Positions 1 to 64,000 of a stretch of 64,000 nucleotides of DNA are shown one piece after another (positions within the stretch are counted from its first letter, which is position 1; each line of letters begins with the position of its first letter). The notes under the pieces are model-generated. The model did not search any database, was not told where the DNA came from, and saw nothing but the letters and a program-made list of their open reading frames with translations. This DNA comes from Hyphococcus sp. Lineage in GTDB: Bacteria; Pseudomonadota; Alphaproteobacteria; Caulobacterales; Parvularculaceae. The stretch spans positions 62,001 to 126,000 of the forward strand of contig JAJFGB010000006.1 in NCBI GenBank assembly GCA_021776335.1. Reading direction: 5' to 3'. The position numbers and the translations under genes were made by a program.

Positions 1-498
1 GGCGTCGATATCCCATACAAAAGCTTTTTCAAATGAAATTACGTCAGCAAGCGCCGCCGCTTGAACGCGGCCCTGATCGCCACAACCGCAAATCGACAAT
101 ATCCGCGCATTATCGCGCGCGAGATGTTTTGCTGCGAGCGCGCTTGCCGCCGCTGTGCGCATAAGCGTTACTTCGATCGAGTCGAGAATAGCAAGCAGTG
201 ACCCATTGCCAGCATCGCAAAGAAAGATCGCACCTTGTATCGTTGGCAAACCAAAGCGTGTCATGTTTTGCGGAAAATTGCCGTTAAACTTCAAGGCGAC
301 ATAGGCTCTCTCATCGGTAAAGGCGGCGCCTTTTGCGTGAAAGGCGCCGCCTTCTCCATCGATATGCATAGGCATGGGTGAGGCAGCGCGGCCTTCTTTG
401 TCGGCGCGAAACGCAGCCTCAACTGCAGACAGATAGTCGGCGGGCCTCATCAAAGACACGACGTCTTTTCGGGTGAGCAGGAGAACGGAGCTGATCAT
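1..498 (-). CDS. Ornithine cyclodeaminase/mu-crystallin family protein (C-terminal part runs off the window)
   Basis: Manual reverse-strand translation from the ATG at 498: MISSVLLLTRKDVVSLMRPADYLSAVEAAFRADKEG...FNGNFPQNMTRFGLPTIQGAIFLCDAGNGSLLAILDSIEVTLMRTAAASALAAKHLAR...; typical of the OCD family. Confidence 0.8.
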   Translation of the reverse strand, partial: MISSVLLLTRKDVVSLMRPADYLSAVEAAFRADKEGRAASPMPMHIDGEGGAFHAKGAAFTDERAYVALKFNGNFPQNMTRFGLPTIQGAIFLCDAGNGSLLAILDSIEVTLMRTAAASALAAKHLARDNARILSICGCGDQGRVQAAALADVISFEKAFVWDIDA

Positions 499-798
499 GG
501 CGCCCTCCTTCCCAACAGACGACGGTCTTCGCGCGCCGCGACAGTCCAGTCATCGCAGATAAAATTCGCCTGCGCGGACAAAAACCGACTGATGCTGCGC
601 TGACGTAACGCCGACATAAGCGGCCGGTTGCGGCCGGACAAAATGCGTAGAAAATGATAAAAGCTGTGTTCCATCCTTACGCGCTCCTTTCCAATAGGAT
701 CGGAGCGGATCTTGGACGGGACTACCGTCTAGGCGGGCGTCCGCTGATTGCCGCGCGCAAACATCATCGCGGGCGCCATGACCTTGTGTCAAGTGCAG

Positions 799-842
799 AA
801 AAACTAAAGAACGCCGGGCGGCAAAAGCCGCACCGGCGCTTT
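799..842 (-). terminator. Probable intrinsic terminator downstream of rpsP
   Basis: CGCCGG/CCGGCG plus GCGGC/GCCGC stem (812-838), followed on the minus strand by TTCTTTAGTTTTT. Confidence 0.6.
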
Positions 843-905
843 ATTAACGTACCTGTAAGGAGCAGCGCGCCGCGATCAGCGCTCCGCTCCTCTTCGAATG
901 CGCCG

Positions 906-1319
906 TTATTCAGCGGCAGCTTCTTCCGCGGCCGGCTCTTCAGCGGGCGCCGCTGCAGCTTCGGCAACAGCCGCTTTCGCTGCTTCTTCCTTGTCTTTCT
1001 TTTCCTGCTCGCGCTCTTGCGCTTTTTGGCCAGGCTTTGCCTTGTTTGGATTGTTGCTGGCTTTCCAGTCATATAATCCATTCACCGACAGGAATCGCGC
1101 CACGCGGTCGGTCGGCTTGGCGCCGACACCCAACCAATGCTTGATACGCTCTTCATTATATTGAACGCGCTTTTCATCGGTTTTCGCGAGCAACGGATTA
1201 TAGCTGCCGATTTTTTCTATGAAGCGGCCATCGCGCGGCATGCGGGAATCCGCAACAACAATCGAATAATAAGGACGTTTCTTGGCGCCGCCCCGGGCAA
1301 GTCTGATCTTCAGTGACAT
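906..1319 (-). CDS. rpsP: 30S ribosomal protein S16 with Ala/Glu-rich C-terminal extension
   Basis: [44 protein letters not shown]...; start set at the internal Met (1319), not the longer ORF start. Confidence 0.97.
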
Positions 1320-1335
1320 GAGTTTCTTCCTTTTT

Positions 1336-1713
1336 CTAATCAGATGTTTTCGTTGTGTATTTGTCGGCGCCCAGAAAATGGAGCGAGACATAAGGCTCAT
1401 CGCCGATCACCCAGCTGTCATGGGGGTGAGCGGGAACGTAAAAAATATCGCCGGCGTGCATTTCGCGGATTTCGCCGTCCTTCATGGCGGCGGTCGCGCA
1501 TCCCGACACGACCAGGCCCACATGCTCAACGTCGCAAAACGCTTTACCCATCGCCTTGCCAACGTCTTCGGACCATTTCCAGCCCGGCAGATAAGTCGCC
1601 CGCCCGATGGTCGTGCCGCCGATTTCAACAAGCTCGAACTTGCCTTTCGGAAATTCGCGAAGCTCGTCAGGCGTTTCAAAACGTTTGAGGATCGTTTGCG
1701 TAGAAGAAATCAT
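1336..1713 (-). CDS. Cupin domain-containing protein
   Basis: Short beta-rich protein with cupin-like motif ([42 protein letters not shown]); overlaps the ffh stop by 4 nt. Confidence 0.8.
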
Positions 1714-3239
1714 TTCTTCCTCCCCAGCCCCGGCAAGCCCATGCCGGGTGGAAGCGGCGCCTGGCCGGAAAGCGCTTTTTCAATCGCTTCGAAATCAACG
1801 TCTTCGGCGCCTTGGGCTTTACCGCCCTTGGCTTCGTTTAGTAGCGCCGCCGGATCGCCGCCTGGCATTCCACCACCCATACCGCCCGGCATGCCGCCCA
1901 TGCCGGCAAGTTGCTTCGCCATACCCTTCATGCCGCCCTTGCCCATTTTTTTCATCATGTCGGCCATCTGGCGATGCGCCTTGATCAGTTTGTTGATCTC
2001 CTGAACCGAAGTGCCCGACCCTTTGGCAATGCGTTTTTTGCGGCTGGCGTTCAGGATTTTTGGCGCCCTGCGTTCTTTTTTCGTCATGGAGCTGATGATC
2101 GCCTCTTGATGGACAATCTCTTTGTCATCGAGGCCGCCGGCCTGATCGACCGCCTTTTTCATTTTGCCCATCCCGGGCATCATGCCGAGGATAGCGCCCA
2201 TACCGCCCATCTTGCGCATCTGGCGAAACTGATCAGCGAGATCATCCATGTCGAACTCGCCCTTGGCCATTTTTTTGGCGGCTTTTTTAGCCTTCGCGAC
2301 ATCCATTTCTTCGCTGGCTTTTTCAACCAGAGAAACAATGTCGCCCATGCCAAGAATACGGCCGGCCATACGTTCGGGTTCAAACGTATCGAGGGCGTCA
2401 ATCTTTTCACCGATACCAACGAATTTAATCGGTGCGCCGGTGACCGCACGCATTGAAAGCGCAGCGCCGCCGCGCGCATCACCATCGATTCGGGTCATCA
2501 CAACGCCGGTAACCGGTACACGCGCTTTAAATTTCTCAGCGGTCTGAACCGCGTCCTGACCGGTCAGCGCATCAACGACGAGTAGCGTCTCAATCGGTGT
2601 GACGGCGCTCGCAATATCGGCAACTTCAGTCATCAATTGCTCATCGATGGAAAGCCGCCCTGCCGTATCAAGCATGACAACATCAAAGCCGCCGAGACGG
2701 CCCGCTTCCATGGCGCGATTGGCAATGTCGCGCGGCGACTGCCCGGCAATAATCGGAAGGGTTTTGACCTCAGTCTGCTCGCCAAGAATTTTCAATTGTT
2801 CCTGTGCGGCCGGCCGGCGCGTATCAAGCGACGCCATCAAGACGCGTTTTTTATCGCGCTTTTGCAGTCGAAGCGCGATTTTCGCGGTCGAGGTCGTTTT
2901 ACCGGAACCCTGAAGGCCGATCATCATGATCGCAGCAGGCGGGGTTGTTGCAAAACTCAACGATGCGTCAGTGTCTCCGCCCAGCATGTCGATAAGCGCA
3001 TCATGAACGATTTTTACGACTTGCTGACCCGGCGTCACCGAGCGCAGGACCTCCGCGCCGACAGCGCGTTCCCTGACCTTCGCAATAAAGTCCTTGGCAA
3101 CCGGCAAGGCAACGTCAGCTTCGAGCAGTGCTATACGCACTTCGCGCAGCGCTTCATTGACGTCTTTTTCTTCCAGCGCCCCTTTACCGCGGAGCTTTTC
3201 GAAAACGGAACCTAATCTGTCGCTTAAGGAGTCAAACAT
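1710..3239 (-). CDS. ffh: Signal recognition particle protein Ffh
   Basis: GLQGSGKTTSTAKIALRL, DTAGRLSIDEQLM, and Met-rich M domain (GMMPGMGKMKKA). Confidence 0.98.
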   Translation of the reverse strand: MFDSLSDRLGSVFEKLRGKGALEEKDVNEALREVRIALLEADVALPVAKDFIAKVRERAVGAEVLRSVTPGQQVVKIVHDALIDMLGGDTDASLSFATTPPAAIMMIGLQGSGKTTSTAKIALRLQKRDKKRVLMASLDTRRPAAQEQLKILGEQTEVKTLPIIAGQSPRDIANRAMEAGRLGGFDVVMLDTAGRLSIDEQLMTEVADIASAVTPIETLLVVDALTGQDAVQTAEKFKARVPVTGVVMTRIDGDARGGAALSMRAVTGAPIKFVGIGEKIDALDTFEPERMAGRILGMGDIVSLVEKASEEMDVAKAKKAAKKMAKGEFDMDDLADQFRQMRKMGGMGAILGMMPGMGKMKKAVDQAGGLDDKEIVHQEAIISSMTKKERRAPKILNASRKKRIAKGSGTSVQEINKLIKAHRQMADMMKKMGKGGMKGMAKQLAGMGGMPGGMGGGMPGGDPAALLNEAKGGKAQGAEDVDFEAIEKALSGQAPLPPGMGLPGLGRKK

Positions 3240-3242
3240 GGG

Positions 3243-3566
3243 TTACGCCTCGCCTTCGATCAGGAACATGAGCACGCGGTCCGACAATGCGCGCGGGCGG
3301 TGACGATCACCAACGCCATGGGGGATCGAAATTGCGTCGCCTGCGTGAAAGGCAATCGTCTTTTTGTCGAAGGCAATTTCAAGATCACCTTCGACGATCA
3401 TGCCGAGATGCCCGATCTCACACCAATGAGGATGTTCCGTTTTCGGCGTCAGCTCGACCAACCGAAAAACCTTGCCACCATTCATAATGCGCTTAAGGCG
3501 CGCCGTCCCATCAAGGGTCGGTTCCCAGTCAACATCATCAAAGGCAAGCCGATAATCCAAAACCAA
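3243..3566 (-). CDS. Cupin domain-containing protein
   Basis: WCEIGHLGMIVEGDLEIAFDKKTIAFHAGDAISIPHGVGDRHRP, cupin motif pattern; 3 nt upstream of ffh. Confidence 0.8.
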   Translation of the reverse strand: MVLDYRLAFDDVDWEPTLDGTARLKRIMNGGKVFRLVELTPKTEHPHWCEIGHLGMIVEGDLEIAFDKKTIAFHAGDAISIPHGVGDRHRPRALSDRVLMFLIEGEA

Positions 3567-3577
3567 TCCTCAAATTC

Positions 3578-3720
3578 CCCGCGGGCGAAGGCCCGCAACC
3601 AAAAATCCTCGCAGCGCTCGCTTCAGCCCAGATGCGCCATAGCAGCAAGCGCTCCATACAATTCTGCCGCCGCGAGGGCGTTACCCCGGCGGCGGTGCAT
3701 TCCCGGCCCCATCCCTTTTT
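3578..3720 (-). ncRNA. Candidate structured leader/ncRNA (three strong hairpins), unclassified
   Basis: CCGCCGC/GCGGCGG (3667-3673/3689-3695), AGCGCTCGCT/AGCAAGCGCT (3613-3622/3644-3653), GCGGGC-GAAG-GCCCGC (3581-3596); region lies between the esterase stop and the cupin-ffh operon. Confidence 0.4.
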
Positions 3721-3823
3721 CACATATAGGGGGTCGTGCCGGTAAACGCGGAAAGAAACTGAACTTTCCGTTGATCGGGCGCGGATATACGTGGGTGAGG
3801 CGGCTATTGCAAGCTGGCGGCGC

Positions 3824-4687
3824 CTACTCCGCCGGCGCCGGCGCAAAAATCAGCCGCAAAGCCCTTAAAGACGCCGGATTATAGATCGTGTGGTGTTGCT
3901 CGCCCTCCATAGGCTCATACCACCAGGTGAGGTCTTCGGGCGTCTCTACGTTGAGCGCGGCGACCAGCTTGTCGACGCCTTCACGGTGCGCGCCTCCCTC
4001 ATCCGCGACCGTTAAATAGAAGGATTTGGCTTGCCCATAATCATGGCCGGCCAGCAGGCCGGGCGCAGATTTCGCGAGCGCCATGTCATCCCACCACATG
4101 GAAGGGCTGAAGCAGATATAATGGTCAAAGCTCTCAGGGGCCGTCAGAAAGGTCTCCGCGATAAAGAGCCCTGCAACGGATTCGCCAATAATCGCGGTCT
4201 CGCCATTGGTGCGAAAAGCTGCATCAACGGCTGGCCGAACGTCATCAATCATAAAACGGCGAAAATCGGCAGACCCGCCATTGGGATCCGCTACTTCGAG
4301 GTCATAGGCGCGCGCGGAAGGCGATGTCAGCGCATAGCGCCGGTTGATCGTTTCAACGCCGACGACAATGAACTCGCGCATCATACCGGTGAGGCTCGCA
4401 AGAGACGCCAGACCTGTCACAGGGTGGAAATCCTGCGCCGTCCCGCCATCGACCAAATAGAGCACCGGATATTTTTGATCGGTCGCATCATAACTTGCAG
4501 GCAGATAGACCGTGATATGACGGTCTTCATCCAGCACCTCGGAGCGCAACGTGTATTGCGCACCAATTGAAACAGGTGACTTATCGCGCAGTGTAGCTTG
4601 AGAAACTGAATCCTCAATTGCGAGGGCATCCGTTCCGGCCACAATAAAACTCGAAATGGCCGCAGCCATAAAAGCGGAAAACTTCAT
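3824..4687 (-). CDS. Secreted alpha/beta hydrolase, putative esterase family
   Basis: N-terminal signal peptide; YPVLYLVDGG; nucleophile elbow-like IIGESVAGLF; GEQHHTIYNPASL. Confidence 0.8.
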   Translation of the reverse strand: MKFSAFMAAAISSFIVAGTDALAIEDSVSQATLRDKSPVSIGAQYTLRSEVLDEDRHITVYLPASYDATDQKYPVLYLVDGGTAQDFHPVTGLASLASLTGMMREFIVVGVETINRRYALTSPSARAYDLEVADPNGGSADFRRFMIDDVRPAVDAAFRTNGETAIIGESVAGLFIAETFLTAPESFDHYICFSPSMWWDDMALAKSAPGLLAGHDYGQAKSFYLTVADEGGAHREGVDKLVAALNVETPEDLTWWYEPMEGEQHHTIYNPASLRALRLIFAPAPAE

Positions 4688-4762
4688 TTCAACTCCAACT
4701 GAGCAATGCCAAGCACTCGCCCAATTCGGGTTGGCGCAGGTTCTTTCGAAATCTCTGAGGGT

Positions 4763-6130
4763 TTAAGCCACCGGCTTGGCTTTAAACACTTCTTCGTCGA
4801 GAGCGCCTTCCCATTTTGCAACCGTAACCGCAACGGCGGCGTCACCGGTGACATTGGTCACGGTACGCATCATATCGAGCAACCGGTCAAAAGGGAAAAT
4901 GAGCGCTACAATCAGCACCGACTGTTCGGTTGTAACGCCAAAGACGGAAAGCACCGTCGCCGCAAGCAGCAGCCCGGCCGATGGTATGCCTGCGGCGCCG
5001 ATCGAGGCGAGCGTCGCCGTTATCGCAACCATCGCGTAATCCGCAGGTGTTAAGGCGATGCCGAGCGCCTGACTGGCAAACAGCGCAACAATGCCGAGAT
5101 AAATTGAGGTGCCATCCATATTGATGGTGGCGCCAAGGGGCAGCACGGACGCGGCGACGGATTTTTTTACGCCAAGATTTTCGCTGACGTTAGAAATGGT
5201 TACCGGCAATGTTGCGTTGGATGAGTCGGTAGAAAACGCGACCGCCTGCGCATCAACAATGCCGCCGAAAAAGCGAATGACCGGCAAGCGCACAATAAAT
5301 TTTATGATCGAACCATAAGTAATAAACATATGGAGAAGGCATGCGAGATAAAGAGCAATCGCCAGCTTGCCGAGATTGATGAGTATATCGAGGCCCTGCG
5401 TTGAGATCACCCAGGCCATCAGCGCATAAACACCGTAAGGCGCAACCTCCATAACGAAATGCGTGACTTTCAACACTGCCTCGGAACCGGACTCGATGAC
5501 AGCGGCAACAGGTTTTCCTTTATCGCCCGCGGCGAGAATGCCGACACCGAAAATGACCGCCCAAAAAATGATGGCTAGGACATCAGTTGAAGCAAGCGCA
5601 TCGATCGGATTTTCAGGAATGATCGCAATAAAGCGATCGATGAGGCCGCCAGCAGCATCCGCTTCAGCCATTCTTCCTTGAACGGCATCCACGGCGTCTG
5701 TTGAAACGTTTGTCAAATCTATGCCGTCGCCGGGACGAAATATCGTCCCGAATATCAACCCAATGCTCGCCGCAAGGATCGTCGTGCCAAAATAAAGCAG
5801 GATCGTGCGACCACCCAGGCTTCCAAGCTTTTTCGGATCACCCATGGCGATGACGCCCGCAGACAGGGTCAGAAAAATCAACGGCACGATCAGCATTCGG
5901 ATAAGGCGCACGAAAGCTTCGCCGATAAATTGCGTTGATGCCGGTATGCAGACCGCAGCCTCGGCGCAACCCTCAGCGCCGCCGCCAAAAACAAAACCCA
6001 TGCCGCCGCCGAGCCCGAAGCCGATCATGACGCGCGCCCATAATTTCATTTTCATATTGCGGGCGAGTACAAAGAGAGCGCCGAAAAGCACAATCGTAAT
6101 CAGCCAATAGGCGATCAAGGCAAGGGACAT
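4763..6130 (-). CDS. Dicarboxylate/amino acid:cation (Na+/H+) symporter, DAACS family
   Basis: Multi-TM protein with AFSTDSSNATLPVTI and GATINMDGTSIY motifs. Confidence 0.95.
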   Translation of the reverse strand: MSLALIAYWLITIVLFGALFVLARNMKMKLWARVMIGFGLGGGMGFVFGGGAEGCAEAAVCIPASTQFIGEAFVRLIRMLIVPLIFLTLSAGVIAMGDPKKLGSLGGRTILLYFGTTILAASIGLIFGTIFRPGDGIDLTNVSTDAVDAVQGRMAEADAAGGLIDRFIAIIPENPIDALASTDVLAIIFWAVIFGVGILAAGDKGKPVAAVIESGSEAVLKVTHFVMEVAPYGVYALMAWVISTQGLDILINLGKLAIALYLACLLHMFITYGSIIKFIVRLPVIRFFGGIVDAQAVAFSTDSSNATLPVTISNVSENLGVKKSVAASVLPLGATINMDGTSIYLGIVALFASQALGIALTPADYAMVAITATLASIGAAGIPSAGLLLAATVLSVFGVTTEQSVLIVALIFPFDRLLDMMRTVTNVTGDAAVAVTVAKWEGALDEEVFKAKPVA

Positions 6131-6201
6131 ACGCTGGTTCCTGTATCTTTCGTTATGGTCACATCTGTGGCGCGGTTATTTTTTGAGGATACGCACCTAG
6201 C

Positions 6202-8301
6202 TCACTCCGCTTCGCCCATCAATTGCCGGACAAAGTAAATATATTCAAGCGCTGTGCGGTGCGCGAGTTGTTCTTGGTTAGCCGTTCCGCCATGACCGCC
6301 CTCTATATTCTCGTAATAATAATAGTCATGGCCAAGATCAGCGAGCTTTGCCGCAGCCTTACGCGCGTGACCGGGATGCACACGATCATCTTTCGTGGAA
6401 GTATAAAAGAGAACTTTTGGATATCCCGCGTCAGCCTCTAATTTCTGATAGGGAGAGTATTCCGAAATGTATGCCCACTCCTCAGGAATGTCGGGATTGC
6501 CATATTCACCCATCCATGAGGCGCCCGCAAGAAGCTTGTTATAGCGCTTCATGTCAAAAAGCGGCACACCTATATCGATTGCCGCATAGAGGTCAGGTCG
6601 TTGCGTTAGCATCGCGCCCATCAGCAATCCGCCATTTGACCGGCCGATAATGCCGAGTTTTTCCGGTGACGTGACACCGGTCTCAATGAGGTCTTCGGAT
6701 ATTGCAATGAAGTCGTCAAAGCTGCACTGGCGACTTTCCTTTAGCGCCGCCTCATGCCAGCGGGGGCCATATTCCGAACCCCCACGAATATTTGACAGAA
6801 CCATCACACCGCCTCGTTTTACCCATAGCAGCCCGGCAAGAGCGCCATTTTGCGGGCGCGCCGGGTCGTCATAGTAAACAGGTAAGATTGGCACGAGAAA
6901 TCCGCCATACCCATACTGAATGGTCGGCGCATTGCCCTGCTTCAGCACAGAATCGCGCCCCATGATGAAATAGGGAACTTTTGTTCCATCCGCTGAGGTC
7001 GCAAATCGCTGCTGGACGACAATGCCCGTCGCGTCAAAGAACGGTGATGTTTCAGAAATCTTTGAAACCTTATTTTTTTCCGTAACATAATAAAGCGAGT
7101 CCGGCGCAGTCATACTCTCGAAGGAAAGCAAAGCGCCATCCGTACCGCCGCCCGCAGAAACAAGCTCTACAACGCCATTTTCGGGAAGGCGGATTTCTTT
7201 CAGCTTCCACTTGCCGGACCGGCTGCGTGAAAAGCGCGCCGCTTTGCCGGAAACATCTTCAAGATACTGAACAACAATGTTGCTCTTGCCGACGCCGACG
7301 CCCTCAATCGATTGCGCACTGTTTGCCTGAAAAATCAGCTCAACGTTTTCGGCCGCAAGGTCATAAGCCACAAGGGCGCCTTGCGCATATTCCTCGCCGC
7401 CGAAGCTCCATACCTCACGCAACAAGAAAACAGCGCGACCGCCAAGAATACCCTGATAGTCCGCATTATGCGGCAGCGGCATTTTTACAGCTTTCTCATC
7501 GCCAGCGCCTACATAATATTCTTTTTCAAAGAACGTAGTGGAACGCTGCGCGACGATAATTGCTCCATCATCAGTCTGCTCAACCTGCGCAAAAACACCG
7601 ACATCCGTTTTATCGCCTGCATAATAAAAATTCGCCGAGCTGAGCGCTTCCCCGCGCCGCCATATCCGTAACTCACGCGCATAACCGGAATCTGTCAGCG
7701 CATCATCGCCCCAGTCAGTGCCGACCAAAAGCGTATTTTCATCGATCCAGGCCACCGATGACTTTGCCTCAGGGACAAAAAACCCATCCTCGACAAAAGT
7801 CTTCGTCCTTGTATTGAATTCTCGCCACACGCCAGCATCTTTTCCGCCATAGGAAAGTTCAACCATGCAATGTTCATAAGCTGGCGACAGACATGTGGTG
7901 GAACCACGTATCCAGTTTTCGCCCTCGCTTGTTGCAAGCGCATCAATATCGAGGACGGTTTCCCATTCCGGCGCACCTGACCGATAGCTCTCGGTGCTGG
8001 AGCGCCGCCACACACCTCGAACTTGGGTTTCATCCTGCCAAAAATTGTACACATGGCCATGATGAATTGCGCCCAGCGGCAAGCGCGCATTTGACGTGAG
8101 GACCGAGAGGGCCTCTTGGTGTAACGCGTCGAAACGCGGGTCAGATTCCAATGCATTCAGGGATCTGTCATTTTGCGCACGGACCCAATCAAGCGCCTGT
8201 TCACCCTCGACTTCCTCCAACCAAATATAAGGATCATTTTGGGCGATAGCGGCGTCCATCATCACGGTCGCGATTGCGACCCCGGCAATTGCTTTAAACA
8301 T
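6202..8301 (-). CDS. Prolyl oligopeptidase family serine peptidase (S9)
   Basis: DPYIWLEEVEGEQALDWVRAQN; GIIGRSNGGLLMGAMLTQRP (GxSxGG); DDRVHPGHARK; ...GGHGG. Start placed at the Met preceding the signal peptide. Confidence 0.92.
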   Translation of the reverse strand: MFKAIAGVAIATVMMDAAIAQNDPYIWLEEVEGEQALDWVRAQNDRSLNALESDPRFDALHQEALSVLTSNARLPLGAIHHGHVYNFWQDETQVRGVWRRSSTESYRSGAPEWETVLDIDALATSEGENWIRGSTTCLSPAYEHCMVELSYGGKDAGVWREFNTRTKTFVEDGFFVPEAKSSVAWIDENTLLVGTDWGDDALTDSGYARELRIWRRGEALSSANFYYAGDKTDVGVFAQVEQTDDGAIIVAQRSTTFFEKEYYVGAGDEKAVKMPLPHNADYQGILGGRAVFLLREVWSFGGEEYAQGALVAYDLAAENVELIFQANSAQSIEGVGVGKSNIVVQYLEDVSGKAARFSRSRSGKWKLKEIRLPENGVVELVSAGGGTDGALLSFESMTAPDSLYYVTEKNKVSKISETSPFFDATGIVVQQRFATSADGTKVPYFIMGRDSVLKQGNAPTIQYGYGGFLVPILPVYYDDPARPQNGALAGLLWVKRGGVMVLSNIRGGSEYGPRWHEAALKESRQCSFDDFIAISEDLIETGVTSPEKLGIIGRSNGGLLMGAMLTQRPDLYAAIDIGVPLFDMKRYNKLLAGASWMGEYGNPDIPEEWAYISEYSPYQKLEADAGYPKVLFYTSTKDDRVHPGHARKAAAKLADLGHDYYYYENIEGGHGGTANQEQLAHRTALEYIYFVRQLMGEAE

Positions 8302-8504
8302 TTTATGAAAACTCCATAGCGTGATTACGAACAGCGCGCCCTTGTTAACCATACAATTCCCTCGGTCAGTCTGCAAACACCGGCAGAAAACGCCTGTCAA
8401 AGCGGCAAAAAGCTAAAAATGTAACTTGAAATTTAGAGAAGTATTTGACCTGCGGCCGCTAGCTTGCATGTGCGCGGGAGAAATGCCGGCTGGGGTTTTG
8501 ACAC

Positions 8505-9086
8505 ATGAAAAGCAATGACGCACGACGATATAAGCGGGTCATCCTTAACCTGCCGGCGCGCATTGTCATTAATGTTGTCGATGAGTATCAGGGCGGGCTG
8601 ATCAATATATCGCCCGGAGATATGGCGCTCATTTCGGATGCGAAAGCAGTGGTGGGTGACGCAGCGGTCATCCATATCAAAGGTCTGGATGTAATCGAGG
8701 GTACGGTCGCCAGAATTTTTCCCGACGGCATCGGCATTTCCTACATTCTTTCAAAACGTCGGCGCACGATGTTGATTGAAAAACTGATGTTGCAGGCCAA
8801 TCCCGACTATGCTGAGGGCCTCGCGGATCGCCGCGATGCACCGCGGCATCGCGACTCAAACTCCAGAATGGTGTGCCGGCTCCCGGACGGCTCCGCCCTG
8901 TTCGTCAAAATTATCGACACATCCGTAGACGGCGTATCCGTAGATTCGCCACGCCGCCCGCCGGTTGGCGCCTCTATCTTTGTCGGCAGCCAACGCGGCG
9001 TTATCGTGCGTCACACACCGCGCGGATTTGTCGTTGTCTATGACGCTATGCGCGATGAGCCCAAAACCGTTCTGCGCGTCGTCTAG
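8505..9086 (+). CDS. Tandem PilZ domain protein
   Basis: RRYKRVILNLPARIVI...LINISPGDMAL (degenerate first motif) and RHRDSNSRMVCRLPDG...IIDTSVDGVSV (DxSxxG in second). Confidence 0.75.
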   Translation: MKSNDARRYKRVILNLPARIVINVVDEYQGGLINISPGDMALISDAKAVVGDAAVIHIKGLDVIEGTVARIFPDGIGISYILSKRRRTMLIEKLMLQANPDYAEGLADRRDAPRHRDSNSRMVCRLPDGSALFVKIIDTSVDGVSVDSPRRPPVGASIFVGSQRGVIVRHTPRGFVVVYDAMRDEPKTVLRVV

Positions 9087-9093
9087 GACGCCG

Positions 9094-9648
9094 CTAGTAA
9101 TTAGTGCTCGCCGGTTGTTCACCAAGGACCAGCGGCCCAAGATTTTTCATCACCTCACGCGCATCAAATGCCTGCGGATTATCATCCGATTTGGGGCCTT
9201 CGTGCATCGTCACAAAAGCCACTGCGGAATATCGGGTGATCTCACGGGTATAGCTGTCATAAGGATATCCCCATCCAAATCCATAAGCGTAATATGGAAA
9301 CGAATAGGCCGAACGATGAAACGGATGACCATATCCGTAACGCCCATAAAATGCGGGCGTTGACGATCCACTATAAGACGTGCGCGCTTCAGTGTCGTTT
9401 TCAACAACAATAAAATGATCAAATCCCTGCTGCACAGTTAACTCGGCCGCGCGGTACAAAAGAGCATTTTCAACTGTTTCCCGGCTGGTAACTGAATTGC
9501 CGCGAAAGGTGATGCGAAAACGGTTTTGTTCGATTTTTTGTTCAGAAAAACCGTAACCACCACCCTGAGAGGCTGGCCCATAAGGCGTCGCCGTTGCGCA
9601 CGCAGCCAATAGAACCGCGGCAGCACCGATAATCACTTGTCTAAACAT
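9094..9648 (-). CDS. Lipoprotein, CC0125/CC1285-like family
   Basis: MFRQVIIGAAAVLLAACATATPYGPAS lipobox followed by GYGFSEQKIEQNRFRITFRGNSVTSRETVENALLYRAAELTVQQGFDHFIVVENDTE. Confidence 0.8.
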   Translation of the reverse strand: MFRQVIIGAAAVLLAACATATPYGPASQGGGYGFSEQKIEQNRFRITFRGNSVTSRETVENALLYRAAELTVQQGFDHFIVVENDTEARTSYSGSSTPAFYGRYGYGHPFHRSAYSFPYYAYGFGWGYPYDSYTREITRYSAVAFVTMHEGPKSDDNPQAFDAREVMKNLGPLVLGEQPASTNY

Positions 9649-9736
9649 TTGTTTTCCTCCCAACAGCCAACATCATCGCCCCGTTGTTTATTATAGGCCT
9701 CATAGGGCCGTCTGGAAAGGCGGCCATTATTGACCT

Positions 9737-11203
9737 CTATTCACGAGTCGTTGACATGCCTGCATTGTCAGGAGCCTCCACAGCAAAGCGCACCCCTTCG
9801 GGAGCCGTTTTGATGTGAATATCGCGCTGCGGGAACGGCACTTCGATATTGTGCTCTGCAAGCAGCTCCCAGATCGTTAACATTACTTCGCTTCGAATGT
9901 TTGATGTTCCATTGGCCGGGTCGCTGATCCAGAAACGCAAGTCGAAATTGATCGAGTTGTCTCCAAATTCAATAAGATTGCATCGCGGGGCCGGCGTTTT
10001 GATGACCCGGTCAACGGTCAGCGCAGCTTGCTCGCACATCTTTGCCAGCTCACGAAGATTTTTGGTGCTGTAAGAAACGCCAAACTCTGCATGCATTCGA
10101 ACAACCCGATCGGCGTGAGACCAGTTGACGACACCTTCTTCGATAAACCGGTCATTAGGCACAAGATGGTCCGTGCCATCTCGCGTTCTTATGGAAACAT
10201 ACCGCGCATTCATCTGGGTCACCCAGCCATAGGTATTACCGATCTCGATCACATCTCCGGGTTTGATTGATTTATCGGCAATGAGGGTAAAGCCGGCAAA
10301 AAAGTTCGACACGGTACGCTGCATGCCAAGTCCGATACCAAGCCCGACAGCACCGCCGAAAATAGCCAGTGTACCGAATGGGAATCCAACAATCTGCAAG
10401 GCCGCCACGAGCGCAACAATCGGCAGAAGAATATCAAGAATTTTCGACAACAGCGCCTTAAACGAAACAGTCAACTCATCAATCGCGTTAATGCGGCCTT
10501 TGACAGTATGACTGATAAAGCTGGCGCCCCAAAAAAGAACCCCGAACACGATCAGTGTTCTGATCAGGTCAAGTGCTGAAAATGTTTGACTGGCGCCTTC
10601 GTCATCTTTGCCAATGGGAATGGCAAATGCTTCCAGTTGGCGAACCACGTCGTCAAGGATGCCGAACGCATCGAGGGCCGCCAGCGGCCAGGCCACATAA
10701 AACGCAAATCGCGACCAGAAAGGAGACCTGATCACCAGGGTGACCAGCCGAATGGCAATCCACGCCGTCAGCAAGCTGACGCCAGCCGACACAAGCCCAG
10801 TAGAATTACCGAGCGCCTGTAAAATAATAACGCCGGTTTGCAATACGATATAAAGAGCAATTGGCGTCGCGAGATGCGCAAATGCGTTCGCGGCGCGCCG
10901 AATTATGCCGTAAGGCGCACGCGGTGCAATTTGTCCTTGTATAAACTTTCTCAATTGCGGGCCGAACAGCGCCGCCGGCGCCAGCGCAATCACCAATAGA
11001 GCCGCCTCTATGGCCGCACCAACCGTTAGCACCTGACCTTGCAGCATGCCGGCAAGCTCCGCGAGTTTCTCACGCACAGTGTCGGCGCCAACAAGCGTTT
11101 CCAACGTCGACCCATCGGGGTCGCCATTGTTTGGGGCGGGAGGCTGATTTTGTTCCTGGAGCATTTTATCTGTTTCAAAGTCGATTGTGGTTTTGTCTAA
11201 CAC
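9737..11203 (-). CDS. Mechanosensitive ion channel family protein (MscS)
   Basis: FGGAVGLGIGLGMQRTVSNFFAGFTLIADKSIKPGDVIEIGNTYGWVTQMNARYVSIRTRDGTDHLVPNDRFI. Confidence 0.95.
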   Translation of the reverse strand: MLDKTTIDFETDKMLQEQNQPPAPNNGDPDGSTLETLVGADTVREKLAELAGMLQGQVLTVGAAIEAALLVIALAPAALFGPQLRKFIQGQIAPRAPYGIIRRAANAFAHLATPIALYIVLQTGVIILQALGNSTGLVSAGVSLLTAWIAIRLVTLVIRSPFWSRFAFYVAWPLAALDAFGILDDVVRQLEAFAIPIGKDDEGASQTFSALDLIRTLIVFGVLFWGASFISHTVKGRINAIDELTVSFKALLSKILDILLPIVALVAALQIVGFPFGTLAIFGGAVGLGIGLGMQRTVSNFFAGFTLIADKSIKPGDVIEIGNTYGWVTQMNARYVSIRTRDGTDHLVPNDRFIEEGVVNWSHADRVVRMHAEFGVSYSTKNLRELAKMCEQAALTVDRVIKTPAPRCNLIEFGDNSINFDLRFWISDPANGTSNIRSEVMLTIWELLAEHNIEVPFPQRDIHIKTAPEGVRFAVEAPDNAGMSTTRE

Positions 11204-11283
11204 GCATCGCTATTTGGGCAAATCGAGACGCCCGTGTATTCCTCGATTTGTATCCTGATGATTGTTTTTTGCATTTTGACAAT

Positions 11284-12294
11284 TCAGGCTGTGCGTCTGG
11301 GCGCCCCGGGAAGACTCCCCGACATAACGGCGCCAGCTTGACGCCAATGGCCGCGCAAAAGCCGCCTTATCATCTGCACGACACCGCCGAGCATGAGTAA
11401 CGGCAGCACCACCGGACGCCATTTAAGCGCATAGAGCATGCGCGAGCGCGCCATATGATAGTCGGACATTGGTGACCGCTCGCCGGGCTGAACACGACTG
11501 CCCGCGGCAGCGCCATGGCGATGGTAAATGATCGCTGACGGGGCCCACACCGGCCGGCGAGTGGGGGCGCCACGACGCGTCCAGTCAGCTTCCTCATAAT
11601 AGAGAAAGAACCGCTCATCGAGACGGCCCGCGATATCCAGATAGTCTTTGCGAAACGCCATGGCAGCGCCAAGAGGGTAGCTTAATACCGCTTCCACGAC
11701 TTCGCGCGGTGGTGCCTCATTCATCGAACCTCCCGCGCCTATATTTTCACCCAGGAGCGTGAAGGCGTTGAGGCGAGCGCCCCCGAGAGCCTGAGCGCAA
11801 TTCGGGTTTTCATGACGAAACACGCTTGCGCCGCATAATCCCGCACTTTCATCAGCCAATCTCTCCACAAAAGCCGCCAGCGCGCCGGCGCCGATCAGCG
11901 CATCAGGATTGAGCAGTAAGTAAAAATCCGGATCCATCGTTTTTTGTAAAAAATCGATGCCAATATTACACCCCGCGGCGAAACCTTGGTTTTTCTCTCC
12001 GGCGATGACCGATATCTGAGCATCCCCAACCGACATGTGATGTGCGCCGATAAATCCAAATGTTACAGTCGAGGTTTCAGCAAATCTCGGCGCCGGATCT
12101 GCGCCCTGAGGCTGCAAACATTCGTGCCGGATCTCACCGCATGACACGCCTTTCAGGTAGTCAAGGGATTTGTCGGTAGATGCATTATCCACGATGACGA
12201 CGCGCGCCGTCGGGCTATCACCCACAGCGCTCAGGGCGGCGCTCAACGACAAAGGCGCGCAATTATAATTGACAATGACAATACCAAAATTCAT
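11284..12294 (-). CDS. Glycosyltransferase family 2 (rhamnosyltransferase-like)
   Basis: MNFGIVIVNYNCAPLSL...VVIVDNASTDKSLDYL...GFAAGCNIGID...LLLNPDALIG. Confidence 0.9.
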   Translation of the reverse strand: MNFGIVIVNYNCAPLSLSAALSAVGDSPTARVVIVDNASTDKSLDYLKGVSCGEIRHECLQPQGADPAPRFAETSTVTFGFIGAHHMSVGDAQISVIAGEKNQGFAAGCNIGIDFLQKTMDPDFYLLLNPDALIGAGALAAFVERLADESAGLCGASVFRHENPNCAQALGGARLNAFTLLGENIGAGGSMNEAPPREVVEAVLSYPLGAAMAFRKDYLDIAGRLDERFFLYYEEADWTRRGAPTRRPVWAPSAIIYHRHGAAAGSRVQPGERSPMSDYHMARSRMLYALKWRPVVLPLLMLGGVVQMIRRLLRGHWRQAGAVMSGSLPGAPRRTA

Positions 12295-12956
12295 GAGCCC
12301 TCTGCCAGGAACACGGCCCGCGCCGTTGGAGACAATGCACCCGTAAAGGCTTCCAGGAATGCGCTATGGACATCAAACACTGCATCGCTGGCGCCGGTTG
12401 ATGAAACGCGGATCAACGCGCCGTCGCTGACGCTGCGTAAACCGCGTTTGATATTCAAAATCTCATGGCCCGATACGTGACCAACATACGCATCGCCATC
12501 TCGCAGCAAATAGGACACTGCTTCGCGTCGTGTTGTGTTTTCAGTTTTCAGGCGGACAACTGGCGCCAAACCTTCTCCGACGTTGATCTGACCAATCTGC
12601 CGATTACTTATTGAAAATCCCTGCGCCACATAACAACTTTCCGGTCTGTGCAGACGGACTGAATCACCAAGCGGCGGGCCATAGGCGACAACCAGTGTGA
12701 TGACGCGTCCCGCCTGATCGCGATAGGCGCGATATGCAACCGCCTCGCCCGGCCCCAAATCGATCTCAGACGGCAATATGGCGGCGCCGAGCACAATCCG
12801 CGTCCAGTCGCCGAATTGATCAGGCAACATCGCTTCGATATCCGGCGCCGGCCTTGCAACAGGAGGGGGCGGCTGAACGACAGCCGCGGCGATCGCAACA
12901 ACGAAAATGATCGCGCTGACGAATGCCATTCTCGCCATCATACGCGGCGCTCCCAA
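12291..12956 (-). CDS. EpsI family exosortase-associated protein
   Basis: Signal/TM segment; ...VAYGPPLGDSVRLHRPESCYVAQGFSISNRQ (HxPExCY motif); directly follows the exosortase with overlap. Confidence 0.85.
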   Translation of the reverse strand: MGAPRMMARMAFVSAIIFVVAIAAAVVQPPPPVARPAPDIEAMLPDQFGDWTRIVLGAAILPSEIDLGPGEAVAYRAYRDQAGRVITLVVAYGPPLGDSVRLHRPESCYVAQGFSISNRQIGQINVGEGLAPVVRLKTENTTRREAVSYLLRDGDAYVGHVSGHEILNIKRGLRSVSDGALIRVSSTGASDAVFDVHSAFLEAFTGALSPTARAVFLAEGS

Positions 12957-13816
12957 AAAAATGCCGCCATAGCGTCCACGCCAAAAACACCAAGCAACGC
13001 CACAGCGAACATCATCAATCCAGCTGCTTCATGCAAATAGCTTTGGCCGGCGTCATATCCAAAATAATAGGTTATGAGCACCAACAAGCTGATGCGCACG
13101 ATATTCGCAACGATAGCGAGCGGTATCAGCGCCGCGACGACGGCCGCATTGGTCTTCCATGAGCGCCGCTTGGCGATATAGAGATAAACAGCGCCCACTG
13201 CCGTCAGAGCGATGAGTGAATTAAGCCCGGCGCATGCATCGGCGACCAACAGCTCATAGGAACCTGCGGAAATTACAGCGCCTGCATGGGCTATAGGCAA
13301 TCCCATTGCGAAGAGACCATCGCTAACGGATTCGGAAATCATCCGCTTGAGAGGCGCGGTCGCAGCATCAATAGCCCAGCCCGGCCATATGACGAGATAC
13401 AGCGTTAACAAAAGCGGAAACCATAATCTTTTTACGCCCGCAATACCGAACGCACAAAGAACAACCGCCAACGCTAAGATCGATTGCGAACCTGAAGACA
13501 GGATGTCGATCTGCCCGGTCCGACCCACAAAATACGCGGCTAACCCGGCGCCAAGAATACATAACCCCAACAAAAACTCATATCGGGCGGCAACCACGAA
13601 CGGCCGACTGTCAACAAGTCTGGCCCATGCGGCTCCGACACAGATCGCCATGATGAATGGCGCATGGCCGTTTTCCTCCCGCGCCCAGGCAGTCTGAGAA
13701 AATTCAACATAGATTGGCGCATATAACGACAACCATGCCGCGATAAGCATCAATGCAGGGGCGTAGATAGCCACCAATTTGGGTGTTGAAATCGGATCTG
13801 CGTTCGTGGTGTTCAT
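12938..13816 (-). CDS. Exosortase (Xrt family)
   Basis: Polytopic protein with catalytic Cys (VADACAGLNS), Arg (VANIVRIS) and His (LHEAAGLMMF) motifs; start set at MNTTNADPI. Confidence 0.9.
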   Translation of the reverse strand: MNTTNADPISTPKLVAIYAPALMLIAAWLSLYAPIYVEFSQTAWAREENGHAPFIMAICVGAAWARLVDSRPFVVAARYEFLLGLCILGAGLAAYFVGRTGQIDILSSGSQSILALAVVLCAFGIAGVKRLWFPLLLTLYLVIWPGWAIDAATAPLKRMISESVSDGLFAMGLPIAHAGAVISAGSYELLVADACAGLNSLIALTAVGAVYLYIAKRRSWKTNAAVVAALIPLAIVANIVRISLLVLITYYFGYDAGQSYLHEAAGLMMFAVALLGVFGVDAMAAFFWERRV

Positions 13817-13823
13817 AACAGCC

Positions 13824-14729
13824 TCACGCAGCCATTGCAGCGCCAATGATCTCGGCGCCGACGCCGCGCAGCACCGATCGCATCCGTTTAATGGTGTCCG
13901 CGCGGGTGTGGTCCTTGCGCGCCACGGTAATGACATGTTGCGTGGCCGCCCAGACAAACTCGACATCAGCTGCGCAGCCAAATGGCGTCGCCATCACAAT
14001 AACGATTTCATAGCTGTTGCGCGCCGTCTCCAACAGATCTTTAAATTCCTTCGCACCCAATATCGACTGCGGGTCACGCGTCGACGCGCCGGCGGGGAGA
14101 AGGTCCAATCCCTTTACCAGAGTAGCGCGGACGGCATCTGCGTAGCGCGCGTTACCAGCCACCACATCGGTGACGCCGGGCGCGCCCGGTTCACCGAACA
14201 TCTTCGCTAGTTTTGAATGGCGCAGATCAGCGTCAATGAGAACAACATGACGGCCAAGCTGAGCGAACGACGCCGCAAGATTGGCTGCGACATAGGCCGC
14301 CTCCACCTTTGCATCGACGGCAGTGATGGAAAGCAAACTGAGCTTGTCTCGCGCCGGGCCCGTGATCAGTCGTGTGCGCATCTGATTGAATTCTTCGGCT
14401 TCTTTGGAATAGGGATTTCGCAATACAACCAACGGCGCCGGGATGGAAACGGGCTCATTAGTTTCATGCAAAAAACCCAGTTGAACACCAAGTGCAAACT
14501 GCAAATCCCTCGGCGCAAGCATTCCAAGCCTGACGGCTGACCTTCCGAAGGGTTTGCCGGTTTTTGCCTGAAAAGCGCGTACCCGATCAACCTGGGCGGG
14601 ATCAAGACGCCCAAGGCGGATCAGGGTTTCACCAAGTTCATTCGATTGGTCGTCAGCAAACCGCGGCTGCAATTTCTTGGCAATTACTTTTTGCGCATGC
14701 TGCGGCGTCATAGGCGCTGTCAAACTCAT
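13824..14729 (-). CDS. CpsD/CapB (BY-kinase)-like protein with degenerate P-loop and an N-terminal MshEN/GspE-N-like region
   Basis: C-terminal: ITAVDAKVEAAYVAANLAASFAQLGRHVVLIDADLRHSKLAKMFG; N-terminal: LGETLIRLGRLDPAQVDRVRAFQAKTGKPFGRSAVRLGMLAPRDLQFALGVQLGF. Confidence 0.8.
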   Translation of the reverse strand: MSLTAPMTPQHAQKVIAKKLQPRFADDQSNELGETLIRLGRLDPAQVDRVRAFQAKTGKPFGRSAVRLGMLAPRDLQFALGVQLGFLHETNEPVSIPAPLVVLRNPYSKEAEEFNQMRTRLITGPARDKLSLLSITAVDAKVEAAYVAANLAASFAQLGRHVVLIDADLRHSKLAKMFGEPGAPGVTDVVAGNARYADAVRATLVKGLDLLPAGASTRDPQSILGAKEFKDLLETARNSYEIVIVMATPFGCAADVEFVWAATQHVITVARKDHTRADTIKRMRSVLRGVGAEIIGAAMAA

Positions 14730-16105
14730 TGAGCGCCTCCTGACGTTGCCGGCACTGTCAGTTTCGCGAGCACGGGTGCGCGCAGCAATTGCGCAAGCGC
14801 ATCTTCACCACGGATCCGACCCTCAACAAGTTCAACCGTCACAGCGGCAGCGCCGCCGAGGCCCAGGCCGGCAAAAATCCCTATCAAGATAATTATTGGC
14901 AGCGGCGGCGTCGTGGGGTGTTCCGCAGGAACAGCGCGCGCCAGTAGAAATAATTCAACGGAATCCACGCGCGACTGCAGCGCCTCCTGAAGCGACCGGG
15001 TCGCAACAAGGTCATATGTATCGCGACTCGCATCAACTTTTTTCTCTAACACGTCAAATTGCTGTTTGGTTTCCTGCAGATTGACGACAGTCCTTTTTTG
15101 ATCATCGACAGATGCGTTGAGTGACGCAACTCGACGCGCGGCGTATTCTGCGCGGTTCACCACTGCACGCATAATAGTCGCTTCCAAGGCGCGTTTTTCG
15201 TTTACCGCTTCAATATAGTCTGGATATTGTTCGCCATAGCGCTCACTGATGCGCTGAAGCTGAACCAGAACGACGCCAAGGCGCGACTGAGATTGGCGGC
15301 CGGCATGGGCATCTTGCGGCAACGGCAATGTCAGCAACTCAATATCCGATGCGGCGCGAGCCTGACGCAATAGTGATTGTGCTTCTGACAGGTCCGCACG
15401 CGCTTCGGCCAAACGCATCGTCACAGAAGCAAGCCCAACCTCTTCGCCTTCAAGACGTTGCGCACCAAGCGCCACAATCCCCGAGGTTTCTCGAAAAACC
15501 GTCAGCTCGCGCTGCGCGGCCTCCATATCCAACTCCAATGCATCCGTTTCTTCAGAAAAATTCACTGCATTGCGTGCAGCGCGACGCTGACGTTGGTTGA
15601 GCACGGTGCGCATATATGCGCTCGCAAATGCGTTCGTAATACGCGAGGCTTCCGATGCACTTTCGCTTCTGAATGATATCGTAATTGTGCCTGCATTTTC
15701 ATTTGGTTCGACGACGAGCTTCCGCAACATCTGGTCGGCCGCCCAGAGCCGGGCGTCGTTTCCAGAAACGACCTCTCCTCCCGTCTGCAAGCGCCATTCT
15801 GTTTCAAGGTCAGAAACGATGAAAACCCCTTCCGCCACGAGGGTGTCATACACTTGGAGAGCAACGTTTCGACTACCCGCCACCGCTGCCTGCTGACCAA
15901 GAAATTCAATCACGCGCAGACGTGGCTCAAACAGGCCGGTCAATGGGTTTTTCTGACGAGAATCAACCTGTATTCTTGCGGTTGATTTATATTCCGTTGG
16001 CGCGATGACCCCGGCGACCAAGGCGATCAACGCCGAGATCACGACTGCGGACACCACAAGAAACTTGCGCGCATTCAGAACAGCAATGAGCGCCAGAAGA
16101 CCCAT
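14726..16105 (-). CDS. Wzz/GumC-like polysaccharide chain-length/co-polymerase protein
   Basis: N- and C-terminal TMs, coiled-coil centre, YKSTARIQVDSRQKNPL and RAVPAEHPTTPPLPIIILIG proline-rich motif. Confidence 0.9.
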   Translation of the reverse strand: MGLLALIAVLNARKFLVVSAVVISALIALVAGVIAPTEYKSTARIQVDSRQKNPLTGLFEPRLRVIEFLGQQAAVAGSRNVALQVYDTLVAEGVFIVSDLETEWRLQTGGEVVSGNDARLWAADQMLRKLVVEPNENAGTITISFRSESASEASRITNAFASAYMRTVLNQRQRRAARNAVNFSEETDALELDMEAAQRELTVFRETSGIVALGAQRLEGEEVGLASVTMRLAEARADLSEAQSLLRQARAASDIELLTLPLPQDAHAGRQSQSRLGVVLVQLQRISERYGEQYPDYIEAVNEKRALEATIMRAVVNRAEYAARRVASLNASVDDQKRTVVNLQETKQQFDVLEKKVDASRDTYDLVATRSLQEALQSRVDSVELFLLARAVPAEHPTTPPLPIIILIGIFAGLGLGGAAAVTVELVEGRIRGEDALAQLLRAPVLAKLTVPATSGGAQ

Positions 16106-16981
16106 TTATCTTCCTTCACCTTCCGCGCCATTTGCGACGGGCGCCGCGGTCGCGCGAAAATAGGTAAGTGTTGATTTCTTTTTCAGGCTGGCGAGAATGT
16201 TTTCGGCGCGGGTTTGTGCAGATTGCCGCATCACAACACGCCGCGCCAATGCGAGCGCCTCTCTCATCGGAATCGGCGATGGCGTGATCGCATCAATTTT
16301 CATTATCTGCGTATCAATTTCGCCCGTGATGACAATGTTGTCATTGACGCCATATTGCGCAAGCTGACTACGCACCGCCTCTGGAAAAACATTAGAGGGT
16401 TGCGCCAACGGCGCTTCAGAAAAACGAATGTTGGATTTCTTCAATTGCTTCGATAAAGCTGCGAAGCTATTTGCTTCGTCGAATAGCGGCGTAAGCCTTT
16501 CCTGATCGAATGCATCACTCGGCATCGTCAACACAGAAAATGTATATATCCGTCGCTCTCTAAAAAGAGAGGGGTTTTGCGCTACAAAATCCTCGACCTC
16601 CTCCAGTGTCGGCTCCGGCGGCTGGGATACCGTCGTAATGTAAATATCTGCAAGGGCCTGCTCTCTCGCCATTGCCATCCGGCGCAACGCCTCGGGCCGA
16701 CGATGAATCTTTGCGGCGCGCGCCGCTGTAGTCAACAAAGCGCGATTTACGATGCTATCGAGGGCGATGCGTTCCGCGTTTACATCATTCGGCGACAGAC
16801 CAAGACGTGCTTGTTCGCTACGAAGGTCACTGATCGTGATTTCGCGCCCATCCAGCCTGGCGACGATTTGTGTTTTCCCACTCGCCGCGGTTTTCGATTC
16901 TGCGGCGAGTGTGGACGAATGAAATGAAGCGCACGCTATGATGCCAACCGTGCTGAGCACTACGAAACGCAAGCTGCGCAT
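16106..16981 (-). CDS. EpsD-like peptidyl-prolyl isomerase/SurA-N family protein
   Basis: Signal peptide; VARLDGREITISDLRSEQARLGLSPNDVNAERIALDSIVNRALLTTAARAAKI; located with Wzz and exosortase genes. Confidence 0.75.
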   Translation of the reverse strand: MRSLRFVVLSTVGIIACASFHSSTLAAESKTAASGKTQIVARLDGREITISDLRSEQARLGLSPNDVNAERIALDSIVNRALLTTAARAAKIHRRPEALRRMAMAREQALADIYITTVSQPPEPTLEEVEDFVAQNPSLFRERRIYTFSVLTMPSDAFDQERLTPLFDEANSFAALSKQLKKSNIRFSEAPLAQPSNVFPEAVRSQLAQYGVNDNIVITGEIDTQIMKIDAITPSPIPMREALALARRVVMRQSAQTRAENILASLKKKSTLTYFRATAAPVANGAEGEGR

Positions 16982-17024
16982 ATTACCTCTCCGATCCACC
17001 TTTGATCGGAGAACGCCGCTCCAG

Positions 17025-17903
17025 CTACAACATCGCCAACATTCGTCGCGCCCGCCAAAAGCGGATCCGCGTCAACACGCCCGCAGCAGCTGCTTTGTCC
17101 CGCACCCCTCTGATGCGTTTGCTGGACAAAATCCACGCTATATGCGGCACGGCTGATAACGCCGTTGCAACCGCAAGACCCACCCATCCCAGGCGGCGGG
17201 TCAAGCTACGCCCTCCGTAGCCATTCCAGCGCTCCAAAATAAGACGATCCCACTTATTCGTCAGATCTTCCCAGCTCCGGCGCGCCGGATGGCTTATGAT
17301 TGATGTATCGTTAAATGCTAAACGAAACCCTAGCGCGCGCGCGCGATGGCACCAGTCAGCGTCTTCTGCAACGCCGTTTTTAAACGGCCCGATAGCCATC
17401 GCGGCAGCACGCGTCGCAATCAAATTTGCAGTTACTGAAAAATGTTTACGGTTTATATAGATATGTTGACGAAATGCGAATACGCGCTCAAACGACTCAA
17501 CGGCGCTGGGCGCAGTTTCATTGGCCACCGTTACAACTACCTCACCGCCCGACAAATCACACTCAGTCAGCATATACACGCCATTTTCAAGCCAGCGTCG
17601 ATCAGCGACACAGTCTGCATCGATAAAAGCGAATACGTCCCCACGCGCAACCGCCATGCCTGCGTTACGCGCATGCGCCGCGCCGCGCGCTTCGACGGCA
17701 ACAAACCTGACGGATGGGTAGTCGCATTGCAGCTTGGTCAGATCACAAGGTGATCCATTGTCAGCAACGATGATTTCCATGCGCCCTTTCTCAATGGATT
17801 GAGACAGGACGCTTGAAAGGCACATCCTCAGCGCATCAGGCTGGTTAAAATGCGGAATGATGACGCTGAGTTCAGGCGCTTTCAATGAGTGATCTGAAGA
17901 CAT
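17025..17903 (-). CDS. Glycosyltransferase family 2
   Basis: LSVIIPHFNQPDALRMCLSSVLSQS...IIVADNGS...ARNAGMAVARGDVFAFIDADC. Confidence 0.92.
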   Translation of the reverse strand: MSSDHSLKAPELSVIIPHFNQPDALRMCLSSVLSQSIEKGRMEIIVADNGSPCDLTKLQCDYPSVRFVAVEARGAAHARNAGMAVARGDVFAFIDADCVADRRWLENGVYMLTECDLSGGEVVVTVANETAPSAVESFERVFAFRQHIYINRKHFSVTANLIATRAAAMAIGPFKNGVAEDADWCHRARALGFRLAFNDTSIISHPARRSWEDLTNKWDRLILERWNGYGGRSLTRRLGWVGLAVATALSAVPHIAWILSSKRIRGVRDKAAAAGVLTRIRFWRARRMLAML

Positions 17904-19176
17904 CGAGATAACGCTCTTTCTGACATTCCCATGAATAACGTGAAGCCAGCCGCTCGCGAGCCTTTGCCCCCATGGCGGCGCGTGTCGCCGGCGACTCGAT
18001 CAGGTTGGAAAGACACGCAGCAAGAGAGGCGGGATCGTTATTGACTGCATAAAAAGCCGAATCCCCGGCGATCTTCCTGCATTCTGCAAGGTCGAACATG
18101 ACAGATGGCAGACTGTAAGCCATGTATTCCATGATCTTGTTCATTGCGAGGCGGTCATTAAAGGAATTTTTGGGATCTGATCCAACCCCAATATCAGCCG
18201 TGGCAAAAGCGTTAGCCAGATCATCGCCATTTAGGAAACCGGCAAATGTAACGTGATCGCTGACGCCCAATTCGCTGGCGCGCGCCTCCATGAGCGATCG
18301 CTCCGGCCCCTCTCCTGCAACTAACAAGTGAAACCGGTCGCCGCCTGGTAAACCGCGCAGATTCAAAACCGCATCCAATAGCAAATCCAGTCCGTCTTGC
18401 GATCCGATAACGCCAACCCAAAAAACAAGAATCTCTTTTCCGGCTTTCAATCCTGGTGTTTTTTTACCTGGATTTAACCGTCCTAAATCAGGCGCCGAAT
18501 ATACGGTCAACGTATCTTCGGTTTTCTTCCCACCCGCATTAATTGCGTGAGCGCGGAAAGCCGCATTCGTTGCAATCGTCCGATCCGCAACTCTAAAGGT
18601 CATTTTTTCCGCCCAGCGCGCTATCCTCAGGAGGATGCCCGAGGCGGATCCCGTTTTTTGAACAAGCAATTCCGGCGTCAAGTCATGATGATCAAAGACG
18701 ATTTTGGCGCCGCCGAATTTCTTGGCAATCAAAGCGGGGGCGAAAAGAAAATCTGGCGGATTGCAAATCTGTACGACGTCGATATCGCGAACACCAAGCT
18801 GCAATAGGCGACAGCTTTCACAAAACAGGGCATTGGCGTATTCCAGCGCATATCCACCCATGTTACGCGCCTCGAACACCAGGGGATGACGGTAAACATC
18901 AATGCCCTCCAGAACCTCAAAAGCCGTACGATAAGAACCAACCTGTGGCGAGATGATGGAAACCCGCCAACCTTCTTCTTTCAAAGCGCGCGCCTGTTGC
19001 CACACTCTGCGGTCCGGCGGGACGGTCATGTTTTCGATGATGATTACGGCATGCGGCGACCGGTCGGACCGGCGACGCGCGCTCGGGCGCGATGAGGCTT
19101 CCGTCAACAGCGCGCTTTGTGCGGTTGCCACTTCTGGCGCAGCCAAACGCGGCGCATTAATATTGGTTTTTACCAA
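17872..19176 (-). CDS. Glycosyltransferase family 4
   Basis: IENMTVPPDRRVWQQARALKEEGWRVSIISP...FWVGVIGSQDGLDLLLDAV...FNDRLAMNKIMEYMAYSLPSVMFD. Confidence 0.92.
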   Translation of the reverse strand: MVKTNINAPRLAAPEVATAQSALLTEASSRPSARRRSDRSPHAVIIIENMTVPPDRRVWQQARALKEEGWRVSIISPQVGSYRTAFEVLEGIDVYRHPLVFEARNMGGYALEYANALFCESCRLLQLGVRDIDVVQICNPPDFLFAPALIAKKFGGAKIVFDHHDLTPELLVQKTGSASGILLRIARWAEKMTFRVADRTIATNAAFRAHAINAGGKKTEDTLTVYSAPDLGRLNPGKKTPGLKAGKEILVFWVGVIGSQDGLDLLLDAVLNLRGLPGGDRFHLLVAGEGPERSLMEARASELGVSDHVTFAGFLNGDDLANAFATADIGVGSDPKNSFNDRLAMNKIMEYMAYSLPSVMFDLAECRKIAGDSAFYAVNNDPASLAACLSNLIESPATRAAMGAKARERLASRYSWECQKERYLDVFRSLIESA

Positions 19177-19469
19177 CTGCTTTAAGCCTGGGTTAATTCT
19201 ACCCGTCGAAGAACGCCCATTGCAGCATTAGAAACTTTCAAAGTGCTGAACCAAACAAAAAAAACTTTGGAGAAAGTGTAACGCCGGCCGATGCCGCTTT
19301 TGCGAGGGGCGTTGATTCCGATTGTTCTTGGTGCGTTGGTTGACGCGACGCCTTACGGCGCTGCGTCGGCATCTATGCTTGCGCTAAAACTTGGCGCAAC
19401 ACGCACAACAATTTAAGTTTGTAGTTTTCATGCTCAGAATATTAAACGGCGTCTACAAAAGCGCGCAGT

Positions 19470-19505
19470 AAAACCGGCGCCTGACATCGGCGCGCGGTTT
19501 TCCAA
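19470..19505. terminator. Candidate bidirectional hairpin terminator
   Basis: AAAACCGGCGCCTGACATCGGCGCGCGGTTTT: interrupted stem with A-rich/T-rich flanks on both strands. Confidence 0.4.
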
Positions 19506-19565
19506 TATTCTCCACCCTTACGCCAAAAAATTGTACAAACGATTTTTGTAATCGCGTCTCGAAAT

Positions 19566-19592
19566 ACAAAACCGCCGCGCTTTTTCAGCGCG
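19566..19592 (-). terminator. Probable terminator of rph
   Basis: Minus strand CGCGCTGAAAAAGCGCGGCGGTTTTGT immediately after the rph stop. Confidence 0.5.
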
Positions 19593-20297
19593 CTAAATTT
19601 CGGCCTGCATTTTTTCCAGGGTCGAACAACCCTCTTTGGCAAGACCCAACAGCGCCGCAAACTGTTCATCAGAAAAAGGATCGCCCTCGGCCGTCGCCTG
19701 AATTTCAACCAGCCCGCCTGTGCCAGTGATGACAAAATTGGCATCCGCCTGGGCTGTTGAATCTTCATCATAATCAAGGTCGAGGGCAGGCGCGCCAGCG
19801 ACGAGGCCACAAGAAATTGCTGCAACCCTGTCATTGACAGGGTTGGATTTGATGATGCCCTGCTTAACCGCCCACTCACAGCATTGATTCATCGCAACCC
19901 AGGCGCCCGTAACCGACGCCGTGCGCGTACCCCCGTCAGCCTGAATAACGTCGCAATCGATCAAAATTTGCCGCTCTCCAAGCGCCTTAAGGTCGACGAC
20001 CGCCCGCAATGACCGGCCAATCAGACGCTGAATTTCCTGTGTCCGACCGGATTGGCCGCGTTTTGCTTCGCGTTTCATGCGTCCGCCCGTGGACCGGGGC
20101 AACATGCCATATTCCGCCGTTACCCAACCGCGGCCGCCGCCGCGCAACCATGGCGGCGTTGTTTCGTCCCAGCTCGCGGTACACAGCACGTGGGTTTCGC
20201 CAAACTTGATGAGGCACGACCCCTCTGCGTGCTTGGCGTAGCCCGACTCAAAGGATACGGCGCGAAGTTCATTAAAGGCGCGGCCAGATGGTCTCAT
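19593..20297 (-). CDS. rph: Ribonuclease PH
   Basis: [42 protein letters not shown]...[30 protein letters not shown]. Confidence 0.98.
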
Positions 20298-20429
20298 GAA
20301 TATCTCCTAGTTTGTGCGAGCGTTCCTACCGCCTGGCCGGCAAGCTTGTCGAGCTATCTTACCTTTTGGTTTGCGGCAGAATTGTATTATTTTCTGAAAT
20401 CTGACTGAAATTGCCTTATCTAAAAGCCC

Positions 20430-21458
20430 ATGACAGTTCTAAACGATATCGATCAACGCTCCCGCGAGATTTTTCGCCGCCTGGTTGAATCATATTTATC
20501 GTCCGGCGAACCTATCGGGTCACGCACGCTCAGCAATGATATCGGGATATCTGTCTCGGCGGCGACAATTCGCAATGTCATGGCCGATCTCACAGATATC
20601 GGCCTTCTCCACGCACCGCATATTTCTGCGGGACGATTGCCAACAGAGCTTGGCTTAAGACTTTTTGTCGATGGCCTGATGCAGGTCGGCGATTTAACGC
20701 CTGAGGAACGCCGCGCCATCGAATCAGAAAAGTCCGCCGGCAATGTCGAAAGCCTCCTGGAGGAGGCGGCCTTGCGGCTGTCGGGCCTAACGCAGACCGC
20801 CAGTCTGATCGTGACACAGAAGACGGATGCGCCATTGCGCCATATCGAATTCGTCAGCACCGGCCCCGGCAAAGCGCTTGTTATTATTGTTTTCGAAGAC
20901 GGCCGTGTTGAGAACCGTGTCATTGAAACCCCCGGCGACCTGCCCGCATCGACGCTGATAGCCGCCGGTAATTATCTAAATACCAGGCTTAATGGGCGCA
21001 GCCTCAATGAGACCCGCGCCAGCATCCTTGAGGAAGTTGAAACCAATCGCGCCGAACTGGACCTTTTGACAAGCAAACTTGTGCGGCAAGGCGTTGCCAA
21101 GATCGCAGGCGGCGATGATTTCACCCTCATCGTACGCGGTCGTGGGCATCTTCTCGACGACCCCGCGGAGCAGGACCTCGAACGCGTCCGCATGCTGTTG
21201 GATGACCTGGAGCAAAAACGTGACGTGATCGACGCGCTGACCGCCGCCAAGGATGGCGAGGGCGTAAAGGTCTTTATAGGCTCCGAGAACCGGCTTTTTT
21301 CCCTGTCAGGCTCGTCGGTGATCGTGGCGCCTTATCGCGATGAATCCCGGAAGATAGTCGGTGTTTTGGGCGTGGTCGGCCCAACCCGGCTCAATTATGC
21401 CAAAGTGGTCCCAATCGTCGATTACACGGCTGAAGTTGTCTCCCGGATGTTGAAATAA
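20430..21458 (+). CDS. hrcA: Heat-inducible transcriptional repressor HrcA
   Basis: RSREIFRRLVESYLSSGEPIGSRTLSNDIGISVSAATIRNVMADLTDIGLLHAPHISAGRLPTELGLRLFVD. Confidence 0.97.
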   Translation: MTVLNDIDQRSREIFRRLVESYLSSGEPIGSRTLSNDIGISVSAATIRNVMADLTDIGLLHAPHISAGRLPTELGLRLFVDGLMQVGDLTPEERRAIESEKSAGNVESLLEEAALRLSGLTQTASLIVTQKTDAPLRHIEFVSTGPGKALVIIVFEDGRVENRVIETPGDLPASTLIAAGNYLNTRLNGRSLNETRASILEEVETNRAELDLLTSKLVRQGVAKIAGGDDFTLIVRGRGHLLDDPAEQDLERVRMLLDDLEQKRDVIDALTAAKDGEGVKVFIGSENRLFSLSGSSVIVAPYRDESRKIVGVLGVVGPTRLNYAKVVPIVDYTAEVVSRMLK

Positions 21459-21514
21459 TCCTCCGCCACGCGTACATGCGCACGCGAGCAAGCCACCGAA
21501 AACAAAGTAGAGCC

Positions 21515-22129
21515 ATGAGTGAACATGATTATCCGTCGAACGCCGACCAGCCAAATGAGGGCGAGTCTGAGTTCGATGGCGACGCGCCAGACGAGGAACA
21601 ACCCGAAGGCGCAGCCAACGCCGCCGAGGAAGAGGTTGCGCAACTAAACGATCGCATTTTGCGCCTGGCTGCCGAACTCGAAAACACGCGGCGACGAGCG
21701 GCGCGAGAAAAAGCTGACGCCGGCCGCTACGCAATCGCCAGTTTTACACGCGACCTTCTGGGCGTTGCGGATAATTTTGAGCGCGCCTTGCGCGCCGCCG
21801 GCGATGAAAATCAACCGGCGACCAGCGAAGGCGCCTCCAGCTTGATTGCAGGTCTGCGAATGACTGAAAAAGAACTGCTCAATGTTTTTGAACGCAATGG
21901 CGTGCAGCGCGTCTTCCCGGGCGGCGAAAAATTCGACCCCCATCTACATCAGGCAGTAGCGCAGGTGCCAAGCGATACAGTGCCCACGGGTCATGTCGTT
22001 GATGTTGCACAGGCTGGTTTTATGATTGGGGACCGCGTGCTTCGAGCCGCCATGGTCACCGTTTCGAACGGCGCCGCGCAGTCATCAAGCGGCGATGGGC
22101 CCGGCGCCCATGTGGACACTGAGGCTTGA
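21515..22129 (+). CDS. grpE: Nucleotide exchange factor GrpE
   Basis: RILRLAAELENTRRRAAREKADAGRYAIASFTRDLLGVADNFERAL...GVQRVFPGGEKFDPHLHQAV; start set at MSEHDYPSN. Confidence 0.96.
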   Translation: MSEHDYPSNADQPNEGESEFDGDAPDEEQPEGAANAAEEEVAQLNDRILRLAAELENTRRRAAREKADAGRYAIASFTRDLLGVADNFERALRAAGDENQPATSEGASSLIAGLRMTEKELLNVFERNGVQRVFPGGEKFDPHLHQAVAQVPSDTVPTGHVVDVAQAGFMIGDRVLRAAMVTVSNGAAQSSSGDGPGAHVDTEA

Positions 22130-22162
22130 GGTCCAATCTATCCCGCCTCGGCGTAAAAAGTA

Positions 22163-23755
22163 CTAGACCGTCGGCCCTGCCGCTTTGACAGCGTCACTGA
22201 CATAAGCTTCGTAAATTTTAAAATTCTCCACGAACATGGCGGCAAGTTTTTGGGCTTGTGCGTCATAACCGGTTGGATCACTCCAGGTGCCGCGCGGCGT
22301 CAGAATTCTCTCATCAACGCCTTCGACCTTGGTCGGTACGCTAAAACCAAAAATCGGGTCCTTGGTCATTGGCGCAGCGTTCAGCGATCCATTGAGCGCT
22401 GCGGCGAGTAGCGCTCGGGTTTCCTTGATCGGCATACGTTTGCCCTCGCCATGGGGCCCGCCAGTCCAACCAGTGCTCACCAGCCAGCAATCAACGCTGT
22501 GTTGATCAATCAGCGCACCAAGTAACTTTCCGTATTCGGACGGGTGGCGCGGCATAAAGGGGGCGCCGAAACAGGTCGAAAATGTCGCCTGCGGTTCATT
22601 GCCAAGGCCTTTTTCTGTGCCGGCAACCTTTGCCGTGTAGCCGGAAAGAAACATGTACATCGCTTGCGCCGGCGTCAATTTCGCAATTGGCGGCATGACG
22701 CCAAACGCATCGCAGGTCAGCATGATGATATTTTTAGGGTGTCCCGTGCGGCCGTCGGCGCTCGCATTCGGAATGTAATGGATCGGATAGGCGCCGCGCG
22801 AATTTTCCGCCAATGTTGCATCATCAAGGTCAAGCTCGCGCGTATCCGGATCCATCACGACATTTTCAAGCACAGTGCCAAAACGCTTGGTCGTTGCAAA
22901 AATCTCCGGTTCCGCAGACGGCGACAGACGGATCATCTTTGCGTAACAGCCGCCTTCAAAATTAAACAACCCGTTGGGGCCCCAGCCGTGCTCATCATCA
23001 CCAATCAATGTGCGCTTGGGGTCTGCGGATAATGTTGTTTTGCCGGTGCCAGAAAGGCCAAAAAAGATGGCTGGATCGCTCTCCGTCCCGAAATTGACCG
23101 AGCAATGCATCGGCATCACATTTTTTTCAGGCAGCAGGAAATTGAGGATCGTGAAAACTGATTTCTTCATCTCGCCAGCATAGGATGTGCCGCCGATGAG
23201 AACGATCCGGCGCACAAAATCAACGGCAATGACCGTCTTCGACTGACAGCCGTGAACAGAAGGGTCAGCCTCAAATCCCGGCAAATCAACAATCGTGAAA
23301 TCCGGATCTCCGTCGCGCTCGGAAAGCGGCGGCCGCACCAGAAGATGCTGAATAAAAAGTCCGTGCCATGCATATTCTGTGAAGACGCGAACATTAATGG
23401 CGTAATCTTGGTCGGCGCCGCCGCGCAAATCCTGTTTGATCAGGTCGCGCTCGCTGGCATAGGCGAGCATGTCACGATGAAGCAGGTCAAATTGCTGCGG
23501 GGTGATATCCTTACTGGCGTCCCACCAGATTTTCTCTTCGATTTCCGGATGACGAACAATAAATTTGTCCTGCGCCGAGCGGCCGGTGTGCTCGCCGGTC
23601 TTAACCACCAGGGGTCCATCTTTCGCGACATCACCCTCGCCCCGCGCAACAGATAATTGGTAAAGTGCGGCGGCTGAAAGATTGGCCAGGCCATCAGGCG
23701 CACAATCGTCAAAACAGCTCGCGGCGCCATGCGCCGTCGAAACAGAAACGCTCAT
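22163..23755 (-). CDS. pckA: Phosphoenolpyruvate carboxykinase (ATP)
   Basis: [56 protein letters not shown]. Confidence 0.98.
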
Positions 23756-23952
23756 TAATTTTCCTCCCAAACCCCAAATACGAGGCGTCGCCACATTCCG
23801 GGAAAATCGCCCCGATTTTGGCTACTGCGGGGCTCTTAATCCAAAAAACGGGCCATGAACAGGCGCAAGATGGCGATTCCGGACTGTATTCGGCTTGCGC
23901 CACCAGAGACTGCATGCGACATGCCCGTTAACTAGTTTTGGGAGGCTATTCG

Positions 23953-25668
23953 ATGACTAAATTCGCGCGTTTAGGGTTCGCCGCTTCGGCGATTATTTTC
24001 CTCTGGTCCTGCAGCAATGAAGCCGAAAAAGCACACGACGCGGGATCTGAGTCTGCTACAGATGTATCCCCGGCAACGGATTCTGATACCGGCCCGGGCG
24101 CCATTACAGGAGAAGGTCTAGCGCGCCACATTAAGGCCCTCGCCTCTGACGACTTTGAGGGCCGCGCGCCGACAACGCCAGGCGGCGAAAAAGCACGCCG
24201 CTATATCGCCAATGAATATCAACGTCTCGGCCTCGAACCCGTCAATGGAAGCTATTTCCAGAGCGTGCCTATGGTCGAAGCAACGCTTGATCCGGCGCAA
24301 TCCAATTTTCACGTCAATATCAACGGCGCCATTCGCGCGCTCGGCTATAAAACTGACAGTGTTTACTGGACGAAGCGCGTCGAAGAAAATGTGTCTTTTG
24401 AAAACAGCGACATGGTCTTTGTCGGCTATGGCGTCGTGGCGCCGGAATATGGCTGGAATGATTATGAGGGCGTCGACGTCGCTGGCAAAACGGTCGTCAT
24501 ACTCGTCAACGATCCGGGTTTTGCAACGCAAGATCCCAATCTCTTCAATGGCAACGCGATGACTTATTACGGTCGCTGGACATACAAATATGAAGAAGCG
24601 GCACGCCAAGGCGCAGTGGCGGCCCTTGTCATTCACGACACAGCGCCTGCTGCCTATGGTTGGGGCGTCGTTGAAGGCTCCTGGTCAGGTCCGCAACTCG
24701 ATCTTCAGCGCCCGGACAATGGCGCCGGCCGCGCCATTGCTGAAGGCTGGATCACCAATGAAACTGCACGTGAATTACTTAATGCCGCCGGCCTTGATCT
24801 TGATACGCTTCAGGATGCTGCCATTTCCAGCGATTTCGACCCGGCGCCAATGACAGGGCTGACAGCGTCAGCAAATCTCGTCCAAACCATCCGCCGCAGC
24901 GAAGATGCCAATGTTATCGGCGTACTGCCCGGCGCCGAGCACCCAGATGAGTATGTCCTTTATATGGGGCATTGGGATCATTTGGGCATTAATCCTACTC
25001 AGGATGGCGAAGACAAAATATTTAACGGCGCGGTTGATAACGCCACTGGCATTGCGGCTATGCTTGAGATCGCGGAGCGCTTTGCGAACAACGAGGAACG
25101 CCCGGCACGTTCGATTTTATTCGCAGCTGTGACAGCCGAGGAATCTGGCCTCTTGGGTTCAGCCTATATGGCGGAAGACCCGCCAGTGCCGCTCGCGCAA
25201 ATTGTCGGCGGTATCAATATTGATGCGATACTCCCTTCACCACCGGCAAAAGATATTATTGTCGTTGGGTATGGCGCATCGCAGCTCGAAGACATCCTTA
25301 AAGCCGCTGCGGAAAATCATGACCGTTATCTAAGGCCCGACGCAGAACCGGAAAAAGGGTACTTTTATCGCTCCGATCACATCTCCTTCGCGAAAAAAGG
25401 CGTGCCAATGCTCTATGCGGATAGCGGTATTGATTTGCGCGAAGGCGGAGAGGATGCCGGCCGAAGTTTTGGCGCGGGCTACACAAATAATCGCTACCAC
25501 GCACCATCTGATGAATATAACGATAGTTGGAATATGAGCGGCATGACCGACACCGTAGAAGTTCTATATGAAACAGGCGCCGCCATCGCCTATTCCGGCG
25601 ATTGGCCGAATTGGTATGAGGGCAATGAATTTCGCGCCCTACGAGACGCGCAGCGTAGCGGCGAATAG
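23953..25668 (+). CDS. M28 family metallopeptidase, lipoprotein
   Basis: Lipobox-like IIFLWSCSNEAE; VLYMGHWDHLG; NGAVDNATGIAAMLEIAERF; FAAVTAEESGLLGS; YRSDHISFAKKGVP. Confidence 0.92.
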   Translation: MTKFARLGFAASAIIFLWSCSNEAEKAHDAGSESATDVSPATDSDTGPGAITGEGLARHIKALASDDFEGRAPTTPGGEKARRYIANEYQRLGLEPVNGSYFQSVPMVEATLDPAQSNFHVNINGAIRALGYKTDSVYWTKRVEENVSFENSDMVFVGYGVVAPEYGWNDYEGVDVAGKTVVILVNDPGFATQDPNLFNGNAMTYYGRWTYKYEEAARQGAVAALVIHDTAPAAYGWGVVEGSWSGPQLDLQRPDNGAGRAIAEGWITNETARELLNAAGLDLDTLQDAAISSDFDPAPMTGLTASANLVQTIRRSEDANVIGVLPGAEHPDEYVLYMGHWDHLGINPTQDGEDKIFNGAVDNATGIAAMLEIAERFANNEERPARSILFAAVTAEESGLLGSAYMAEDPPVPLAQIVGGINIDAILPSPPAKDIIVVGYGASQLEDILKAAAENHDRYLRPDAEPEKGYFYRSDHISFAKKGVPMLYADSGIDLREGGEDAGRSFGAGYTNNRYHAPSDEYNDSWNMSGMTDTVEVLYETGAAIAYSGDWPNWYEGNEFRALRDAQRSGE

Positions 25669-25690
25669 CAACTTGTCAGCGCCGAAAATT

Positions 25691-25722
25691 AAGCAGCGCC
25701 CTGCTTGGGCGCTGCTTTTTTT
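25691..25722 (+). terminator. Strong Rho-independent terminator
   Basis: AAGCAGCGCCC-TGCTT-GGGCGCTGCTTTTTTT perfect stem plus T-tract after the M28 peptidase gene. Confidence 0.9.
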
Positions 25723-25820
25723 AGAAATGATTAACCAAGCACGCTAAGCCGTTGTTAAGCGTGATCGCCCAAAGTTTCATTCAGAAAAGGCTGGAATCCT
25801 TTTCTAAGTAGGAATGAACT

Positions 25821-26072
25821 TTGGAAACAATTTTTGACTTTTTGTCAGTCGTGCTTTTCATCGTAACCGCCGGGCTTTTTTTTCTGCGGTTTCGCCATGA
25901 AGACCCGCCGCTTGCGCCATATCTTGTGATTTCGCTGGTATGCGCTGTTGGCAATTGGCTCGGCAATAATGGCGGCGGTGTCGCAGCGATTGCGTTCCTC
26001 ATTGCAGGGTCATTTCTAACGCTGCACCTTGCAAGCGAACCCTATCGAGAGAGAGCGGACGGACAATCCTGA
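25821..26072 (+). CDS. Small membrane protein resembling XrtV sorting system accessory proteins
   Basis: 83 aa, TTG start: METIFDFLSVVLFIVTAGLFFLRFRHEDPPLAPYLVISLVCAVGNWLGNNGGGVAAIAFLIAGSFL; resemblance (FDxLSVxxFxxxxxLFxxR...CAVxNxLGN) judged from memory. Confidence 0.6.
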   Translation: METIFDFLSVVLFIVTAGLFFLRFRHEDPPLAPYLVISLVCAVGNWLGNNGGGVAAIAFLIAGSFLTLHLASEPYRERADGQS

Positions 26073-26156
26073 TCCGGCATTAGGTCATGTTTTTAAATTC
26101 GCGTTTTTCCACGTGATCTACCCGTAAAATGGGCGGCTACTTTTCCTGATCACACT

Positions 26157-27443
26157 CTAGACCCAAAACCAAAAAGGCCGCGCACGACACCAAAGTGTCA
26201 GCAGCCATTTTTCACCTGATACAACCGGCGCACCCGCATGAAGGGTATTGGGAAAAGGCTCTTCCCGTTCATCCGTATTATGAAATAAAAATGCATCACC
26301 TGGGGCGCCGCGAAGCGAGACATCGAGCTTTGGGAACAATGTTTCGCCGCCTTCATAATCATCATTCAGGGCGATCAACAGTGTTCGGATACGCTGACCC
26401 GAGCGCTTCACTTCAGAATAGTCCGCTGCGTCCTCCGGCAAAAAATCATGGTGCGGTTTATATTCCTGGCCCGGCGTGTAGCGCAAAATCCCCATTAGTT
26501 CACAGTTTTCTATCGGCACGCCGGCATATTGTGAAAGCCGCGTGTAAATCGCGATTAACGTTAGGTCGAGATCCAAAAGACCAAACATTGCACCATCAGA
26601 AGTGCGGTACTGAGCGTGATCGGCTTTACTCGTTTCCGAATTCACAACCCTCGACGGCGTCAGCAAAGGCGCCGACGCACATATTACGTAGTCACACTCC
26701 TCCGGCGTTAGCGCTTTTTCAAAATGCAGAATATCCGGACCGGTATTCAGGGCTCTGGCCGCCTGATCAGCGCCCGCCGTTTGCGCCGCCGCCGCGGCAG
26801 CAGCGATCTCTTCAATCGTGACCGGCTGCGTAGCGCCGCGCTCGCCATCGGGATCGCTTAATCGGTGTGCCAACGGTGCGCCCGCATCACGCAGCTTTGC
26901 CGCCAGGGCTTTGCCTTCATCAGCACCCAAGACATCGCCTCGCCGCAGCGCGAGATAGATCGCAACCCAATCTCCACTCCTGGCAGCATCGCGCAACATC
27001 GCCGCGCCGGTTGCGCGATCGCCTGCCCCAATCGCTGCGAGGACGGCGAGCTCGCGCATCGCCAAAGGGTGGCCCGACCGCGCAGCATCGGCGAGCAATG
27101 CTACAGCACCAGCCCAACTGCGTTCCACACCAAGACCAATTGCCGTCAGTACTGCGAGCTGGCGCAAAGCCGCCGCGCCGCCGGCCTCAGCGGCAGTCTT
27201 CAGCATTTTCACTGCGTCACCGACGCGCATTTCTTCCGGCGGGACAGAGAGCAATTGTGTCGCCCGCGTATAAAGCGCACCGGGATGCCCGGCCGCCGCT
27301 GCCTTTTCAGCCCAGCGACGCGCTTCTTCTTCATTGCCAGAGCGGTCAAAATGCGCCGCCAGACGATATTGCGCGGCTGCGTCCCCGGCTGCGGCCAATT
27401 CGGTGAGGCTTTTGAGGTTTTCCATTTCAAGTTTTGATAGCAT
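26157..27443 (-). CDS. Sel1-repeat and prolyl 4-hydroxylase-like 2OG-Fe(II) oxygenase fusion
   Basis: Sel1-like repeats (AAAGHPGALYTRATQLL..., AAEAGGAAALRQLAVLTAIGLGV) followed by YTPGQEYKPHHDFLPED (HxD) and NTLHAGAPVVSGEKWLLTLWCR. Confidence 0.88.
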   Translation of the reverse strand: MLSKLEMENLKSLTELAAAGDAAAQYRLAAHFDRSGNEEEARRWAEKAAAAGHPGALYTRATQLLSVPPEEMRVGDAVKMLKTAAEAGGAAALRQLAVLTAIGLGVERSWAGAVALLADAARSGHPLAMRELAVLAAIGAGDRATGAAMLRDAARSGDWVAIYLALRRGDVLGADEGKALAAKLRDAGAPLAHRLSDPDGERGATQPVTIEEIAAAAAAAQTAGADQAARALNTGPDILHFEKALTPEECDYVICASAPLLTPSRVVNSETSKADHAQYRTSDGAMFGLLDLDLTLIAIYTRLSQYAGVPIENCELMGILRYTPGQEYKPHHDFLPEDAADYSEVKRSGQRIRTLLIALNDDYEGGETLFPKLDVSLRGAPGDAFLFHNTDEREEPFPNTLHAGAPVVSGEKWLLTLWCRARPFWFWV

Positions 27444-27506
27444 GAGAAAATGCGCGTAAAAACAGGCAATTGACGCCTGGATTGGCGCAACGGAGCCGCA
27501 CCGCCC

Positions 27507-28400
27507 ATGGATGCACCGCAAACGCCCGCGACAACGCAAATCTTGCGGTCCGCCGCCGCACTCGAAAAACACATTGTCGACGTGCTCATCGAGGAACGGG
27601 CGCAAAAACTGATTCACGCGCAATTGTGGCCTCTATATCGCGCAATATTATACCCACTGCTATTGCACGGCCCCGCCGTCAAGATGGCTGACGCCGTCGC
27701 CGACCTGTCAGCGCGAAGCGTATTCGATTTCATCAGCGATCTTCTCCACCTCAATATCGAGGTCGAGGGCCTGGAACATTTGCCGGAAAAAGGCCGCGTC
27801 TTGATTGCATCGACTCATCCCACAGGCATTCCTGATGGGGTTGCAATGTTCGACGCTATTAAAGCGCGACGCCGCGATATGACTTTCTTTGCCAATCGAG
27901 ACGCGCTGCGCGCTGCGCCTGGCATTTCCGATATGATTATTCCCGTGGAGTGGGTACCCGAAAAACGGACAATGCTGCGCTCGCGCGAAACGCTGAAGAG
28001 CGCGATCAAGGCGTTTACCGACGAAAGATGCGTCGTGTTGTTCCCATCGGGGCGACTTGCTTTTATGGACCAGCATAAAAAACTGACCGAACAGGAATGG
28101 CTGCCATCGGTCGCAATCTTTGCCCGCAAATATGACTGTCCGATTGTTCCGGCGCATATCGAAGCGCGCAATTCATCGCTTTATTACTGGTTCTGGAAAC
28201 TGAATTCAGAACTTCGCGATATCACGTTGTTTCACGAGTTGCTCAACAAGAAAGGCAAAACTTACAAGATCACCATCGGCGCCCCAATCAGCCCTGACAC
28301 GCTTAAAGGCGAGGCTCCTGCGGTTGCCGCCGCACTGCGCGAACACGCCGTGAAGCATGGCGGCGAACCAGGTCCGTGGCGCCCAATTTCGGCAGGTTGA
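27507..28400 (+). CDS. 1-acyl-sn-glycerol-3-phosphate acyltransferase family protein (PlsC-like)
   Basis: LIASTHPTGIPDGVAMFD (HxxxxxxD-like), FPSGRLAF, IVPAHIEARNSSLYYWFWKL. Confidence 0.8.
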   Translation: MDAPQTPATTQILRSAAALEKHIVDVLIEERAQKLIHAQLWPLYRAILYPLLLHGPAVKMADAVADLSARSVFDFISDLLHLNIEVEGLEHLPEKGRVLIASTHPTGIPDGVAMFDAIKARRRDMTFFANRDALRAAPGISDMIIPVEWVPEKRTMLRSRETLKSAIKAFTDERCVVLFPSGRLAFMDQHKKLTEQEWLPSVAIFARKYDCPIVPAHIEARNSSLYYWFWKLNSELRDITLFHELLNKKGKTYKITIGAPISPDTLKGEAPAVAAALREHAVKHGGEPGPWRPISAG

Positions 28401-28418
28401 TGTTCGAAAAAACGATCG

Positions 28419-29372
28419 TCAGCTCGCCGCGCGATAGGTGAGCTCAAGAAACACATCTTCGAGATCCGATTCGACTGTTGAAAGATCTCTGACGCCAACG
28501 CCCGCCGCTGACAGCCGCTCAAGAATTTCGGCGACCTGCGCTTTGCTCGGCTGATAAGGAATTGCGAGCCGCCCGTCCGGTTTCAGTTCAGCACTAAAGG
28601 GCGACAAATCCGGTGACGCAGTGATCTCTTCCAACGGCGTCACCATCAGCGTTTTGCGGTCAAGCGATGCGACAAGCTTTTCCGTGGGCTCGCACGCAAC
28701 AACATCGCCATTGTGAACGATGGCGATTTCTTCGCAAAGCTCCTGCGCCTCCTCAAGATAATGCGTCGTCAACACGATTGTGACGCCGCTTTCGTTCAGC
28801 TCCAAAACATAGTCCCAAAGTTGTTTGCGCAACTCGATATCAACCCCGGCTGTCGGCTCATCGAGAATTAGAATCGGCGGCGAATGAACCATCGCCTTCG
28901 CAACGAGAAGCCGGCGTTTCATGCCGCCTGAAAGTTGGCGCACATAAGAATTTGCTTTATCCGACAAACCCATGGCGTCGAGGATTTCCATTGTGCGGCG
29001 CTTTTCCTTCGGCACACCGTAAAGCCCGGCCTGGATTTCCAATCCCTCTTTGGGCGTAAAGAAGACATCCATGTTGATTTCCTGCGGCACGACGCCCAGA
29101 GCCGCGCGCGCCTGCCGAGGGTTTTTGTCGATATCAAATCCCCAAACCGTAACCTCGCCGGATGATTTGCGGACAAGCCCTGCGAGAATATTGATAAATG
29201 TCGACTTGCCGGCGCCATTCGGCCCCAGCAAGCCAAATATCGAGCCGCGCCTGACCAGAATATCGATGCCCTTGAGCGCCTCTTTGGCTGGGGATTTCTT
29301 GGTTCCCGCATAGGTCTTGCGCACACCGCGAGCGGCAATCGCATATTGCGTCGATGGATTTGGATCAGCCAC
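28419..29372 (-). CDS. ABC transporter ATP-binding protein
   Basis: GLLGPNGAGKSTFINILAGL; RQLSGGMKRRLLVAKAMVHSPPILILDEPTAGVDIELR. Confidence 0.95.
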   Translation of the reverse strand: MADPNPSTQYAIAARGVRKTYAGTKKSPAKEALKGIDILVRRGSIFGLLGPNGAGKSTFINILAGLVRKSSGEVTVWGFDIDKNPRQARAALGVVPQEINMDVFFTPKEGLEIQAGLYGVPKEKRRTMEILDAMGLSDKANSYVRQLSGGMKRRLLVAKAMVHSPPILILDEPTAGVDIELRKQLWDYVLELNESGVTIVLTTHYLEEAQELCEEIAIVHNGDVVACEPTEKLVASLDRKTLMVTPLEEITASPDLSPFSAELKPDGRLAIPYQPSKAQVAEILERLSAAGVGVRDLSTVESDLEDVFLELTYRAAS

Positions 29373-29515
29373 GGCAATCCCTCACTTTCACCGGCGCGCC
29401 ATACCACGCCGACGCGGCAGTTGGCCAATCATCGAAGGCCGGTCAACGACAGCACTCTTGACGAACCCGACCGGCCCCGGCAATGCAAAGCAACCTTCGC
29501 ATATAGGTCAAAATC

Positions 29516-29710
29516 ATGAGTGAGCAAAAACCACCCGTCACGCCAGACCCTGAAACTATCTATGTCGACGCTTTGCGCATTTCCTGCGATGGCGGCGGCG
29601 GCGCCCTTGGCCATCCAGTCGTCTGGTATTCAGTCGAAGACGGAGAGGCAGAATGCGGCTATTGTGATCGCAAATTCGTCTACCGTGCTACGGACGCCGG
29701 AGATCACTGA
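29516..29710 (+). CDS. Zinc-finger (CHCC-type, NDUFS6-like) protein
   Basis: 64 aa: ISCDGGGGALGHPVVWYSVEDGEAECGYCDRKFVY (C...H...CxxC). Confidence 0.9.
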   Translation: MSEQKPPVTPDPETIYVDALRISCDGGGGALGHPVVWYSVEDGEAECGYCDRKFVYRATDAGDH

Positions 29711-29715
29711 CGAGC

Positions 29716-31242
29716 CTAGCCGGCTTCGCTGCGCGCAAGCCGCCACACGTCACCCATTTTTACCGGTGAAGCCTGCAGGATCGCCTGGCGAAATATTCGG
29801 CCCATAATCCGCGCCATAAAAATCGCAAATGCCAGCATTAACGCCGTTGCGCCAATGATCTCCCATATTGGCGGGTCAGCCGCCGCCCGCATCATGACGG
29901 CGTAAGGCGTATATATCGGTATCCAGGTGAGGATTGATGCGCCGATCCCATTCGGATTTTGAATGACCATTGGCATAAACGGCAGGGGCGCCACGACCAA
30001 AAGCATCACCGGGCCCATATAGGATTGCGCATCCTGTAATGAGTTGGAAACAGCGCCGATAGCCAAGAAGATCATCGCGAAAATCGCATAGGCGCATGCG
30101 AAGTAAAAAAAGTAGATCAGCAATAGCGGTGATGAGAACAGTGAAGCAAACACCGCATCCACCACGCTGTTCCCACTCATCACCGTTGCGGAGACAACCA
30201 ATCCGCCAAACAGAAAAATTGACGGCATGGTGAGACCCACCGCAGCAATACCTAACAGCTTGCCCATCATCAATTGGTCGGCCGTGACCGAAGACAACAG
30301 GATTTCAACAATCTTATTGGAGCGTTCTTCAATCGTGTTCGTCAAAAGCAAATTGCCGACGCCGAAGATAATAACCAACAACATGTAAGTAAGCACTGCC
30401 GGAAGCACAGCTTCAATGCGGTCCTGCAAGCCAAGTTGCGCATCTTCGAGCGCCCTGTCAGGACGATAGGAATTGATCGGCGCCTCTATTGCGGCAACAA
30501 CGTCAAGCGCCGCCTGAGGCAACCCTAATTCAGTGAGCGCGTCACGTCGAAGCGCGACATCCAGTGCAGACGTCACCAAAGCCTCAAGCGACTTGTCTGT
30601 GAGATTGCGACTCCAATACTGGGCGGACACGGAATCTTTGTCAGCGCCAAACCCCTCAGGTATCAGCACCGCCGCAAATAGTTGAGAGGCGTTCCGTCCC
30701 CGTTCGCTGATCATGCGCTCACCCAAAAGATAGGGCCGAAGACGTTGTTCAGCCTCCGCCAAACTTGTTGAGGCCGCGATATTTTCCGGCGCGATCAGAC
30801 GACGAAACGACGCTCGCGGCACGGTGAATTTTTCAGCATCCGGTTTCAAGAAAGGCTCAACTGCAGCCTGCGCAGCCTCAAAGCCGCCAGCATCGATAAA
30901 TTCCTTGACGCGGCGGTCGTGCACATATGCCGGGCTGAAAGGGGCTGGAATTTGCCGCTCCGCAACCACATCCCCAGCCACGCTCGCCACCACATAGCCG
31001 TCCCACGCAATAATCGAAGCAATCAAATGCCGATGCTCGATTTCCCGATCAATATCATCGATATACATTCCGGATTCATCGTAGACGACGAAGGTTCGAA
31101 TTGGCTTGTTGCCCTCAAGAAAACTAAGGGCGGCGCCAGAGCCGATTAACGCAAGAGGAAATATTACCAGAAAAATCAGGAACCCTCGAGACAGCACGTA
31201 TTGTTTATATTCCCGCAAGGCGATTAAAAAGATCTGCCTCAT
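29716..31242 (-). CDS. ABC transporter permease (NatB-like)
   Basis: N-terminal TM, large periplasmic part, FGVGNLLLTNTIEERSNKIVEILLSSVTADQLMMGKLLGI. Confidence 0.9.
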   Translation of the reverse strand: MRQIFLIALREYKQYVLSRGFLIFLVIFPLALIGSGAALSFLEGNKPIRTFVVYDESGMYIDDIDREIEHRHLIASIIAWDGYVVASVAGDVVAERQIPAPFSPAYVHDRRVKEFIDAGGFEAAQAAVEPFLKPDAEKFTVPRASFRRLIAPENIAASTSLAEAEQRLRPYLLGERMISERGRNASQLFAAVLIPEGFGADKDSVSAQYWSRNLTDKSLEALVTSALDVALRRDALTELGLPQAALDVVAAIEAPINSYRPDRALEDAQLGLQDRIEAVLPAVLTYMLLVIIFGVGNLLLTNTIEERSNKIVEILLSSVTADQLMMGKLLGIAAVGLTMPSIFLFGGLVVSATVMSGNSVVDAVFASLFSSPLLLIYFFYFACAYAIFAMIFLAIGAVSNSLQDAQSYMGPVMLLVVAPLPFMPMVIQNPNGIGASILTWIPIYTPYAVMMRAAADPPIWEIIGATALMLAFAIFMARIMGRIFRQAILQASPVKMGDVWRLARSEAG

Positions 31243-32204
31243 TCTGCCGCCTCCCGCACCAGCGCTGATTTGTCATTGAGATCAGGCGCGTCACCAGCAA
31301 GCGCGACAAAAATATCGTGCAACGTCGCGCCCGCCTGCTCATAACGCGAAAAGTCAATTCCGGTATTCACAGCGGCCCTTAAAAATTCCTGTGGATCAGC
31401 CTCTTTTGTAAGTTCCAATTCATAGGCGGTCTCGGCGCCGCGCGCCATTTCATCAGCGCGCGCAGCCAGAACGCCGGGCAAGTTCTTCAGCGCAGATATG
31501 GGCGCCCCGGTTCGAACATGAATGCGGCGCGTGAATTTTTCACGCGCTTGCGTCAACGTTCCTTCAAACCGTTTCTTTCCATCTGCGATTATTAAAAACC
31601 GATCGCATAATCGCTCTGCATGCTGCATAACATGCGTCGAAAATATGATTGTACGTCCGCTGCGGCGCTGTTCCCGAATGAGATCTTCAAGGGTTTGCTG
31701 GTTTATCGGGTCAAGCCCTGAAAATGGCTCATCGAGTATTAGCAATTCTGGCTCATGCGCGATCGTCGACAACAGCTGAACCTTCTGGGCCATGCCTTTT
31801 GACATTGCTTCGTTCTTTGATTTTGCAAATTTTTCCAGACCAAACTGCTCAAGCAATTCATAAGCGCGGCTTTTCGCTCTCGCGCGTGATAGACCGCGCA
31901 ACTGCGCAAAATACGCAATGGAATCTGCCGCTTTCATTTTTCGGTAAAGGCCGCGTTCCTCTGGCAAGTAACCAATCCGCCGCCTGACAGCGATCGCCGA
32001 ATCTGACCCGAGGATTGATACGGCGCCCGAGGTCGGCTGAATGATATCAAGCATCATTCTCAGCGTCGTCGTTTTGCCCGCACCGTTAGGACCGAGAAAT
32101 CCATAGATTTCTCCTTTCGCCACATCGAATGAGAGATCGTCAACAGCCGTAAACTGCCCATACCGCTTGGTGACATGTTTTATAGATACGGAATTTTCCG
32201 GCAT
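31239..32204 (-). CDS. ABC transporter ATP-binding protein (NatA-like)
   Basis: GFLGPNGAGKTTTLRMMLDIIQPTSG; MSKGMAQKVQLLSTIAHEPELLILDEPFSGLDPINQ. Confidence 0.94.
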   Translation of the reverse strand: MPENSVSIKHVTKRYGQFTAVDDLSFDVAKGEIYGFLGPNGAGKTTTLRMMLDIIQPTSGAVSILGSDSAIAVRRRIGYLPEERGLYRKMKAADSIAYFAQLRGLSRARAKSRAYELLEQFGLEKFAKSKNEAMSKGMAQKVQLLSTIAHEPELLILDEPFSGLDPINQQTLEDLIREQRRSGRTIIFSTHVMQHAERLCDRFLIIADGKKRFEGTLTQAREKFTRRIHVRTGAPISALKNLPGVLAARADEMARGAETAYELELTKEADPQEFLRAAVNTGIDFSRYEQAGATLHDIFVALAGDAPDLNDKSALVREAAE

Positions 32205-32276
32205 TTATCAGCCTTGCAACGGAACAGTCCGTTTATCGTCCACACCACCTTAACGAAGCGATAACCGTATACTGGC

Positions 32277-32717
32277 TCACCATGAACCGGTATTCGCCAT
32301 TACCGTCCATGGCTCGGCTGGCGGCAGAGGTTCGCCCTTTTGAAGAAGCTCAATCGAAATCCCGTCAGGCGAGCGCACGAAAGCCATGCGGCCGTCACGG
32401 GGCGGGCGATTAATGACGACGCCTGCATCCATCAATCGCTGGCACAAAACGTATATGTCGTCGACGCGGTAGGCGAGGTGGCCAAAATTGCGCCCGCCAG
32501 AATACTCTTCGGGGTCCCAATTATAGGTGAGCTCTACTAGCGGGGCCTGGTCTAATTTCGCCCGCTCCACATCATCGGGAGCGGCGAGAAAAACAAGCGT
32601 GAAGCGGCCTCCTTTGTTTTCATATCTATTGACCTCCGCAAGGCCGAGCTTGATGCAGTAAAAATCCAATGCCGTTTCAAGATCACGAACGCGCACCATG
32701 GTGTGAAGAAACTGCAA
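32277..32717 (-). CDS. VOC family protein, lactoylglutathione lyase-like
   Basis: QFLHTMVRVRDLETALDFYCIKLGLAEVNRYENKGGRFTLVFL...VELTYNWDPEEYSGGRNFGHLAYRV; TTG start at 32717 supported by AAGGAG spaced 7 nt upstream. Confidence 0.88.
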   Translation of the reverse strand: MQFLHTMVRVRDLETALDFYCIKLGLAEVNRYENKGGRFTLVFLAAPDDVERAKLDQAPLVELTYNWDPEEYSGGRNFGHLAYRVDDIYVLCQRLMDAGVVINRPPRDGRMAFVRSPDGISIELLQKGEPLPPAEPWTVMANTGSW

Positions 32718-32727
32718 AACCAACTCC

Positions 32728-33300
32728 TTATGTGGACTCGCGTGACCGAATGATCTCTTCGCGCATATAGCCGGGGCGACTTGAATGATATCGACGCATG
32801 TAAAATGCGACAATGAGAAGCCAAACGATCAAGACACCGAAGAAATAGTAAAAGCCGCCAATGTCTTCAATGTAGTAGAGCGCCGCTTCGGGCGGCGCAT
32901 GCTTGAAGAATCGCACCTCGCCATTATCGAGCAATAATCGGTCTGCGACGTCCACTGGCTCGGGAATAATGCCTGACTTTTCAGCCACCCACAAAAGAGC
33001 GGTTAAAGCGCCCAGCGTTACCGGAAGCGAGGCGAAAAAAGTTGTGATCGTTGCAAGCGCATACCCAGGAAAACGCGGCGTATGCACACGGGCATAGACT
33101 TCGCGAAACTCCGCCTCGCTGATGCCGTCAAGAAATTCCGGCTCATTTTTTTGATACAGCGCCCACTCGATCGCTGATCCCTCGACGATTTCAGCCTTTA
33201 TATTCTCCCGCCAGCGCCAATAAAACACGCCCATCGCGACCAAAGCCGTTGTAATAGTTAGGAAAAACACGCCCATACAATAAACCCGGTTATGCGCCAA
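32728..33300 (-). CDS. Hypothetical membrane protein
   Basis: Three predicted hydrophobic segments; no family recognised; close upstream of the VOC gene. Confidence 0.6.
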   Translation of the reverse strand: MAHNRVYCMGVFFLTITTALVAMGVFYWRWRENIKAEIVEGSAIEWALYQKNEPEFLDGISEAEFREVYARVHTPRFPGYALATITTFFASLPVTLGALTALLWVAEKSGIIPEPVDVADRLLLDNGEVRFFKHAPPEAALYYIEDIGGFYYFFGVLIVWLLIVAFYMRRYHSSRPGYMREEIIRSREST

Positions 33301-33434
33301 TCGCCTTCGTGGCCTTCTCTTTTACGCAAACACGGACTTTGTCGATAGTTCGAACTAGGCGGGATTGGTAATAAAATTTCAATTTTCGCTGATCAAAACC
33401 AGAGGGCAGGACCGACAAACGACTGTGTGATGAA

Positions 33435-34247
33435 ATGAAAAAGGCGCTGAAGCGCACGCTGTCAATTATAAGCTACCGCACATTTGTTCTCATGGCGGTC
33501 GCCATGCTGTCTACTTTTGCCTGCCTCAAGCTCAACATTAAGGCGGATTTTCCCTTAACGCTGGTTGCAACAGCGGTCATCTTTCCAATCGTTTTTTCCA
33601 TCGGCGGCGCCTATAAACGCCGGGAAGTTGCGCTCGATCACTACGCAGCGTTGAAGACATACGGAAAATCGATCTTCTACGCAGCGCGCGATTGGCCGGA
33701 AGAATGCTCGCCAAAGTCGCTTGAACTCATTCGCCACGAAATCACCAACATGCTCAATGCATGCCGCACTCTTTTCACCAGTAAGAAATCTGAAATTGCC
33801 GAGCATGAGCTGGCGGTCTACGATTCTTTTTCAAAACTCTCCCGCCTCATCCGTACAGAATTGCGTGAGAAAGGCCTCGCATCCGGCGAGGTGTCGCGTT
33901 GTAATCAATATCTTTCAAAAATGCTGGAATCCTTTGAAAAGATAAAGCACGTTTTTCAATACCGAACGCCCCGTACATTGCGGGCATTTTCCGATATTTT
34001 CATCACCTTGCTGCCCGTACTTTACGGCCCCTATTTCGCAGCAATAGCAGGCGATTATACAGTGCCAGCGCTCGCCTATGTGGTGCCTGCGCTATTTGCG
34101 TTCATTCTCACCAGCCTGGACAATATTCAAATCCACCTGGAAAATCCGTTTGATCAGGTCGGTGAAGATGACGTCTTCATCAATGTGGAAAAATTTGGCG
34201 AACGCTTGCAGCAACACAGCGTCACACACCCCACGTCAGCTGCATAG
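33435..34247 (+). CDS. Bestrophin-like membrane protein
   Basis: Hydrophobic N-terminus (SYRTFVLMAVAMLSTF), and ENPFDQVGEDDVFINVEKF resembling the bestrophin PFGxDDDD-type signature. Confidence 0.55.
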   Translation: MKKALKRTLSIISYRTFVLMAVAMLSTFACLKLNIKADFPLTLVATAVIFPIVFSIGGAYKRREVALDHYAALKTYGKSIFYAARDWPEECSPKSLELIRHEITNMLNACRTLFTSKKSEIAEHELAVYDSFSKLSRLIRTELREKGLASGEVSRCNQYLSKMLESFEKIKHVFQYRTPRTLRAFSDIFITLLPVLYGPYFAAIAGDYTVPALAYVVPALFAFILTSLDNIQIHLENPFDQVGEDDVFINVEKFGERLQQHSVTHPTSAA

Positions 34248-34312
34248 ATACGCCTTTACCTCAAAGCCGAGCACGCTAAAGTCCGCGCCAACTATTCAGG
34301 TTGGAGACGATA

Positions 34313-35104
34313 ATGCCGCGCAAATTAAAAAAAGACGAAGCCGCGCGTCTGTATCAAAAACTTGCGGCTGTGGAAGCGACGCCAACCACCGAGCTCTATT
34401 TTAAAGACCCCTATACCCTTGTCGTCGCCGTCGCCCTTTCTGCACAAGCAACAGATGTTGGCGTCAACAAGGCGACTGCAAAACTCTTTCCCGTCGCCGA
34501 CACACCTCAGAAAATGGTCGTGCTGGGAGAAAAGAAACTGAGCGAATTCATCAAAACGATCGGGCTTTGGCGCAACAAGGCGAAAAACGTCATTGCTCTT
34601 TCGCAAATGTTGATCGACGATTTTGACGGCAAGGTGCCGGAAACCCGCGAGAGCCTCGAAAAGCTTCCGGGCGTTGGCCGTAAAACAGCCAATGTGGTTT
34701 GCAATGTCGCCTTCGGCCAGCCGACGATTGCGGTCGATACACATATTTTTCGCGTATCGAACCGCACCGGCCTGGCGCCGGGCAAAACGACACTCGCCGT
34801 TGAGCTGGGGCTTGAAAAAATAACACCGCCTGAATTCCTGCAACATGCACATCACTGGCTAATTCTCCATGGGCGTTATGTCTGCAAGGCGCGAACACCG
34901 GAATGCTGGCGTTGTGAGGTCGCTGATATCTGTCAGCTTAAAGATAAATCACCGCCGCCCGGCGAAAAGAAATCTGCGAAGAAAGCAGCAACAAAGAAAA
35001 AGACCAAGACTGCTGGCAAAAAACCCGCTAAGCGCATGCTATCAAAACCAAAGCTTCGCACAACAAAACGACCCACAAAGAAGAGCGCCAAAGGAAAACC
35101 GTGA
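34313..35104 (+). CDS. nth: Endonuclease III with Lys-rich C-terminal extension
   Basis: LPGVGRKTANVVCNVAFGQPTIAVDTHIFRVSNR (HhH-GPD); CKARTPECWRCEVADIC (C-X6-C-X2-C-X5-C) followed by a basic tail. Confidence 0.96.
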   Translation: MPRKLKKDEAARLYQKLAAVEATPTTELYFKDPYTLVVAVALSAQATDVGVNKATAKLFPVADTPQKMVVLGEKKLSEFIKTIGLWRNKAKNVIALSQMLIDDFDGKVPETRESLEKLPGVGRKTANVVCNVAFGQPTIAVDTHIFRVSNRTGLAPGKTTLAVELGLEKITPPEFLQHAHHWLILHGRYVCKARTPECWRCEVADICQLKDKSPPPGEKKSAKKAATKKKTKTAGKKPAKRMLSKPKLRTTKRPTKKSAKGKP

Positions 35105-35796
35105 CTGCTGCTGACAAACTGATCATCGCCCTCGACTTGCCCACCATTGAGGAGGCAAGTGCTATTGTAGCAGCGCTTGGTGGTGACGGCGTGTTCTACA
35201 AGATCGGCTATCAACTCTTGTCCGTCGGCGGCATCGACCTCGCCGCACGGCTGAGCGCCGCCGGAAAGAAAGTATTTCTCGATTTTAAGTTTCACGATAT
35301 CGGCGCCACCGTAGAGCGCGGCGTAAAAAGCGCTTGCCGTCTTGGCGGAGATTTTTTGACAGTTCATGCCGAACCCGATGTCCTGAAAGGCGCGGTCGCC
35401 GGACGCGGCGATGATCCGCGATTGAAGATTTTGGGCGTGACTGTACTGACCAGCCTGGATCAAGCCGCGCTCGCGCGGTCTGGCGTTATGACGCCAATCG
35501 GTGATTTGGTTCTAAGGCGCGCAGAATTTGCCGCGGAAGCGGGCGCCGACGGCGTTATCGCCTCAGCCCAGGAAGCGGCCGCAATCAAAGCCCGGTTTGG
35601 CGACGCGCTGGCGATTGTGACCCCTGGCGTACGTCCCGCTGGCGCCAGCGCGGACGACCAAAAAAGGATCGTTACACCCGCCGAGGCGATCCAAGCAGGA
35701 GCGGACTTCCTGGTGGTGGGACGGCCCATCCTCAAAGCCTCCGACCCCGCCGCCGCAGCTAGGATGATTGCAGCGGAAATTAACAGCGCCCGGTAA
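35101..35796 (+). CDS. pyrF: Orotidine 5'-phosphate decarboxylase
   Basis: LIIALDLPTIEEA; FLDFKFHDIGATVERG; VTPGVRPAGASADDQKRIVTPAEAIQAGADFLVVGRPI; GTG start overlaps the nth stop by 4 nt. Confidence 0.97.
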   Translation: MTAADKLIIALDLPTIEEASAIVAALGGDGVFYKIGYQLLSVGGIDLAARLSAAGKKVFLDFKFHDIGATVERGVKSACRLGGDFLTVHAEPDVLKGAVAGRGDDPRLKILGVTVLTSLDQAALARSGVMTPIGDLVLRRAEFAAEAGADGVIASAQEAAAIKARFGDALAIVTPGVRPAGASADDQKRIVTPAEAIQAGADFLVVGRPILKASDPAAAARMIAAEINSAR

Positions 35797-35884
35797 TCCG
35801 CCGTTTTAAAGCGCCCCGCGCGCCTTGTTAAAACCTGACCCTTCATCCTAAAATAACCGGGGGTGCAGGGACAAAGGGCAGGTC

Positions 35885-37609
35885 ATGGGCGATCCGATTA
35901 AACGCATTGAACGCCGGTCCAGGCGCGCTATTTTCCAGGCTTATCTGGAAAGCGCTCGAAAAAACGGCGCCAAAACCGTTGCGGTGACTGACGGTGACGG
36001 CAAGGATTTTACATTTCAGGATATCACGCGCGCATCATTCGCGCTTGGGGGCGCCATTGCCCGACTGACCGATAAAAATGAACGCGTCGGTATTTTGCTA
36101 CCTACCGGGGCCGGGGCCGTCATCTCCCTTTTTGCGCTTTTGTCTCGCGGGCGCGTACCGGCAATGTTGAATTTCACGTCAGGATCAAAAAATCTTCTGG
36201 CGGCATGCAAAGCCGCACAGATCGGACGCATCGTTACCGCCAGAAAGTTTGTCGACCTGGCCAATCTCGACAAGCTAATCGGCGAATTGTCCGACGCAGT
36301 TGATATTGTTTATCTTGAAGACATCAAGGATCAGGTAAAGCCGCGAGACAAGGCGCTCGCAATTGTTGGCCCATTCCTGCCAGGCCTGCTTTCCGCAAGG
36401 TCTGATCCGGATGCGGCGGGCGTTATTCTTTTTACGTCCGGCACGGAAGGCGCCCCAAAGGGGGTGGTTCTGTCACATCGTAATATCGTTGCGAATATCG
36501 AGCAAATTTCCGCGCATGTTGAGCTGGAGCCTTCCGATAAATTTTTCAATCCACTGCCAACCTTTCACTGTTATGGCCTCACGGCAGGCGCCTTATGGCC
36601 AATTCTCAACGGTCATCCCGTGGTTTTTCATCCCTCGCCTCTGCAAACGAAAATCATCCCGAAGCGAATTTTCGAAACAGGCTCAACCGTACTTTTCGCG
36701 ACGGATACTTTCCTTTCACAATACATGCGGGCCAGTGATGATGGCGGCATGTCATCCTTACGCATCGCTGTTTGCGGCGCTGAGCGGGTGCGTGATGAGA
36801 CACGTCAGGCTGCGGAAAAACGTTTTGGATTTGAGGTCCTGGAAGGCTATGGCGTGACCGAAGGTTCACCGGTGCTTGCCGCCAATCAGCCGGGCGATAT
36901 TCGTTCCGGCACTGTCGGCAAATTACTTCCTGGTATTGAAGCCCGCCTGGAACCGGTTGAAGGGCTGGAAAATGCCGGGCGGCTTCATGTCCGCGGTCAT
37001 AATATCATGAAGGGCTACCTCTCGCCGGATAATCCGGGCGTTCTCATACCGCTGACCGATGGCTGGCACGACACCGGCGATATCGTCCATATCGATGACG
37101 AAGGCTATGTGTCGATCCGTGGCCGGTTGAAGCGGTTTGCAAAAATTGGCGGCGAGATGGTTTCACTGGCGATCGTTGAAAACTGCGCGTCGGCGGTCTG
37201 GCCGGACAATCTCCACGCGGCGGCTATTATGCCCGACCCCAAAAAAGGCGAACAAATCATTCTTGTGACGGATCGCAAAGATGCGCCCCGAAGCCTACTG
37301 CTTTCCTGGGCGCAATCTCATGGCGTTCCCGAAATCGCGGTGCCTAAAAAGATCATCGAAGTTGAAGAGGTGCCGGTTCTCGGTACTGGCAAGATTGATT
37401 TTCTGACTGTGAAAACCATTGCAGAAAATGCGTTGATGGCGACAACCGCGCGGGTTGAAGAGCCGATCACGGAACCGACCACAAAAGTTGAAAAAGAACA
37501 CACCACAGACGAGAAAGAAAAGCCCGCGGCAGCGATCAAAGATAGCGATGACGCCGCACCCGCCCCGGCCAATGACGACATGGAAGACGTCAAGGACGCC
37601 GCCGAGTAA
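35885..37609 (+). CDS. AMP-dependent synthetase/ligase (acyl-ACP/acyl-CoA synthetase-like) with acidic C-terminal tail
   Basis: ILFTSGTEGAPKGVVLSHRNI; GYGVTEGSPVLA; GWHDTGDIVHIDDEGYVSIRGRLKRFAKIGGEMVS; VLGTGKID. Confidence 0.93.
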   Translation: MGDPIKRIERRSRRAIFQAYLESARKNGAKTVAVTDGDGKDFTFQDITRASFALGGAIARLTDKNERVGILLPTGAGAVISLFALLSRGRVPAMLNFTSGSKNLLAACKAAQIGRIVTARKFVDLANLDKLIGELSDAVDIVYLEDIKDQVKPRDKALAIVGPFLPGLLSARSDPDAAGVILFTSGTEGAPKGVVLSHRNIVANIEQISAHVELEPSDKFFNPLPTFHCYGLTAGALWPILNGHPVVFHPSPLQTKIIPKRIFETGSTVLFATDTFLSQYMRASDDGGMSSLRIAVCGAERVRDETRQAAEKRFGFEVLEGYGVTEGSPVLAANQPGDIRSGTVGKLLPGIEARLEPVEGLENAGRLHVRGHNIMKGYLSPDNPGVLIPLTDGWHDTGDIVHIDDEGYVSIRGRLKRFAKIGGEMVSLAIVENCASAVWPDNLHAAAIMPDPKKGEQIILVTDRKDAPRSLLLSWAQSHGVPEIAVPKKIIEVEEVPVLGTGKIDFLTVKTIAENALMATTARVEEPITEPTTKVEKEHTTDEKEKPAAAIKDSDDAAPAPANDDMEDVKDAAE

Positions 37610-37611
37610 TC

Positions 37612-39138
37612 TTATGACACATTGCGCGCCGCCGCGGCGGCGCGTTCTGCTTCTTCGTCATTATGGATATGATCGTCGCTGCCAGCCTCTTCTGCAGCGA
37701 TGACGGCGCCATCAGCAGACGCTTCTGCATTTTCGATATCGGGGGTTGGCGTTTCTGGTATCTCAGGCGGTGTTTCTTCCGACGGAGCCTCCTCGACCGG
37801 CGGCGCCGTCAACAGTCTTATTTCATCGACAGACATGCCAAGAGAGATTTCCTCGAGCGGCAGTGGCGCCAGGCGCTCATGTTCCATATATTCGCGCACA
37901 AGCTTTGACCAGCCGTCGCGTGTGAAATGGAATTCACCGTCAGCGCCCGGTCGTGGATCACGCGGCGCATGTGCCGCGCGTTCCAACCATGGGCGGCCAG
38001 CTTCGGCGCCTTGCTGACCCGCCATAGCGGCCGCCATCAGCGAAAATTCGGCCGCGGTCGGCATCTGCGCGAGCAACGGCTCCAACACCGCTATTGTAGC
38101 CGTCCATTCGCCCACGAGATTATTTGCGCGCGCGTTAAGTAGTGTCGCCTCGCGGGAGGCACTGTTCTTTTCCGCCAGCCGGCGCAGCATTTCGCTGCGC
38201 TTTGCTGTCTCTTCGTCACCAAAAAGTAAGTCATAGGCCTTTATCAAAGCGGGATGCGGCGCGATGGCGAAAGCCGCCTCAATGACCCTGGCGGCTTTTC
38301 CAGGTTTTTTATTTTCAGCAATGATCCGCGATGCCAGCAGGGCGGCTGGCGTAAAGCCTGGCGCAAGTTTTAGCGCCGCTCGCGCTTCTTCCGTCGCGCT
38401 TTTTACATCCCCGCTCAAAGATGCAGCGTAAGCGTCAGCAGTCAGCAAAACAGCGGCGGCGCGATCGGCTTTGTCCCCAGCGATGAGATTATTTCGACGC
38501 GCCTGCGCTACAGCTTCGCGCGTTTCCCGCCATGCGCCGCGCTCCAGGCCTAGTTCAAAAACTGAATCGAACGCCCAGCGTGCATTTGGGCGCAGCCGAA
38601 ACGCGCGTTCGGCGTAACCCCGCGCTGCTATCCGATCGCCTGCCGTGATTGCTTGAAGGTAGAGCCCTTTTAGTCCGAGAAACTCGGTTTCCGGCGCCTC
38701 CAGCATGGTGGAAAAACTTGCCCGCGCCGCTGTTTCGTCGCCACTGACCTGGGCTGCCTGCGCAGTTAAAAGCCTGGTCAAGGCGACGTCTTCAAGATTA
38801 ATTCGGGCGGTCCTGGCATGTTGCGCCGCGCCGGACGCGTCACCCGCCGCCAACGCCTCAAACCCACGCGTCAATGCAGCAACGCCGCGCGTGCGGCGCG
38901 CCTCGCGGTCCCTGGCCTTCAGTTTTGCCGGCATAGCTCGAACATTTTTGAGGAGATGCGTCAGATAAATGGCGATAACCAGCAGTAAGAAAATACCTGC
39001 GACGATCCACCCAGAGTGTACGTCAAATTTTTGCCCGAAGGCTTCTCCGGATATGGGGCCGCCAAACCGGGCAAGAAACTCGATTGCGCCCAAAACAAAA
39101 AACGCGCTTAACAAAAAGATTAATATACGGATCATCAT
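37612..39138 (-). CDS. HemY-like (heme biosynthesis HemY N-terminal/TPR) protein
   Basis: Two N-terminal TMs then TPR-rich region; adjacent to mitofilin-like, hemD and hemC. Confidence 0.85.
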   Translation of the reverse strand: MMIRILIFLLSAFFVLGAIEFLARFGGPISGEAFGQKFDVHSGWIVAGIFLLLVIAIYLTHLLKNVRAMPAKLKARDREARRTRGVAALTRGFEALAAGDASGAAQHARTARINLEDVALTRLLTAQAAQVSGDETAARASFSTMLEAPETEFLGLKGLYLQAITAGDRIAARGYAERAFRLRPNARWAFDSVFELGLERGAWRETREAVAQARRNNLIAGDKADRAAAVLLTADAYAASLSGDVKSATEEARAALKLAPGFTPAALLASRIIAENKKPGKAARVIEAAFAIAPHPALIKAYDLLFGDEETAKRSEMLRRLAEKNSASREATLLNARANNLVGEWTATIAVLEPLLAQMPTAAEFSLMAAAMAGQQGAEAGRPWLERAAHAPRDPRPGADGEFHFTRDGWSKLVREYMEHERLAPLPLEEISLGMSVDEIRLLTAPPVEEAPSEETPPEIPETPTPDIENAEASADGAVIAAEEAGSDDHIHNDEEAERAAAAARNVS

Positions 39139-39144
39139 GCCCTG

Positions 39145-40797
39145 CTATTTCGGCGCCGCGCCAAGAATCAAAGTACTCAGCCCATCAATGGCAGCCATCG
39201 CCTCGATGCGCGCTTGAGTGTCAGCAATCCAGGACGACATGGCGTTGCGCCCTGCCGGCGACAATGCCGCCAATTCAGTGAGCGCCGCGGCAAGATCGTT
39301 GTTTTCAACCGCATGTTCAGCGCGTGAAATGACAGCCGCCGCGCCGCTTCCCGCCTGCGGGTCGGCGGGCCTGACCGTAATGATGCTTTGCACCTGAGCA
39401 CCGATTGCGCCCCAAAAGCCCTTTGCTTTTTCTTTGCCGACTGCCTTGAGCGCTTCACGCGCTGCCACGCCGAAGCGTTCCTGTAATACAGGCGCCGGCA
39501 CAAGCCCCAGCGCAGCATATTGGCGCAAGATCGGTATCTGCGGCGCTCCAGGCGCGGCCTCTTCAAACCGGTTCAATTCACTTGCGTAGGGCGCGCCGCG
39601 CTCAATCGCACGCTCGAGGGATTTGAGGCTGGCAGCGCTGGCAACGCGGCGCTTAATAGGCGCGATTTCGTTGTTTCGAATCTTCTCAAGGCGTTCGCGC
39701 AATTCGTTGATCTCTGAATTGTCCTCTTCGCCGCGCGCATCGAGCGCCGCCTGAAAATCACTGCGCATAGCCTCGATTTCTTCGCGCTGGCTTACATTGG
39801 TTTCGCGTTCAGTCTCCAACGCCTTGGTGAGCTGTTCCTTTTCGGCAGCAAAGCTTTCTTTAAGCGCTGAAATCTCACTCAGGATTTTGGCGTTTTCCGC
39901 GGCGACCTCAGTCAGCCGGGAAACATCATTCGTCGCCGCTAACCCGTTGTCGGGCCCGCTCGGCGTGGATGTGTCCTCGCTGGGTGCTTCTCGCGCCTGT
40001 GTGATATTTGACTGGTTATCTTGCGCCAAGTCCGCACCGTCCCCGTCAATATCAAATCCCGAGATTTCCGCTGTCGGCGGGGGTGACGGCTCGACGCTAT
40101 TTTCCACCTCCGGCGCATCGATCGTCGATTCAACCAATTGAGCTGCATCTTTGGTCGCCTGCTGAAAGGCCTCCTTATCTTGCGGCTCTATTTTTTCCTG
40201 GCCCAGAGGCGGCAAATATATATCACCACCCGGCGTTTGATCTGCACCCGGAGTAATATCGCCTTTCAGACTCTGCAGAGATGATTGCCCGCTATTTTGA
40301 ATTTTGTCAGAATCGGTGTCGACAACCGCTTCGCTGGCCGGTTCTGCGCCAGCCTCCACATCATTGCTCGCCTCCGTTCCGTCAACGACAGGAGCCGATG
40401 CTTCATTGCCCGCTTGATCGTCAGCAGCCGCGCTTTCGACAGAGACGGCCGCATCCTTATTCCCGTCGCCTTCTTGGGGCAGCGTGGATGACTCTGCGGG
40501 TCGCGGCGGTTCTTTGCTTTGCGCATTGTCCGGCCCCTGCAGCCGCCAAAAAGCAAAGACAGCCAACGAAAAGGCCGCAAAACCCAGAAAAAGGATGACA
40601 CCAGGTGTAAATGGCATTCTTGGCGCTGGTTTAAGATCAACGCCGGCTTCCGCCGCGTTCGAAGTTGTTTCGCTATCCGTAAATGCGCCTTCTTCGGGCC
40701 GCGATGGGCTGTCTTCAACGACTTCCGCCTCCACCTCCGGAATCTCGGTGTCAGCGCCTGAGGCTGGATCGTCTGATTTACCGCTTTCATTTGCCAC
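39145..40797 (-). CDS. Mitofilin/Mic60-like (COG4223-type) membrane protein
   Basis: Acidic N-terminus, single TM (PGVILFLGFAAFSLAVFAFW), coiled coil, C-terminal LKSLERAIERGAPYASELNRFE...FGVAAREAL...GGVRPADPQAG-type region (here TVRPADPQAG). Confidence 0.82.
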   Translation of the reverse strand: MANESGKSDDPASGADTEIPEVEAEVVEDSPSRPEEGAFTDSETTSNAAEAGVDLKPAPRMPFTPGVILFLGFAAFSLAVFAFWRLQGPDNAQSKEPPRPAESSTLPQEGDGNKDAAVSVESAAADDQAGNEASAPVVDGTEASNDVEAGAEPASEAVVDTDSDKIQNSGQSSLQSLKGDITPGADQTPGGDIYLPPLGQEKIEPQDKEAFQQATKDAAQLVESTIDAPEVENSVEPSPPPTAEISGFDIDGDGADLAQDNQSNITQAREAPSEDTSTPSGPDNGLAATNDVSRLTEVAAENAKILSEISALKESFAAEKEQLTKALETERETNVSQREEIEAMRSDFQAALDARGEEDNSEINELRERLEKIRNNEIAPIKRRVASAASLKSLERAIERGAPYASELNRFEEAAPGAPQIPILRQYAALGLVPAPVLQERFGVAAREALKAVGKEKAKGFWGAIGAQVQSIITVRPADPQAGSGAAAVISRAEHAVENNDLAAALTELAALSPAGRNAMSSWIADTQARIEAMAAIDGLSTLILGAAPK

Positions 40798-40874
40798 GGG
40801 CGATGCTCCTCAACGAAAACGCCATATTCAATATAAATAGATAGGGGCCAATGGGCGCGTGCTCAAGCGTGGTT

Positions 40875-41588
40875 TTACTGTGCATGCCGAGTAATCACTG
40901 AAATGATTCCTGAAGCATCACGGCGCGGGGCTATCTCAACTGAATTCCAAATCGACTGCGCAAGCACATCTGCAATCGCTTCGCTCAGGCACACTGCGTG
41001 CGTGGAACGCAAGCAATCTTCAATTCCCGCTTTCCTGATAAGCGCCAGGAACAATTTAGCAGTTCTGGGGGAAAAAAAAGAGACCCACTCCACTGGTGGC
41101 GTTGACACAAGCGCCAATCTTGCTTTTTCCGGCAAGGCGTCAACAGCGCGCGCTTCGTAAAGCACTTCGCGGCGCACCTCTATGCCCTTTAGTTTTAGAC
41201 CGTTGACGAGATCGCCGGCTCTATGCGCGCCGGCGACATGTAAAATTGCGCCGGTAAGCCGGTGTCGTTCTTGTTCAATAAGCGATGCCAGCGATTCGAT
41301 GTCACCTGCCGCGACCGAGACGTCATTAAATCCAGCAGCATTAGCGCTTTCGGCAGTAGCATCGCCAATTGCAAAAACCGGCAAATCGCTCAGATTACCA
41401 GCTGTGGAAAAGGCGCGCGCGCCATTCGCTGACGTAAACGCAAGCGCGCCAATGCCGGCTGTATTTATGGGGGTTTTATTAAACGCTATGCTCATCAGCG
41501 GCGAAATGATCGGCGTTAATCCAGCACTTCTACATCGCTCCGCAAACGGCGTGGCGTCTGGTTCCGGTCTGGTGACAAGCACCCTCAT
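40875..41588 (-). CDS. hemD: Uroporphyrinogen-III synthase
   Basis: MRVLVTRPEPDATPFAERCRSAGLTPIISPLMSI; ALAFTSANGARAF; FSPRTAKLF; downstream of hemC. Confidence 0.92.
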   Translation of the reverse strand: MRVLVTRPEPDATPFAERCRSAGLTPIISPLMSIAFNKTPINTAGIGALAFTSANGARAFSTAGNLSDLPVFAIGDATAESANAAGFNDVSVAAGDIESLASLIEQERHRLTGAILHVAGAHRAGDLVNGLKLKGIEVRREVLYEARAVDALPEKARLALVSTPPVEWVSFFSPRTAKLFLALIRKAGIEDCLRSTHAVCLSEAIADVLAQSIWNSVEIAPRRDASGIISVITRHAQ

Positions 41589-42547
41589 ATACGCGAATAT
41601 CTTTTCATAAAGTCTGCGCCGGCTTGAGTGCGTAACGCACCAGCGGCTTTCCTTCCGCATTCTTCGGCGGCGCTAATATCGTCAGTGTCGAAATTAATGC
41701 GGCGCTCCACTGTGAAGCAGTCAGCGCCGTCCAGCGACAATAGCTCGCCGCGAAACCAGACCTCGTCACCCTCACGGACCGCCAACCCGGCAATGGGCGT
41801 GCGGCATGATCCATCCAGAGCCGCGAGAAAGGCCCGTTCAACAGCAACGCATATTGTTGACGTCGAGCAGGAAATTTTCGCGGCGAGCGCCAAGGCATCT
41901 TCGTCATCAGCGCGCGCCTGAATGCAGAGCGCCCCTTGGCCGACAGCAGGGAGCATTTCCCCCGGCGGCATGATTTTGACGGCTTCAGCAGCGAGACCCA
42001 ATCGCTTCAACCCAGCAAGCGCGAGGAAGGTTGCATCCGCCTCGCCATTTTTGAGTTTTTCGAGCCGCGTGCCGACATTGCCTCTAAGTGTTTGCGGCTG
42101 CAAATCCGGTCGCCGGTTGAGGATTTGGGCTATGCGTCGAACAGATGCGGCCCCGATAATTGCGTTTTCAGGCAGATCCCATGGCTCGGGCGCGACAAAA
42201 CTAAGAAAACAGTCCCGCGGGTCCTCACGCGCTGGAATTGCAGCCGTGACCAGACCGGCGGGCGACTGGGCCGGCATGTCCTTCATTGAATGCACGGCGA
42301 ACCGAGCCGCACCGGAAAGAAGCGCTTCCTCGATTTCCTTGGTGAACAGCCCTTTTCCACCGATTTCAGCAAGCGACCCAGCCAGGTTTTTGTCGCCCGC
42401 AGTGACGAACGTCTCGACCGGAAGCACCAGATCGAGCTCATCTTCACCGGCGCCCAGCGCCTTACCCAACAAAGCCTGGATCTGTCGTGTTTGCGCTTGC
42501 GCCAACGGAGAGCGACGGCTGGCGATGGCGAAAACCTTTGAAGTCAT
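41585..42547 (-). CDS. hemC: Hydroxymethylbilane synthase (porphobilinogen deaminase)
   Basis: FAIASRRSPLAQAQTRQIQALL; GLFTKEIEEALLSGAARFAVHSMKDMP; RGNVGTRLEKL; GSCRTPIAGLA. Confidence 0.97.
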   Translation of the reverse strand: MTSKVFAIASRRSPLAQAQTRQIQALLGKALGAGEDELDLVLPVETFVTAGDKNLAGSLAEIGGKGLFTKEIEEALLSGAARFAVHSMKDMPAQSPAGLVTAAIPAREDPRDCFLSFVAPEPWDLPENAIIGAASVRRIAQILNRRPDLQPQTLRGNVGTRLEKLKNGEADATFLALAGLKRLGLAAEAVKIMPPGEMLPAVGQGALCIQARADDEDALALAAKISCSTSTICVAVERAFLAALDGSCRTPIAGLAVREGDEVWFRGELLSLDGADCFTVERRINFDTDDISAAEECGRKAAGALRTQAGADFMKRYSRI

Positions 42548-42652
42548 ATGCTGTTTTGCCTTCGGAACGATCATTGAAACGAAATATTGAGCGTGAGACC
42601 CTTGCTTTGGATAGGGCTTTTACTGTCCATGCGCCTAGCCAGTCTCAGAGGA

Positions 42653-43771
42653 ATGCGCAAGTTGCCCGCCAATGCCAAAACCCCGCTTCTCGTCCTGGGA
42701 CTTGAAACGAGCTGCGATGACACTGCTGCAGCTGTTGTCCGCCGATCACCGGATGGCGATTGTGCAATTTTGTCCAACGAAGTTTGGACGGAGCATGAAG
42801 ACCATGCAGCCTATGGCGGCATCGTTCCTGAAATCGCCGCGCGCAGTCATGTCGAACGGATTGATGCAACCGTCATCAAGGCGGTTACAAAAGCAGGTGT
42901 TAAATTCGCCGATCTTGATGCTGTTGCGGCCACTGCCGGACCTGGCCTCGTCGGCGGCGTGATGGTCGGTCTGACTACGGCGAAAGCATTGTGCCTTGCG
43001 CATCGATTGCAGCTTCTTCCGGTCAATCATTTGGAAGGTCACGCCCTGTCGGCCGGTATGACCGAGGACGCGGCGTTTCCGTATTTACTGCTGTTGATTT
43101 CTGGCGGCCATACCCAACTTTTGTGGGTCCGGGACGTGGGTGAGTATCAACGCCTCGGTACGACCATCGATGATGCCGTGGGCGAGTCCTTCGATAAAAC
43201 CGCCAAGCTTTTGGGACTGGGTCAACCAGGCGGACCCAGGGTGCAAGTCGCAGCATTGAGCGGCCACAGCGATCGGTTTAACTTCCCCAAACCGTTGGCA
43301 AAAAGAGCAGGCTGCGATTTTTCGTTCTCGGGGTTGAAGACCGCCGTACGGGAGGCTGCGGAGGATCTCACTGGCCCTACCGGTCAGGACATCGCAGATC
43401 TTGCCGCTTCATTTCAGTATGCTGCAGCGCGCCATCTGGTCCAAAGAACCGGCAATGCCATAGACATGACGGGGCCCCGAGAAAAATCGCCGCGACTGGT
43501 CGTCGCCGGCGGTGTCGCCGCCAATACCGTAATTAGAAGCATGCTGCAGGATTTGTGTGATGAGAAATCCTGGCGCTTGATCGTCCCGCCGCCGCAATAT
43601 TGCACTGATAACGGCGCCATGATCGCCTGGGCTGGCGCTCAGCGGCTCGCCATGGGCCTGGCGCCGACACCTGACGAGGCTCTCGCAATCGCACCGCGCG
43701 CCAGATGGCCTCTGGCACCGCCGCCAGATGGCGGCCAGATCGGCGGCGGTCGCAAAGGCCCAAAGGCCTGA
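42653..43771 (+). CDS. tsaD: tRNA N6-threonylcarbamoyladenosine transferase TsaD
   Basis: LVLGLETSCDDTAAAVV; LLPVNHLEGHALSAG (HxxxH); LLLISGGHTQLLWV; VAGGVAANTVIR. Start uncertain (42629 or 42653). Confidence 0.97.
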   Translation: MRKLPANAKTPLLVLGLETSCDDTAAAVVRRSPDGDCAILSNEVWTEHEDHAAYGGIVPEIAARSHVERIDATVIKAVTKAGVKFADLDAVAATAGPGLVGGVMVGLTTAKALCLAHRLQLLPVNHLEGHALSAGMTEDAAFPYLLLLISGGHTQLLWVRDVGEYQRLGTTIDDAVGESFDKTAKLLGLGQPGGPRVQVAALSGHSDRFNFPKPLAKRAGCDFSFSGLKTAVREAAEDLTGPTGQDIADLAASFQYAAARHLVQRTGNAIDMTGPREKSPRLVVAGGVAANTVIRSMLQDLCDEKSWRLIVPPPQYCTDNGAMIAWAGAQRLAMGLAPTPDEALAIAPRARWPLAPPPDGGQIGGGRKGPKA

Positions 43772-43773
43772 AT

Positions 43774-44205
43774 TCAGGATTGCGCAGCTTTTATCTTCAA
43801 GCTTTTGACGACGTCTTTGAGTGAGACATCTGAAAGCCTTGCAAAAAAAGCAGTCTCGGCCTCGCAGGTAATGTCGCGGAACACCGGCGCGAGATTCGCC
43901 GCTACATAACAGTTATTTTCTATCATTGGTTTCGGTGGCGTAATGATAGCGCCCGCATCCACAGCCTTCAGTATATCGAGCAGGGATATCTTTTTCGGCC
44001 TCTTGGCCAGCTGGCTGCCGCCGCCTTTGCCGGACTGGGACTTGGTCAGCCCCGCCCTGTGAAGCTGGGCCAGCAACCGCCGCACAAAAGCGGGGTTTGT
44101 ATTGGCGCTCGCGGCGATCGTCTCAGACGTAACTGCTTTATCACGGCGTGACGCCAGAAGGGCGAGAATATGAACCCCGAGCGCAAACCGGGTCGATGCC
44201 GCCAT
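43774..44205 (-). CDS. Rrf2 family transcriptional regulator
   Basis: RFALGVHILALLASRRDKAVTSETIAASANTNPAFVRRLLAQLHRAGLTKSQSGKGGGSQLAKRPKKISLLDILKAV. Confidence 0.92.
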   Translation of the reverse strand: MAASTRFALGVHILALLASRRDKAVTSETIAASANTNPAFVRRLLAQLHRAGLTKSQSGKGGGSQLAKRPKKISLLDILKAVDAGAIITPPKPMIENNCYVAANLAPVFRDITCEAETAFFARLSDVSLKDVVKSLKIKAAQS

Positions 44206-44352
44206 TTCAGTCTCCGACGCTTAAAGGTAACTGTAATTTATACGGATACGTTTAAGCGTCGGTTAATCTGTCGAAAAATATGGGTCTGCGACCGCGGGCC
44301 TAATCCGTAATACCATCAGATACGAATTTAGCGGGCGTGCCCGGTAACAAAA

Positions 44353-44383
44353 AGCGCGGAAGCTGGGGGGCAGCTTCCGCGCT
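44353..44383 (-). terminator. Strong Rho-independent terminator with C5 loop
   Basis: AGCGCGGAAGCTG-(5 nt)-CAGCTTCCGCGCT 13-bp perfect stem; minus-strand TTTTTGTT tail. Confidence 0.85.
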
Positions 44384-44389
44384 AGATAA

Positions 44390-44453
44390 ATCGCTGCGGC
44401 TAAGGGAGGTGCGTCCTAACAGGGGGGGGGCGTGGGGACGGCGCCGCAGCGAT
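44390..44453 (-). ncRNA. Candidate structured RNA (11-bp stem with large C-rich loop) in the 3' region of a small ORF
   Basis: ATCGCTGCGGC/GCCGCAGCGAT perfect inverted repeat; minus-strand loop contains CCCCACGCCCCCCCCC and ACCTCCC. Confidence 0.45.
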
Positions 44454-44466
44454 CAGGGGTTCTATG

Positions 44467-44583
44467 TTAGGCAATGACGCCGCGGGTGGCGAAATCAGCA
44501 ACTGCATACAGAACGACGCCCAACAGGCCCGCTAGGGCAAAGGTAGCGCCGGCTTGGAAGGCAAAATTACGGAATGTGGTCAT
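44467..44583 (-). CDS. Small single-TM protein (38 aa)
   Basis: MTTFRNFAFQAGATFALAGLLGVVLYAVADFATRGVIA; followed by two strong hairpins including a terminator. Confidence 0.55.
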   Translation of the reverse strand: MTTFRNFAFQAGATFALAGLLGVVLYAVADFATRGVIA

Positions 44584-44884
44584 GGCTATGTCTTTCTTCA
44601 TTCTGATCGGTAGATCGTTTCTTGTTCTTGATGCTTCTGGAGGCTTGTTCCACCCGGTGGCGGGACCATCTCCATCAGCGATGAAGGTGAGATAGGCGCT
44701 CACTGAAGAGTTGTCAATGAACATTGTGCTAAGTATTCATTTTTTTTCGTTATAATTTCTATCCAACCGGGCAGATCGGCTAACTTACTAGGTGTTTATC
44801 TGGGTCTTTGAGAGATATGTCTGCTCACCTCGCGTTTTTGTGACGTGAGACGATATAATATAGCGCCACAATATAGCGTGGGCG

Positions 44885-45529
44885 CTACGCGACAGAGCTT
44901 GTCGGACTGGGCTTGCCGGCTGAAACGCTATGTGCTGCGCGCCAGGCAAAACCATCCAAAACGAGGTCGATGATGCCATTGAGCTCCGCAGCAAGCTCAT
45001 CAAACTCGCCCTCATGGAAGACAGCCGGGCTTGTAAAACGATAACCGGCATCCTGCAGGATTTTCGCGATACCAGACACGTCCTCAATGACGAAGCTGCC
45101 GTCAGTGTTTCCAAGCATCAGAATTTCCGATAATACCCTGCCCTCGGCATTTTCCCACTCAAGTGCTACTTTTGGACGGGCCGTAAGGAGTTCGCTGGAC
45201 AGCTCGTAGGCCTTCGGTTTGTCGTGAAACCGCTCATAAGCGAGTTTAAATTTAAGTATGAAAAACAAACGCAGCTTTTCCGCCGGGCTGCTGACTCTGT
45301 CATCCAAAACTTCGCGGAGGTTTGCGACCTGCTCACGACGGAGTTCCCGCACAAAGCTTTCCGCAATGTCCAGCTTGGACGCAAAATACCGGTAGAGGTT
45401 GCCGGTGGACATATTGCAGTCCTTAGCAATCTCGGACATGGTTGTTTTGCCGTAACCGTAATGCAGAAAGCGCCGACTCGCGGCGTGAAGAATTTGCTTT
45501 GCAGTTTCGTCTAGATTTTCTGTCGGCAT
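44885..45529 (-). CDS. TetR/AcrR family transcriptional regulator
   Basis: ETAKQILHAASRRFLHYGYGKTTMSEIAKDCNMSTGNLYRYFASKLDIAESF. Confidence 0.95.
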   Translation of the reverse strand: MPTENLDETAKQILHAASRRFLHYGYGKTTMSEIAKDCNMSTGNLYRYFASKLDIAESFVRELRREQVANLREVLDDRVSSPAEKLRLFFILKFKLAYERFHDKPKAYELSSELLTARPKVALEWENAEGRVLSEILMLGNTDGSFVIEDVSGIAKILQDAGYRFTSPAVFHEGEFDELAAELNGIIDLVLDGFAWRAAHSVSAGKPSPTSSVA

Positions 45530-45595
45530 GTCAGCCTGGCGGTTTACTGGTAATTAATATACAAATCGTTCATTCGTCAACCGGTAAATTATTCC

Positions 45596-46606
45596 ATGCA
45601 TAGCGTCGAGCCTTTTTCATCCGTTGCAGTTATCGGCGGCGGCGCCTGGGGTACTGCGCTCGCCAATCTATGTGCAACCAACGGCATTGCAACGACGCTT
45701 TGGGCGCGAGAGGCGGCCGTTGCAGAGGCCATTAACAAAACCCATGAAAATAGTGAGTTTCTCACGGGCGTGCCTTTGGCGCCGGCGCTGAAGGCGACAA
45801 ATGATCTCGGTATGGCTGCATCCAGCGATGCCATACTCTTTGTCGTCCCGGCGCAATTTGCGAGACCGGTCTTTGGCCAGCTAAAAGGTCTCGCCCGCCC
45901 AAAGATTCCAGTTGCGCTTTGCTCAAAAGGCATTGAACGCGACACAGGCCTTTTGATGACCCAAGCCATTGAAGAGGTATGGCCGGAGGCAGCCCCTGCG
46001 GTGTTGTCAGGCCCAAGCTTTGCCCGGGACGTTGCGAAAGGTATGCCCACCGCGGTTACACTTGCTTGCGCCGATCAGACCCTTGGCGAGCGTTGGATTT
46101 CCACTATTGGCGCACCCCATTTCCGGCCCTACCTGAGCCATGACCTCATCGGCGCTGAACTCGGCGGCGCCGTCAAGAATGTATTGGCAATCGCTGCCGG
46201 TACGGTCGAGGGCAAAGGCCTCGGCGAGAGCGCGCGAGCCGCTTTGATCGCACGCGGGTTCGCTGAGTTTCAAAGACTCGGGGTAGCACTCGGCGCCCAG
46301 GCTCAAACCATGGTCGGACTATCGGGCCTTGGCGACCTCATCCTGACCGCGAGTTCACCACAGTCACGGAACATGTCTCTGGGGCTCGAGCTTGGAAAAG
46401 GCCGCGCGCTGGAGGAAATTCTGGCGGAGCGTAACAGTGTAAGCGAAGGTGTTGCGAGCGCCGCTGCGGTAACCAATCTCGCAGCCAAAGCCGGTGTTGA
46501 AATGCCTATCTGCGCGGCGGTTTCGGCACTGGTTGGTGGGGCTGAAACCATCGACAAAATTATCGCTGATCTACTCGCGCGCCCATTCAAATCGGAAGCA
46601 AAATAA
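45596..46606 (+). CDS. gpsA: Glycerol-3-phosphate dehydrogenase [NAD(P)+]
   Basis: VAVIGGGAWGTALANLC; SGPSFARDVAKGMPTAVTLA; GAVKNVLAIAAGTVEGKGLGESARAALIARGFAE; GLSGLGDLILTASSPQSRNMSLG. Confidence 0.97.
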   Translation: MHSVEPFSSVAVIGGGAWGTALANLCATNGIATTLWAREAAVAEAINKTHENSEFLTGVPLAPALKATNDLGMAASSDAILFVVPAQFARPVFGQLKGLARPKIPVALCSKGIERDTGLLMTQAIEEVWPEAAPAVLSGPSFARDVAKGMPTAVTLACADQTLGERWISTIGAPHFRPYLSHDLIGAELGGAVKNVLAIAAGTVEGKGLGESARAALIARGFAEFQRLGVALGAQAQTMVGLSGLGDLILTASSPQSRNMSLGLELGKGRALEEILAERNSVSEGVASAAAVTNLAAKAGVEMPICAAVSALVGGAETIDKIIADLLARPFKSEAK

Positions 46607-46899
46607 TGCCGGAATTTGTTCTTCTTTGCCGTGACAAAAAAGACAGCCTTGAGCTGCGCATGGCAACGCGTGAAACGCATCTCGATTATGTCGCCAAGGC
46701 GGAAAACCCGGTCCTTTTGGCGGGTCCGATTCTCGATAGCGATGACAAGCCGGAAGGCAGCCTGTTAATCATATCGGCCGCAGACAAGGACGACGCAAAG
46801 CGCTTTGCTGACAACGACCCTTATGCTTTGGCAGGTCTGTTTGCACATGTAGAAATCTTGCCATACCGCATCGTCAGAGGCAAAATAGCTAAAGAATAA
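46606..46899 (+). CDS. YciI family protein
   Basis: LLCRDKKDSLELRMATRETHLDYVAKA...LLAGPILDSDDKPEGSLLIISAADKDDAKRFADNDPYALAGLF; 1-nt overlap with gpsA. Confidence 0.9.
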   Translation: MPEFVLLCRDKKDSLELRMATRETHLDYVAKAENPVLLAGPILDSDDKPEGSLLIISAADKDDAKRFADNDPYALAGLFAHVEILPYRIVRGKIAKE

Positions 46900-46906
46900 C
46901 AGCCGC

Positions 46907-47294
46907 TTAACGGCGTCGCTTATAGGCGCGGCAGCTCGCTTCATAGGGTTTTGCCGAAAGCCGCGCATTCCACCCGGCTGTCCAGGCATCACCGCCGCTA
47001 ACCCCGCCGCGTGCGCGGCATTGTTCAAAACCAGTTCGATATTCCGGAGAAAGAACCTGCGCCCTGCCGGCAAGCTGGAAGGCTTCATCATAGCATTGGC
47101 AGACCAAATCCTGGCCCGAAACCGCAGTAAGGGTGGGCGCGCCGCCGGACGAAACGGTTGTCGTCGTCGATCCTGTTGTTGAAGAACCGTCGCCATTGCC
47201 AAATCTAGTATTGGCGGCCGCGTAAACGGCTACCGACAAGACAACAAGCGCCAGAATGCCCCCGAACATTGCTTCAATATTAAAACTACGCATG
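46907..47294 (-). CDS. Hypothetical membrane-anchored protein with four Cys in its exported part
   Basis: MRSFNIEAMFGGILALVVLSVAVYAAA + Thr/Ser linker + DLVCQCYDEAFQLAG...GFEQCRARGG...YEASCRAYKRRR. Confidence 0.6.
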
Positions 47295-47451
47295 ACGACC
47301 CCTCGCAGCGTTCGCGCCGGAGATACGCCCGGCATAATACGGTAAGCATAGCCCGAAGCTGCGGGTTAAAAAAGGGTTAATATCGTGGAAACGGCGCTGT
47401 GTGCGGCACTTGACGGCACAGCGAAGGGCTGGCGATCTTCCCATCTGAAAG

Positions 47452-48198
47452 GTGAAAATGGCCGTAGAAGCGATAAAAACCTGCCTGGTTGTCGGCGCCG
47501 GGGACGGCCTTGGCGGCGCCCTCGCGAGAGCATTTGCCGCCGAAGGGCTTAGCGTCTGCATCACGCGACGGCCGCGCCATATGGAACAATTGGAGGCGCT
47601 CGCGACCACTATCCGAAACGCCGGCCATCAAGCACAGGCCTTTGGGCTCGATGCGCGGAACGAAACGGAAATAATTGCCCTCGTGGACCGGATCGAACGG
47701 GAAATAGGCGCGCTCGAAATTGTGGTTTTCAACATCGGCGCGAATGTCTGGTTTCCCATTACGGAAACCACCGCTCGTGTTTATTCCAAGATTTGGGAGA
47801 TGGCAGCGCTCGCAGGGTTTCTTGCCGGCCGTGAAGCGGCAAGAGTGATGGCGCCGCGCGGGCGCGGGACAATTTTGTTCACCGGCGCCAGCGCGAGCCT
47901 GCGCGGGCGAGCACATTTTTCGGCCTTCGCCAGCGCCAAACATTCACTACGCGCACTCGCGCAATCCATGGCGCGGGAACTTGGCCCCAAAGGCGTTCAT
48001 GTCGCTCACGTGATTATCGATGGTGTGATCGAGGGCGCTTTCGCGCGCGAGAACATACACGATATCGATGCGCGTCTTGGCGGTGATGAAATTCTCAAGC
48101 CCGATGAAATCGCACGGAATTATGTCTGGCTTTGGAAACAGGGCCGGTCGGCATGGACTCACGAATTAGATTTAAGGCCGTGGACGGAAGAATGGTGA
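47452..48198 (+). CDS. SDR family oxidoreductase
   Basis: CLVVGAGDGLGGALARAFAAEGLSVCITRR; NIGANVWFPI; FTGASASLRGRAHFSAFASAKHSLRALAQS. Confidence 0.9.
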   Translation: MKMAVEAIKTCLVVGAGDGLGGALARAFAAEGLSVCITRRPRHMEQLEALATTIRNAGHQAQAFGLDARNETEIIALVDRIEREIGALEIVVFNIGANVWFPITETTARVYSKIWEMAALAGFLAGREAARVMAPRGRGTILFTGASASLRGRAHFSAFASAKHSLRALAQSMARELGPKGVHVAHVIIDGVIEGAFARENIHDIDARLGGDEILKPDEIARNYVWLWKQGRSAWTHELDLRPWTEEW

Positions 48199-48202
48199 AT
48201 TG

Positions 48203-48814
48203 ATGACCAAAACTGTGGACTTTATTTTCGACTTCGCCAGCCCAAATTGCTACCTCGCTTACAGGGCGCTCGGATCTTATCCCGAATTATCGAGAGCTGA
48301 AATCAAACTTATCCCATGTCTCCTCGGCGGTGTATTCAAAGCAACCGGAAACCAGCCGCCCATGGCGGCATTTGCCGGCGTCAAAGGCAAGCTTGAATAT
48401 GAAATGCTTGAGATACGGCGTTTCTGCACCACGCATAAGCTCGACAAGTTTGCCTTCAATCCGCATTTTCCGATCAACACACTCTTGCTGATGCGCGGGT
48501 TAATCGCCGCGGAAATCGAAAATTGCGAAGCGCCCTATATCGAAGCTGTCCTCGCAGGCATGTGGGAAACCGGCAAAAACATGAACAACCCGGAAGTCAT
48601 TTCTGGCGTTCTCGCTGATGCCGGGCTCGATACGCAAACCCTTCTCACCAAATCCCAGGATCCAGCGGTGAAACAAAAGCTTATCGACAACACGAATGCG
48701 GCGGTGACGCGCGGCGTATTCGGATTACCGGTCTTTTTGGTCGGCGATGAGATGTTTTTCGGCAAGGAACGCCTGACACAGGTAGAAGCCGCGATCGGCA
48801 TTGATCCTACTTAG
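48203..48814 (+). CDS. 2-hydroxychromene-2-carboxylate isomerase / DsbA-family (GST kappa-like) protein
   Basis: DFIFDFASPNCYLAYRAL; GVFGLPVFLVGDEMFFGKERLTQVE. Confidence 0.9.
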   Translation: MTKTVDFIFDFASPNCYLAYRALGSYPELSRAEIKLIPCLLGGVFKATGNQPPMAAFAGVKGKLEYEMLEIRRFCTTHKLDKFAFNPHFPINTLLLMRGLIAAEIENCEAPYIEAVLAGMWETGKNMNNPEVISGVLADAGLDTQTLLTKSQDPAVKQKLIDNTNAAVTRGVFGLPVFLVGDEMFFGKERLTQVEAAIGIDPT

Positions 48815-49331
48815 CAGCCTCAACGCCTTTCAAGATCAGCGCCTCCGCGTCCTCGGGTCCGCGCCAACCAACGAGCTTTACCCACTTATCCGGCTCCAGA
48901 TCCTTGTAATGCGAAAAGAAATGACTGATCCGCTCAATCAATATCTCTGGAAGATCTGTGTAATGATTGATCTTCGAGTAATAGCGGGTGAGCCGCGGCG
49001 CTGGAACGGCTAGAATTTTTTCATCAAGCCCCGCCTCGTCCTCCATCAACAAAACACCGACGGGACGGGCGCCAACCACCGCCCCCGGAAAGAGCGGGCG
49101 ATTGCCGACAACCATAATGTCGACAGCATCACCATCGTCAGCGAGTGTGTGCGGAACAAATCCGTAATTACACGGATACCGCATATCAGTGTATAAAAAG
49201 CGATCAACAAACATCGCGCCAGAAGGTTTATCGATCTCATATTTTATGGCGTCGCCGCCAAGCGGCACTTCAATGACGACATTCACATCTTTGGGCGGGT
49301 TGACGCCAATTTTTATCTTCGAAAGGTCCAT
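48807..49331 (-). CDS. ppa: Inorganic pyrophosphatase
   Basis: VVIEVPLGGDAIKYEIDKPSGAMFVDRFLYTDMRYPCNYGFVPHTLADDGDAVDIMVV. Confidence 0.97.
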   Translation of the reverse strand: MDLSKIKIGVNPPKDVNVVIEVPLGGDAIKYEIDKPSGAMFVDRFLYTDMRYPCNYGFVPHTLADDGDAVDIMVVGNRPLFPGAVVGARPVGVLLMEDEAGLDEKILAVPAPRLTRYYSKINHYTDLPEILIERISHFFSHYKDLEPDKWVKLVGWRGPEDAEALILKGVEAAK

Positions 49332-49335
49332 CGCA

Positions 49336-50559
49336 TCAGCCTATCATCTTGTTACGTCGCGCGAGAAGTTTAAGACGCAGGGCATTTAGCCTGATGAAAC
49401 CCTCGGCGTCTTTTTGATCATAGACGGCGTCTTCTTCAAAGGTCACATGGGCTTCAGAATAGATCGTGTTCGGTGATGAGCGGCCAACGATATTCACGGA
49501 GCCCTTATAGAGTTTCACCTTGACCAGACCCGCTACATGCTCCTGGCTTTTGTCGATTGCGGCCTGCAGCATTTCCCGTTCCGGCGCATACCAGAAGCCA
49601 TTATAAATAAGCTCTGCATAGCGGGGCATCAATTCGTCTTTTAGATGCGCTGCACCGCGATCAAGCGTGATCTGTTCGATGCCACGATGCGCCGCAAGCA
49701 AAATCGCACCGCCTGGCGTTTCATAGACGCCGCGGGATTTCATCCCGACAAAACGGTTTTCAACCAGATCCAGTCGGCCAATGCCGTGCTTGCCGCCAAG
49801 CTCGTTCAGGCCGGTGAGCAATTCGGCGGGCGATAATTTTTCGCCGTTGATCGAAACAGCATCGCCGCGCTCAAATCCAATTTCGACAATCTCGGCTTCA
49901 TCCGGCGCCATTTCCGGGTCCACCGTACGCTGATAAACATAATCCGGCGCCATTTGCGCCGGGTCTTCCAACACCTTCCCTTCAGACGATGTATGGAGAA
50001 GATTGGCGTCAACAGAAAAAGGCGCCTCGCCGCGCTTGTCCTTCGGGATTTCAATCTGATTTTTTTCCGCCCAGTCGATCAATTTTTCGCGGGAATTCAG
50101 ATCCCACTCCCGCCAGGGGGCGATCACATGAATGTCCGGATTGAGCGCATAGGCGTTTAATTCAAACCGCACCTGGTCATTACCCTTGCCGGTCGCGCCG
50201 TGCGAGATCGCGTCAGCGCCCGTCTCCGCTGCGATTTCCACAAGCCGCTTGGCAATCAGCGGGCGGGCGATAGACGTGCCTAAAAGATAAAGCCCTTCAT
50301 AGACCGCATTGGCGCGGAACATCGGAAAAACAAAATCGCGCACGAATTCTTCGCGCAGATCCTCGATATAGATCTCTTTGATCCCTGCCCGCTCAGCCTT
50401 GCGCCGGGCAGGCTCCAGCTCCTCGCCCTGGCCCAAATCCGCGGTGAAGGTCACGACTTCGCAGTCATATTCCACCTGCAGCCATTTCAAGATGACCGAC
50501 GTATCGAGCCCGCCGGAATAGGCGAGGACGACTTTGTTGATGTCTTTTTTCTCGGGCAT
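49336..50559 (-). CDS. argG: Argininosuccinate synthase
   Basis: [53 protein letters not shown]; start set at MPEKKDINK. Confidence 0.97.
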
Positions 50560-50612
50560 GCTTGCGCTCCATATGCTGCGTCGCAGCACATAGCGCGCCA
50601 ATCGCCCGCGCG

Positions 50613-51926
50613 CTAGTTCTGATTAAACAGCGTCGTTGCTGCAATAACCATCGCTTCAGTGCCCAGTTTGATCGCCGGTTCAGGCTCGACCTTGAAGAAG
50701 GGTGAATGATGCGATGGCGCATCGTCGACTTCGTTAGCGGGGGTGCCGCCGACGCTGAAGTAAACGCCTTTGACGCCACTTTCCGGCGTGACGAAATACG
50801 CAAAATCTTCCGCGCCCATCCCCTCCCGCGGCTTGTCGAGCAACACGCCCTCGCCGAGCTGCGCAGTAAAGGCCGCCCGGATCAGTTCAGCCGTCGCCGT
50901 GTCATTGATGGTCGGCGGCGTTGTTTCGGTCTTGGACCGGATCACCTCCGGCATCAGCTTTTTCGGAACGCCCATTGAGATCGCGACACCTTCGGCAACG
51001 CGATCAATAGCATCAAGAAGCTGTGTGCGAGTTTCCGGATTGTTGGAGCGCACGGTCAATTGCATCTCAACGCGATCGCTAATGATGTTGTGCTTAAATC
51101 CACCATGAATTGCGCCAACCGTGATGACCCCCGCCTCCTGAGGCGCGATTGTACGCGACACCACCGATTGCAGCGAAACAACAATCTGCGACGCGACCAG
51201 CACCGGATCAATTCCCTTATGTGGCGCTGCGCCATGGGCGCCCACGCCATGCACGACAATATCAACGCTGTCAGAACTCGAATAGCTGATGCCCGTTGAG
51301 GCTTGAATGCGGCCCGTTGGCGTATTCGCCGAGACATGAAAAGCAAGCGCGTAATCAGGTTTCGGAAAGCGCTTATAAAGCCCGTCCTCAAGCATCATCC
51401 GGGCGCCGGAAATTCGTTCCTCCGCAGGCTGCCCAATAAGAACAATCGTTCCGGACCACGTGTCCTTGCGCGCCGCCATTTGACGCGCCGTACCCACCAG
51501 AGACGTCATATGTGTGTCATGTCCGCAGGCATGCATCACGGGCTTAACAATGCCGTCGATATCTTCCTGGGTTGCGCTGGACATATAGGAAAGGCCGCTG
51601 TCTTCCTTGACCGGCAGCCCGTCCATATCAGCACGGATCATTACCGTCGGCCCCTCGCCATTCTGCATCACCGCAACGACGCCAGTGCCGCCAATGCCTT
51701 CGGTAACGTCATAGCCTAGCGCCTGGATTTCAGCGGCGAGACGCTTCGAGGTCTCAAACTCACGATGCGACAGCTCAGGGTTTTCATGAAAATGTGTGAA
51801 TAACGCTTCCAGATTTTGGTCGTAATCAGCTGCTATATCTGCGCGAAGATCAGATTGCGCATGTGACGGCGCAGCAAAAGCAAGCGCTCCAATTGCGATA
51901 AACGATGCAAAAACTTCGATTTTCAT
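50613..51926 (-). CDS. M20 family amidohydrolase/aminoacylase (secreted)
   Basis: Signal peptide; [71 protein letters not shown]. Confidence 0.93.
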
Positions 51927-52117
51927 GAAATATCCCTCCAGACGGTTTGGCGCGACCGTAGTCGCGAATACCGGATGCGTAAACGATGCTTGTGCAGGGA
52001 ATTAGCGGCGACCCGTTTTCCCGACGGGCCGAACCGAGCCTGCGACGATTGTGGCGGGCCTGTCGCCGACCTACACTCGGCGATGAATTTTGAAGGTTGA
52101 AACGAAGGGACCGGGCC

Positions 52118-53167
52118 ATGACCGCATTTTCAAAAACTATCATCAGTTCAGTCGCATTAAGCGCACTGGCGACGGCGGCATTTGCCGATGAAACCGCCAA
52201 TTTTGCCAATGTGAAAGGCCTTGTGATCGAGGACTTTATTGGAACCGTCGAAATCAAAACCCTGCGCCGCGGCGAGACACGCGTCGTCATGACAGACGGC
52301 GCCGACGCCTCATACCCGGTCAGAATGAACGCCGCTAACGGCGTCCTCACTATCAAGAGCGACGAAGACCCTGAAGATGCGCGGTGGTGGGATGAGGTCA
52401 ACTGGAGAAAGCGCGATGGTAAAGCGTTCGAACGTTACCTTCAGGGTTTCCCAAAGCTGGTTATTTCAGTGCCGCAAGGAACAAATGTTTCTTTTGATAG
52501 CGCCGTTACGCTTTTAAATGCGGGCGACATTGGCGGCGATGTTCTCGTCGATGAGGGGCACGTGGAAGGCGAGATCGGCAACGTAAATTCGGCCGACATC
52601 AACATTCACGGATCAGCTGATTTGAAAATTGGCAACGTTGTAGAAGCGCTTGATATTGAAATCCACGGATCAGGCGATGTGGTTGCAGGCACAGCGAAAG
52701 CTCTTCTCGTTGACATTCACGGGTCAGGCGATGTGCGTGTCGGCAATATCGCCGGCGCCGCAGAAGTGAGCATAGCGGGCTCCGGTGACGTTAATCTCGG
52801 ACAGGTCGACGGGCCCAGCAGTATTAAGATCCACGGATCAGGCGATGTCGACGCCGGCGACATTAAGAGCAGTGCAAATATTTCAACTCATGGATCCGGG
52901 GACGTGTCTCTCGCCAGCGTCGCCGGCAAGACCACCGTCTCCATCCAAGGCAGCGGTGACAGCATCATTTACGGCGGCCGGTCTGAAGATTTAACGGTCA
53001 GGGTTCGCGGCTCCGGCGATTTCAGACATCATGGTGTTGCCACAAACCCTGATGTTTCCGTCAGAGGTAATGGCGACGTCTATATCAGTAAATATGAAGG
53101 ATCGATCCGCGCCAGCGGCGACGGCGACATCAGGATCGCCGGCGTGGATTATGGGGACGATAACTAG
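52118..53167 (+). CDS. GIN/DUF2807-like (auto-transporter adhesin head-like) repeat protein, exported
   Basis: Signal peptide; ANVKGLVIEDFIGTVEIKTL; serial IHGSGDV-type repeats. Confidence 0.82.
   Translation: MTAFSKTIISSVALSALATAAFADETANFANVKGLVIEDFIGTVEIKTLRRGETRVVMTDGADASYPVRMNAANGVLTIKSDEDPEDARWWDEVNWRKRDGKAFERYLQGFPKLVISVPQGTNVSFDSAVTLLNAGDIGGDVLVDEGHVEGEIGNVNSADINIHGSADLKIGNVVEALDIEIHGSGDVVAGTAKALLVDIHGSGDVRVGNIAGAAEVSIAGSGDVNLGQVDGPSSIKIHGSGDVDAGDIKSSANISTHGSGDVSLASVAGKTTVSIQGSGDSIIYGGRSEDLTVRVRGSGDFRHHGVATNPDVSVRGNGDVYISKYEGSIRASGDGDIRIAGVDYGDDN
52588..53150 (+). repeat. Intragenic degenerate repeat encoding IHGSGDV/RGSGDF units (~20 aa period)
   Basis: Repeated DNA atycacggatcaggcgatgt and derived protein repeats (IHGSADL, IHGSGDV x3, IAGSGDV, THGSGDV, IQGSGDS, VRGSGDF, VRGNGDV, IRASGDG). 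Confidence 0.85.
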
Positions 53168-53178
53168 CGCGTCGGCCC

Positions 53179-53224
53179 GCGCGCAAACGCGCGCCCACCA
53201 AAATCTCGACCGCCTTCGCGGTCG
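53179..53224. terminator. Two intergenic hairpins between convergent genes, possible terminators
   Basis: GCGCGC-AAAC-GCGCGC (53179-53194) and CGACCGC-CTTC-GCGGTCG (53207-53224); no long T-tract. Confidence 0.35.
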
Positions 53225-53248
53225 GGGTGAACTTGGCGACTACGCACT

Positions 53249-54136
53249 CTAGCCTAAATAGCGCTCAAACCAGGCAAGCGTTCGCGACCATGCGAGCGCG
53301 GCCGCTTCTTCGTCGTAACGCGGCGTCGTGTCATTGTGAAAGCCGTGATTGGCGCCTTCATAAATATGCGCCTCAAATGTTTTTTGGTTTTCTTTCAACG
53401 CGGCTTCATAGGCAGGCCAGCCGGCATTCACGCGTTGATCATTGCCCGCATAGTGTAAAAGCAGCGGCGCCTTGATCGCCGGCACATCTGTAACCGCGGC
53501 CTGGCGGCCATAAAACGGTACGGAACAAGCCATCTCCGAAAAAGCAACAGCAAGCGCATTACACACCCCACCGCCATAGCAAAACCCAACAGCGCCAACC
53601 TTTCCGGTGCTGTTTGCATGGCCCGTTAAATGCGCAAAACCCGCAAAGAAATCTTCCAAAAGCTTTGTGCGATCAAGCTGGCGCTGCATAGTGCGGCCAT
53701 CATCATCATTACCCGGATAACCACCGAGCGACGTCAATCCATCAGGACCCAATGCAAGATAGCCGGCTTTGGCGACACGGCGAACAACATCTTCAATATA
53801 CGGATTAAGACCACGATTTTCGTGCACCACCAATACGGCGCCAAACGGGCCGCTCCTGGCCGGACGCGCCATCAATCCCTTGATGGCGCCGTGCCCGTCG
53901 GGAGATGAATATTCGGCCCTCTCCGTGACGATGTCGGGGTCGTCCGGCGCCACCTGTTCGGCCAGCGCGTAATTGGGTTGCAACGACTTCAACAAGGCTG
54001 CAGCGCCGACACCACCAACAGCAAAGGCCGACGCTTTCGATAAAAATTCTCGTTTATTGAGGGCGCCGTGCACATAGCCGTCATAAAGCTCCAGCAAGCG
54101 CGGATCGAAATCCCTGGCGGTTTTACGTGTCATCAT
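53249..54136 (-). CDS. Dienelactone hydrolase family protein (Tat-like/secreted N-terminus)
   Basis: [70 protein letters not shown]. Confidence 0.93.
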
Positions 54137-54171
54137 GGCCTCTCTTCAGGACCAACGCCGGTCCACTTGGA

Positions 54172-55443
54172 TTACGCCCCCAAAAGCTCCATCACCGAAA
54201 AGACGTCCTTGTCGCCGCGCCCGCACATATTCAGGAGCAAAATCTCATCCCGGGACATTTCCTGAGCCTTGTCGATAGCGCGAGCGAGTGCGTGAGAAGG
54301 TTCAAGCGCCGGGATAATCCCTTCGAGCTTCGAGCAGAGTTGAAATGCCGCCAGCGCTTCGTCATCGGTAGCCGAAACATATGTCACGCGACCGCTTTCA
54401 TGAAGCCAGGCATGCTCGGGGCCAATGCCGGGATAGTCCAGCCCCGCCGAAATCGAATGCGCGTCCTGAATTTGCCCGTCTGCATCCTGCAAAAGATAGG
54501 TCCTGTTGCCGTGCAGGACACCAGGGCGCCCGCCTGTTAGCGACGCTGCGTGCTTATCAGTCGAGACACCCAAACCCGCTGCTTCGACACCGATAATTTC
54601 GGTATCGAGATCATCCAAAAACGGATGAAAAAGACCAATTGAGTTAGACCCGCCACCGATGCAGGCCATGATCGTATCAGGGAGCCTTCCTTCGGCTTCG
54701 ATCATCTGTTCTTTGGCTTCAACGCCGATCACCGACTGAAAATCACGGACAAGTTCAGGATAGGGATGCGGACCCGCTGCGGTGCCGATGATGTAGAAGG
54801 TGTCGTCGACGTTGGTGACCCAGTCTCTTAACGCTTCGTTCATTGCGTCTTTGAGTGTGGCCCTACCGGAAGTTACGGGAACCACCTCGGCGCCCAGAAG
54901 TTTCATCCGAAAGACATTTGGTTTTTGCCGCTCCACATCGGTAGCGCCCATATAGACGACACAGGGCAGACCGAAGCGCGCGCAGACGGTTGCCGTCGCC
55001 ACCCCATGCTGGCCGGCGCCGGTTTCGGCAATGATCCGGGTCTTGGCCATTCGCCGCGCAAGCAGAATCTGACCCATGCAATTATTGATCTTGTGTGAGC
55101 CCGTATGGTTGAGCTCATCGCGCTTTAAATAGATTTTAGCGCCTTTTTTGCCGGTAGGGCCCGATTGATCGGCCTTTTCGCGGCAATACGCTGTCAGCCG
55201 CTCAGCATAATAAAGCGGCGACGGTCGGCCTACATAATGCTTTAAGTAGTGCTTGAGTTCCGATTGAAATTGCTCGTCTTTTTTGGCCCTGCCATATTCT
55301 TTTTCGAGAGCGAGCACGAGCGGCATCAACGTCTCGGCAACGAAACGCCCGCCGAATTTGCCAAAGCGGCCTTCTTCGTCAGGACCGGTGCGATAGGAAT
55401 TCGGCCGATCAGTGTTTGATTGGGTCACTAGAGTAAGGCTCAA
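54172..55443 (-). CDS. trpB: Tryptophan synthase beta chain
   Basis: [87 protein letters not shown] start or internal GTG. Confidence 0.97.
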
Positions 55444-55504
55444 TTATTGTTTGCTGCAGGTGCGAAATTTCTTACCCCCGATGGTCTTACCGGGACAAGC
55501 CATC

Positions 55505-56146
55505 CTATTCCACCGTTACTGCACGCGATACAATCTCGACCCGCGGGACTATCCGAATGACACCGCCTTCAACGCCATTCCATTCCGATGGTCTGACCAC
55601 ATTGATCACTCCCTCCGGCAACTCATCCTCCTTCTTCAGGACGATCGCCCCATAAAGCGGCGCGATGTTCGAGTGGCTCGCAAGGATGATGTTCTGGCCG
55701 GGATTGGCGGTTAGCTCACTCTCAATCTGTTTTTTGAATGCAGCGATGGTCTCCGGGTCTGTGGTCTTCTGGGCGGGGTGCGGTATGACCGGCGCCTCGC
55801 CGGCGACCAGCCGCGCGGTATCCCATGCGCGGCACATATCGCTGGTATAGGCTTTCAGGATCGGGATGTTTTCTTCGCTCAGCAATTCTCCGAGGGCGCG
55901 GGCCTGCACCAACCCCTCAGCATTCAGTCCACGGCCAGGCTGGAGCGTACACCCCTCAGTCATACCAACCGACGCTTTCTGTCCACCTGGCGAATGAGCG
56001 TGACGCATGACCAGCACATTGCCGCCGCTGCGCAGGAGGTCAAAAACCGTCAAGGCCCGGTCCGTTGCTTCTTCAGCGCTGGCCGGTAGGGCCGCCGCCA
56101 AGGGCAAAAATGCTGCAGCAAATGCTGCGCACAATAATCGCTTCAT
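55505..56146 (-). CDS. Histidine phosphatase family protein (secreted)
   Basis: Signal peptide; LVMRHAHSPG (RHxH-like); ILASHSNIAPLYG. Confidence 0.85.
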   Translation of the reverse strand: MKRLLCAAFAAAFLPLAAALPASAEEATDRALTVFDLLRSGGNVLVMRHAHSPGGQKASVGMTEGCTLQPGRGLNAEGLVQARALGELLSEENIPILKAYTSDMCRAWDTARLVAGEAPVIPHPAQKTTDPETIAAFKKQIESELTANPGQNIILASHSNIAPLYGAIVLKKEDELPEGVINVVRPSEWNGVEGGVIRIVPRVEIVSRAVTVE

Positions 56147-56154
56147 AAATTTCC

Positions 56155-56832
56155 CTATCCCAATGCTTTGGCGTTTGAAACAAAGCTTCCGACAAGGTCT
56201 AAATCTTTCTTGCCCGGCGCCGTCTCCACACCGCTCGACACGTCGACCCCCAAAAATGCTGCGGCGCCCTTTTGCGCTGCAATAGCATCAGCCACATTTT
56301 CAGGATTGAGCCCGCCAGCGACTAAAAAAGGCGTCTCACCCTTATACCCGTCAAGGACAGCCCAGTCGAAAGGCGCCCCGTGCCCCCCCGGCCGGCTCGC
56401 GCCGGGCGGAGGCTTGGCGTCAAAAAGAAGTATGTCCGCCGGCCCGTCATAAGCATCGGCCGCCGCCACATCACCGGCGCCCGTCACTGGTATGGCCTTG
56501 ATCACATCAACCGCGAAGGCTGCGCCGAGTTCTTCGCAACGTTCCGGGCTTTCATGGCCGTGAAACTGGAAATGAGTAAGCAGCGGCGCTGCTTCGGCAA
56601 GTTCCTTCTCGCCGGCGTCAACAAACAAGCCCACAAGCTTGGGCAGCTCAAAACCCTCATCAAAGCTCGCTTGTTTGAGCTCCATGATGATCTCTTCCGC
56701 CGCGTCGGCTGCAATAAAACGCGGACTTTTACGAAAGAAAACAAATCCCAGATAATCGGCGCCGGCGCGCGCTGCAATGAGCGCCGTTTCAATTTCGGTA
56801 ATGCCGCAGATTTTAACGGAATGTGAGCTCAT
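56155..56832 (-). CDS. trpF: Phosphoribosylanthranilate isomerase
   Basis: VKICGITEIETALIAARAGADYLGFVFFRKSPRFI; LLFDAKPPPGASRPGGHGAPFDWAVL; GLNPENVADAI; GVDVSSGVE. Confidence 0.96.
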   Translation of the reverse strand: MSSHSVKICGITEIETALIAARAGADYLGFVFFRKSPRFIAADAAEEIIMELKQASFDEGFELPKLVGLFVDAGEKELAEAAPLLTHFQFHGHESPERCEELGAAFAVDVIKAIPVTGAGDVAAADAYDGPADILLFDAKPPPGASRPGGHGAPFDWAVLDGYKGETPFLVAGGLNPENVADAIAAQKGAAAFLGVDVSSGVETAPGKKDLDLVGSFVSNAKALG

Positions 56833-56842
56833 AACATCAGGG

Positions 56843-57208
56843 TCACGCGGGACTCGATTCCAAAAGCGGCAAATCATCATCCACTGATGTCGGCGGTGTT
56901 TCGGTGATTTTCTTCTCCAACGCCGCGAATTCCTTGCGTAGCGTTTTTAACTCGCGCCTCTCCATGCGGGCTTTCAGGCGGTGGGGCCTGCCCGACATCC
57001 ACATGCCGGATGCGCCAACCGCAAGGCCGATAAACAACATCACCATGAGCCACATCCACAACGGCACGGCAGGGGTCGTAACGGCCGGATTATCTGCCGA
57101 GAAAGGATCGAGGCTCACCGCGACGGACTGGCGATTGGCGACCATAAACAGCACAACAATCGCAAATAGCGGTATCCAGAAAAGCCATCTCAAAACGAAT
57201 TTCTTCAT
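56843..57208 (-). CDS. LapA family (DUF1049) membrane protein
   Basis: Two TM segments (LFAIVVLFMVANRQSVAVSLDPF; WLMVMLFIGLAVGASGMWMSGR) then coiled-coil tail. Confidence 0.82.
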   Translation of the reverse strand: MKKFVLRWLFWIPLFAIVVLFMVANRQSVAVSLDPFSADNPAVTTPAVPLWMWLMVMLFIGLAVGASGMWMSGRPHRLKARMERRELKTLRKEFAALEKKITETPPTSVDDDLPLLESSPA

Positions 57209-57252
57209 TAAACGCTCTATGCCCTCTTACCGGTAGGCGCCGTATCTGCCCG

Positions 57253-57951
57253 ATGATAAACAACCCTGACAAGAAAGTGGAGGCTTTCATATTTACCGAG
57301 ATTGAAAATATTCTAACCCCGGCTGAGTTGCAAAGACTGCGCGTGATCGCCAAAGACGCTAGTTTCGTCGATGGGCGGATCAGCAACCCCCATAATACCA
57401 CCAAAAAGAACCTGCAGATCGACCACACCACCCAGCCCTATCAGGAATCGACCCAGATCCTCGGGCAGGCGCTGATGCGCAGCGAGGAATTCCGCAATTT
57501 CGCTTTTATCAAGCGCCTGGCGCCGCCACTCCTGTGCCGATACCAGCCGGGCATGGAATATGGCAAACACCCGGATACAGCATATCTGCCCATGACCCCC
57601 ACGCCGCTGCGATCCGACATTTCCTGCACAATTTTCCTCGCCGATCCCGCAACCTATGAAGGCGGCGAATTGACTATCCATCTCGGCAGCAAGCCGGTGA
57701 GCATAAAGGGTGTGGCGGGATCCGCCGTCGTTTATCCGTCAACAACGATCCATCAGGTACAGCCTGTGACAGCTGGCGAGCGCCTGGTTGCGATCACCTT
57801 TATTGAAAGTCAGATCATCGACGAAACGAAGCGCCATCTTCTTTACACCCTCAATGAAGTGGCTGCGCTCGAGGGATACAATATCGCCTGGGATAATCGC
57901 GTTCTTTTGGAGCATGTCCGCCACAGCCTGCATCGCATGTGGTCGAACTAA
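57253..57951 (+). CDS. Fe2+-dependent dioxygenase, PKHD-type hydroxylase
   Basis: LLCRYQPGMEYGKHPDTAYL (HxD), YEGGELTIHLG, VVYPSTTIHQVQPVTAGERLVAITFIES. Confidence 0.93.
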   Translation: MINNPDKKVEAFIFTEIENILTPAELQRLRVIAKDASFVDGRISNPHNTTKKNLQIDHTTQPYQESTQILGQALMRSEEFRNFAFIKRLAPPLLCRYQPGMEYGKHPDTAYLPMTPTPLRSDISCTIFLADPATYEGGELTIHLGSKPVSIKGVAGSAVVYPSTTIHQVQPVTAGERLVAITFIESQIIDETKRHLLYTLNEVAALEGYNIAWDNRVLLEHVRHSLHRMWSN

Positions 57952-57955
57952 CCTG

Positions 57956-57995
57956 AGCGCATTCACAAAAAGTGTGCGCGGTTTTTGGGTTCGAA
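57956..57995 (+). terminator. Possible intrinsic terminator after the PKHD gene
   Basis: GCGCATTCAC-AAAAA-GTGTGCGC (TT bulge) followed by GGTTTTTGG. Confidence 0.45.
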
Positions 57996-58061
57996 TGCGC
58001 GAAAAAAGATAACTAGGCCGTGGCCGCCGATTCAACGCCTCATGAACATGGTCTAAGTTCG

Positions 58062-59090
58062 TCAGCTTGAGAATAATTCAAGCGCACGCGCCATATCTTT
58101 GTTTTCAGCCCCAGCGGCGTCCAGATAAGCCATGCCGCGACGGATTTCAGCGTCGTGTTTTATTTCTGCGCCGGCGATGATTTCCAGGCGCGTTGCCGGT
58201 GAATAGGTATGTTCCGGCGCTTTTGAATAGGTTTTCATGATCGGGCCATTGAGGGTGCTCGCAATCTTTTCGTCACCGGGCGTCAAGCCAAAAAGGCTGC
58301 ACGCCTTTTCGAGCGCCGGCGCCGGCGCGCCAAGGAAACTCTCAAAATTCAACGTCGCAAGTCCTGCCGCATCATGAACAGCCGCAGCAGCGCTCGCCTC
58401 ACAAAGCCATAATTCAGCGGCAAGCTCGCCAACACTCAACGCGGCCAGGGGCGGCGCAGCATGTCGACAGCGCAGGCGGCGGTGGCGCATCTGCGCAAAG
58501 CCGCGCAAATCGTTGAGCGTGTTTGCCCCCGCAAGGAGCGCGGCAAGATGGGTCTTGGGCGTTTGATAAAGAAACATCGCGCGCGCGCCGCCAGCGTTGG
58601 TTTTACCCGCGAGATCGGTACAGATGCTGGTTGCCTTAACAATAACGGGCTCACTGCCACGCGCCCAGCAACGCTCAAAAAACGAAAAGCGCTCGGCGAA
58701 ACCCACTTCATCTAACAGGGCGCCTGGGCCTTCCGCCGCATCGAATGCCAGCGCCCGCAAAGGCAAAGGTTCACGCAGCGCGACAGCGCCGGTCACCGCA
58801 CTGATCAACCGTGACAGCAGCGTGGAACCACAATGGCCCATATGAAAAATATAATCTGGTCGTCCTTCGGGCAGCGCGGCCAGCACGGGCGCAATGCGCG
58901 CCCATGGAAACCACGCGCCTTCGGTGTTCGATGACAAAATCCGCTCATCAAGGAAACTTGCGTTGGCCATCGCCTCGATGTTGAGGCGGACCAGCAAGAT
59001 CTGGTCGCCCGCCACATCATATTGGTGGGGATAGATGCCGCGATCGAGCGGCAGATCATCAAGCAGCTTTTGCTGCGCGGGCGCGTTCAT
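58062..59090 (-). CDS. Sulfotransferase-like P-loop protein (tentative)
   Basis: DYIFHMGHCGSTLLSRLISAVTGAVALREPLPLRAL resembles the PAPS 5'-phosphosulfate-binding loop. Confidence 0.6.
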   Translation of the reverse strand: MNAPAQQKLLDDLPLDRGIYPHQYDVAGDQILLVRLNIEAMANASFLDERILSSNTEGAWFPWARIAPVLAALPEGRPDYIFHMGHCGSTLLSRLISAVTGAVALREPLPLRALAFDAAEGPGALLDEVGFAERFSFFERCWARGSEPVIVKATSICTDLAGKTNAGGARAMFLYQTPKTHLAALLAGANTLNDLRGFAQMRHRRLRCRHAAPPLAALSVGELAAELWLCEASAAAAVHDAAGLATLNFESFLGAPAPALEKACSLFGLTPGDEKIASTLNGPIMKTYSKAPEHTYSPATRLEIIAGAEIKHDAEIRRGMAYLDAAGAENKDMARALELFSS

Positions 59091-59159
59091 GGAGAAAACA
59101 GCTCCTATGCGCTGGCGCGGGCATTAAGCTTCAGCCCGCTGTCACCCGCATTGCATGAA

Positions 59160-59483
59160 TTATGGCGCAGTTCCTGCGCCGTCAGTTTGCGACGAGAATC
59201 TGCCATTGCCGTTTAGTCGATCACGCAGCTCTTTGCCGGCTTTAAAAAACGGCGACCATTTCTCATCGATCTGCACAGCCTCACCGCTGCGCGGATTGCG
59301 GCCGGTGCGCGCCGGACGGTGCTTAACGGAAAAAGCGCCAAAGCCTCTTAGCTCTACCCTGTCGCCGCGCGCCAGCGCGTCGGTAATCTCTTGAAACACG
59401 ATAGAGACGATGCGTTCAATATCGCGATGAAACAGATTAGGGTTTTCATCGGCAAGTTTTTGCACCAATTCTGATTTAATCAT
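59160..59483 (-). CDS. ihfB: Integration host factor subunit beta
   Basis: [70 protein letters not shown]. Confidence 0.96.
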
Positions 59484-59633
59484 CTCTTCCCCAAGGCCTC
59501 CCATTGGCGGCATCCGGGGCCGCGCAGTCGTTTTGCGGAAAATATCCCAGATTTCAAGTGCTTAACACTGTCAAAATGACCATGCGGCGTCAAGACGCTT
59601 CTCCCACGCCGCTCAACAAGATATGCATTTTTT

Positions 59634-60413
59634 ATGACGCAGCGCGGCGAAGATGAAACCTCCTTTGGTTTTCGCAAGGTGAAAGCCAGCGAAAAAGCCG
59701 GCCTTGTGCGTGATGTCTTCGACAGCGTCGCAGAGCGATACGACCTGATGAATGACCTTATGTCAGGCGGCGTCCACCGGATTTGGAAATCGGTAATGCT
59801 GGACCGGCTCTCTCCCCAGCCTGGCGAAATGCTCATTGATGTCGCCGGCGGCACCGGCGATGTCGCCATTGGATTCCTAGGGCGCGCCAATGGCCGTCCG
59901 TCCGCGGATAAAAAGCCAGCTGCACATGCGACCATATGTGATATCAATTATGAAATGTTGCGTGCTGGCGCCGGGCGCGCGCCTGCAAAAACCTTAGCTT
60001 CTCAACTAACACGAATTTGCGGTAACGCCGAGGCGCTGCCCTTCAACAGCGGTAAAGCCGACGCCTACACAATTGCTTTCGGCATCCGCAATGTTACTGA
60101 TATGGATGCAGCGCTGAAAGAAGCTCGGCGCGTCTTAAAACCAGGGGGGCGGTTTTTGTGCCTTGAGTTTTCTCATCCGATTACGGAGGGCCTCCAAAAA
60201 ATTTACGACGCCTATTCCTTTAATGTTATTCCCTGGCTCGGCGACAAAGTCGCCAATGACGCAGAGTCATACGCCTATCTCGTTGAATCGATTCGTAAGT
60301 TTCCAGGTCAGGAAGCTTTTGCCACCCGCATCCGGAAGGCTGGTTTTTCACGCGTAAAATATGAAAATCTCACCGGCGGTGTTGCGGCCTTGCACATCGG
60401 CTGGAGAGTTTAG
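59634..60413 (+). CDS. ubiE: Bifunctional demethylmenaquinone/2-methoxy-6-polyprenyl-benzoquinol methyltransferase UbiE
   Basis: [74 protein letters not shown]. Confidence 0.97.
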
Positions 60414-60422
60414 CCAACAAGC

Positions 60423-61961
60423 ATGTTCACCGCCCTCACAGATTATGTTCGCCTTGCCCGCGCCGGCTGGACCCTGACGCGCCATGACGCGCTCATTCCA
60501 CGCGAGTTTGCGCACCTGACGCCGACGGCGCTGCAAGTGTTTGGAACCTTGACGCGCATCGGCGCGCGCGGACGCGCCAGGCGCCCCGGCGAACGCCTCG
60601 CCTCGGCTTTTGAGCGGCTTGGACCAGCTTATGTAAAGCTCGGGCAGTTCATGGCGACGCGGCCCGATATTATCGGTTTTGAGATGGCCGCCGATCTTGG
60701 CCGGCTGCAGGACAAAATGCCGGCTTTTCCCGAGGCGCAGGCGCGCCGGGAAATAGAAACCGCCTTTGGTCAGAAAATAGAAGATCTGTTTACGGAGTTT
60801 TCGGCGCCGATCGCCGCCGCTTCCATCGCACAGGCGCACCGGGCAACACTGCCGGATGGCCGCAAAGTTGCCGTCAAAGTCCTTCGTCCGGCAATCGAAC
60901 GCATTGCAGCCCAGGAGTTCCGCGCCTTTGGCCGCGCGGCAAGAAACATAGAGACGCTCTCCAAAACCGCGCGCCGCATGGAGCCGGTGCAATTCATTGA
61001 AACTTTGAAGGCCTCGGCGGCAATAGAGCTGGACCTCAGAATGGAAGCCGGCGCCGCCTCGGAGCTGGCGGAAAATCTAAAAGATGAGCCGCGCCTGCGC
61101 ATCCCGGAAGTGATTTGGCCGCTTTCGTCGCGCCGGGTCCTGACGGTCGAATGGATCGACGGCACGCCCCTAGGTGATTTGGACGCTCTTGACGCGCGCG
61201 GTGTCGACCGCGAGGAACTTGCGCAACTGGTCCTCTCGGTCTTTCTGACCCAGGCGCTCCATACGGGCTTTTTCCACGCCGACATGCACCAGGGCAACCT
61301 GATCGTCGATGATGCGGGGCGTCTTGCCCTCATTGATTTTGGCATTATGGGCCGTCTTGATGATGTTGCGCGCCATACTTTTGCGGAAATCATCTACGGC
61401 TTTATCACACGCAATTATAAGCGCACCGCCGAAGTCCACTTTAACGCCGGCTACATCACGCCGGAGCATTCGATTGATGCATTTGCGCAAGCGTTGCGTG
61501 CGGTTGGCGAGCCGCTCCAGGGCCGCAATGCTGCGCAGGTCGACATGTCCCGAGTGCTGCAACAATTATTCGATGTGACCGCTATGTTTGACATGCATTT
61601 GCGTCCCGAACTGCTGCTGCTTCAGCGCACCATGGTGACCGTTGAAGGCGTTGCGCGGCTCCTAGATCCGGAAGTCGACATGTGGGAAGCAGCAACGCCC
61701 ACCGTACGGGCCTATATTAACAAGGCGATCGGGCCCCAGGCCCAGGCCGACAAACTCAGAATCGCTACCCGAAAAGCGCTCGAAATCGCACCGCAGCTGC
61801 CGCACTATGTGGAAGAGATTGGCAAGGCGGCGGAAAAAATCGCTGACGGGCGCGTCACTTTGGGACAGGCATCGTCTCATAACAACACAGGCGCCCGCGC
61901 AATCTTGTTGTTTGCTGGGGCTGCCATCGTCGCCCTCATCGCCATTATCGCTTTTCGCTAG
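60423..61961 (+). CDS. ubiB: Ubiquinone biosynthesis protein UbiB
   Basis: LGPAYVKLGQFMATRPDIIG (KxGQ); AAASIAQAHRATLPDGRKVAVKVLRP; GFFHADMHQGNLIVDDAGRLALIDFGIMGRL. Confidence 0.97.
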   Translation: MFTALTDYVRLARAGWTLTRHDALIPREFAHLTPTALQVFGTLTRIGARGRARRPGERLASAFERLGPAYVKLGQFMATRPDIIGFEMAADLGRLQDKMPAFPEAQARREIETAFGQKIEDLFTEFSAPIAAASIAQAHRATLPDGRKVAVKVLRPAIERIAAQEFRAFGRAARNIETLSKTARRMEPVQFIETLKASAAIELDLRMEAGAASELAENLKDEPRLRIPEVIWPLSSRRVLTVEWIDGTPLGDLDALDARGVDREELAQLVLSVFLTQALHTGFFHADMHQGNLIVDDAGRLALIDFGIMGRLDDVARHTFAEIIYGFITRNYKRTAEVHFNAGYITPEHSIDAFAQALRAVGEPLQGRNAAQVDMSRVLQQLFDVTAMFDMHLRPELLLLQRTMVTVEGVARLLDPEVDMWEAATPTVRAYINKAIGPQAQADKLRIATRKALEIAPQLPHYVEEIGKAAEKIADGRVTLGQASSHNNTGARAILLFAGAAIVALIAIIAFR

Positions 61962-62035
61962 AAAAAACGCCGCCGCGGTTACCAAATCTTTGCCTGATTA
62001 CGGCAGGCTTCGCGCCGGATTGCGAAAAACGAGGC

Positions 62036-62635
62036 ATGCAGATGTTTGGAATTGGCGCAAGAAAGCATGACGAGCCAGCTGGCGAATATTTGACCGCGCG
62101 GCTCAATGCGCGTGTGCAACCAATCGACCGTGGAGAATACTACGAAGACCCACTGGACGAAACAATCAGTGCGGCCGGCGTGGGTGCGGTTACGGGCGGC
62201 GGCACACAACTCGCTGACGAACCGGCGGGTATTGAGTTTTGCGACCTCGAAATCCGCGTCTCAAATACATCGAATGAGACCTTGAGCATGATCATTGAAC
62301 GCCTTGAGGTCCTTGGCGCGCCGATAGGCTCTAAACTTATTCTCGATGGCGACGGACGGGAAATACCCTTTGGCGTCAATGAGGGCATCGGCATCTTTCT
62401 GAACGGAACCGATCTTCCTGATTCAGTCTACGAGAAATGCGACGTTGACCATGTCACAACCGAGCTAGACCGGCTGATGGGTGAAAATGGCACTTATCGC
62501 GGCTATTGGCAGGGCTCAGAGGAAACAGCGCTTTACTGCTACGGGCCGTCATTCGAAACGATGAAAGCGGCCATTGAACCCCTCCTCGCCGCCTATCCTT
62601 TATGTGAAAAGGCCAGGATCGAGCAGATCGCCTGA
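62036..62635 (+). CDS. Hypothetical protein
   Basis: 199 aa ORF with good context in an ubiE-ubiB-X-coaBC run; no recognised family. Confidence 0.6.
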   Translation: MQMFGIGARKHDEPAGEYLTARLNARVQPIDRGEYYEDPLDETISAAGVGAVTGGGTQLADEPAGIEFCDLEIRVSNTSNETLSMIIERLEVLGAPIGSKLILDGDGREIPFGVNEGIGIFLNGTDLPDSVYEKCDVDHVTTELDRLMGENGTYRGYWQGSEETALYCYGPSFETMKAAIEPLLAAYPLCEKARIEQIA

Positions 62636-62688
62636 TTGCGACCACCCGTGTGGTGACTTTGATGAATGTCCGGCTTATTTAAAGGCCC

Positions 62689-63924
62689 ATGACAGACGGC
62701 GAAAAGAAAATACTCCTCATCATTGGCGGCGGCATCGCCGCCTATAAAAGCCTTGAGCTGATCCGCGAGCTATCCCGGCGCGGCGTCAAAACGCGCGCGA
62801 TCCTGACCAAAGCCGGCGCCGAATTTATTACGCCACTTTCGGTCGCAAGCCTCTCCGGTGAAAAGTGCCATACAGAACTTTTTGACCTCACCGCTGAAAC
62901 CGAAATGGGACATATTGAATTATCACGTTCGGCGGACCTTGTAGTTGCAGCACCCGCTACCGCTGACCTGATGGCTAAAGCCGCAAATGGCGCGGCCAAT
63001 GACCTGGCTTCAACAGCGCTGATGGCAACCGATAAGCCGGTACTTTTCGCGCCCGCGATGAATGTCAGAATGTGGGAACACGCCGCAACCCAACGCAATT
63101 TGAAAACCTTGAAAAGCGACGGCGCCTTATTTGTCGGTCCGAATGAGGGCGACATGGCATGCGGTGAATATGGGCCCGGACGCATGGCCGAACCCGCGGA
63201 AATTGCGGACGCTGTGGAGGCTTATTTCGCCAAAAGCGCGCACGGCCCGCTTACAGGAAAACGCTTTCTGATCACCGCAGGACCAACCCATGAGCCCATT
63301 GATCCGGTGCGCTATATCGCCAATCGGTCATCCGGCAAGCAAGGTTATGCGATCGCTGCGGCGCTCAGAAATCTCGGCGCTGATGTAGTGCTTGTTACTG
63401 GACCGACCAGCGTATCTGTTCCCGCCGGCGTGGAAACCATCCGTGTCGAGACCGCCCGCCAGATGATGGAGGCGAGCGAGGCGGCGCTTCCCGTCGACTG
63501 CGCCATATGTTGCGCCGCCGTCGCCGATTACCGACCGTCGATTGAAACCGATCATAAGATCAAAAAGGAGCGCGGCGGCCTCACCACAATACCCGTGGCT
63601 GAAAATCCGGATATCTTAAAATCCATTTCACAGCTGACAGTCGGTCGCCCGCGCCTCGTGGTCGGCTTTGCCGCTGAAACCGATGACATTCTCGGGCACG
63701 CCGAATCGAAGCGCCGGCGCAAAGGTTGTGACTGGATTGTGGCCAATGACGTCTCACCGGGCGCCCACTGCGCCATGGGCGGGGCGCAAAACACCATTAT
63801 CCTGATCACCGACAAGGGCGACGAGACCTGGCCGGAACTACCCAAGGACGAAGTCGCAAGACGATTGGCGACGCGCATCGCCAAGGCGCTGGGCGGACCA
63901 ACGCTGGTAAAAGCGGCGGAATAG
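62689..63924 (+). CDS. coaBC: Bifunctional phosphopantothenoylcysteine decarboxylase/phosphopantothenate-cysteine ligase
   Basis: LLIIGGGIAAYKSLELIRELSRRG; FAPAMNVRMWEH; MACGEYGPGRMAEP; LITAGPTHEPIDPVRYIANRSSGKQGYAIA. Confidence 0.97.
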   Translation: MTDGEKKILLIIGGGIAAYKSLELIRELSRRGVKTRAILTKAGAEFITPLSVASLSGEKCHTELFDLTAETEMGHIELSRSADLVVAAPATADLMAKAANGAANDLASTALMATDKPVLFAPAMNVRMWEHAATQRNLKTLKSDGALFVGPNEGDMACGEYGPGRMAEPAEIADAVEAYFAKSAHGPLTGKRFLITAGPTHEPIDPVRYIANRSSGKQGYAIAAALRNLGADVVLVTGPTSVSVPAGVETIRVETARQMMEASEAALPVDCAICCAAVADYRPSIETDHKIKKERGGLTTIPVAENPDILKSISQLTVGRPRLVVGFAAETDDILGHAESKRRRKGCDWIVANDVSPGAHCAMGGAQNTIILITDKGDETWPELPKDEVARRLATRIAKALGGPTLVKAAE

Positions 63925-63927
63925 CCA

Positions 63928-64000
63928 GTGAAGAAAACCATCGCGCTCGCTGCTTTAGGGCTCGCCGTCGGCGCTTTCATGCTGGACTGGCTGGAATATC
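63928..64000 (+). CDS. Partial ORF, start of an unidentified membrane/exported protein
   Basis: GTG start; MKKTIALAALGLAVGAFMLDWLEY..., truncated by the window end. Confidence 0.45.
   Translation, partial: MKKTIALAALGLAVGAFMLDWLEY

Follow-up and report, generated by a model that had tools for sequence, protein, structure and literature searches.

An EpsG-type BY-kinase-like protein of Hyphococcus sp. without catalytic motifs, a putative scaffold for the adjacent EpsF co-polymerase

What role may be played by a BY-kinase-like protein that has lost most of the motifs on which its kinase relatives depend, and is encoded beside a polysaccharide co-polymerase? This question is raised by positions 13824 to 14729 of the window (the whole 64,000-nucleotide stretch of Hyphococcus sp. 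DNA analysed here), which encode the protein referred to below as P0001. The favoured answer, with a probability of roughly 0.7, is that P0001 acts independently of phosphorylation, as a scaffold that forms rings for its Wzz-like neighbour EpsF. A pseudokinase or scaffold partnered with its Wzz-like neighbour had already been proposed in a sequence-only reading of the locus, and this proposal is supported by the fold, the family, the synteny, purifying selection, the interface residues found throughout the family, and the precedents of EcpK and HfsB.

The Gene and Its Neighbourhood

The reading frame of P0001 lies on the minus strand, running from 14729 to 13824 over 301 codons, while the same interval is not open on the plus strand. 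The 4-nt overlap with the Wzz/GNVR gene (16105-14726), noted in the sequence-only reading, is correct, with the latter gene lying upstream, and all of the motifs quoted there are present in the translation. The genes of the cluster are as follows:

11284..12294 (-), GT2 glycosyltransferase of the conserved cluster (domain search, synteny)
12291..12956 (-), EpsI, exosortase-associated, ORF limits as listed (TIGR02914, 88.7 bits, cut-off 42.8)
12938..13816 (-), exosortase of the XrtV/XrtB type (NF035943, 229, cut-off 313; TIGR03113, 215, cut-off 275; TIGR02602, 120.7, cut-off 105.55), its start at 13816 picked by eye in a frame open to 13981
13824..14729 (-), P0001, EpsG-type BY pseudokinase, 301 aa, ATG start (TIGR03029, predicted structure)
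14726..16105 (-), EpsF (P0002), Wzz/GNVR polysaccharide co-polymerase without a kinase domain (Pfam Wzz, 5.1e-8; TIGR03017, 196.7 bits, cut-off 422.75)
16106..16999 (-), EpsD-like peptidyl-prolyl isomerase (TIGR02925, 98 bits, cut-off 108.9)
17025..17903 (-), GT2 glycosyltransferase of the conserved cluster (domain search, synteny)
17872..19176 (-), GT4 glycosyltransferase, also of the conserved cluster, with its limits taken from the ORF list (domain search, synteny)

The Wzz-like nature of the neighbour is borne out by the Pfam Wzz and TIGR03017 matches. In this protein of 459 aa, Wzz and GNVR are the sole notable matches, and no kinase-domain match was found. Its C-terminal tail, GRIRGEDALAQLLRAPVLAKL, resembles the docking tail of CapA, and the EpsF tails encoded beside EpsG often contain an R-[IV]-R...PVL-type segment like that of CapA, as judged by eye rather than by a statistical count.

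The neighbours expected of an EpsG-type gene, that is, EpsD, EpsF, an exosortase, and EpsI, are all present at this locus. EpsF was found in 79/79 of the loci of a contig scan, and the exosortase and EpsI in 77/79. The order EpsD-EpsF-EpsG-exosortase-EpsI is identical in the relatives from the same genus and the same family, several of which also share the flanking genes. The cluster contains no outer-membrane exporter gene, and the one Poly_export match detected across the genome lies in a separate XrtA-type cluster (on contig C11), so the role of P0001 in a complete export pathway stays putative.

A protein with two PilZ stretches (Pfam) is encoded nearby, at 8505-9086 (+); two relatives of the same genus and one of the same family also have a matching gene next to the cluster. 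In another genome (G713, locus L282, 8234-9650), the epsF frame is interrupted by a stop, which represents either a broken gene or an assembly error.

Catalytic Motifs and the EpsG Family

The best NCBIfam match of P0001 is TIGR03029 (“chain length determinant protein tyrosine kinase EpsG”), at 174 bits, under the cut-off of 313.8. The match covers the protein almost end to end (profile positions 2-272 of 274), including the N-terminal domain. The score against TIGR01007 is 106.6 bits, with a cut-off of 108.05, and reaches 108.1 in the genome-level search. P0001 is a divergent member of EpsG, and its nearest family is TIGR03029, not TIGR03018, which had been suggested for comparison. The motif positions are located as follows:

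14274..14327 (-), degenerate Walker A (P-loop) position, residues 135-152, ITAVDAKVEAAYVAANLA (numbered I135-TAVDAKVEAAYVAANLA-152; translation, alignment, census)
14220..14240 (-), Walker A' LIDADLR, residues 164-170, retained (translation, alignment, census)
13980..14003 (-), Walker B position, residues 243-250, degenerate and reading VIVMATPF (translation, alignment, census)
13827..13904 (-), C-terminus without a Tyr cluster, residues 276-301 (translation, census)

P0001 lacks the Lys, both Gly, and the Ser/Thr of the P-loop, as well as the Asp of Walker B and a Tyr tail, and Walker A' is retained. The G-K-[ST] positions of Walker A are occupied by E143-A144-A145, M246 replaces the Walker B Asp, and the last 25 residues include zero Tyr, while both Asp of Walker A' are present (Asp166 and Asp168). 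The sequence-only reading had described the Walker A' as intact, the Walker B position as VIVMATPF, and the C-terminus as lacking a Tyr cluster, all of which agrees with the alignment. Its statement that P-loop Lys and Gly are lacking is correct at the canonical positions, and requires the qualification that K141 sits three residues before the Lys position. This residue was considered as a displaced P-loop Lys and rejected; in the relatives it is replaced by R, S, G, or N, or falls in a gap, and a position that varies in this way is not a conserved displaced lysine. Since both Asp of Walker A' are kept, the motif may still allow some residual contact with a nucleotide or a metal.

EpsG-type proteins and kinase-type controls were gathered by genome searches and one contig scan and aligned with MAFFT, and the motif columns were read. 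Five sequences initially assigned to EpsG were removed, namely L192, L193, and L031 (long, kinase-type), and the truncated L191 and L270, which left 174 full-length EpsG-type proteins beside the 71 controls. The contig scan yielded 80 loci from Massilia, Janthinobacterium, Rugamonas, Duganella, and their relatives; nearly half of the census is drawn from a single set of closely related genera, and its percentages are not global frequencies.

The P-loop Lys is found in nine of the 174 EpsG-type proteins (L244, L254, L258, L260, L261, L262, L265, L266, and L268), and in 0/80 of the contig-scan loci; the other proteins mostly have Ala, Arg, Ser, Cys, Val, or Thr at this position. Two or more Tyr within the last 25 residues were found in none of the 174. 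In 153 of them, Walker B retains its Asp, and the second Walker A' Asp position is occupied by Asn (119), Asp (51), or Arg (4). Among the 71 controls, the Walker B Asp is present in all 71 and at least two C-terminal Tyr in 55, while the P-loop Lys is present in 69, as against 0/20 in the clade of P0001, a loss that exceeds chance. The Walker B Asp is kept in four members of this clade.

The loss of the catalytic Lys and the missing Tyr tail are, on the evidence of these alignments, a trait of nearly the whole EpsG family in this sample. The pseudokinase trait thus stands for P0001, but is common to EpsG (TIGR03029) rather than peculiar to one protein. Above the TIGR03029 cut-off, the sample includes 44 places with 43 distinct sequences, all from one order, and the P-loop Lys is present in only one of these sequences (L244), so that an NCBIfam family that annotates tyrosine kinases appears, in this sample, to be composed mostly of pseudokinases. 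If this is true, the TIGR03029 annotations should change.

Predicted Structure and Oligomer Interface

The AlphaFold2 model of P0001, built with 42 relatives, has a pLDDT of 85.2 and a pTM of 0.77, with low confidence at residues 1-26. In Foldseek, this model matched CapA2B2, CapA1B1, and Wzc at E values of about 1e-14. Over some 200 columns, the rmsd is 1.5 Å to CapA1B1 and 1.6-1.8 Å to the kinase-domain chains of Wzc; the first-ranked row, 4jmp, has an rmsd of 8.0 across 226 columns. The place of the P-loop is modelled as a loop (138-143), followed by a helix from residue 144. On this model, P0001 has the BY-kinase fold.

14376..14396 (-), position of the EX2RX2R octamer-interface motif, E112-x2-N115-x2-R118 (census)

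In CapB, the EX2RX2R motif is described as contributing one half of the octamer interface, and polysaccharide synthesis requires it (PMC3795738). Its three positions are kept in 172, 172, and 173 of the 174 EpsG-type proteins, and in 61, 62, and 56 of the 71 controls. P0001, with Asn (N115) in place of the first Arg, is one of two such exceptions.

Proposed Role and Known Systems

As an EpsG-type protein that appears to be catalytically dead, P0001 would perform no ATP-driven tyrosine phosphorylation. It may instead dock on the C-terminal cytoplasmic tail of EpsF, and assemble or hold the EpsF ring through the protein-protein interfaces of the BY-kinases, which would allow it to influence polysaccharide assembly by way of EpsF. 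The N-terminal domain would provide an extra cytoplasmic module, probably for protein contacts, and is unlikely to bind a ligand in P0001. We thus infer both the absence of phosphotransfer and the regulation of EpsF by P0001. Given that nearly the whole family has lost the catalytic Lys and is without the Tyr tail, the EpsG-family proteins in general are probably ring-forming scaffolds, not kinases. If so, the phosphorylation-independent control of co-polymerases would be far commoner than the two characterised examples suggest.

These examples are EcpK/EpsV and HfsB/HfsA, in which a BY pseudokinase is the partner of a co-polymerase without a kinase domain (PMC12004946); given their publication, the kind to which P0001 belongs is already known. 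EcpK of M. xanthus and HfsB of C. crescentus are BY-kinase-like, lack the catalytic motifs and the Tyr tail, and pair with a co-polymerase that has no kinase domain (PMC12004946), and P0001 likewise combines a BY-kinase fold devoid of catalytic motifs (Walker A' aside) or Tyr tail with a kinase-less partner, P0002. EcpK differs in its unstructured N-terminus, the loss of Walker A', and a gene located apart from that of its partner, whereas P0001 has an MshEN-like domain, retains Walker A', and has a gene that overlaps epsF. P0001 is, then, a variation on the EcpK/HfsB kind, from a different family, with a family-wide loss, the Walker A' kept, and an MshEN-like domain added. EpsG and the exosortases are unmentioned in PMC12004946.

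The closest resemblance is to EpsG itself (TIGR03029, of the exosortase B/V-type eps clusters), which shares the two-domain architecture, the EpsD-EpsF-EpsG-exosortase-EpsI neighbourhood, and the absence of a Tyr tail, although the P-loop and Walker B of P0001 are more eroded than in a typical EpsG, and its MshEN motif is weaker. CapB1 and Wzc share the kinase-domain fold (rmsd 1.5-1.8 Å), and CapB1 and CapB2, like P0001, pair with a separate co-polymerase. In contrast, CapB, Wzc, and VpsO keep Walker A, A', and B and the Tyr cluster, and P0001 keeps only Walker A'. In a partial coverage of the literature, no paper was found that describes the EpsG of TIGR03029 as lacking Walker A. A study of Herbaspirillum, which made use of a reporter fused to epsG and of a mutant in epsB, refers to epsG as a glucosyltransferase gene and offers no evidence on kinase activity.

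The N-terminal MshEN-Like Domain

14481..14636 (-), MshEN-like domain, residues 32-83, in a 24+5+24 arrangement (NF053729, profile matches, residue census)

This domain was absent from the sequence-only reading. Its 24+5+24 layout is that of the MshEN domains of MshE and PilF/PilB, and a profile of the P0001 family recovers the N-domains of MshE (5HTL, 5.9e-8) and PilF/PilB (PilF 6F8L, 1.2e-20). If the scaffold reading is true, such a domain would represent an alternative input to the control of the co-polymerase.

Given that MshEN is an established receptor of c-di-GMP (PMC5013675), P0001 might be a gated pseudokinase, in which the binding of c-di-GMP to the MshEN-like domain, instead of tyrosine phosphorylation, drives the assembly or disassembly of the EpsF ring. 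The family offers some encouragement for this idea, with NF053729, a MshE-related c-di-GMP motif, being matched at E <=0.001 in 42/49 EpsG, and its cut-off being reached, exceeded, or approached in seven of the 10 that were scanned (clearly in the six L202, L203, L244, L254, L143, and L043, and also in L019). By a rule-based count, motif II is intact in 133 of the 174 EpsG proteins, but motif I in just seven, and both in two. P0001 itself scores 28.1 bits, below the cut-off of 38, and differs from the MshEN receptors, both motifs of which have the form RLG...LxxxLxxQ, in the replacement of both motif Arg (E31 and P60) and one core Leu (R51). On the basis of these motif counts and scores, the binding of c-di-GMP is possible for the EpsG family, and unlikely for P0001, and the gated pseudokinase is an improbable account of this protein. 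The broader proposition that the whole family consists of c-di-GMP-sensing pseudokinases, in which the second messenger has replaced the tyrosine phosphorylation cycle in the assembly of exosortase-linked EPS co-polymerase rings, is improbable too, although slightly less so.

Other Kinases in the Same Genome

The genome holds two other kinase/co-polymerase pairs with intact P-loops, on contigs C11 and C5. The first belongs to a separate XrtA-type EPS cluster (L275, G000:C11:228001-248000) with an exporter, a co-polymerase above the cut-off, and a kinase-like protein, which has an intact P-loop and a tail that contains Tyr. In the second (L276, G000:C5, 9967-16238), an exosortase of the XrtD (VPLPA) type lies beside a co-polymerase/CpsD-like pair, and a neighbouring protein ends in VPAPAALPLLISGLAGLGFAVRQKRRPL, a VPLPA-CTERM-like tail by eye. 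This XrtD and the exosortase of the P0001 cluster are the two exosortase genes seen in the genome. There are also two low-molecular-weight phosphatases, on C10 and C1, rather than on the contig of P0001.

The presence of these kinases, and the proposal that CapB1 of S. aureus acts as a pseudokinase with CapB2 (PMC3795738), would fit a role for P0001 as the regulatory partner of an active BY-kinase encoded elsewhere, in mixed rings. The C11 and C5 kinases are, however, each paired with an adjacent co-polymerase of their own, similar CpsD-like proteins are present in same-genus genomes without EpsG, and EcpK is thought to be independent of active kinases (PMC12004946). Such mixed rings are very unlikely, and the scaffold for EpsF remains the preferred reading.

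Evolution and Selection

In a quick maximum-likelihood tree, which contains several long branches and the misbinned kinase L031, P0001 groups with two same-genus proteins (support 96), and this group is nested in a 19-member clade (98). The presence or absence of the P-loop Lys changes at least five times on this tree, with neither the root nor the direction of the changes being fixed. The pairwise dN/dS is 0.03-0.31 across the pairs with computable dS, and 0.07-0.23 among the close pairs of the P0001 clade; the pair formed by P0001 and its nearest relative is saturated.

The variation within the clade bears on a further alternative, that P0001 is a non-canonical enzyme which relies on Walker A', or on a lysine in a displaced position, to bind a nucleotide, and retains some catalysis. 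Asp166, Asp168, and the nearby K141 could serve such an enzyme, and GK[ST] is kept in a minority of the EpsG proteins, with Arg there in others. But K141 is unconserved, the P-loop of the clade varies freely, with a 2-residue deletion in L015, the Walker B Asp has been lost in 16/20 of the clade, and the Tyr tail is absent, which leaves this alternative as remote as the mixed rings.

Decay of a gene without function, for which the fast variation of the P-loop region and the absence of EpsG from most of the same-genus genomes searched might speak, is the least credible alternative and was rejected, given that full-length open frames are found in 20/20 of the clade members collected, that the dN/dS is well below 1, and that the operon order is conserved, so the family is not decaying.

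Outside the clade of P0001, the P-loop is equally eroded in L243, L247, L211, L221, and L245 (for example, DADEQSELLAANLA and DNGAPTGVFAANLA), which suggests, from the sequences, that the motif may have been eroded independently in other EpsG lineages. A stand-alone kinase-like protein of 303 aa (L021, G052:C45) has GCT instead of GKT, and falls inside EpsG in the tree, yet only its kinase-like part was matched by the EpsG profile.
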